From Sneathiellales bacterium (GTDB lineage Bacteria > Pseudomonadota > Alphaproteobacteria > Minwuiales > Minwuiaceae), in assembly GCA_026992315.1 (NCBI GenBank), contig JALXAG010000281.1:1-32279 (forward strand): a stretch of 32,279 bases of DNA, in the 5' to 3' direction. This document shows, piece after piece, positions 1 to 32,279 of the stretch. The translations under genes and the position numbers were made by a program. The notes beneath the pieces were generated by a model that ran no database searches, was not told the origin of the DNA, and worked only from the letters and a program-made list of their open reading frames with translations. Numbering within the stretch: position 1 is the stretch's first letter; each line of letters begins with the position of its first letter.

Positions 1-1
1 G

Positions 2-1921
2 CTGGCGATCCGTCAGGCGATGGCGGCGGGAACGAACATCACTTACAAGATTCTGTATAACGATGCGGTGGCGATGACCGGCGGTCAGCCGGTGGACGGG
101 CCGGTCAGCGTGGCCGGCATCGCCCAAACCTGCCGGGCCGAAGGGGTCGAACGCATTGCCGTTATTTCCGACGATATCGAAAAATTTCACCAGACGGATT
201 TTCCTCCCGGCACCAGTTTCCACGACCGCGAGGCCCTGGACGAGGTGCAGCGCGAATTGCGCGAGCTGCCCGGCGTGACGGTGCTGATCTACGAGCAGAC
301 CTGTGCCACCGAGAAACGCCGCCGCCGCAAACGCGGCAGTATGGAGGATCCGGCGCGCTTCGCCGTCATCAATGAACTGGTCTGCGAGGGGTGTGGCGAT
401 TGTTCCGTGCAAAGCAATTGCCTGAGCATCGAACCGGTGGACACGCCGCTGGGGCGCAAGCGGCGGGTCAATCTGTCCAGCTGCAATAAGGATTTCACCT
501 GCCTGAGCGGTTTCTGCCCCAGCTTCGTTACCGTTGAGGGCGGCCGCAGGCGCCGGCCTGCCGGGGCCGGGGTCGATCCCGCCCCCCTGACGGCGCAGCT
601 GGAGCCACCGGTCATTCCGGCGCTGGATGAGCCTTACAATCTTCTGGTCACGGGGGTTGGCGGTACCGGGGTGGTCACGGTCGGGGCGCTGATCACCATG
701 GCGGCCCATCTGGAGGGGAAGGGCTCCAGCGTTCTCGATTTCACCGGCTTCGCGCAGAAATTCGGTACGGTGCTGAGCTTTGTCCGCCTTGCTGCCGATC
801 CGGCCGGCATCAACCAGGTGCGCATCGACCGCCGTTCGGCCGATGCGGTGATCGGCTGCGATGTGGTGGTTTCCTCCTCGCCCGCGGCGCTGGTGCATTA
901 TCGCGAGGATACGCATATGGCGCTGAATAGCGCCGAAATGCCGACCGGCGATCTTGTGCTGAACCGCGATGCCGATCTGCAGGCGGAGGATCGCCGCCGC
1001 GCCCTGCGCGATGCGCTGGCCGCAGGAAAATTCGCGGAAATCGATGCCAATGCCGCCGCCGAACGCCTGCTGGGCGATGCGATTTTCGCCAATGTCCTGA
1101 TGCTGGGCTTCGCCTGGCAGCTGGCCCTGGTGCCGGTGAATGAGGCGGCGCTGAAACAGGCGATAGAGCTGAACGGCGTGGCGGTGGAAAGAAATCTGCA
1201 GGCCTTCGCCTTGGGGCGCATTCTGGCTGCCCGCCCCGATCTTCTGGGCGATCATTGGCGGCAGGAGAGGCCGCGCGATGACAGCGCCGAGGCCCTGATT
1301 GCGCGCTTTGCCGATTATTTGACGCAGTATCAGAACGGCGCCTATGCGCAGCGTTACCGCGATGAAATCGCCACCTTCCGCGCGGCACTGCCGGCGGATG
1401 CGGATGCCGAGTTGACGTCGCTGGCAGCGCGCGGGCTGTTTCGGCTGATGGCGGTCAAGGATGAATACGAAGTGGCGCGCCTGTACACCGAAACCGGTTT
1501 CGATGAGGTGCTGGCGGAACGCTTCGAGGGGCCTTTCACGGTCCGCTATCACATGGCACCGCCTTTTCTGCCGCTCGGCCATGATGCACAGGGGCGGCCG
1601 CGTAAACACGCCTTCGGCCCCTGGCTGCGTTATGCCATGAAGCCGCTGGCGAAGATGCGGCATCTGCGCGGCAGCTGGCTTGACCCCCTGCGCCTGAGCG
1701 GCGAGCGACGGCGAAGCGAGGAACTGCTTGAATGGTATTGCGATATGCTCGGCATCGTGGCGGCGCACTGGCGCAGCGATAAGGCGCAGCCCTGCCGGGA
1801 TATTCTGTCCGCGGCCCTGGAAATCCGTGGTTTCGGCCCCGTGCGCGAGGCGGGGGCGCGGCGTGCCCGCGCCAAGGCCGATGCCGCGTTGGCGGCTTTG
1901 CGTGCCGGCCTTGTCGCGTGA
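2..1921 (+). CDS. Indolepyruvate ferredoxin oxidoreductase, C-terminal part (5' end outside window)
   Basis: Oxidative decarboxylation of arylpyruvates (indolepyruvate) to aryl-acetyl-CoA with ferredoxin as electron acceptor; cytoplasmic. The reading frame is open from base 2, so the gene is cut by the window edge and 639 residues of the usual roughly 1,150 are seen. The visible start ILYNDAVAMTGGQ is the end of the TPP-binding half. Next come Fe-S cysteine clusters (CEGCGDC at about 383-403 and CNKDFTCLSGFC from about 482). The GVGGTG loop of the gamma-type oxidoreductase domain is near 650, and the remainder matches the C-terminal DUF6537-type domain of the fused alphaproteobacterial enzymes. 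The gene ends at TGA 1919-1921, about 40 bases before a terminator hairpin. Family assignment is firm; the substrate range is inferred from the family. Confidence 0.93.
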   Translation: MAIRQAMAAGTNITYKILYNDAVAMTGGQPVDGPVSVAGIAQTCRAEGVERIAVISDDIEKFHQTDFPPGTSFHDREALDEVQRELRELPGVTVLIYEQTCATEKRRRRKRGSMEDPARFAVINELVCEGCGDCSVQSNCLSIEPVDTPLGRKRRVNLSSCNKDFTCLSGFCPSFVTVEGGRRRRPAGAGVDPAPLTAQLEPPVIPALDEPYNLLVTGVGGTGVVTVGALITMAAHLEGKGSSVLDFTGFAQKFGTVLSFVRLAADPAGINQVRIDRRSADAVIGCDVVVSSSPAALVHYREDTHMALNSAEMPTGDLVLNRDADLQAEDRRRALRDALAAGKFAEIDANAAAERLLGDAIFANVLMLGFAWQLALVPVNEAALKQAIELNGVAVERNLQAFALGRILAARPDLLGDHWRQERPRDDSAEALIARFADYLTQYQNGAYAQRYRDEIATFRAALPADADAELTSLAARGLFRLMAVKDEYEVARLYTETGFDEVLAERFEGPFTVRYHMAPPFLPLGHDAQGRPRKHAFGPWLRYAMKPLAKMRHLRGSWLDPLRLSGERRRSEELLEWYCDMLGIVAAHWRSDKAQPCRDILSAALEIRGFGPVREAGARRARAKADAALAALRAGLVA

Positions 1922-1957
1922 TTTTCCGCTGAAACATCGGCAGAATGATTTCAGACA

Positions 1958-1996
1958 GGAAAAGGCCCCGCCGGGGATACCGACGAGGCCTTTTTT
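1958..1996. terminator. Bidirectional intrinsic terminator
   Basis: An 11-base arm (1964-1974) pairs with 1980-1990 around a GGATA loop, flanked by an A run on the left and six T on the right. It therefore serves the oxidoreductase on + and the PEP-CTERM gene on -. The two positions that are C.A mismatches on the + transcript become G.U wobbles on the - transcript, so the fold is better on the minus strand. Confidence 0.85.
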
Positions 1997-2037
1997 CCGG
2001 ATAAGCCTGATTTTCCCAAGCTTTTTCCAGATTTAAA

Positions 2038-2757
2038 TCAGGCTTTGCGTTTACGCCGTGCCAGCCCCAGCCCGGCAAGACCGAAACCGAGCAGGGCCAG
2101 GCTGGCCGGCTCGGGCACGTTGGTGGTGCCGGCTGTGTACAGATAGGATGTCTGGGTGGGGATTTCATCACGTGTCGCTTCCAGCAGCGTGCCGGAATTG
2201 CCGAAATAGAGACCGGTGAACAGGTCGTAATCGTAATCGTCATATTCCGCCGTGTTGAAATTCCAGCGCACGGAACCGTCCTGGTAAAGGATGACTTCGA
2301 ATTCGTTCAGAAGATCGTCGTCTTCATCGTCATATGTTTCCGTATTCCAATAGAAGACGGCATTGTCGCTGTTCAGCTTGTAGCCGTAATAGCCGTAATA
2401 ATCTGTGCTCAGATCGTCATAGGCGGCCAGCAAATAGGTGGCGCTGGGCTCGTGGGCGATCAGTCCGGAAATGCTGCCATAGCTGTAATTTTCCGGTGTT
2501 TGGGCCGCACCCAGCAGCTGGACATAGCCATTGGAATCCATGTCGAAATGGCTGTAGCTCTGCCCGCCTATGGTGACGGTGAAGCCAAGGGCCACGCTGC
2601 CGGTATTGTTATCGTCGTCGCTGTCGGAATAGTCGAGCTCACTCTCCGCATAGGAGGTGAAGGAGAATGGCACAGTGGTAATGCCTGCCTGGGCTGCTGA
2701 AACGGCTGCAAAGCCGATTCCCAATCCGGCCAGTGCTACGGTCAATTTGTTCAGCAT
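2038..2757 (-). CDS. PEP-CTERM sorting domain protein with nidogen-like extracellular region
   Basis: Exported protein of 239 residues with a signal peptide (about 1-24, ending SAAQA). A typical PEP-CTERM tail covers residues 214-239: VPEP, a hydrophobic segment, then RRKRK. Such tails are recognised and cut by an exosortase, which is not in this window. The mature part is rich in Asp, Tyr and Gly. Segments such as DSNGYVQLLG, AAYDDLS and FEVILYQDGSVRWNF recall the beta-sandwich of nidogen-like domains; that is my pattern match, not a confirmed domain. The ATG at 2757 has GGGGTGA six bases upstream (2764-2770) and a sigma-54-type promoter about 45 bases upstream. It is transcribed apart from the MipA/sulfatase operon. 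Confidence 0.9.
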   Translation of the reverse strand: MLNKLTVALAGLGIGFAAVSAAQAGITTVPFSFTSYAESELDYSDSDDDNNTGSVALGFTVTIGGQSYSHFDMDSNGYVQLLGAAQTPENYSYGSISGLIAHEPSATYLLAAYDDLSTDYYGYYGYKLNSDNAVFYWNTETYDDEDDDLLNEFEVILYQDGSVRWNFNTAEYDDYDYDLFTGLYFGNSGTLLEATRDEIPTQTSYLYTAGTTNVPEPASLALLGFGLAGLGLARRKRKA

Positions 2758-2976
2758 TATGCATCACCCCGCTCGTTCGTTACAGTTTATGATGCATATA
2801 AAGCAAAAAATGTACCAAAAAACGCAGCTTTTATAATTCAATATCTTATATGGTAAACAATGCGATGAAGTTAAGAAAGTGTAAAAAAAACCGACAAATA
2901 AAACAAGAATTTTGTGTATTAGAGTTCGGGTGCAAAAGTCAAGGTTGCCGGTTTACGAATTTCTCCGTTATCGGAT
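2758..2976. other. AT-rich intergenic region upstream of the PEP-CTERM gene
   Basis: 219 bases between the PEP-CTERM start and the MipA stop, visibly far richer in A and T than the rest of the window. It holds the -24/-12 promoter at 2802-2817 and room for an activator site upstream. I see no clear terminator hairpin for the MipA/sulfatase transcript and no small ORF worth calling. Confidence 0.6.
2802..2817 (-). promoter_or_regulatory. Sigma-54 (RpoN) -24/-12 promoter of the PEP-CTERM gene
   Basis: Read on the minus strand, TGGTACA, four T, then TTGCT fits the RpoN consensus TGGYACR-N4-TTGCW. The invariant GG (2816-2815) and GC (2804-2803) are separated by exactly ten bases. A start near 2791 would leave a leader of about 34 bases containing the ribosome binding site. 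In exosortase systems the PrsK/PrsR two-component pair and RpoN are known to drive PEP-CTERM genes, which fits. No upstream PrsR site could be identified. Confidence 0.72.
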
Positions 2977-4155
2977 TCAGCGCGTGACCATGCGCTCGCT
3001 CTGATAGAAGGACCAGGTGATCCCGAGACCGAGGGAAAAATTCACATCCTCTCCATGCAGGGGGCTGTCGGCGTTCTCCGCCCCCGTATACAGGCCGATT
3101 TCCCCGAGGGCGAACAAATTGACCGATTGGCTGACCGGCATCACCGCCTTGGCCGCAAGGGTGCTGCCGAGATAGCCGGCCCCGGCCTCGTATCTCGGGC
3201 GGGTGGCGGTGACGAAGGCGGCGGGTACTTCATAGAAATAATCCTGCAATCTTTCGGTTGCGAAGATCGGACCACCGCTGAGCTTGAATTTGATGCCGTA
3301 ATTGATGAAATCGGGGTTCTGATAGGCAAGTTCGGGATGAAAGACCACCCCGCGATAATCCACCGATGACAGATCGGTGGAAAACACGGCGCGTACCGGC
3401 AGTTCCATTTCGACCTTCCGGCCATCGACGGCGCGGGCGATCAGAATCTGCAGCCGCGGGCCGATCTCACCCAGATAATCGAGGTCGTTCATGCCCTTGC
3501 GCAGATCGTTGGCATTGGAATCGGCGGCAAAGGAACCGTTCAGGCTGACATCGAATTCGAAGCGGCTGGTCTTGACGATGCGCCCTTTCAGGATGGCCCC
3601 TTCGCCGGCCGAGAGAAAATCGCCGCGATAGATCACATAGGGCAGGGCAATCGCCTTGAAGTGGTTCTGGGCGGCGGCGGGATAATCGGGCACATATCCG
3701 CCACCGACGGCGATGCCAAGCTCCCACAAAGGTTTCTGCCGGCCATAGGGTTGCGAGGCCGTCGGGCGGCGGTAAACGGCCTCCGTCCCCAGGGGCGGGG
3801 AAGTCATGGCGGCCTGCCTGACCGGTGCCTTGCGGTCTGCCCGGGTTCGCGGTGCCCTGCCGTCTGCCGGGATGGCGGATGGGCGTGACATGCGCGGCGG
3901 AAACAGACCCGTATCCGCGGCCTGAACAGGGCGGGTGTCCTGCATGGTTGCGGAATATGGTCCCGGTGCGGGGGAGGTGGGCGCCGACATGTCGGCGGCA
4001 GGCGGCGTATAAAGAGGCGACCGATAAGGGCTGTATCCGGGATAACTGTCGAGAAGCGATGCCGCCTGTGGCGAACCCGGCCACAGAAACAGGCCCAGCA
4101 GGGCGAGGGCTGCAGGATGCAATCGCGGATGCGGGCAGGGGCTTGCGTCTGTCAT
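2977..4155 (-). CDS. MipA/OmpV family outer membrane protein with Pro-rich N-terminal linker
   Basis: Predicted outer membrane beta-barrel of the MipA/OmpV family (PF06629). The last 250 or so residues carry the family pattern: WELGIAVGGGYVPDYPAAAQ near the barrel start, then YVIYRGDFLSA, a Gly-rich strand GAGYLGSTLAAK, and final strands ending in SLGLGITWSFYQS. The ATG at 4155 is chosen over an upstream in-frame ATG because GAGGA sits about seven bases before it and a signal peptide follows (hydrophobic ALALLGLFLW, cleavage near SPQAA). Between signal and barrel lie about 110 residues rich in Pro, Ser, Ala and Arg, unusual for the family and probably disordered. It starts 22 bases after the sulfatase stop, so the two are one transcript. 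MipA binds MltA in E. coli; a cell-wall role here is not shown. Confidence 0.85.
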   Translation of the reverse strand: MTDASPCPHPRLHPAALALLGLFLWPGSPQAASLLDSYPGYSPYRSPLYTPPAADMSAPTSPAPGPYSATMQDTRPVQAADTGLFPPRMSRPSAIPADGRAPRTRADRKAPVRQAAMTSPPLGTEAVYRRPTASQPYGRQKPLWELGIAVGGGYVPDYPAAAQNHFKAIALPYVIYRGDFLSAGEGAILKGRIVKTSRFEFDVSLNGSFAADSNANDLRKGMNDLDYLGEIGPRLQILIARAVDGRKVEMELPVRAVFSTDLSSVDYRGVVFHPELAYQNPDFINYGIKFKLSGGPIFATERLQDYFYEVPAAFVTATRPRYEAGAGYLGSTLAAKAVMPVSQSVNLFALGEIGLYTGAENADSPLHGEDVNFSLGLGITWSFYQSERMVTR

Positions 4156-4177
4156 TTGTCTTTCCTCGTTGTCCCTG

Positions 4178-5752
4178 TCACCAGCGGCCGAACAGGTAAC
4201 CGCGCTTTGCCGCGCCGCCGGTGCGGGCCTCGATGGTGGCATCGTCGATGGCGGTACGGGTTTTGCGCATCATCAGCCAGTCATGCAGCATATCCCGGTG
4301 TTCGGAACGGATTTGTGCATAACCCTCATCCCGGCCCAGATCGTGCAATTCCTGCGGGTCGTTTTCAAGATCGAACAGTTCCGGCGGGAAACAGGCATGT
4401 TCGATATATTTGAAGCGGCGGCTGCGCACCATGAAGGCACGCGCCTGACGCGGCTTCAGGCCCAGCGCGCGCCGTGCCTTGCGCACCGAATAATCGACCT
4501 CGCTGAAGGCGGCTTCACGCCACCTGGCCTGTGCCTTGCCATGGAGCAGGGGAATCAGCGACTGCCCTTCCAGCCAGCGTTCATCCGGCACGCCGCCCAG
4601 GGCTTCGACAAAGCTGGGCAGCAGATCGATGCTTTCGGTCAGCGCATCGGTGCTGTGCCCGCGGGTGGCGTCGGCTGCGGGGCGGGGATCGCGGACGATC
4701 AGGGGGATGCGGGCGCTTTCCTCGTGAAACAGTTCCTTTTCGCCCAGCCAGTGATCGCCGAGATAATCCCCGTGATCGGAGGTGAAAACGATCAGCGTCT
4801 TATCCATCAGGCCCTGCTTTTCCATGAAGGCGAATAACCGGCCCAGATGATCGTCGATCTGGCGGATCAGCCCCCAATAGGTGGGCAGCACCTTGTTGCG
4901 GCAATCGTCGCGGGAAAAGGCGCGGCTTTCGTCGTGCTCCATGAAGGCCCGGTGCACGGGATGGGGATTTTCCCGTTCCGCCGCGCTGCGGTTCGCTTCG
5001 GGCAACGGTATATCGCGATACAGGGCATGATAGGGGGCGGGTGCGATATAGGGCCAGTGCGGCTTGATATAGGACAGGTGCAGGCAGAAGGGCGTATCGG
5101 CATTCCGGGCCATGAATTCGATGGCCCGGTCGGTCATCCAGGCGGTTTCGGAATCCGCCTCCGCCACCCGGGCCGGCAGATCGGCATGGCGCATATACCA
5201 ACCGGAAAGAACGGCGCCGTCATCCCCTTCGGCGGCATTGGCGACCCAGTGCCAGGGATTGCGCCCGCGCCAGCCGCGGCTGCGCAGGTAACGGTTGTAG
5301 GCGAGATCCGGATCGGCGGAGATATCGGGATGCAGCCCGTCATCGCGGCAATAGGGGATGAAACCGCATTCGGACAGCCTGACACCGAGGGACGAAGCCA
5401 GATCGATCCCCATCCGCGCCATGCCTTCGCGGTCGGCGGCCATATGGGTTTTGCCGATCAGCACGGCCTTCACCCCCAGCGGCGCCAGATGATCGCCGAT
5501 GGTGCGCTGATCGACCGGCAACGGAAAATTATTGTAGGTGGCGCCATGGCTGATGGCGTAACGCCCCGTATAAAAGGACATGCGCGAAGGGCCGCAGACC
5601 GGCGCCTGCACATAAGCACGGGTAAAGCGCATGCCTTCCGCGGCCAGCCTGTCGATGACCGGGGTCTGAACGATGTCATGGCCGTAACAGGATAAACAAT
5701 CGGCGCGGAGCTGATCGGCCATGATGAACAATATGTTGCGTATCCTTGCCAT
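4178..5752 (-). CDS. Sulfatase-family hydrolase (formylglycine Cys type)
   Basis: Hydrolase of the alkaline-phosphatase/sulfatase superfamily, 524 residues, acting on sulfate or phosphonate esters. The C-x-P-S-R formylglycine motif is at residues 53-57 (CGPSR, followed by MSFYTGRY), with Cys53 the residue to be oxidised. Metal ligands are visible at Asp13 in NILFIMADQ and in SDHGDYLGDH near residues 322-332, and a Lys/His-containing GKTHM lies in between. No signal peptide is apparent at the MARIRNILFIMADQ start, so a cytoplasmic location is likely. Length and layout resemble phosphonate monoester hydrolases and choline-sulfatase relatives; the substrate cannot be read from sequence. First gene of a two-gene operon with the MipA-like barrel. 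A formylglycine-generating enzyme must be encoded elsewhere. The ATG has only a poorly spaced AAGGA. Confidence 0.9.
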   Translation of the reverse strand: MARIRNILFIMADQLRADCLSCYGHDIVQTPVIDRLAAEGMRFTRAYVQAPVCGPSRMSFYTGRYAISHGATYNNFPLPVDQRTIGDHLAPLGVKAVLIGKTHMAADREGMARMGIDLASSLGVRLSECGFIPYCRDDGLHPDISADPDLAYNRYLRSRGWRGRNPWHWVANAAEGDDGAVLSGWYMRHADLPARVAEADSETAWMTDRAIEFMARNADTPFCLHLSYIKPHWPYIAPAPYHALYRDIPLPEANRSAAERENPHPVHRAFMEHDESRAFSRDDCRNKVLPTYWGLIRQIDDHLGRLFAFMEKQGLMDKTLIVFTSDHGDYLGDHWLGEKELFHEESARIPLIVRDPRPAADATRGHSTDALTESIDLLPSFVEALGGVPDERWLEGQSLIPLLHGKAQARWREAAFSEVDYSVRKARRALGLKPRQARAFMVRSRRFKYIEHACFPPELFDLENDPQELHDLGRDEGYAQIRSEHRDMLHDWLMMRKTRTAIDDATIEARTGGAAKRGYLFGRW

Positions 5753-6031
5753 TCCTTGCCATGAACCTGTCTTGGGATCCGGAGGGTCCTGACCCTAAGC
5801 CCGTCATGGCGGGCGGGCAAGCCCGTACTGAGCGGGCAGCCGCCAACTCCGCATGGCGCCGGCCGTGCGGTTAGTGTCCTCTTCCCCTCAGGGGCCGGAT
5901 CCTAAGGCACGAGAACCTTGAGCGGGAAGGGGACCCTCCGCTCCGGCCTGGGTCTCGGACGCCTTCCCGAAACGCCCGAGCATAGGACAACCGTGGAAGC
6001 CGGACCGGAGGGTATGCGGTATTTTCGGCAG
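5753..6031. other. GC-rich intergenic region with several inverted repeats
   Basis: 279 bases without a supportable gene. It has several exact complementary pairs: GGGTC-CT-GACCC at 5784-5795, GCCCG/CGGGC at 5799-5814 and again at 5821-5837, the ten-base pair 5780-5789 with 5931-5940, and 5775-5782 with 5895-5902. The word CCGGAGGGT recurs at 5779 and 6005. I could not match it to tRNA, RNase P, SRP or 6S RNA. It may be a structured leader of the sulfatase operon, a small RNA, or the remnant of a mobile element. Confidence 0.45.
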
Positions 6032-6556
6032 TCAGTGCATGGTCATATGAGGATGTGTTGTCAGATGCTGATCGTTGTGAGGCGCTGGATCGCCGATCCT
6101 GATCGGCAATAACAAGCCCCGATCGGCCATGCTGTTGGCGAGACACGATGCCGCCTTAAGCATCTCGCCGACGCCTTCCTGATGCACCATCCATTCTGCC
6201 AGGCGTCGTGCCAGGCTGTAATTATGGTGTTGGCATGCGGCAACTAAACAGATTACGCGAATTTCATCGGTTCCGAGGCTTGGGCAACCCGGCTGATGGT
6301 AGAGGATGCTTTTCCTGGCATAGCCCTGAAACGCTTTGATCAGGTTTGAAAATCCCCCCAAGGCTTCCTTGCCGTCTTTGGTGCCGAATGTAAGCGCGAA
6401 TTCATTCCACGCCGTTGCCCAGTGTGCCGGGTTGCCAAGATGAAGACCGAGGATCCACAGCCTGAACACGTTGGATATGAACCGCTCGCTCCGCTCGAGT
6501 TCCGAGACCGATACCGGCCAGGGCGCACTTGAAAAGGCATTGTTATCGGCGTTCAC
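6032..6556 (-). CDS. Hypothetical protein, 174 residues, under a Fur-box-like promoter
   Basis: I do not recognise the family. The start is set at the GTG at 6556 because GAGGAGG lies five bases upstream (6562-6568). The longer TTG start at 6586 has no ribosome binding site and would fall about at the predicted transcription start. The protein has no signal peptide or membrane segment. It opens with a Ser/Asp/Asn-rich stretch, followed by a helix-rich body (FISNVFRLWILGLHLGN, then AWNEFALTFGTKDG). A CPSLGTDEIRVICLVAACQHHN segment has three Cys that could bind a metal or form disulfides, and the C-terminus is rich in His (HNDQHL, HPHMTMH). Cys, His and the iron-type promoter together suggest a role in metal homeostasis; that is inference only. 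Transcribed alone on the minus strand. Confidence 0.7.
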   Translation of the reverse strand: MNADNNAFSSAPWPVSVSELERSERFISNVFRLWILGLHLGNPAHWATAWNEFALTFGTKDGKEALGGFSNLIKAFQGYARKSILYHQPGCPSLGTDEIRVICLVAACQHHNYSLARRLAEWMVHQEGVGEMLKAASCLANSMADRGLLLPIRIGDPAPHNDQHLTTHPHMTMH

Positions 6557-6591
6557 GCTATCCTCCTCGCCTGGGTGGTTGGTCAAGAAAA

Positions 6592-6621
6592 CATATAATG
6601 CAAATAAGAATGATTAGCAAT
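6592..6621 (-). promoter_or_regulatory. Sigma-70-type promoter overlapping a Fur-box-like sequence
   Basis: On the minus strand, TTGCTA (6620-6615), a 17-base spacer and TATATG (6597-6592) form a plausible promoter for the gene starting at 6556. On the + strand the 19 bases from 6603 to 6621 differ from the classical GATAAT-type Fur box written AATGAGAATGATTATCATT at only three positions. The operator covers the -35 and spacer, as expected for repression. Confidence 0.6.
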
Positions 6622-6808
6622 ATCAAAAAACGATGCTGTATGCAGCAAGTCGGTTATACGCTGTCTGGGCGTCCCGTGGGTAAGCCGGTGTAGAGGCCGG
6701 GCGGATCCCGGTTTCAGTGAGATGCCACAGGGATGTTTGGAGCCCAGGCTGCCGTTTGCAGATGGTACCGGTCAGCAGGGCCTCTGGCCTGCCGGGTCGC
6801 GTTCAGGT
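6622..6808. other. Intergenic stretch without clear features
   Basis: AT-rich next to the Fur-box-like promoter, then returning to high GC from about 6660. An imperfect hairpin-forming stretch (GCAGGGCC, TCT, GGCCTGC at 6775-6792) lies just past the stop of the small membrane protein on the minus strand, but lacks a following U run. No other gene seen. Confidence 0.4.
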
Positions 6809-7045
6809 TCAGGGCAGGGCGATGCCGGTGAGAACGGCGACGATTCCGAGAATGGCGACTTTCAGGCCGATCCAGCCGCGCAGCCCCGCATGGTGCCGGC
6901 CGCGCAGCATGGCGATAAGATTGCCCGGCAGCCTCGCCAGCCGCCGGCTGAAGGGCAGGGTTTGCTCATTCTGCCAGCCGGCGATGAGCAAACCCGCCAG
7001 GCAGAGAACAGAGCCGGGCACTATCAGCCAAAGTGGAGAGGGCAT
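6809..7045 (-). CDS. Small membrane protein, 78 residues
   Basis: Two hydrophobic segments (about residues 4-22, LWLIVPGSVLCLAGLLIAG, and 58-76, GLKVAILGIVAVLTGIAL) are separated by a basic loop with RRLARLPGNL and RGRHH, giving a hairpin membrane protein. The Gly-Arg-Leu-Pro-Gly style loop weakly recalls DUF2905-type small proteins, but I would not assign the family. AAGGA is present upstream of the ATG at 7045 but only one base away, a weak signal. It lies between the unknown iron-box gene and the export operon, all on the minus strand. Function unknown; the gene could be spurious. Confidence 0.45.
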   Translation of the reverse strand: MPSPLWLIVPGSVLCLAGLLIAGWQNEQTLPFSRRLARLPGNLIAMLRGRHHAGLRGWIGLKVAILGIVAVLTGIALP

Positions 7046-7164
7046 GTCCTTATTCCCGATTTCATCCGGCAGTCAGCAATACCATGACGGATGGAACAGT
7101 CAAATGATTGTCTGCATCCTGCCGGCCTCCCTCACCGAATGAGACATCGTGGATGAATGTGCCC

Positions 7165-8400
7165 CTAAAAATACCGCGACAGGCGGATCTGCAGATAATG
7201 ATCGCCGCGCAGGGCATAGGCGGGATCGTCCGGATCGGCGAAGGCGAAGGCGGTGGCATCGATCTCGATCTTCCAGACGTCGCCGAGGCGCCGTTCCGCT
7301 TCCAGCGACAGCAGCGAGGCACCGTTGCCCAGATCGCTCAACGAGCCGATCAGCAGGCTGCTGTCGGCCTCGTCGTTCAGGGTGAAGCGCAGCCCGATGA
7401 AGATATCCTTGTCATACAGGCTGGCCGGGGCCTTGCTGTCGCGCCCGTCGTAATGATATTCGCCGACCAGGCCGAGATCGCCCGTATCGGCAATGACGCC
7501 GTAAAAGCTGTATTCGAAGCCGGTTGTCACGGCGAAGAAGGGATCGCCCTGGCCGCTGCGGCGGATCGCCTCCAGCTTCAGCAGCCAGTTGTCGATCGTT
7601 GCCTGCACATCCAGCCCGGTCTGGGCGATGATCTGATAACGGGGCACCAGCACGGCCCTGCCGCCTTCCAGTGCCGGCGAAAGGGTCGGTTCGCGGCCGG
7701 TACCGTAGAATTGCGACAGGCCGACATCCCATTCGCCGAATACGCCGCTGAAACGCAGGGCGAAATCGGGGTGCCATTGTTCGGCATCGCTTTCATAGCG
7801 GGTTGTGCCGGTGCTGACGGGCAGGGCCGCGCGCAGCCGTCCGGCACGGCCGGGGAATGTGCGCTTGCGGAAGAAGGGCATGAAGAAGGCGTTGAAATCG
7901 CCCAGGGCCGTCTGCAGGCCCAGATTGACCATCGGCTGGCCCAGCTTGTCTTCGCCGTCCGGATCCTCGACCAGGTCGGTCTGGTTGATGATATCGACCA
8001 GATGCCGGCTTTCGGCCACCCCCCAGAACACCTTGTCGATGCCGATGCGGATATCCCAGCCATCGCCGGCATAGAGGTAGTTGAGCTCCCGGATGTCGCC
8101 ATGGCTGCGGGTTCCGTCCTGCGCATCGAGGCGCAGGAAGGGGATGAAGACCACCCGCTGGAAGGCATCGCCCTCCCATGTCAGGGCCAGTTCCGGCTGC
8201 AGGATCAGTGACGGGTTGAGGCGCTGGTCCTTCTGGCCGGCCTGTTTGGCCGCTTCGGGAAAAAGGCGCGCCTCGCCGGCGGCAAAGCCGGAAATTTCGA
8301 TCTCCTGTGCCGATGCTCCTTGCACAGGGATCAGGGCTGTCAGGGCGAACAGAAGAAGGGCCGGAACGCCCCCCCATCCTGAACTTGAGTCTACAGTCAT
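7165..8400 (-). CDS. Outer membrane beta-barrel protein, DUF1302-like, of the RND export operon
   Basis: 411 residues with a signal peptide (hydrophobic ALLLFALTALIPV, cleavage near GASAQ), alternating beta-strand patterns throughout and a C-terminal aromatic residue (SRYF) as used by the BAM machinery. The conserved stretch WGVAESRHLVDIINQTDLVED is typical of the large barrel proteins (DUF1302/alginate-export-like) encoded next to MMPL/HAE3-type RND transporters and LolA-like proteins. It is probably the outer membrane component of the same lipid or hydrophobic-compound export route. The start is 14 bases after the stop of the LolA-like gene; ribosome binding is weak (GGAAA), so translational coupling is likely. 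Last gene of the operon. Confidence 0.82.
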   Translation of the reverse strand: MTVDSSSGWGGVPALLLFALTALIPVQGASAQEIEISGFAAGEARLFPEAAKQAGQKDQRLNPSLILQPELALTWEGDAFQRVVFIPFLRLDAQDGTRSHGDIRELNYLYAGDGWDIRIGIDKVFWGVAESRHLVDIINQTDLVEDPDGEDKLGQPMVNLGLQTALGDFNAFFMPFFRKRTFPGRAGRLRAALPVSTGTTRYESDAEQWHPDFALRFSGVFGEWDVGLSQFYGTGREPTLSPALEGGRAVLVPRYQIIAQTGLDVQATIDNWLLKLEAIRRSGQGDPFFAVTTGFEYSFYGVIADTGDLGLVGEYHYDGRDSKAPASLYDKDIFIGLRFTLNDEADSSLLIGSLSDLGNGASLLSLEAERRLGDVWKIEIDATAFAFADPDDPAYALRGDHYLQIRLSRYF

Positions 8401-8414
8401 CGGTATGTTTCCGT

Positions 8415-9227
8415 TCAGCGGGCCCGTTTCAGGGTGTTGCGGTTGAAATCCCGCTCGCTCAGGCCGTTGCGGAAGGTGATCTTTTCAAAGATCAGCCGGG
8501 TTTTCTTGCCGTTCTGGGCATTGACCATATACATGTCGTGCGGACGCCAGTACTGGCCGAGATATTTGCGGTAATCGGAAAAGGTCAGCGTTTTCAGCAG
8601 GCTGCCCTTGCGGTCGTAATATTCGATACGTCGCTGGCGGTATTCGTCCTTGTCATACCAGGCGATCAGGCGGGTATAGCCGGAATTTTCATACAAGGGC
8701 TTCTGCTCGAGAACGAAGCAGACATCCTTGCTATCGGCGGCGCAGGGTTCCTCGCGCAGGAATTTGTAGCTGTATTTTTCCAGTTCCTGGGCGGAGAAGT
8801 CCTCATAGGCGAATTCGCTGCCGACGAAGGGGCCCGATTTGTTCTTCGATGATATACGCTTGATCCGCTTGACCGCAGGCAGGTAGAGCCATTGATCGTC
8901 GGGCTCCAGAATATGCGAAAAGGTGAGCAGGGCCGTGCCCTTGATGTCTCTGGGCTTGTCAAAAATGATCAGGCTGCGGTCGCCGTCTTTCGGATCGGGG
9001 TTTTCCAGGGTCTTGAAGCGCATGCGCCGTTCGCTGGTTTGCCCATGGGCGTTTTCGAGCACCATTTTCATCACCGATACGGTGTCGCCGAAACCCTGAT
9101 CGCGGCGATCCCATTCCTCGGCGATGGCCCGGCCCTTGTCCTCGGCCTCTCCGGCCAGGGCCGGGGATAGGGGGGACAGGCCGGTCATGCTCAGGCCCAG
9201 AAACAGGGCGAAAGAAAGGGTTCTCAT
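8415..9227 (-). CDS. Outer membrane lipoprotein-sorting (LolA-like) protein of the RND operon
   Basis: Periplasmic carrier-type protein of about 270 residues (PF17131-type LolA fold). A signal peptide (MRTLSFALFLGLSMTGLSPLSPALAG) is followed by a body with RMRFKTLENPDPKDGDRSLIIFDKPRDIKGTALL, DDQWLYLPAVKRIKRI and SEFAYEDFSAQELEKYSYKF, all characteristic of this family. The ATG at 9227 is preferred to the one at 9248 because AGGA lies eight bases before it and it begins the signal peptide directly. In such clusters the protein is thought to receive hydrophobic cargo from the RND partner and carry it to the outer membrane; that role is inferred from family and position. It lies 35 bases after the transporter stop. 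Confidence 0.88.
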   Translation of the reverse strand: MRTLSFALFLGLSMTGLSPLSPALAGEAEDKGRAIAEEWDRRDQGFGDTVSVMKMVLENAHGQTSERRMRFKTLENPDPKDGDRSLIIFDKPRDIKGTALLTFSHILEPDDQWLYLPAVKRIKRISSKNKSGPFVGSEFAYEDFSAQELEKYSYKFLREEPCAADSKDVCFVLEQKPLYENSGYTRLIAWYDKDEYRQRRIEYYDRKGSLLKTLTFSDYRKYLGQYWRPHDMYMVNAQNGKKTRLIFEKITFRNGLSERDFNRNTLKRAR

Positions 9228-9262
9228 GGTCGTTTTCCTCATGTTCATTTCAGGGTTGTCGT

Positions 9263-11599
9263 CTATTCCGCCGGCTGGCGTCTGACGGCGGCCGTGGCTT
9301 TCCTGCTCTCGAACAACAGCAGTAGGGGCGGCAGCAGCAGGAAATCGACGATCAGGGCGACAACGATGGTAATGGCCATCAATAGCCCCATATCGCCATT
9401 AACCGCGAAACTGGAGAAGGCCAGCACCCCGAAGCCGGCGGTGAGAATGGCGGTGGTGACCCATAATGCCGTTCCGACGGTCGAGAAGCTGTAGCGCACG
9501 GCATCCTCCGGCGGCAGGTTTTTCTCCCGGCGTGCGCGGAGGTATTTGGAAAGGAAGTGCACCGAGGCATCGACGATCAGCCCCATGGAAGAGGCGGCGA
9601 CGACCGAAACGGCAATACCCACCTGCCCGACGAAGATGCCCCATGTTCCGAAGGCGATGGCCGCCGGAATCATGTTCGGGATCAGGCTGATCAGCCCCAT
9701 TCTGATGCTGCGCAGCGCGATGACCATGGAGGCGGAGATCAGCAGAAAGGCGATCAACGTGCCGAGGAGCATCGAACGGATGTTGCGTTCGGAAATATAG
9801 GCGAACATGATCGATGCTCCGGTGCCTTCCGCCGCCATATAGGGCGGGGCATTGCGTTTCAGCCATGCTTCGGCCCGGCGGGCCAGGGCGCGCATTTCGC
9901 TGGTCTTGACGTCATCGAGGGTCACCGTCAGCCGGCTGGCCGATTTATCGACATTGATCTGGCTGTTCAGGTCCAGCCCGTAAGGCAGGGACAGTTCGTA
10001 CAGCAACAGATATTGTGCCGCCAGATCGCGTTCTTCCGGCAGGCGGTAGAAGCTTTCATCGTCGCCATGCATGGATTTGTTGATCCGCTTCATGACATCG
10101 GAGATGACATTGACATGGGTAACGCCGGGCTGGGCGCGCAGCCAGTTGGCGAATTCCTCGATCTTGTCCAGATAGGCGGGGTCGGAAATCCCGCCGGACC
10201 CTTCGGCAGGAACAGAGAATTCCACCTGATAAATGCCGGCGAGATTCTCGCGGGCGAAATCCGTATCGACGCGGAAGGGAATGCTCCGGTCGAAATATTC
10301 GACAAAGCGGTCATCGAGCTGAATCAACGAAATGGCGGATATCACCGCGGCCGAGACGGCGCCAATGCCGATCAGCAGGGCGTTGCGTTGGGCAATGACG
10401 AAATCGGCCAGCCGCTCCATGGCGTGAATGCGCCCGCTGCCGCCCCTGGGGATGCGCACGGGCAGGACGGCCATGGCAGCGGGCAGCAGGGTCATGGCCA
10501 GTACCCAGGCGACGAACACGCCCGCAGCGGATATATTGCCCAGATCGTGAAAGGGTGGCGCATCGGAAAAATTCATCGACAGAAAACCGATGATCGTGGT
10601 CAGGCTGGTCAGGAAAACCGGCTGGATGTTGATTCGCAGGCTTTCGACGATCGCTTCGTGTTTGCTGCGTCCCTGGCGCATTTCATGAAACATCGTCACC
10701 AGAAGATGAACGCAATCGGCGATGGCGATGGTCAGAATGATGATCGGCGCGCTGGCCGAAGGCGGGGTCAGGCGAATGCCGGCCCATCCGGCCAGCCCCA
10801 TTGCCGACATTGCCGACAGGGCGGTGATAAGGATGGTTACCGCCGTGCCGGAGACGGAGCGCAGGAAAGCAAGGATCGCCATGACGATCACCAGGAACAT
10901 GACCGGAATCAGAAACTGCATGTCCCCCATGCTGGCGCGCTGAAAGGCGGCCGATAACGGTGCCAGCCCGGTCACGGCAAGGCGGAACTCGGGGTAGCGG
11001 GCGGTGAAGGTGGCAGCGATTCTTTCCGCGGCCTGAACGGTATCCATCAGGGCCTTGTCATCGCCGGGGGGAAGAAGCAGGGTAATGGCCACGGCCGTGG
11101 TTGTGCCGTCTTCGGATATCAGGCGCCTGGCCAGGGCCGGTTCGCTCAGGGCTGTCCTTTCGATATAGGCGAGGTCATCGTCAGTGAGGCTGAGCGGATT
11201 TTCCACGAGATCGGCGACGGTCAGATCGTCGCCCTCGGCCGTGGTGTTCTGAAAATTGGTGATCGAATCGACGCGGGTGGAGTTGGGAATCTGCCAGCTT
11301 TCTTCGGTCAGCTCGGCAATGGCGGCCAGACGTTTCGGGGTGAAGACCTTTCCTTCGGACGGCTTGAGGACAAAGAGGATATTGTCCGAACGGGTATAGA
11401 TGTTCTGCAGGGCTTCAAACGCCTGAAGCTGAGGGTTCGAGGCGCCGAAAAACACCCGATAATCGCTGGTGAAGGCCAGTCGTCCCGCCCCGGCAATGGC
11501 GGCCGCGCTTGCTGCCAGCACCAGGAATATCACCAGCCAGCGCCAGCGCACCACGGCTCTGGCATAGGCGATAGCCCATTTTTCCGCTCGTTTGGTCAT
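9263..11599 (-). CDS. RND superfamily transporter, MMPL/HAE3 type
   Basis: Inner membrane exporter of 778 residues with the two-fold RND layout. TM1 lies near residues 20-40, then a periplasmic domain, a bundle of five TM segments (including ITIAIADCVHLLVTMFHEMRQG), a second TM-loop repeat, and a final bundle with SSMGLIVDASVHFLSKYL. Length and single-subunit organisation fit the HAE3/MMPL group, which moves lipids or hydrophobic compounds rather than classical AcrB antibiotics. The ATG at 11599 has GAGGA ten bases upstream. A reading frame extends 101 codons further, but that extension covers the operator region and the TetR start, so it is rejected. First gene of the operon with the LolA-like and barrel genes, divergent from the TetR gene. 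Confidence 0.92.
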   Translation of the reverse strand: MTKRAEKWAIAYARAVVRWRWLVIFLVLAASAAAIAGAGRLAFTSDYRVFFGASNPQLQAFEALQNIYTRSDNILFVLKPSEGKVFTPKRLAAIAELTEESWQIPNSTRVDSITNFQNTTAEGDDLTVADLVENPLSLTDDDLAYIERTALSEPALARRLISEDGTTTAVAITLLLPPGDDKALMDTVQAAERIAATFTARYPEFRLAVTGLAPLSAAFQRASMGDMQFLIPVMFLVIVMAILAFLRSVSGTAVTILITALSAMSAMGLAGWAGIRLTPPSASAPIIILTIAIADCVHLLVTMFHEMRQGRSKHEAIVESLRINIQPVFLTSLTTIIGFLSMNFSDAPPFHDLGNISAAGVFVAWVLAMTLLPAAMAVLPVRIPRGGSGRIHAMERLADFVIAQRNALLIGIGAVSAAVISAISLIQLDDRFVEYFDRSIPFRVDTDFARENLAGIYQVEFSVPAEGSGGISDPAYLDKIEEFANWLRAQPGVTHVNVISDVMKRINKSMHGDDESFYRLPEERDLAAQYLLLYELSLPYGLDLNSQINVDKSASRLTVTLDDVKTSEMRALARRAEAWLKRNAPPYMAAEGTGASIMFAYISERNIRSMLLGTLIAFLLISASMVIALRSIRMGLISLIPNMIPAAIAFGTWGIFVGQVGIAVSVVAASSMGLIVDASVHFLSKYLRARREKNLPPEDAVRYSFSTVGTALWVTTAILTAGFGVLAFSSFAVNGDMGLLMAITIVVALIVDFLLLPPLLLLFESRKATAAVRRQPAE

Positions 11600-11695
11600 G
11601 GTATATCCGTCCTCGTTGCAAAAACCTGCATTCGGCTGCGGGGCATGCCATTCGTATGCCGCATTGCAAAAATCGGCAGAATGCGGGATATTCAT

Positions 11696-11718
11696 GTATA
11701 CTGCACTGTGCAGTTTAC
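11696..11718. promoter_or_regulatory. TetR-type operator, copy 1
   Basis: A 23-base palindrome centred on T11707. The core ACTGCAC/GTGCAGT (11700-11714) is perfect, and the outer part GTAT...TTAC has a single mismatched pair. It shares its half-site AGTTTAC and its exact length with the second copy 39 bases away, in the divergent region between the RND operon and the TetR gene. Confidence 0.7.
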
Positions 11719-11728
11719 ATATTTGTAC

Positions 11729-11763
11729 GTAAAAGTAAACTGCCCGGAGTAGTTTACTTTTAC
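11729..11763. promoter_or_regulatory. TetR-type operator, copy 2
   Basis: Perfect 13-base inverted repeat (GTAAAAGTAAACT at 11729-11741 and its complement at 11751-11763) around nine bases. The inner 23 bases (11735-11757) align with copy 1 at all but five positions, with the same GTAWACT/AGTTTAC half-sites. Probably bound by the divergently encoded TetR protein to control both directions. Confidence 0.72.
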
Positions 11764-11834
11764 CGGGTTCGGGTGCAGGAAGGCCACTTTGTGGGATGCA
11801 TGGGCGTTCCTGGCCCCAAAGAGACGGATTGCTT

Positions 11835-12488
11835 ATGAATGCAGACAAGAAAGGCGTGAAGCCCTGCCCTGTTGGTAAATTGCTCGGTCGCAGCGCCCGC
11901 AAGCGTCAGGACATCGTCAATGCGGCGGTCAGGCTGTTCAGCGAACGTGCTTACGGGGATGTCAGCATGGATGCGGTGGCGGCCGAGGCGGGCGTGTCGA
12001 AGCGGACTGTATACAGTCATTTCGCTTCCAAGGAAGCACTGTTTGCCGAGGTGATGACGGAATATTGCACGACCGTCCGCGAACAGGCGCAGACGGCGCT
12101 TAAGGAATGCTCCTGTCTCAGCGATAGTCTGCGGGGTTATGCGCACACGCTTCTGACCTTTCTCTACGATCCCCTGCAGATTGCCGTTTTGCGGGTCTTT
12201 ATCTGCCAGGCAGAGCAGTTTCCCGATCTGGGGCGGCAGTTTTTCGAGGCCGGCCCTGGCGAAACCTTGCGGCAGTTTGCGGCCGAACTGCGGAAATGGG
12301 CTGAAAACGGCACTCTTAAAATTAAGGATCCCGAGCGAGCCGCTTCAGCGTTTTTCGGCTCTCTGGTTTCGGTGCGTTATATGGGCTGTCTGCTTAATTG
12401 CCAGTGCCTGCCGGATGAGAAGGAACGGGAAAGGATGGCCGATCAGGCGATCGAGATCTTTTTGCACGGGTGCCAGGCTGAATGCTGA
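11835..12488 (+). CDS. TetR/AcrR family repressor with AefR-like C-terminal domain
   Basis: DNA-binding regulator of 217 residues. The N-terminal TetR domain has its helix-turn-helix at about residues 45-63 (MDAVAAEAGVSKRTVYSHF), preceded by the usual helix SARKRQDIVNAAVRLFSERAYGDVS. The C-terminal half (LRVFICQAEQFPDLGRQFFEAG, then AAELRKWAENGTLKIKDPERAASAFFGSLV) fits the AefR-like ligand-binding domain. It contains several Cys (CSC, CLLNCQC), more than usual. The ATG at 11835 is taken as start; an in-frame ATG at 11796 is possible, but its AGGA is too far away. Divergent from the RND operon with two palindromic operators between, so it most likely represses that operon and itself. Confidence 0.9.
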   Translation: MNADKKGVKPCPVGKLLGRSARKRQDIVNAAVRLFSERAYGDVSMDAVAAEAGVSKRTVYSHFASKEALFAEVMTEYCTTVREQAQTALKECSCLSDSLRGYAHTLLTFLYDPLQIAVLRVFICQAEQFPDLGRQFFEAGPGETLRQFAAELRKWAENGTLKIKDPERAASAFFGSLVSVRYMGCLLNCQCLPDEKERERMADQAIEIFLHGCQAEC

Positions 12489-12491
12489 TGC

Positions 12492-12522
12492 GCCAGCTCT
12501 GTGCCCTGGCATTGTATTTTTT
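12492..12522 (+). terminator. Weak intrinsic terminator of the TetR gene
   Basis: GCCAG (12492-12496) pairs with CTGGC (12506-12510) around a nine-base loop. Six bases later comes a run of six T (12517-12522). The stem is short, so termination is probably partial. Confidence 0.4.
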
Positions 12523-12530
12523 CTGAAAAT

Positions 12531-12559
12531 TTGACAATGAACTGATTTCAGGGTCAAAT
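12531..12559 (+). promoter_or_regulatory. Sigma-70 promoter of the pot operon
   Basis: A perfect TTGACA (12531-12536), a 17-base spacer and TCAAAT (12554-12559, four of six matches to TATAAT). Transcription from about 12566 would give a leader of about 180 bases before potD. Confidence 0.65.
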
Positions 12560-12590
12560 CCTGCAGCCTGAAAAAAGACAAGAATCGGGT

Positions 12591-12679
12591 ATCATGGCTT
12601 GCGCCGGCGGGCGATCTTGCCATGATTGGGAGGCTGATGTTTCCCGTGGGCCGGCGGTCGGCCCGCCATGGCGGGAAAC
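12591..12679 (+). promoter_or_regulatory. Structured 5' leader of the pot operon (two strong hairpins)
   Basis: Hairpin 1: ATCATGGC (12591-12598) pairs perfectly with 12619-12626. Hairpin 2: GTTTCCCG (12639-12646) pairs with 12672-12679, and inside it GGGCCG (12648-12653) pairs with CGGCCC (12659-12664) over a five-base loop. Neither is followed by a U run, so they are not plain terminators. I do not recognise a known riboswitch class. The leader may act in attenuation, RNA stability or ligand sensing. Confidence 0.5.
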
Positions 12680-12748
12680 ACCGGGAGAATCAAAATGCCG
12701 GGGGCGGGTGATGGGTTTCGTCCACCGGCCGGGTAAATGGAGAGAACC

Positions 12749-13825
12749 ATGAAATCGCTGCGTAAGAAGCCGGTATCCCGGCGTTCCTTCCTCGCAGGCA
12801 CGGGGGCGGTTGCCGCCGGGGTGACGCTGATGCCGAAACTCGGTTTTGCGGCCGAGGAACCGAAGCTCAATTTCTATAACTGGGATACCTATATCGGCGA
12901 AACGACGCTGGACGATTTCAAAAAGGCGACGGGCATCAAGGTCAAGATGGACCTGTTCGCCGATAACGATGAGCTGTTCGCCAAGCTCAAGGAAGGCAAT
13001 CCGGGCTACGACCTGATCGTGCCGACGAACGATTACGCGGAACGGATGATCCGCGCCGGCATGCTGATCCCGCTCGATCATTCCAAGATCCCGAATTTCG
13101 CCAATGTCGATCCGGTGTTTCAGGATGCGAGCTTCGATCCGGGACGCAAATACACCATGCCCTATATGTGGGGCACGATCGGTATCGGCTATCGCAAGTC
13201 CAAGGTCGACGGCGTTCCGGACAGCTGGAAATACGTTTTCGACGATGACAGATATGCCGGGCGCATCGCCCTGATGAGCGAAGCGACGACGGTGATCGGC
13301 ATCGCCCTGAAATATCTCGGTTATTCGCTTAACTCCACCGATCCGAAGCAGATTGCCGAGGCCGAGGCCCTGCTGAAGAAGGCCAAGAAATATGCCAAGG
13401 TCTTCGCCAAGGACAACGGGCAGGATCTGCTGTTGTCGGGCGAGGTCGATCTGGCCATGGAATGGAACGGCGATATCATCCAGGTTCAGGAAGAGGATGA
13501 CGATATCGGCTATGTCGTGCCCAAGGAAGGGGCGCTGCTGTGGCAGGACACGCTGGCCATCCCCAAGGGCGCCCCGCATCCGAACAATGCCCATGCCTTC
13601 ATCAATTTCATTCTGGATGCCAAGGTCGGCGCCGAAATTGCCGATTTCATCCAGTATGCGACACCGAACAAGGCGGCCAAGGCCCTGATGAGCGATGATT
13701 ATCGCAACAATCCGGCCATTTTCCCCGACGATGCGACGCTGGCAAAATGCGAAAGCGCCGTCTATCTGGGCGAGGATTACTACCGGATGATCAACGATGC
13801 CTGGACGCGTATCCAGGCATCGTGA
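12749..13825 (+). CDS. potD: Spermidine/putrescine-type ABC transporter, substrate-binding protein
   Basis: Periplasmic polyamine-binding protein (PotD/PotF family), 358 residues. It begins with a twin-arginine-like signal (SRRSFLAG followed by a hydrophobic stretch and cleavage near GFAA), suggesting Tat export. The mature start PKLNFYNWDTYIGETTLDDFKKATG is the family hallmark. GYDLIVPTNDYAERMI, PYMWGTIGIGYRKSKV and DLAMEWNGD with Trp/Asp residues fit the ligand cleft. The ATG at 12749 has GGAGA six bases upstream and is preferred to the ATG at 12737. First gene of potD-potB-potC-potA behind a TTGACA promoter and a structured leader. Polyamine is the likely substrate, but related compounds are possible. 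Confidence 0.9.
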   Translation: MKSLRKKPVSRRSFLAGTGAVAAGVTLMPKLGFAAEEPKLNFYNWDTYIGETTLDDFKKATGIKVKMDLFADNDELFAKLKEGNPGYDLIVPTNDYAERMIRAGMLIPLDHSKIPNFANVDPVFQDASFDPGRKYTMPYMWGTIGIGYRKSKVDGVPDSWKYVFDDDRYAGRIALMSEATTVIGIALKYLGYSLNSTDPKQIAEAEALLKKAKKYAKVFAKDNGQDLLLSGEVDLAMEWNGDIIQVQEEDDDIGYVVPKEGALLWQDTLAIPKGAPHPNNAHAFINFILDAKVGAEIADFIQYATPNKAAKALMSDDYRNNPAIFPDDATLAKCESAVYLGEDYYRMINDAWTRIQAS

Positions 13826-13914
13826 GACGACGCCGGAATATCAATGTCGTACCGATCCCGTTTCCTTCCGCCGCCTCAGTCGCGGCGGAAGGGCCGTTGC
13901 TAGCGGCGTCGTCT
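13825..13914 (+). promoter_or_regulatory. potD-potB intercistronic RNA structure
   Basis: A perfect 11-base stem (13864-13874 with 13882-13892, loop CTCAGTC) sits inside a longer-range perfect pairing. AGACGACGCCG at 13825-13835, starting on the last base of the potD stop, is complementary to 13904-13914, which ends two bases before the potB ATG at 13916. No U run follows, so it is not a simple terminator. It would protect the potD message from 3' decay and mask the potB start. Confidence 0.65.
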
Positions 13915-13915
13915 G

Positions 13916-14836
13916 ATGGATAGCTGGCGCCGCTCTCCCCTCTTTTTCTGGATCATCGGCCTGCCGCCGGTCGGCTGGTTGGCGATCTTTTTTCTGTTGC
14001 CGCTCAGCCTGATCTGGCTGATCTCCTTCGGTGAAAAGCAGGGCATCGTCGATGTCGCCCTGACCTGGACGCTGGATAATTATGCCCGCGCCATGGAATC
14101 GATCTATCTGGAGATCCTGCTGAAAAGCATTGTCATGGCGGTGGCGATCACCGTGATCTGTCTGGTGGTCGCCTTTCCGGTGGCGCTGCTGATCTCCTTC
14201 GCCCCGCGGCGGGTGAAGCCGTGGCTGCTGCTGCTGATCGTCCTGCCGTTCTGGACCAATCTGCTGATCCGCACCTATGCGCTGATCGCGGTGCTGCGGG
14301 TGCGCGGCTATATCAACTTTTCCCTTGAATGGCTGTGGACGCAGGCCAATGCCGCCCTCTCATTTGCTGGATTGGGGCAGTATCAGCTTCTCGGTGCCCG
14401 TTTCGAGCCGCTGGAACTGCTTTACAACAATTTCGCCGTTGCCTTCGGCCTGGTCTATGTCTTTCTGCCCTTCATGGTTCTGCCGCTTTACGCGGCGCTG
14501 GAGCGGCTGGACCGCTCGATGATCGAGGCCAGTCTCGATCTCGGGGCGGGGCAGGTCAGGACGTTCTTTTCCGTCGTCGTTCCCATGGCCGCCAGCGGCA
14601 TCGTTTCAGGGGTGATCATCACGTTCATTCCGGCGCTCGGCTCCTTCCTGCAGCCGGAATTGCTGGGCGGGACCGACAGCCAGCTGATCGCCAATGTGAT
14701 CGAACGGCAGTTCAAATCGGCCAATGACTGGCCGTTCGGGGCCGCCCTGTCCTTCATTCTGATGTATCTGACATTTTTTGCCCTGGCGCTGCGTTCGCTT
14801 CTTGCCAAGGGAAAATCGGCGATGGAGGCGGCGTGA
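13916..14836 (+). CDS. potB: Spermidine/putrescine-type ABC transporter, permease
   Basis: Inner membrane permease of 306 residues with about six TM helices. The first begins near residue 9 (LFFWIIGLPPVGWLAIFFLLPL). The ABC-coupling EAA-type loop is EASLDLGAGQVRTFFSVVVPMAASGI, about residues 202-227. Its partner is the PotC-like permease. There is no in-frame start upstream because TAG lies at 13901. No Shine-Dalgarno sequence is visible before the ATG; the bases just ahead of it are the right arm of the intercistronic fold. Translation therefore probably depends on ribosomes arriving from potD or on the fold opening. The stop overlaps the potC start. Confidence 0.9.
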   Translation: MDSWRRSPLFFWIIGLPPVGWLAIFFLLPLSLIWLISFGEKQGIVDVALTWTLDNYARAMESIYLEILLKSIVMAVAITVICLVVAFPVALLISFAPRRVKPWLLLLIVLPFWTNLLIRTYALIAVLRVRGYINFSLEWLWTQANAALSFAGLGQYQLLGARFEPLELLYNNFAVAFGLVYVFLPFMVLPLYAALERLDRSMIEASLDLGAGQVRTFFSVVVPMAASGIVSGVIITFIPALGSFLQPELLGGTDSQLIANVIERQFKSANDWPFGAALSFILMYLTFFALALRSLLAKGKSAMEAA

Positions 14837-15687
14837 TGGCCCTGTTCGCCCGTCGCCGCCTGGAAGAACGCCCGGGACCGCTGGCGTATCATCGGCGCCT
14901 GTTTCTGCGACTGATTTTCGTCGGTAGCCTGGTCTTTCTTTATGCGCCGATCATCACCCTGATCATCTTCAGCTTCAACAATTCGCGCCGGAACATCGTC
15001 TGGCGCGGCTTCACGCTGAAATATTACGAGAAAGCCCTGAACAATGACGGGCTGATCGAGGCTTTCGTCAATTCCCTGACCATCGCCGGTGTTTCGACCG
15101 TCATCTCCGTCATCCTCGGCGCCATGACTGCCATCCTGTTGTGGCGCTTCAGGTTCCCCTTCAAGGCACCGGTGGAGGGGGCGATGGCCCTGCCGATCGT
15201 CATTCCCGAAATCTGCATGGGGGTGGCAATGATGGCCTTTTTCATTCGCATCGGCTGGCCGACGGATCTGATCTGGCCGTTCAATCTGGGGGCGATCACC
15301 ATTGCACATATCACCTTCAGCTATCCGTTCGTGGCGATGATCGTCCGGGCACGGCTGGCTTCCTTCAACCGTGAGGAAGAGGAAGCGGCCAAGGATCTCG
15401 GCGCCAGCGAATGGCAGACGATGCGCGACATCATCATCCCCTTCATGACGCCGGGGCTGGTCGCCGGGGCGCTTCTGGCCTTCACCCTGTCGCTCGACGA
15501 TTTTGTCATCACCTTCTTCACATCCGGCCCCGATACGGTGACATTTCCGATCAAGGTCTATTCGATGGTGCGCTTTTCCGTGACGCCCGAGGTCAACGCC
15601 GCCTCGACGGTGCTGATCGCCATCACCATTGTCTTCACGGCCGTGGCCATGTGGCTGCAGAGCCGTTCCAGCCAGGACGGACGCTGA
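14836..15687 (+). CDS. potC: Spermidine/putrescine-type ABC transporter, permease
   Basis: Second inner membrane permease, 283 residues. TM helices begin with LIFVGSLVFLYAPIITLIIFSF, a segment with the family pattern FNNSRR follows, and the EAA-type coupling loop is EEAAKDLGASEWQTMRDIIIPFMTPGL. The ATG at 14836 shares one base with the potB TGA and has GGAGG seven bases upstream inside potB, so the two are translationally coupled. A GTG one codon earlier is possible but less well placed. potA starts four bases after its stop codon. Confidence 0.9.
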   Translation: MALFARRRLEERPGPLAYHRRLFLRLIFVGSLVFLYAPIITLIIFSFNNSRRNIVWRGFTLKYYEKALNNDGLIEAFVNSLTIAGVSTVISVILGAMTAILLWRFRFPFKAPVEGAMALPIVIPEICMGVAMMAFFIRIGWPTDLIWPFNLGAITIAHITFSYPFVAMIVRARLASFNREEEEAAKDLGASEWQTMRDIIIPFMTPGLVAGALLAFTLSLDDFVITFFTSGPDTVTFPIKVYSMVRFSVTPEVNAASTVLIAITIVFTAVAMWLQSRSSQDGR

Positions 15688-15690
15688 GAC

Positions 15691-16791
15691 ATGCAGAACG
15701 ACAAGCCCATACTTTCCATCAGCGGGGTGACGAAACGCTTCGGTGCTTCGGTCACGGCGGTCGATGACGTCAGCCTGGATATCCGGGAAGGGGAGTTCTT
15801 CGCCCTGCTCGGGCCTTCGGGTTGCGGCAAGACGACCTTGCTGCGCATGATCGCGGGTTTCGAGGTGCCGAGCGAGGGTGCCATCCTGCTGGAGGGGGCC
15901 GACATATCGGCCACGCCGCCAAACCGGCGCCCGATCAACATGGTGTTTCAGTCCTATGCCGTATTCCCGCATATGAGCGTGTTCGACAATGTCGCCTATG
16001 GGCTGAAGGTGGCGGGAACGCCGCGCGGCGAGATCCGCGCCAAGGTGGAGGAGGCCCTGTCACTGGTGAAGCTGGATGGCTTTGCCGCGCGCAAGCCCGA
16101 TCAGCTCTCCGGCGGGCAACGCCAGCGGGTTGCCCTTGCCCGCGCCCTGGTCAAGCGGCCGAAGATTCTGTTGCTGGACGAGCCTCTTTCGGCGCTGGAT
16201 GCCAAGCTGCGCGAGGCCATGCAGCTTGAACTGACACGGCTTCAGAAATCGGTCGGCATCACCTTCATCATCGTCACCCACGATCAGGGGGAGGCCCTGT
16301 CCATGGCCGACCGCATTGCGGTGATGGAAGCGGGCAGGGTGCGCCAGGTGGCGGAGCCGGAAGTTTTGTACAGCCGGCCCAACTGTCGCTTCGTTGCCGA
16401 TTTCATCGGCAAGATCAATCTGTTCATGGCCCGTGTCGTCAGAGCCGAAGGCGATCTTCTCCATCTCGAATCCGATGCCCTGGGGCATGTCGATCTGCCC
16501 TGTCCTGAGGCGATGGCCCATCCGGCCCCCGGCTCGCAGATCACCCTGGCCGTACGGCCGGAAAATTTCCGCCTTGGCGGTGAGGCCGGCGCAGACGATC
16601 TGCACATTCCCGGCCGTATAACCGATCATGCCTATTTTGGCGGTCATTCTTCACTGTTTGTTGAAGATAAAGCGGGTAACTCGATAACAGTCAGTGTGCA
16701 GAACGGCCCGTCAATGCTTTCAGAGGCAGATAAGTGTGATTCTCTTCACATTTTTTGTTCCAAAAAAGATGTATTAATCCTTCCTGAGTAA
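15691..16791 (+). CDS. potA: Spermidine/putrescine-type ABC transporter, ATP-binding protein
   Basis: Cytoplasmic ATPase of the importer, 366 residues. Walker A GPSGCGKTT is at residues 41-49, then the Q-loop, the signature LSGGQRQRVALARAL, Walker B ILLLDEPLSALD and the H-loop VTHDQGEAL. A C-terminal TOBE-type regulatory domain starts near residue 290. The last roughly 55 codons (from about 16625) change abruptly to AT-rich codon use (for example SSLFVEDKAGNS and CSKKDVLILPE) while the frame stays intact. Last gene of the operon. Confidence 0.92.
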   Translation: MQNDKPILSISGVTKRFGASVTAVDDVSLDIREGEFFALLGPSGCGKTTLLRMIAGFEVPSEGAILLEGADISATPPNRRPINMVFQSYAVFPHMSVFDNVAYGLKVAGTPRGEIRAKVEEALSLVKLDGFAARKPDQLSGGQRQRVALARALVKRPKILLLDEPLSALDAKLREAMQLELTRLQKSVGITFIIVTHDQGEALSMADRIAVMEAGRVRQVAEPEVLYSRPNCRFVADFIGKINLFMARVVRAEGDLLHLESDALGHVDLPCPEAMAHPAPGSQITLAVRPENFRLGGEAGADDLHIPGRITDHAYFGGHSSLFVEDKAGNSITVSVQNGPSMLSEADKCDSLHIFCSKKDVLILPE

Positions 16792-16974
16792 GGTCTGTGT
16801 AGCGGATTGCTCAATGAATATTTTGGTTAATTTTTGTTAACCAAAGCAGCGATGCCTTTGAGCCTGTTTTTTATTCGCATGCAGACTATATATATTATAT
16901 ACCACCCCGCTTCAGGGATGCCTGCCTTTGCAGGGGGTCCTGGGTGCATGGCGTTACTGCCGGAATAACGGAAA
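16792..16974. other. AT-rich intergenic region before the PAS_5 gene
   Basis: Contains the inverted repeat TTTGGTTAA (16822-16830) and its complement (16837-16845) around TTTTTG, an alternating TATATATATTATATA tract near 16886-16901 that could supply a -10 element, and a small CCTGC/GCAGG hairpin at 16921-16934. No U run follows the first repeat. It probably holds the promoter of the PAS_5 gene. Confidence 0.45.
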
Positions 16975-17601
16975 ATGGGAAAAGTTTGCATGATTCAATC
17001 GGGCGGAACGGGAAACGGAAACGCGGACAGGACAACGGAAATGTTTGCCGCGTTTCATCCCGGCCCGATGCAGCGGCAGCTCATGGGATACTGGCAGATG
17101 CGCCGCGATGACAGCGGCCTGCCCCATTGGCGGGATATCGATCCGATGGATATTCCGCATCTGTTGTCGCATATCTGGATTTCCGAACTTTCAGACAATT
17201 GCCATGGCGAACCGGTATATCGTCTGGCCGGAACCGAGATATGCCGTCTTTATGGGAGGGAACTTCGCGGGAAGAAGGTCGGGGAAGCGCTCTCACGCCC
17301 TTATGCGCCTTTGCTGCGCACGGTTTTGCGCGATGCCTTCGACGGCGTGGCCGCCGCCATACGGGTTAATGATCGTGAGCGCCATCCCGATTATGACATT
17401 TTTGAATGTGTCATCCTGCCCGTGCGCCGTGGAAAGGGACGAAACGTCATCGGGCTGACGACATTCAGTCGCGAAGGCGGGATTTCTGCCTTCACGCTCC
17501 TGCGTCCCTGGCAAGCCCGGATCCTTCAGCATGACACGGCAAGCGGCAATGAATGGTGGCTGGATCCGGAAGGAAGAAAACAGCCTGTAAATTCGTTCTG
17601 A
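16975..17601 (+). CDS. PAS_5 (PF07310-type) domain protein
   Basis: Cytoplasmic protein of 208 residues. It follows the PAS_5 pattern: a short linker, MGYWQMRRDDSGLPHWRDIDPMDIPHLLSHIWISEL, then YRLAGTEICRLYGRELRGKKVGEAL, and a C-terminal strand ECVILPVRRGKGRNVIGLTTF. PAS_5 proteins are common in multiple copies in Rhodospirillales-type genomes and their roles are mostly unknown. No output domain is attached. A second start at 16990 (with GGGAAAA upstream) is about equally likely. It stands alone and runs convergent to the ArsC-like gene. Confidence 0.82.
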   Translation: MGKVCMIQSGGTGNGNADRTTEMFAAFHPGPMQRQLMGYWQMRRDDSGLPHWRDIDPMDIPHLLSHIWISELSDNCHGEPVYRLAGTEICRLYGRELRGKKVGEALSRPYAPLLRTVLRDAFDGVAAAIRVNDRERHPDYDIFECVILPVRRGKGRNVIGLTTFSREGGISAFTLLRPWQARILQHDTASGNEWWLDPEGRKQPVNSF

Positions 17602-17635
17602 AACGGCGTTTGCCTCCTCCGGTCTGCCCGGTGCA

Positions 17636-18022
17636 TCAGCGCATGGCCATCAGCTCGCCCTTGATGCGGTCGTCGAACCCCTGCAGGGCCTGACGCAACC
17701 CGCCGCCGGTGAACAGGGGCCGCTTTATCAGCGTCGGGTAACGGATCAGGAGTTCGGCCAGTGCCGCTTCATCCCTGATTTTGTCCTTTTCTTCATCGCT
17801 CAGTTCGCGCCAGCTGCGCGAGCGTTTGTTCAGCAGTTTCTGCATGCCTTTCAGGCCGCCGCCCATGGCTTCCGCCCACAGGGCGATTTCCTCCGCCGTG
17901 GGCGGGGTGTCGTGAAAATCCCGTAATTCGACCGCGCGTGCGCGCTCGCGCAGCCATTGCCGGGCCTTGCGGCAGGTATCGCAATTCTTCAGGCCGTGCA
18001 GAATCAGGGGGTCGGTGTTCAT
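17636..18022 (-). CDS. ArsC/Spx-like (YffB-type) thioredoxin-fold protein
   Basis: Small cytoplasmic protein of 128 residues with the arsenate reductase/Spx fold. The N-terminal HGLKNCDTCRKARQWL carries Cys14 and Cys17 in a C-x-x-C arrangement, and LIRYPTLIKRPLFTGGG is the C-terminal family motif. The C-x-x-C and the absence of the RPIV arsenate-binding pattern favour the YffB/Spx-MgsR branch over a true arsenate reductase. The ATG at 18022 is used; a TTG three codons upstream is possible. Its place beside the persulfide locus may reflect a thiol-redox role, but it has no clear shared promoter. Confidence 0.85.
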   Translation of the reverse strand: MNTDPLILHGLKNCDTCRKARQWLRERARAVELRDFHDTPPTAEEIALWAEAMGGGLKGMQKLLNKRSRSWRELSDEEKDKIRDEAALAELLIRYPTLIKRPLFTGGGLRQALQGFDDRIKGELMAMR

Positions 18023-18114
18023 TCCGCTCAATCCATGGTGACCGTAACAGGCATGCCGGTTTTTCAGCCGACGGCGCGTAACATGCCACTATCGCCACCG
18101 CCAGGCAATAGAGG

Positions 18115-18150
18115 GAAGAAAACGGGCCGCCGCCCTGAAGGCAGCGGCCC
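18115..18150 (-). terminator. Intrinsic terminator of the persulfide dioxygenase gene
   Basis: On the minus strand an 11-pair stem (18150-18140 with 18134-18124, one G.U) closes a five-base loop and is followed by GTTTTCTT. It lies about 105 bases after the stop at 18257. Confidence 0.8.
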
Positions 18151-18228
18151 GGCCCGCCGGCTATCCCGGCCCCTTTGGGGGGGGAGGGGAAGAGAGGAGC
18201 GCAGGATGTCCGGCCGGAAGCGGAGGTC

Positions 18229-18249
18229 CCTGCAGTCGCAGACTGCAGG
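18229..18249. other. Perfect hairpin just past the stop of the MBL-fold gene
   Basis: CCTGCAGT (18229-18236) and ACTGCAGG (18242-18249) are exact complements around five bases, seven bases beyond the stop codon. With no U run it is probably an mRNA 3' stabiliser ahead of the real terminator. Confidence 0.5.
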
Positions 18250-18256
18250 ATGTGGG

Positions 18257-19135
18257 TCAGATGGCGTTGACCGGTATTTTCAGATAGACCATGCCGTTGT
18301 CTTCTGCCGGTGGAAAATGCCCGGCGCGGATATTGACCTGCACGGACGGCCACAGCAGCACCGGCGCCGCCAGTTTGCTGTCGCGTTCCTTGCGCAGACG
18401 GATGAACTCGTCCTTGCTGACGCCTTCACGGATGTGAATGTTTTTCGCCCGCTCCTCGGCCACGGTGGTTTCCCAGGCGAACTCCCTGCGGGTTTCGGTG
18501 CCGTAATCATGGCACATGAACAGACGCGTATCGTCGGGCAGGGAGAGGATTTTCCGGATCGATTCATAAAGCGTTGCGGCGTCGCCACCGGGAAAATCGC
18601 AACGGGCGGTGCCGTAATCGGGCATGAACAACGTATCGCCGACGAAGGCGGCATCCCCGACCACATAGGTAACGCAGGCGGGGGTGTGCCCCGGCGTGTG
18701 CAGGATGCGGATTTCAAGCCCGTCCAGCGTCAGCGTATCGCCTTCGCCAACCAGACGGTCGAACTGACGCCCGTCGGGAAGGAACTGTTTTTCCAGATTG
18801 AAGATGTTCTTGAACACCTTCTGCACCTCGGTGATATGGGCGCCGATGACGATTTCCCCGCCCAGCCGGTCCTGAAGCCAGGGGGAGGCCGACAGATGAT
18901 CGGCATGGGCGTGGGTTTCCAGCAGCAGCCGCAGCTCCAGCCCCTGTTCACGGATATAGGCGGCGACCCTTTCGGCATTGGCCGTGCTGGTCTTGCCCGA
19001 ACGGGGATCGAAGTCCAGCACGGGATCGATGACGGCGGCCTGCTTGCCGCCCGGGGCATGGATGACATAGGTGATGGTGTATGTCGCCGGATCGAAGAAG
19101 GCCTTTACCTCTGGGGACCGGGGGGTGGTTGTCAT
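18257..19135 (-). CDS. blh: MBL-fold persulfide dioxygenase (Blh/ETHE1-like)
   Basis: Cytoplasmic iron enzyme of 292 residues that oxidises glutathione persulfide to sulfite. The H-x-H-x-D-H metal motif is THAHADH (His75, His77, Asp79, His80). Further ligands are in HTPGHTPACVTYVVGDAAFVGDTLF and the final CHDYG. The length, the ETHAHADHL context and the C-terminal KNIHIREGVSKDEFIRLRKERD match the Blh proteins of BigR operons. AGGA lies just upstream of the ATG at 19135. Divergent from the bigR-like gene across 119 bases, so probably repressed by it until sulfide or persulfide appears. Confidence 0.9.
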   Translation of the reverse strand: MTTTPRSPEVKAFFDPATYTITYVIHAPGGKQAAVIDPVLDFDPRSGKTSTANAERVAAYIREQGLELRLLLETHAHADHLSASPWLQDRLGGEIVIGAHITEVQKVFKNIFNLEKQFLPDGRQFDRLVGEGDTLTLDGLEIRILHTPGHTPACVTYVVGDAAFVGDTLFMPDYGTARCDFPGGDAATLYESIRKILSLPDDTRLFMCHDYGTETRREFAWETTVAEERAKNIHIREGVSKDEFIRLRKERDSKLAAPVLLWPSVQVNIRAGHFPPAEDNGMVYLKIPVNAI

Positions 19136-19223
19136 GTTTCCTGCTCCGCTCTTTGCGTGCTGCCGTCACTTGTGTTCATCTGCCCGCCGGGGCGTCGAAA
19201 TCAACCGGTTGAATTCCGTTGCC

Positions 19224-19247
19224 AATATATTCAAATCTCTGTATATT
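19224..19247. promoter_or_regulatory. AT-rich inverted repeat, probable BigR operator
   Basis: AATATA (19224-19229) and TATATT (19242-19247) around 12 bases, just upstream of the ArsR-family start and in the shared divergent promoter region. BigR-type repressors bind AT-rich palindromes in this position. The match to a published consensus was not checked. Confidence 0.5.
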
Positions 19248-19254
19248 AGCAAGT

Positions 19255-19635
19255 ATGAATTTAGAGTATATGCAAAGATCGGCCCGCCAAGCCAGTGAAT
19301 TTTTGCGTTCTTTGGGCAATGAACATAGATTGATGATGCTGTGTCTGATGACGGAGGGGGAAATTTCCGTGGGCGAACTGGCGGCAACACTCGGCATGCG
19401 GCAGGCAGGGGCTTCGCAGCAGCTTGCCGTGCTGCGCCGGGAAGGGCTGGTGAAAACCCGCCGCGACGGTCAGACGGTATATTACCGCCTGGCGGATGAG
19501 CGGATTCGCCGGGTGATCGAACAGATATACCGCGCCTTTTGCGAAGGCGGCATCTGTGCCCCGTCCCCCGTGCAGACGGAAGATGAGGCGGACAAAGGGC
19601 GCAGGGCCAACCGGCCCGCGGCGGAGAAACCATGA
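19255..19635 (+). CDS. bigR: BigR/SqrR-type ArsR-family persulfide sensor
   Basis: Winged-helix repressor of 126 residues. The HTH is around ISVGELAATLGMRQAGASQQLAVLRREGLV, with the wing RRDGQTVYYRL. Cys30 (in LMMLCLMTEG) and Cys96 (in YRAFCEGG) are 66 residues apart, the same spacing as Cys42/Cys108 of BigR and Cys41/Cys107 of SqrR. Those Cys form a disulfide or polysulfide bridge that releases DNA. The ATG at 19255 has no Shine-Dalgarno sequence; ATG 19270 and TTG 19219 are alternatives. The last 25 or so residues (after EGGIC) are a charged tail. Its stop is one base before the SulP start. Confidence 0.9.
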   Translation: MNLEYMQRSARQASEFLRSLGNEHRLMMLCLMTEGEISVGELAATLGMRQAGASQQLAVLRREGLVKTRRDGQTVYYRLADERIRRVIEQIYRAFCEGGICAPSPVQTEDEADKGRRANRPAAEKP

Positions 19636-19636
19636 C

Positions 19637-21400
19637 ATGAGCGCAGGCGATGCGACAGGCAATGGCGGCTTCCGGCTGAAGCGCTATGTGCCGGCGGCCG
19701 AGTGGCTGCTCCACTACAGGCGGGAGGATTTGCCGGGCGATCTGATTGCCGGCACGATTACGGCGATCCTGCTGATTCCCCAGGCCATGGCCTATTCCCT
19801 GCTGGCGGGCCTGCCGCCGGAAATAGGGCTTTATGCATCGATCGTTCCGCCGATTATCTATGCCCTGTTCGGATCTTCCCGGGCGCTGGCCGTCGGGCCC
19901 GTGGCGGTGGCCTCTCTGATGGTGGCGGCGGCATTGGGAAATATCGCTCCTGACGGCGGCACGCTTTATATTGCCGGCGCCTTGGTTCTGTCGATGCTGG
20001 TGGGGCTGATGCTGCTGGTAACGGGCATGCTGCGCATGGGCTGGGTGGCCAATTTTCTTTCCCACCCGGTGATGTCGGGTTTTACCTCGGCGGCGGCGCT
20101 GCTGATTGCCGCCAGCCAGCTGAAGCATCTTTTCGGCCTGTCGGTTCCCCGCGGTCTGCGGATCGATCAGACATTGATGCAGCTGTTCGAACAGATGGGC
20201 AGCGCCAATGGCGTGGCGATGGCAATCGGTTTTTCCTCGATGGCGTTGCTGCTGTTCATCCGCGGCCCGCTGCCGCGCCTGCTGAAATCGCGGGGGATGC
20301 CGGAAACCCTGGCCGGGCTGATCGTCAAGGCCGGCCCCTTGGTTCTGGTCGTGGTGATGACGGCGATATCGGCGGGGTTCATGCTTCATGAACGCTCGGG
20401 CCTCAATGTCGTCGGTGCCATACCGGCCGGGTTGCCGCCGTTGGGCATGCCCGATTTCGCCAATGTGCCATGGGTGAAGCTGCTGCCTTCCGCGGCGTTG
20501 ATCGCGCTTGTCAGCTTTGTCGAAAGCGTTGCCGTCGGCCGGGCGCTGGCCAGCCGCCGGCGGCAGAAGATCGATGCCAATGCCGAACTGCTGGGACTGG
20601 GTTTTGCCAATATCGCCGGCGCCTTCAGCGGTGCCAGCCCCGTCTGTGGCGGGTTTTCGCGTTCCGTTGTCAATTTCGAGGCCGGGGCCAACACCCAGCT
20701 TGCCGCGATCGTCACTGCTTCTCTGATCGGCTTGTCGCTGGTGACTTTCGCCCCGGCGCTGACGGATCTGCCCCAGGCGGTATTGGCGGCGATCATCGTG
20801 ATCGCCGTGCTTGGTCTGGTCGATCTGAAAACGCCGGTGGAGGTGTGGCGCTATGACAAGCGCGATGGCGTGGCCCTGGTCGTGACCTTCCTTGCCGTTC
20901 TGGCCATGGGGATCGAGGAAGGCATTGCCGTCGGCGTCATCCTGTCGCTGTTTCTCTATTTGTGGCGGACCAGCCGTCCCCATATGGCGATTGTCGGCCG
21001 CGTGGGAGATAGCGAGCATTTCCGCAACATCCGGCGCCACAAGGTGCGCACGCTGCCCGATCTTCTGGCGGTGCGGGTGGATGAAAGCCTCTATTTCGCC
21101 AATGCGAATTATCTGGAGGAACGGCTGCTGGGCGAGGCGGCGGACAATCCGCAGGTTCGCCATGTGCTGCTGATCTGTTCGGCGGTCAATGCCATCGATG
21201 CCAGTGCCCTGGAGACCCTGGAGAAGCTGATTTCCGAATTGTCGATGGCCGGGGTGAGGTTCCACTTGGCCGAGGTCAAGGGGCCGGTCATGGACAAGCT
21301 GGAGGCGGTGGGTTTCCCCGAGCTTCTGAAACAGATGGGCGGGCATATATTCCTTTCCACCCATGAGGCGTTCGACGCTGTCGAAAAGGGGCGGATATAA
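19637..21400 (+). CDS. SulP family anion transporter with STAS domain
   Basis: Inner membrane transporter of 587 residues. The N-terminal half has about 12-14 TM segments with the SulP signature region (LLIPQAMAYSLLAGLPPEIGLYASIVPPIIYALFGSSR), and a second motif NIAGAFSGASPVCGGFSRSVVNFEAGANTQLA follows. The C-terminal STAS domain covers about residues 470-580 (SAVNAIDASALETLEKL). The ATG at 19637 starts one base after the bigR stop with GGAG about ten bases upstream. Co-transcription with bigR, opposite a persulfide dioxygenase, suggests it moves sulfite, sulfate or thiosulfate; that link is inference from context. Confidence 0.92.
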   Translation: MSAGDATGNGGFRLKRYVPAAEWLLHYRREDLPGDLIAGTITAILLIPQAMAYSLLAGLPPEIGLYASIVPPIIYALFGSSRALAVGPVAVASLMVAAALGNIAPDGGTLYIAGALVLSMLVGLMLLVTGMLRMGWVANFLSHPVMSGFTSAAALLIAASQLKHLFGLSVPRGLRIDQTLMQLFEQMGSANGVAMAIGFSSMALLLFIRGPLPRLLKSRGMPETLAGLIVKAGPLVLVVVMTAISAGFMLHERSGLNVVGAIPAGLPPLGMPDFANVPWVKLLPSAALIALVSFVESVAVGRALASRRRQKIDANAELLGLGFANIAGAFSGASPVCGGFSRSVVNFEAGANTQLAAIVTASLIGLSLVTFAPALTDLPQAVLAAIIVIAVLGLVDLKTPVEVWRYDKRDGVALVVTFLAVLAMGIEEGIAVGVILSLFLYLWRTSRPHMAIVGRVGDSEHFRNIRRHKVRTLPDLLAVRVDESLYFANANYLEERLLGEAADNPQVRHVLLICSAVNAIDASALETLEKLISELSMAGVRFHLAEVKGPVMDKLEAVGFPELLKQMGGHIFLSTHEAFDAVEKGRI

Positions 21401-21408
21401 TCTGCGCA

Positions 21409-21429
21409 GGGCGGTTTCCGCGCCCTTTT
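21409..21429 (+). terminator. Intrinsic terminator of the bigR-sulP operon
   Basis: GGGCG (21409-21413) pairs with CGCCC (21421-21425) around seven bases, followed by TTTT. It begins nine bases past the SulP stop. Confidence 0.7.
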
Positions 21430-21562
21430 CTGTTCAGCTTTTACGTATCGGTTCAGCGTTTACGGGGCATTAACGGCGTTTGTGCCAGGATACAGACAGG
21501 CGGCATGGTGCCGCCGGTTGCCGCGTAGCGTATGCAATCTTCCAAGCCCCGTGGAAATTGCC

Positions 21563-22057
21563 ATGTCTGAATTCAACCATACCCAATATCAGGCCATATA
21601 CCGCCGCCCGGTGGCATCGGCCAATGATTTTTCCGCCTATGCGCCGCAAATGGCAGCCTATTGGGCCAGAACCCGCGAACGCCCCCTGCCGTCGTGGCAG
21701 GATTATCAGGACAGCTTCCCGGCCGAAATGCAGGGGGATGTGTTGCTGTACCGGCGCGATGCGCCCTACCGTTTTACGTGTTGCCATGCGGGCCATCATC
21801 TCAGGCACACCATTCCATGGCTGAGGGAAGGCGTGCCCGTTACCGAGGAAAACGGCTGGCCTGCCGCATCGGCCATTTCCCGCTTCTGGGAAAAGGTGAT
21901 CGAAGATCGGGAGATGATCAAATCGATCGGGACCATGGCGCCCTATGGTTTTCCCGATCTGGAATTCGAATCCCTGACCGTTCCCCTGACCGATGATAAG
22001 GGGGAGGAGATCACGCATATCCTGACGGTCATGGTCCTGCTCGACGAACTGCTCTGA
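21563..22057 (+). CDS. Hypothetical protein, distant PAS_5-like pattern
   Basis: 164 residues, no signal or membrane segment. I do not recognise it with certainty. The motif MAAYWARTRERPLPSWQDYQDSFPAEM, followed by CHAGHHLRHTIPWLREGVPVTEENGWPAAS and a C-terminal strand LTVPLTDDKGEEITHILTVMVLLDEL, loosely parallels the layout of PAS_5 proteins such as the one at 16975. The Cys-Cys-His-x-x-His-His cluster (TCCHAGHHLRH) could bind a metal or haem. The ATG at 21563 follows GTGGAAA, a weak ribosome binding site; the frame is open further upstream without a better start. It runs convergent to the GMC gene. Confidence 0.72.
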   Translation: MSEFNHTQYQAIYRRPVASANDFSAYAPQMAAYWARTRERPLPSWQDYQDSFPAEMQGDVLLYRRDAPYRFTCCHAGHHLRHTIPWLREGVPVTEENGWPAASAISRFWEKVIEDREMIKSIGTMAPYGFPDLEFESLTVPLTDDKGEEITHILTVMVLLDELL

Positions 22058-22075
22058 GCGCAGATTCTCTTCTGT

Positions 22076-23713
22076 TCATCTGCCATGATCCTCCAGGATC
22101 ATGGCGGCGCCCTTTTCGGCGATCATGATCGTCGGTGAGTTGGTATTGCCCGATGTGATTGCCGGCATGATCGAGGCATCGATCACCCGCAACCCCTCCA
22201 ACCCGCGGAATTTGAGCCGGGGATCGACCACGGCCGTATCGTCGCTGCCCATGCGGCAGGTGCCGACGGGGTGGAAGATGGTTGTGGCGATATCGCCGGC
22301 CTTGCGGGCCAGGGCTTCCGTATCCGTGTCGTCATATTCGGGGCCGGGCAGAAATTCCTCCGGGGCGTAAGGGGCCAGTGCGGGCTGGCGGACGATACGT
22401 CGTGTCAGGCGCAGGGCATCGGCGGCGACGATGCGGTCGGCATCGGCTGACAGGTAGTTCGGCCTGATCGAAGGCGCCTCGTCAGGATCCGGGGATTTGA
22501 TATCCACCCGACCGCGGCTTTCAGGACGCAGATTGCATACCGAGGCGGTAAAGGCGGGAAAGGGATGCAATGGATCGCCGAGGCGGTCGCAGGATAGTGG
22601 TTGTACATGAAATTCCAGATTTGGCGTGGCGCGGTCCGGATCGGATCTGGCGAAACAGCCAAGCTGGCTGGGGGCCATGGACAGGGGGCCGGAACGGTTC
22701 AGGATATATTCGAGCCCCATGCCGATCCGCCCCAGCAGACTGTTGGCCCGCTCGTTCAGGGTGCGGGTGTTGCGGACCTTGTATACGGCGCGGATCTGCA
22801 GATGATCCTGCAGATTGCCGCCGATTTCCGGACGATCGAGGATGACGGGAATGCCGAGATCCTGAAGCAGCCTGCCCGGGCCGAGGCCGGAAAGCTGTAA
22901 AATCTGTACCGAGCCGATGGAGCCGGAAGACAGGATGACCTCGCATCGGGCCGTGGCCTTGCGCAAGGTGCCGTTCTGGCGGAAATACACGCCTTTTGCC
23001 CGCCCGCTCTCAATATCCAGCCGCAGCACCTGCGCATGGGTCAGAACCGTCAGGTTCGGGCGGCGCATCGCGGGTTTCAGAAAGGCTTTTGCCGTGGATA
23101 CCCGGATGCCCCGGCGCTGGTTGACCTGAAAATAACCGCAGCCTTCGTTATTGCCGGTGTTGAAATCGTCCGTTTTCGGGATCCCGGCCTGGGCGGCGGC
23201 TTCACGGAAGGCATCGAGAATTTCCCAGGACAGGCGCTGTGCCTCGACCCGCCATTCGCCGCCCTGGGCGTGATGCTCGTTACGGGCAAAGGCGTGATCC
23301 TCGCTTTTCAGAAAGAAGGGTTCGACATCCTCCCACCCCCATCCCGGATTGCCGAGCTGGCGCCAATGATCGTAATCGGCGGCCTGACCGCGGATGTAGA
23401 TCATGCCGTTGATCGAAGAACACCCACCCAGAACCTTGCCGCGCGGATAGGCCAGGGCGCGGCCGTTCAGCCCTGCTTCCGCCTCGGTGCTGTAGCACCA
23501 GTCGGTGCGCGGATTGTTCATCGTATAAAGATAACCGATCGGGATATGGATCCAGAAATAATTGTCGCGCCCGCCGGCCTCCAGCAGCAGCACCCTGTAT
23601 CTGCCGTTTGCGCTCAGGCGGTTGGCCAGCACCGATCCGGCCGATCCGGCCCCGGTGATGATGAAATCGAATGTTCCGGCATCATCGGCGCTGGCGACGT
23701 CTGCTGTGCTCAT
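22076..23713 (-). CDS. GMC family FAD-dependent oxidoreductase (choline dehydrogenase-like)
   Basis: 545 residues. The FAD-binding GAGSAG is at residues 21-26. The GMC signature region [38 protein letters not shown] follows, then [20 protein letters not shown]. The C-terminal catalytic segment is [12 protein letters not shown] with [16 protein letters not shown]. It oxidises an alcohol of unknown identity; choline dehydrogenase-like enzymes of this branch have varied substrates. The ATG at 23713 is chosen over the longer frame because GGGGG lies seven bases upstream and the FAD domain starts soon after. A perfect ten-base palindrome (22083-22104) lies in the last codons. Transcribed alone, divergent from the Slam-like gene. 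Confidence 0.9.
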
Positions 23714-23843
23714 TCCTTTTCCCCCTGTATCCGCCAATGCCCGCATCATGGTTTCAGATTCGGCCAGCCCCGCCAAGAGGGCGCCTGGCAGTGTCGGTCC
23801 CGCCATGTGTTCCGGATCACAGCGGCGTGTGTTAATTTATGCT

Positions 23844-23863
23844 AAATACTATTAATAGTGTTT
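23844..23863. promoter_or_regulatory. AT-rich palindrome in the GMC/Slam-like divergent region
   Basis: The 12-base perfect palindrome ACTATTAATAGT (23848-23859) extends to 20 bases with one mismatched pair. It lies in the AT-rich part of the spacer between two divergent genes and may be an operator for either. A possible promoter (TTGAGT at 23862 and an ATTATA-like element near 23885) for the + strand gene is adjacent; both calls are tentative. Confidence 0.4.
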
Positions 23864-23979
23864 GAGTTTGCAGGTGCTTTTCGCATTATAGAGCGGAACG
23901 AAAGAAGTTTTATGTATAAAGCATCATGTTGCGTCATGATGTCCGGGGGGCAGATCGAGGGGATGGGATATCTGTGCGG

Positions 23980-25383
23980 ATGTTTTTTGTACGACGATGG
24001 CAGGGCTGCGTCTGTTGTCTGTTGTTTGCCCTTTCGTTTTTTCCGGTGGACCCGGTAACGGTCTTTGCACAAACGCCGGCGGCTGCAGGCAGGGATGAAG
24101 CGGCGGGAGAAGGTGAAGAAGCCTTGCGGCGCAAGCGCCAGTCGATCTACCGCGCGCTGCTGAAAAAACCCGCCGATCTGGACCTTAATTTCGCCTATGC
24201 CGCCCTGTCCGCCCGCCTGGGCGATTACGAAGGGGCGATCACGGCGCTGGAGCGTATGCTGATCTTTGCCCCCGATCTGCCCAGGGTGAAGCTGGAACTG
24301 GGGGTGATGTATTTCCGCCTGGGGTCCTTCGTCGTGGCGCAGTCGTATTTCCTCGATGCCCTGGAGGCGGAGGATGTGCCCAAAACGGTTGCGGAGCGGG
24401 TGAAGAAATATCTGGCGGCGATCGACAAGCAGTTGTCGCGGCACAAATTCACCGGCACGGCCTTTCTCGGACTGCGATACCAGAGCAATGCCAATGGCGC
24501 CCCTTCGGATGCGGATATCGATATCAAGGGAACGACCTTCCGTCTGGATGACAGCGCAACGGCCCAATCGGATATCGGCGTCACCGGTTTCGTGCGCGGG
24601 CAGTACAGCTATGATTTCTTCAATCAGGGCGACAAGATCGAAATAGACGGCATTCTGTTCATGTCGGGGCAGAAAAGCGAGGAACAGCTCAATTCCCGCA
24701 TCATTGAATTGCGTGGTGGCCTTTCCTTCGATCTGGCCAAACGCGACTGGGGGGTCGGAAGGGTCAAGCCTTATCTGTTGCTGGGCCATGTTTCGCTTGA
24801 TGAAAACGGCTATTCGCGGACCTTTGGTCTGGGCGGGGTGGTGGACAAGGAGTTATCGGCGCGCTGGTATCTTTCCGGGCGGGGGGAAATCCGTAACCTT
24901 CATTATAACAATACAGCAGCCAATCCCACGCTCAGCAGCCGTAATGGCAATGAATACGCGCTGTCTGCGACCTTTATCTACCGCCCCCCTCTCGACTGGG
25001 GGCGCCTGAAGACACCGGTTCTTTCCCTGCTCGGCGGTGCGGAACGCCGGCAGGCAGATCAGGATTTCCAGTCCCGGACCATCTGGCGGGCGAATGTCGC
25101 GCTCAACGGCCGTTTCGATTTGCGCGACCGGGGGATCGAGCGCCCCTGGGATCTGTCGTTTCTCGGATCTTTCCGCAACAGTTCCTATGACGCGCCGGAT
25201 ACGACCCTCAGCACCAGCGATCGCGAGGATCGCGAATGGCTGTTCCGGGCCACGCTGGGCGTGCCGGTCCGCGACGATCTGTCGGTGCTGTTTGTCTATC
25301 AGCTACGCGATACCCGCTCGAATTACGATATTTACGATTATACGGACCATTCCGTCACCATCGGTCTGGCCTGGCAATTTTGA
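23980..25383 (+). CDS. Slam-like protein: N-terminal TPR region plus outer membrane beta-barrel
   Basis: Probable outer membrane secretion factor of about 467 residues. A signal peptide (MFFVRRWQGCVCCLLFALSFFPVDPVTVFAQ) leads to a periplasmic helical region with TPR-like repeats (LDLNFAYAALSARLGDYEGAITALERMLIFAPDLPRVKLELGVMYFRLGSFVVAQSYFLDAL). About 300 residues of amphipathic strands follow, ending DHSVTIGLAWQF with a terminal Phe. This order and length match the Slam family (DUF560/PF04575), which delivers TbpB-type proteins across the outer membrane. The start is uncertain: ATG 23980 begins the signal peptide best, GTG 23974 has GATGGG six bases upstream, and ATG 23926 is the longest. The partner gene starts 13 bases after its stop. 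Confidence 0.78.
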   Translation: MFFVRRWQGCVCCLLFALSFFPVDPVTVFAQTPAAAGRDEAAGEGEEALRRKRQSIYRALLKKPADLDLNFAYAALSARLGDYEGAITALERMLIFAPDLPRVKLELGVMYFRLGSFVVAQSYFLDALEAEDVPKTVAERVKKYLAAIDKQLSRHKFTGTAFLGLRYQSNANGAPSDADIDIKGTTFRLDDSATAQSDIGVTGFVRGQYSYDFFNQGDKIEIDGILFMSGQKSEEQLNSRIIELRGGLSFDLAKRDWGVGRVKPYLLLGHVSLDENGYSRTFGLGGVVDKELSARWYLSGRGEIRNLHYNNTAANPTLSSRNGNEYALSATFIYRPPLDWGRLKTPVLSLLGGAERRQADQDFQSRTIWRANVALNGRFDLRDRGIERPWDLSFLGSFRNSSYDAPDTTLSTSDREDREWLFRATLGVPVRDDLSVLFVYQLRDTRSNYDIYDYTDHSVTIGLAWQF

Positions 25384-25396
25384 AACGAGGCATGAC

Positions 25397-28159
25397 ATGA
25401 CCATGCAGGCATTCAGAAAACCGTTCGACCTTTCACTGCCGGCGTTGCTGGGCATGGCCGTTCTTGCCGTTTCTGCTTTTTCCATGCCGGCGCTTGCCGC
25501 AGGGGACGATATCGAGGTCGGCGTTGCCGCCGCGGTCAATCAGGACGCCGAATCTCAACCGCCACGGCGTCCGTTACGTCGCCTTTATCTTGGCGATAAC
25601 CTTGTTTTCAACGAAATGGTCAAGACCGGTCCGCGGGGGCTGACCCAGATCCTTTTGGCGGACCGTTCGGCCCTGACCGTCGGGTCCAATTCGACCCTGG
25701 TGATCGATAAGTTCGTTTACGATCCGGCGGCGGACAAAGGAAAAATGGCACTGTCCCTGGCCAAGGGGGTGGTGCGTTTCGTCGGTGGGGCCCTGTCCAA
25801 GAAAAGAGGGCAGGTAACGCTGAAAACCCCTTCGGCGACCATTGGCATCCGTGGCGCGGTCGTTCTGGTGCAGGTCCTGCCCGATGGGGTGCGTTTTATC
25901 ATGTCTTTCGGGCGCGAGGTGCTGGTGAACGGGCCGGATGGCACAAGGCAACGCATCACCGCACCCGGCTATGCCGTGTTCGTGCCCTTCGGCGGCAGCC
26001 CGCAGCAGCCGGAACCGGTGACCCAGGACGAAATCTCGATGATCCAGGCACGCCTGGCCGGACGTCTGGATGCCAGTGGCGGCAGCGACACCCCCCCTTC
26101 CGGCGATCAGGTCGACGGATCCGATATAGCCCGGCGAGGTTCCGGCGATATCGCCATCGACCTGAGCGGTGATGTCCCCCCGCCACCGGACGGCAGTACG
26201 GACGATGCCGTGACCGAGGACAGCCAGCGTAATGCCGTCAATGCCATTCCGGACGGCATCAGCGCCGGGCGTCTGCAGCTGAGCGGTTCAGGCTATCTGA
26301 TTGACGGATCCGGTCCGATCCTGCCCAGCGGGGCGACGACAGACAGTGCCGGCCTGCTTGGCGGCACGACGGATACCAGCGCGGAACAGGTACTGAGCAA
26401 CATCAGTTTTACCGCAACCGAGCTGACGGCAGCGCTGTCGGGTGGCGGCAGCATCACCCTGCCCTACGATGCAACGGGAACGAGTGTTACCGTTACTGCC
26501 ACCAATTCCTCTTCCCCCTTTGGCGATCTGTCCGGTCAGGGGGTTTTCTTCCGCGACAGTGCCGGGAACCTGGAATTCGCCTATTACGATCTGCGTGAAA
26601 GTTCGGATGCGCTTCCGGCATTTCTGTTTCTGGGAGATCCCTATCCGGCGGCCAGCCAGACGGCATCGCCGCGCATTCATTCCTACTCCTTGCTACCGGA
26701 TGCCGTGCAGTCGGCGGATTATGGCAACACGCTTCCCTTTGTCGCCGGTCAGGCCTTCAGCGGAGCGGTGCTGAGTTCGGGCGGGGTTTCGTCTTCCTTC
26801 TATTACATCGAACAGAATGACGGCACTATCGGCGGTTCCTCCAGCGACGGTTCGGTTTCGGCCTTTCTGCAAAGCAGCCTTTACCTTGAAGGGACCGGCA
26901 GCACGCAGAAATCTTCCCTGGCCGTGGTTCAGGGTCAGTTGAGCCGCGAGGCCGGCTTCAACACCCCGATTGCCGAAACGAACCGCCGCGGCGGCGGACG
27001 GATCGGCAATACGGATACCTTTGCCTATGACGGCGTGATCCGTACCCTCGATGACGGCGGCGGGAATACGGTTTTCGGCAACGAGAAAACCTATTTCGTG
27101 CTTTCCAACGATACGCGCAACAACGGTGCCTTCAGCGATCTGGGCATTCCCGGCGGGCTGACCACCGGCATGCGCCATGTCGCTGTCGAGGGCAGCGTGT
27201 CCGATCCGGCGCTCGCCTCGCGACCGGCCCGGACCCTGAGCGGCTTCGCGGCGGCGATGGTCGAGGGTTTCAGCTTCGTCGGTGCCTATCCGGTCAACTC
27301 GCGCTTTGGCGATGGCAGCAGCGTATCCATGACCTTTGATCCGACGAAGAACCGTTTTTCCGCCCGTTTCCAGCTTGCCGATAATTTGTCGCTTTCTGGC
27401 AGCACTGGCGGCGGCGGCACGTCGATCGGCAATTACGATTTCTATTTCGGTAACGGGCGTTCTACCTATGTCGATGACGAGCGCTACGGTGCCCGGGGCG
27501 ATACGCTGAACGATTCAACGGCCGACGGCGTCGTTATCTCCGCCGCATCTTCATCTGCTCTTTCCGACAGCGGCAGGCTGTATCTCGTTGCCGCCTCCGT
27601 CGCTCCCATCAATTCCTCCAGCACCACCATTCCCAGCGGCGTATCCCTGTGTACCTGCAGCTTCATCGAATGGGGCTGGTGGGGCGCCATGCCGACCTAC
27701 CAGTCAGGACCGAACAGCGGCCGGCAGGAAATCGTTCATATGGGTAACTGGGTTGCGGGGGATATTCCGGCGGTTGCGGATCTGCCCGCAACCGGCACGG
27801 CAAGTTACAGCGGCCACGCGGTCGGTACGGTCAGCACCGGTTCGGCGCGGTATGTGGCAATCGGCAGTTTCAGCATGAGCTATGATTTCGGCCAGCAATC
27901 GGCAACGGTCAGTATCAATGATTTCGACGGACAGAACTTGACGGCCTCGCCCACGGGCGCGACCAGCGGACCGGCTTCTTTCAGCGGTGCCGTCACCTCC
28001 AATGTCGGCAGCCGCGCCGGTACCCTGAACGGTGCGTTCGTGCGCGGGCCGAATTCGGCGGTTGACGGGGTCATCGGCGATTTCAATCTGAGCGATGGCG
28101 GCAGCTATTCGGCAACCGGCGTTTTCCTGGGTGAAAAATCCACGGGGGGATCGTTGTAA
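25397..28159 (+). CDS. Secreted FecR-domain protein with C-terminal TbpB-like beta-barrel (likely Slam cargo)
   Basis: 920 residues. A signal peptide ends near residue 35 (SMPALAAGDD) with no lipobox Cys, so the protein is probably not lipidated. Residues about 40-200 form a FecR domain (LYLGDNLVFNEMVKTGPRGLTQILLADRSALTVGSNSTLVIDKFVY, then VTLKTPSATIGIRGAVV). A Pro/Asp/Gly-rich linker and a long Ser/Gly/Thr-rich beta region follow. Cys752 and Cys754 stand just before EWGWWG (758-763), a C-x-C/Trp motif. The last 130 residues (from ATGTASYSGHAVGTV to YSATGVFLGEK) have the strand pattern and FDGQNL motif of TbpB-type barrels (PF01298). GAGG lies seven bases before the ATG at 25397, and the longer frame to 25037 is a shadow of the upstream gene. 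Confidence 0.82.
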   Translation: MTMQAFRKPFDLSLPALLGMAVLAVSAFSMPALAAGDDIEVGVAAAVNQDAESQPPRRPLRRLYLGDNLVFNEMVKTGPRGLTQILLADRSALTVGSNSTLVIDKFVYDPAADKGKMALSLAKGVVRFVGGALSKKRGQVTLKTPSATIGIRGAVVLVQVLPDGVRFIMSFGREVLVNGPDGTRQRITAPGYAVFVPFGGSPQQPEPVTQDEISMIQARLAGRLDASGGSDTPPSGDQVDGSDIARRGSGDIAIDLSGDVPPPPDGSTDDAVTEDSQRNAVNAIPDGISAGRLQLSGSGYLIDGSGPILPSGATTDSAGLLGGTTDTSAEQVLSNISFTATELTAALSGGGSITLPYDATGTSVTVTATNSSSPFGDLSGQGVFFRDSAGNLEFAYYDLRESSDALPAFLFLGDPYPAASQTASPRIHSYSLLPDAVQSADYGNTLPFVAGQAFSGAVLSSGGVSSSFYYIEQNDGTIGGSSSDGSVSAFLQSSLYLEGTGSTQKSSLAVVQGQLSREAGFNTPIAETNRRGGGRIGNTDTFAYDGVIRTLDDGGGNTVFGNEKTYFVLSNDTRNNGAFSDLGIPGGLTTGMRHVAVEGSVSDPALASRPARTLSGFAAAMVEGFSFVGAYPVNSRFGDGSSVSMTFDPTKNRFSARFQLADNLSLSGSTGGGGTSIGNYDFYFGNGRSTYVDDERYGARGDTLNDSTADGVVISAASSSALSDSGRLYLVAASVAPINSSSTTIPSGVSLCTCSFIEWGWWGAMPTYQSGPNSGRQEIVHMGNWVAGDIPAVADLPATGTASYSGHAVGTVSTGSARYVAIGSFSMSYDFGQQSATVSINDFDGQNLTASPTGATSGPASFSGAVTSNVGSRAGTLNGAFVRGPNSAVDGVIGDFNLSDGGSYSATGVFLGEKSTGGSL

Positions 28160-28254
28160 TCCGTAATCCTGTGGCTCCGGTCATGTGTTTTTCCGTTGTG
28201 TCAGATTGAGGTCAGCATGTCCTGCTATGCTTCGCCGCCCGATGGAGGAGAAGC

Positions 28255-29058
28255 ATGCAGTCCAATACAGCAACAGGCGGCAACGGTGCCGGCGGAAATG
28301 GCTCCGCCCCGGAAATAGCCGTCGTCGTTCCGGCATTGAATGAACAGGAAAATGTCGTGCCGCTGGCGCGCGAGATCGTATCGGCGCTGGATGGCGTCGC
28401 CGGTTTCGAGATTATTTTCGTCGATGACGGTTCCGATGATGAAACGGTGCCTCGCCTGAAGGCTTTCGGGCGGGAAGAGCCGCGCCTGCGCATCGTCTGT
28501 CACGAACGCCGTGCCGGGCAGAGCGGGGCGATCCGCACCGGGATTCGCGCTGCCCGTGCCGGCCTGATCGCCACGCTGGATGGCGACGGACAGAACGATC
28601 CCGCCGATATCCCGGCCCTTCTGGCCCGTTATCGTGCTCTTGAAGGGCAGAATGTCGGCATGATTGCGGGCGAACGGCGCAAACGGCAGGACAATGCCCT
28701 GCGCCGCCTGTCTTCGCGCATCGCCAATGGGGTGCGTTCCTCCTTGCTGAACGACGGCGTCATGGATACGGGTTGCGGGCTGAAGCTGTTTCCCCGTTCC
28801 CTGTATCTGGATCTGCCCTATTTCGATCATCAGCATCGCTTTCTTCCCGCCCTTGTCCAGAGGCAGGGGCAGCGGGTGGTGACCGAAAAGGTCAACCACC
28901 GCCCACGCGGCGGCGGTAGGTCGAAATACGGTGTGATGAACCGGCTGTGGGTCGGCATCGTCGATATCTGCGGGGTTTTGTGGCTGAAGCGCAGGGCGCG
29001 CGGTGCCGCCGTTTCCTTTTATGAATGTGCCATGGAGGCCGACAGGGATGGGCATTGA
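28255..29058 (+). CDS. Glycosyltransferase family 2, polyprenyl-phosphate sugar synthase-like
   Basis: 267 residues with the GT2 fold: IAVVVPALNEQENV at residues 21-34, EIIFVDDGSDDET with Asp57/Asp58, and the D-x-D motif LDGDGQND (Asp109, Asp111). RPRGGGRSKYGVMNRLWVG near the C-terminus is typical of dolichyl- or polyprenyl-phosphate sugar synthases (DPM1, ArnC, RgtE types). It lacks the two C-terminal TM helices of ArnC, so it is probably peripheral; the neighbouring LABN protein could be the membrane partner. An excellent GGAGGAG precedes the ATG. It probably makes an undecaprenyl- or dodecaprenyl-phosphate sugar donor used by the GT39 two genes downstream. The identity of the sugar cannot be read. 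Confidence 0.9.
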   Translation: MQSNTATGGNGAGGNGSAPEIAVVVPALNEQENVVPLAREIVSALDGVAGFEIIFVDDGSDDETVPRLKAFGREEPRLRIVCHERRAGQSGAIRTGIRAARAGLIATLDGDGQNDPADIPALLARYRALEGQNVGMIAGERRKRQDNALRRLSSRIANGVRSSLLNDGVMDTGCGLKLFPRSLYLDLPYFDHQHRFLPALVQRQGQRVVTEKVNHRPRGGGRSKYGVMNRLWVGIVDICGVLWLKRRARGAAVSFYECAMEADRDGH

Positions 29059-29338
29059 TTTTTTCGGTCCGAAGTTCTGGCTTATCGTTGGCTTCGCCGG
29101 GCAGGCGATGTTCTCGGCGCGCTTTCTCGTGCAGTGGCTGGCCAGCGAGAAGGCCAGGCGCAGCGTCATGCCGAATGCCTTCTGGTATTTCAGCATTCTC
29201 GGCGGCAGCATCCTGCTGAGCTATGCCATCTGGCGGCAGGATCCGGTTTTCATCGTCGGCCAGGGGGCCGGCCTGTTCATCTATTTGCGTAATCTGCATC
29301 TGCTGCGCCGCGAAGCGCGCGAAAGGGCGGCATCATGA
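29048..29338 (+). CDS. Lipid A biosynthesis N-terminal (LABN) domain membrane protein
   Basis: 96 residues with about three TM segments: FWLIVGFAGQAMFSARFLVQWLASEK, then NAFWYFSILGGSILLSYAIWRQDPVFIVGQGAGLFIYLRNLHLL. This matches the LABN family (PF07578), small membrane proteins found beside GT2 and GT39 genes in lipid A or LPS core modification clusters. The ATG at 29048 overlaps the GT2 stop by 11 bases and has GGAGG nine bases upstream. Its stop overlaps the GT39 start by four bases (ATGA). It may anchor the GT2 enzyme or flip the lipid-linked sugar; this is inferred. Confidence 0.9.
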   Translation: MGIDFFGPKFWLIVGFAGQAMFSARFLVQWLASEKARRSVMPNAFWYFSILGGSILLSYAIWRQDPVFIVGQGAGLFIYLRNLHLLRREARERAAS

Positions 29339-30936
29339 TTTCCCCGAACGAAGTGAATGCCCGGCTCAACCTGTTGCTGGCCCTGGCGCTTTTTGCGGTC
29401 ATGGTGGCCGTGGGCATTTACACCCGACCGTTGCTGCCGATCGATGAAACCCGCTATCTGACCGTGGCCTGGGAGATGCATCAGAACGGCAACTGGCTGG
29501 TGCCTTTCAAGAACGGCGAAGCCTATTCCCACAAGCCGCCGCTGCTTTTCTGGTCGATCAACGCCGCCTGGGGCCTGTTCGGGGTGAGCGAGGCCGTGGC
29601 CCGCGCGATACCGCCGCTTTATGCCTTTGCCACCATGATCCTGCTGGTGCCCATGGCCCGCCTGCTGTGGCCGGAAGAGCGCGCCGTTGCCGCCAATGCG
29701 CCGCTGGTCCTGGTCGGCATGGCCATCTATACGGTTTTTGCCAGTCTGGCGATGTTCGATGCCATGCTGGCTTTTTTCGTGGTTCTGGGGCTTTATGCGG
29801 TGGCGTTGCTGTGGCGGCGGGGGCAGGCTCGTTACTGGCTTCTGTTCGCCCTGGCGCTGGGGCTGGCCGTCCTCGCCAAGGGGCCGGTGGCATTGCTGCA
29901 CATGCTGCCGGTACCTTTGTTTGCGCCTTTCTGGATGGACAGGCCGCACGGCGGCTGGGGGCGCTGGTATCTCGGTCTTCTCGGCGGCGTTTTGGGCGGT
30001 GCGGCAATCGCCCTGGCCTGGGCGCTGCCCGCTGCCGCGGCCGGGGGGGAGGAATACGGCAATGCCATTCTCTGGGGGCAGACGGCGGGGCGCGCGGTCA
30101 AGGCCTTTGCCCATGCACGCCCATGGTGGTTCTATCTGGCCCTGCTGCCGGCGATCCTGCTGCCCCTGCCGCTGCTGCCGTCTTTGTGGCGGCGCCTGCG
30201 ACCCTCTTTCGGCGGTTCCGGCGGGCGGTTCTGCCTGATCTGGCTGCTGGTGCCTTTCATCGCCCTGTCCCTGGTCAGCGGCAAGCAAATTCATTACCTG
30301 ATTCCGCTGTTTCCCGCTGTGGCCCTGATTATCGGGCGGCTGCTCGGCGGGCAGCGCAGCATCGGGCGCGGCGATGCCCTGGCCTTGGCCGGGTTGCCGC
30401 TGATTTCCGGTGTGCTGCTGTTCATCGTGCCGTGGAGCCTGCCGCTGGTGCGCGGTCTGGTGAAAAAGGGCATACCCGCATGGATCGCCGATATCGAACC
30501 CTGGGCCGGTGCGGTCAGCCTGCTGGCCGGTGTATTGCTTTATCTCGGCATGCGCAGCGGGCGGTTGCGTCCGGCATCCGGCTTTGCCTTGGGCGGGGCG
30601 GTGTTTTTTGTCATACTGCATTTTCAGGCCGCCGCCGTGGCGCTGGATCGTTTCAACCTGCTGCCGGTGGCGCAATTGTTGAAGACTTACGAGGACAAGG
30701 GCCTGGCCGTGGCCGATAACTATCATGGCCAGTTCAACTTCCTCGGCCGCCTGACAAGGCCGGTGCAGTTCGTGCCGCCGCCGGAGGTTGGCGCCTGGTT
30801 CCGCGCCCATCCCGACGGGCGGCTGGTCAGCACCAAACGGAGGGAGAGATTCGGCGATGTGCCCCTGGTGGTGGAGATGGCGCGCCCCTATCGCAGCCGC
30901 GAGATCTATGTCTACAGGCTGGCGGGGCAGAACTGA
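29335..30936 (+). CDS. Glycosyltransferase family 39, ArnT-like
   Basis: Integral membrane transferase of 533 residues that moves a sugar from a polyprenyl-phosphate carrier to lipid A or LPS core on the periplasmic side. TM1 covers about residues 11-29. The catalytic periplasmic loop follows with PIDETRYLTVAWEM (Asp37, Glu38) and AYSHKPPLLFW (residues 63-73), both ArnT/PMT hallmarks. About ten more TM segments are seen, then a C-terminal soluble part of about 100 residues. The ATG overlaps the LABN stop. Together with GT2 and LABN it forms a complete donor-synthesis-and-transfer cassette; no ArnA/B or UDP-sugar genes are in the window. Confidence 0.9.
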   Translation: MISPNEVNARLNLLLALALFAVMVAVGIYTRPLLPIDETRYLTVAWEMHQNGNWLVPFKNGEAYSHKPPLLFWSINAAWGLFGVSEAVARAIPPLYAFATMILLVPMARLLWPEERAVAANAPLVLVGMAIYTVFASLAMFDAMLAFFVVLGLYAVALLWRRGQARYWLLFALALGLAVLAKGPVALLHMLPVPLFAPFWMDRPHGGWGRWYLGLLGGVLGGAAIALAWALPAAAAGGEEYGNAILWGQTAGRAVKAFAHARPWWFYLALLPAILLPLPLLPSLWRRLRPSFGGSGGRFCLIWLLVPFIALSLVSGKQIHYLIPLFPAVALIIGRLLGGQRSIGRGDALALAGLPLISGVLLFIVPWSLPLVRGLVKKGIPAWIADIEPWAGAVSLLAGVLLYLGMRSGRLRPASGFALGGAVFFVILHFQAAAVALDRFNLLPVAQLLKTYEDKGLAVADNYHGQFNFLGRLTRPVQFVPPPEVGAWFRAHPDGRLVSTKRRERFGDVPLVVEMARPYRSREIYVYRLAGQN

Positions 30937-30939
30937 CCG

Positions 30940-30967
30940 CCGCGGCAGGCATGCTGGCGGGCCGCGG
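30940..30967 (+). other. Intercistronic inverted repeat before the response regulator
   Basis: CCGCGGC (30940-30946) is exactly complementary to 30961-30967 with 14 bases between, in the 39-base gap between the GT39 stop and the regulator start. It may tune translation of the regulator. Confidence 0.4.
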
Positions 30968-30975
30968 GCGGGCGG

Positions 30976-31671
30976 ATGAGGGTATTGCTGCTCGAAGACG
31001 AACGGGCGCTGAGCGAGCTCATCGCTGCCCAGCTTGCCGGTGAAGGACATGCGGTCGATCGCTTCGCCACCCTGGCCGATGCCGATGCGGCCCTGCGGGC
31101 AGTGGAATACGATCTGCTGGTGCTTGACCTCGGCCTGCCCGATGGCGACGGGCTGGATCTGCTGCGCCAGCTGCGCGCGGCGGGGCGGCGCCTGCCGGTG
31201 CTGATCCTGACGGCGCGCGATGCGGTCGAGGATCGCGTCGCTGGCCTCGATGCCGGGGCCGACGATTATCTGACCAAGCCTTTTCATGCCGATGAACTGA
31301 AGGCCCGTATCCGGGCCCTGCTGCGCCGCCCGGCCCGGGAGGGGGAAGGCATGCGCCTCGGCAATGTGGTGCTGGGGGCGGATGGGCACAGCCTGTTCAT
31401 CGGCGGCCGGCCCCTGGCCCTGCGCCGGCGCGAGCAGGCCTTGCTTGCCTATCTGATGCGTCATGCGGGCAAGGTCGTCCTCAAGGAGGATATCGAAACA
31501 TCCCTGTATGCTTTCGGCGATGAAGTGGCCTCAAATGCCGTCGAAGTGCATGTCTACCGTCTGCGGCGCAAATTGCAGACGGCCGGAGCGGATCTGCGCA
31601 TTCACACCATTCGCGGTGTCGGTTACATGATCGCCGCCGGGGAGGACGCCGCGCCGGGACGGCAGGCATGA
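30976..31671 (+). CDS. OmpR/PhoB-family response regulator (QseB/PmrA-like)
   Basis: 231 residues. The receiver domain has acidic residues Glu7/Asp8, the phosphoacceptor Asp51 (LLVLDLGLPDGDGLDLL), Thr79 and Lys101 (YLTKPFH). The C-terminal winged helix holds LRRREQALLAYLMRHAGKVVLKEDI and NAVEVHVYRLRRKL, ending in TIRGVGYMI. A GC-rich GGGCGG precedes the ATG. It lies 39 bases after the GT39 gene and overlaps the kinase start by ATGA, so the two-component pair is part of the lipid A modification operon. It probably controls this operon, as PmrAB does arn genes; this is inference. Confidence 0.93.
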   Translation: MRVLLLEDERALSELIAAQLAGEGHAVDRFATLADADAALRAVEYDLLVLDLGLPDGDGLDLLRQLRAAGRRLPVLILTARDAVEDRVAGLDAGADDYLTKPFHADELKARIRALLRRPAREGEGMRLGNVVLGADGHSLFIGGRPLALRRREQALLAYLMRHAGKVVLKEDIETSLYAFGDEVASNAVEVHVYRLRRKLQTAGADLRIHTIRGVGYMIAAGEDAAPGRQA

Positions 31672-32279
31672 AGGCGGCCTCGCTCGAAGGGCGCATTCTC
31701 TGGCGGCTGGCCCTGGTCGCCTTTATCGCCGCCGTGCTTTCGGGTATCGGCATATTCTTCAGTACCAGCCTGGCGTTGGACCGCATGCGCGATCGTCAGC
31801 TCGTTCAGCAGGCGGAGAGGTTCCGCGCCCTTCTGAAGGGGCGAAGCGATGCCGGGATCCGCAGCCTGCCCGCCGCCGCGCTGGCCCGTCTGGGAGAGAC
31901 GGAAGGGGGGAACACCCGCCTTTTGCTGATGGCGGCGGATGGCAGGGTGATCCTTGCCTGGCCGCAGGAGGGGGCCCAGGCGATTGCCCGTCAGCTTCCC
32001 GGCAACCGGGGGGATCAGTTCTTCGGTCTTTCCGGTGAGGACGGCAGGCCCTATGACGCCTATGTCACCGATTTTGCCGGTTACCGGCTGGCAGTGTTGC
32101 GCGGGCGCAGCCTCTGGGGACGGGAGGAAGGGCGTCTGGTCCGTGAAATCGTGAGCGCATCCCTGTGGTGGATGGTTCCCAGCCTGCTGATCGCGCTTTG
32201 GGTCGGGGTGGTGACGGTGCGCCGCGGTCTGGCACCGGTGGCCGAAATCGCGGCCCAGGCGGCGCACCGTCACCACCCC
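31668..32279 (+). CDS. Sensor histidine kinase, N-terminal part (3' end outside window)
   Basis: 204 residues are visible before the window ends. TM1 is near residues 13-36 (LWRLALVAFIAAVLSGIGIFF). The periplasmic sensor domain, about 125 residues, includes LLLMAADGRVILAWPQEG and YVTDFAGYRLAVLRG. TM2 (SLWWMVPSLLIALWVGVVTV) is followed by the beginning of a HAMP-like RRGLAPVAEIAAQAA. The layout fits the QseC/PmrB group that pairs with QseB/PmrA-type regulators. The start ATG overlaps the regulator stop. The His box and ATPase domain lie beyond the window. No strong acidic metal-binding cluster is seen in the sensor domain. Confidence 0.88.
   Translation, partial: MKAASLEGRILWRLALVAFIAAVLSGIGIFFSTSLALDRMRDRQLVQQAERFRALLKGRSDAGIRSLPAAALARLGETEGGNTRLLLMAADGRVILAWPQEGAQAIARQLPGNRGDQFFGLSGEDGRPYDAYVTDFAGYRLAVLRGRSLWGREEGRLVREIVSASLWWMVPSLLIALWVGVVTVRRGLAPVAEIAAQAAHRHHP

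Follow-up and report, generated by a model that had tools for sequence, protein, structure and literature searches.

A Slam-like outer membrane barrel protein paired with a non-lipidated FecR-TbpB-like protein in Alphaproteobacteria: a predicted secretion pair with a possible link to CHASE2 cyclases

Two open reading frames on the same strand of the window (the whole stretch of 32,279 nucleotides that was analysed) encode a predicted outer membrane barrel protein (OMP) and an exported protein, which is its predicted partner or cargo. The OMP frame has an ATG start, with GAGGGGATGGG just before it, and its last residue is Phe; 13 bases separate its end from the cargo start. The features of the pair are the following.

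23980..25383, + strand: OMP of 467 aa, TPR plus 14-strand outer membrane beta-barrel, FecR-associated Slam/SlipAM (DUF560, T11SS) branch (PF04575, AlphaFold, hhalign).
24115..24435, + strand: OMP residues 46-152, predicted periplasmic TPR domain (matched by TPR_9, TPR_2 and TPR_Slam; helical in the model).
24442..25380, + strand: OMP residues 155-467, predicted barrel of 14 strands (model strand list; terminal Phe).
25397..28159, + strand: FecR-TbpB protein of 920 aa, ATG start, exported and non-lipidated, predicted OMP partner or cargo (profiles, AlphaFold, Foldseek).
25397..25501, + strand: Sec-type signal peptide of the cargo without lipobox, residues 1-35, ...SFSMPALA-A (read from the sequence).
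25514..26047, + strand: FecR-like domain of the cargo, residues about 40-217 (PF04773; pLDDT about 95; Foldseek match to the PupR cell-surface signalling domain, 6ovk).
26264..27460, + strand: predicted first TbpB-like lobe with its connecting strands, approximately residues 290-688 (Foldseek, model strands).
27464..28138, + strand: predicted TbpB/NHBA-like lobe and barrel at the C-terminus, approximately residues 690-914, including the CxC...WGWWG motif (Foldseek, conserved columns).

The same strand carries, 3' of the pair (28255-30936), genes for a GT2 glycosyltransferase, a LAB_N protein and a PMT/ArnT-like transferase; together they resemble a set for the modification of lipid A or a glycan.

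The OMP scored above the cut-off of the SlipAM model (PF04575, 28.1 bits, cut-off 22), matching the model partially, and several TPR models also matched. Its AlphaFold model (mean pLDDT 90) has six helices (three TPRs) followed by 14 strands, in agreement with the Slam layout that the initial annotation had assigned to this gene. The terminal Phe is invariant in the OMP alignment (A1); an alignment of 10 OMP rows diverged too much to show patterns, and one of 6 closer rows was usable. PF04575 matched only 13 of 70 OMP relatives at E 0.01 (TPR_Slam matched 24 of 70), suggesting a distant branch of the family. The comparison of the 70-sequence OMP profile with a canonical profile of 11 alphaproteobacterial proteins, each matching SlipAM, was performed with hhalign and gave a probability of 100% and E 4.5e-47 over 373 columns, TPR and barrel together. 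In the tree, 12 Slam-like proteins split from the 59-row branch containing the window OMP (SH-aLRT 99). Judged by these profile comparisons, the window OMP is a Slam homologue over its full length and belongs to a distant branch, apart from the Slams with ordinary lipoprotein cargo; the possibility of an unrelated porin, which would have refuted the initial annotation, was not borne out. Slam descent rests on the profiles, because the PDB sequence search with the OMP returned TPR proteins only and the PDB fold search with its model returned no Slam entry among the top 50 matches. The best fold match was BcsC, followed by porins, with BcsC and PelB among the top matches.

The cargo signal peptide ends in ALA-A and is SPI-like by reading of the sequence. 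No Cys precedes residue 752 (C752 and C754 are the only cysteines), hence the protein is without a lipobox, as had been noted initially. A lipobox-like pattern was detected in only 3 of 80 FecR proteins of the named OMP loci described below, and none was convincingly placed. The FecR domain exceeded the cut-off of PF04773 (38.4 bits, cut-off 24). The AlphaFold model of the cargo, built with 40 sequences (mean pLDDT 81), has high confidence in the FecR domain (about 40-217) and low confidence in the linker after it; a long beta-rich region follows and ends in the C-terminal barrel (about 775-914, pLDDT about 96). Together with the Foldseek match of the FecR part to PupR (6ovk), these data uphold the FecR domain proposed at the N-terminus.

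The cargo C-terminus gave a weak, sub-threshold match to PF01298 (TbpB_B_D, E 0.32) and a match to the NCBIfam model slam_lipo (E 4e-7) below the model cut-off; slam_lipo matches 25 of 40 cargo relatives. Foldseek against the PDB aligned the TbpB-like region with TbpB and LbpB, both two-lobed, over 600-750 columns, and the C-terminal part with NHBA (6cuj, TM 0.72 by target length) and the TbpB C-lobe (5kkx, TMt 0.45-0.49); HphA (8glo), fHbp and HpuA were further matches. TbpB, LbpB, NHBA, HphA, fHbp and HpuA are known or presumed Slam cargo. The TbpB-like identity of the C-terminus is settled by the predicted fold, not by the Pfam score, and the model meets a T11SS-cargo feature, the TbpB-type eight-stranded barrel. 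The initial annotation had placed such a barrel at residues 790-920: the TbpB/NHBA-type barrel fold was confirmed by structure prediction, but the limits were too narrow, as the Foldseek alignment with two-lobed TbpB extends over about 740 columns. Its expected profile identities were obtained above the cut-offs for PF04575 and FecR, but not for PF01298. The global TM-scores of the cargo against whole TbpB were low (0.23-0.28), so the arrangement of the lobes is not settled. A single-sequence scan of the genome contigs with the cargo protein gave no match. Just before the C-terminal barrel we detected a CxC...WGWWG motif (C752, C754, W759; window 27650-27673), almost invariant in 40 FecR-TbpB proteins, which is possibly a metal site or a disulfide.

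Classical FecI/FecR/FecA signalling was considered for this locus and rejected: neither a sigma factor gene nor a TonB-dependent receptor gene is adjacent, and the cargo has no anti-sigma segment. The FecR-type anti-sigma layout is not met either, the cargo FecR domain lying directly after the signal peptide and N-terminal to 700 further exported residues.

The neighbourhood of the OMP was surveyed in an even sample of 289 genomes from the class. The OMP profile search produced 59 loci with strong matches, and the regions round the matches were scanned with home-made FecR, TbpB-C-terminus and CHASE2 profiles. A FecR gene was found at 44 of the 59 loci, 39 of these directly downstream on the same strand, a FecR protein with TbpB-like C-terminus at 14, and a CHASE2 cyclase at 27; about two thirds of the FecR partners have no detected TbpB-like barrel. 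FecR occurred at 1 of 13 weaker, Slam-like loci versus 44/59 of the OMP-branch loci (Fisher p 1e-5). The second set, 80 named loci selected because their OMP resembles that of the window and shared in part with the even sample, had a FecR gene at 71 loci (68 on the same strand within 300 nt), a TbpB-like C-terminus at 55 and a CHASE2 cyclase at 24. Shadow ORFs aside, no other gene was comparably conserved in the OMP neighbourhood. The Shinella sp. and Paracoccus aminophilus plasmids carry, as annotated, the OMP, FecR-TbpB and cyclase genes in a row. The OMP/FecR-TbpB pair is a conserved alphaproteobacterial unit, often of three genes, and recurs in other genomes, a point that the initial annotation had proposed to check.

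Three individual loci deserve description. A Stenotrophomonas terrae locus (L256), from a gammaproteobacterium, has the OMP, FecR-TbpB and CHASE2 cyclase genes together; since all three are present, transfer from Alphaproteobacteria is likely. At L073:5557-6762 (G024:C105) the FecR protein beside a Slam-like OMP ends in a Hint/intein-type domain and has no TbpB-like barrel. At L125 (G288:C1:46095-50813) a 1647-residue frame has a FecR domain followed by two successive TbpB-like-region matches, perhaps a four-lobed cargo.

The two proteins also co-occur without adjacency. The FecR-TbpB profile matched up to the C-terminal barrel in at least 21 of the 289 genomes, and all 21 are among the 54 genomes with a strong OMP (p 1e-17); the co-occurrence was counted by hand from two lists, with matches listed to about E 5e-24. 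Where OMP genes have no FecR neighbour, FecR-TbpB is mostly encoded elsewhere in the genome (G162, G275, G076, G221, G187, G194), and G275 has three FecR-TbpB genes. The window genome itself has a second OMP (contig C139), without FecR or CHASE2 neighbour; its second FecR-TbpB gene seems to be interrupted where contigs end (C161, C219). The second OMP paralogue (L057:5740-7128, L061, L065) was observed in three genomes near a beta-oxidation thiolase/hydroxyacyl-CoA dehydrogenase cluster, judged from protein N-termini. Two genomes of the window genome's family (G003, G005; loci L018, L021) lack the Slam-like OMP and encode, in open frames 5600-6900 residues long, FecR-like domain proteins that are probably giant adhesins.

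The CHASE2 adenylate/guanylate cyclase was found at about 30-45% of the OMP-branch loci. No CHASE2 cyclase lies beside the window pair, and many other OMP-FecR pairs are also without one. The window genome has three CHASE2 cyclases elsewhere, one of which, on contig C151, clusters with those that are linked (54% identity). This unlinked triad-type cyclase (L174:4128-5996, G000:C151) adjoins a GGDEF-EAL protein, placing cyclic-di-GMP and cAMP/cGMP genes side by side.

FecR and CHASE2 proteins are known as neighbours from other bacteria. In Campylobacterota, CHASE2 cyclases adjoin FecR proteins, plus a TPR protein (PMC9239204), and in Burkholderia CHASE2 histidine kinases adjoin LysM-FecR proteins (PMC5192318). 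In Sinorhizobium meliloti, cAMP synthesis by CHASE2 cyclases needs the outer membrane barrel protein NsrA, genetically shown to be the receptor for CyaK (PMC7529298, PMC13001267). Immediately upstream of cyaK, S. meliloti has a gene for a 1197-aa protein that contains FecR (66-160) and TPRs; its C-terminal region, beginning at about 600, is the span given for the NsrA barrel. We take this gene to be nsrA from the fit of length and barrel position. The candidate identity of the NsrA barrel with the OMP barrel was not supported, as the NsrA barrel gave no match to the OMP profile.

The FecR part could also act as an anchor. The FecR alignment matched PDB 5ix9, labelled antifreeze protein (E 1.5e-5), which represents the N-terminal portion of a giant adhesin that binds ice, and the NCBIfam LapA retention-module model matched 18 of 40 FecR-TbpB sequences. 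A FecR-like domain acting as an N-terminal periplasmic stop would explain, by inference, why the cargo needs no lipid. The signalling or retention role suggested for the FecR part by the initial annotation, a function that remains inferred, has independent support from the CHASE2 neighbours, the fused FecR-TPR-barrel receptor and the LapA-module and PupR matches.

We suggest, with moderate confidence, that the pair is a FecR-coupled Slam/T11SS branch, in which a TbpB-like sensor is displayed at the surface and a periplasmic FecR domain signals to a CHASE2 cyclase; the computed evidence supports the protein identities and the gene pairing well, and the export, the retention and the signalling are inferred. 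In the periplasm, the OMP would recognise its partner by the TbpB-like C-terminus and move the two TbpB-like lobes out to the cell surface. The N-terminal FecR domain would replace the lipid anchor, staying in the periplasm as plug and reporter, and would most likely report to the periplasmic CHASE2 domain of the inner-membrane adenylate/guanylate cyclase. Ligand binding or the export state outside could lead in this way to a cyclic nucleotide change inside. The absence of an adjacent CHASE2 cyclase at the window pair and the sub-threshold TbpB Pfam score stand against this reading. As many FecR partners have no TbpB-like barrel, the OMP would have to recognise something else too or have another role there. 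We know of no experiment showing export by any member of this OMP branch.

A more specific hypothesis, which we offer only tentatively, is that the translocon forms the outer half of the sensor: the TbpB-like sensor is threaded outward and the FecR domain inside reports its export or ligand state to the CHASE2 cyclase. A secretion-type exporter may have turned into a surface sensor, and, if this is true, cyclic-nucleotide signalling has been built on a type 11 secretion machine.

The OMP homology with Slam and the TbpB-like cargo fold would also be expected from ordinary type 11 secretion, where the TbpB-like part is a surface ligand-binder and FecR does no more than anchor the protein in the outer membrane, LapA-like, without signalling. 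The LapA retention-module matches, the similarity to the giant-adhesin N-terminal part and the window pair without neighbouring cyclase fit retention alone, but the cyclases adjoining the pair at 24/80 and 27/59 loci and the FecR-CHASE2 linkage known from other groups (PMC9239204, PMC5192318) are not explained by it, and we consider it unlikely without discarding it.

The S. meliloti system suggests another explanation, that the OMP is itself the surface receptor and FecR-TbpB a wholly periplasmic link to the CHASE2 cyclase, with no translocation. NsrA, which functions together with CyaK (PMC7529298), unites FecR, TPR and barrel in a single chain, and the many FecR partners without TbpB-like barrel would be compatible with such a role. 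However, the TbpB-like fold is otherwise known from Slam-presented surface proteins, and the OMP is a Slam homologue by profile, to which the NsrA barrel gave no match; this explanation appears rather improbable.

There is very little to recommend the OMP as a BcsC/PelB-type polysaccharide exporter, served by the downstream glycosyltransferase genes and with the FecR protein as a bystander: the BcsC and PelB fold matches and the GT2, LAB_N and PMT-type genes at 28255-30936 are in its favour, but the sequence profile groups the OMP with Slam, the constant neighbour is FecR and no synthase, and the OMP model has 14 strands. That the two genes are chance neighbours without joint function is practically ruled out by their adjacency at most loci and co-occurrence across genomes, and nothing was found in its favour.

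The FecR-coupled display reading has consequences beyond this locus. The cargo is unknown for most Slam/T11SS clusters, and the pair provides a conserved, recognisable cargo type, with a distinct OMP branch that spans Alphaproteobacteria and one Stenotrophomonas locus. The pair would tie Slam to FecR-CHASE2 signalling, for which the S. meliloti NsrA system leaves open how a signal gets from the surface to the cyclase. With the genes split, this route can be tested piecewise: one can ask which part lies outside, which part touches the cyclase, and whether the signal is the secretion itself.

In comparison with known systems, the pair shares with Slam/T11SS (PF04575, TPR_Slam PF24575) the TPR plus 14-strand barrel, full-length sequence homology and an adjacent partner with a TbpB-like barrel, but the window OMP belongs to a separate sequence branch, which is often linked to a CHASE2 cyclase. 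Soluble T11SS cargo is known from subcluster 1B (PMC8406197) and later surveys (PMC12282271); the N-terminal FecR domain of the window cargo is of a type absent from the roughly ten T11SS cargo architectures reported (PMC12282271), and that survey mentions neither FecR nor a cyclase. Our literature search, with subscription journals mostly outside it, found no paper linking FecR to Slam/T11SS. The FecR domain of the cargo is similar to the cell-surface signalling domain of PupR, but the cargo has no anti-sigma part, transmembrane helix or TonB-dependent transducer partner of FecR/PupR signalling. The LapA-type adhesin retention module has the same N-terminal place in an exported protein and a weak, repeated profile similarity (domain similarity only), whereas the window cargo is no type 1 secretion substrate and has no RTX C-terminus. 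In the Campylobacterota and Burkholderiales clusters a FecR protein likewise adjoins a CHASE2 sensor, but no Slam-type OMP or TbpB-like cargo has been described there. The NsrA-CyaK system of S. meliloti has the same FecR, TPR and outer membrane barrel parts beside a CHASE2 adenylate cyclase as some of the OMP/FecR loci, but NsrA is one fused protein, with a barrel not matching the Slam-like OMP model and without TbpB-like lobes; the NsrA-type gene upstream of cyaK is a fusion of parts that the window pair keeps apart.
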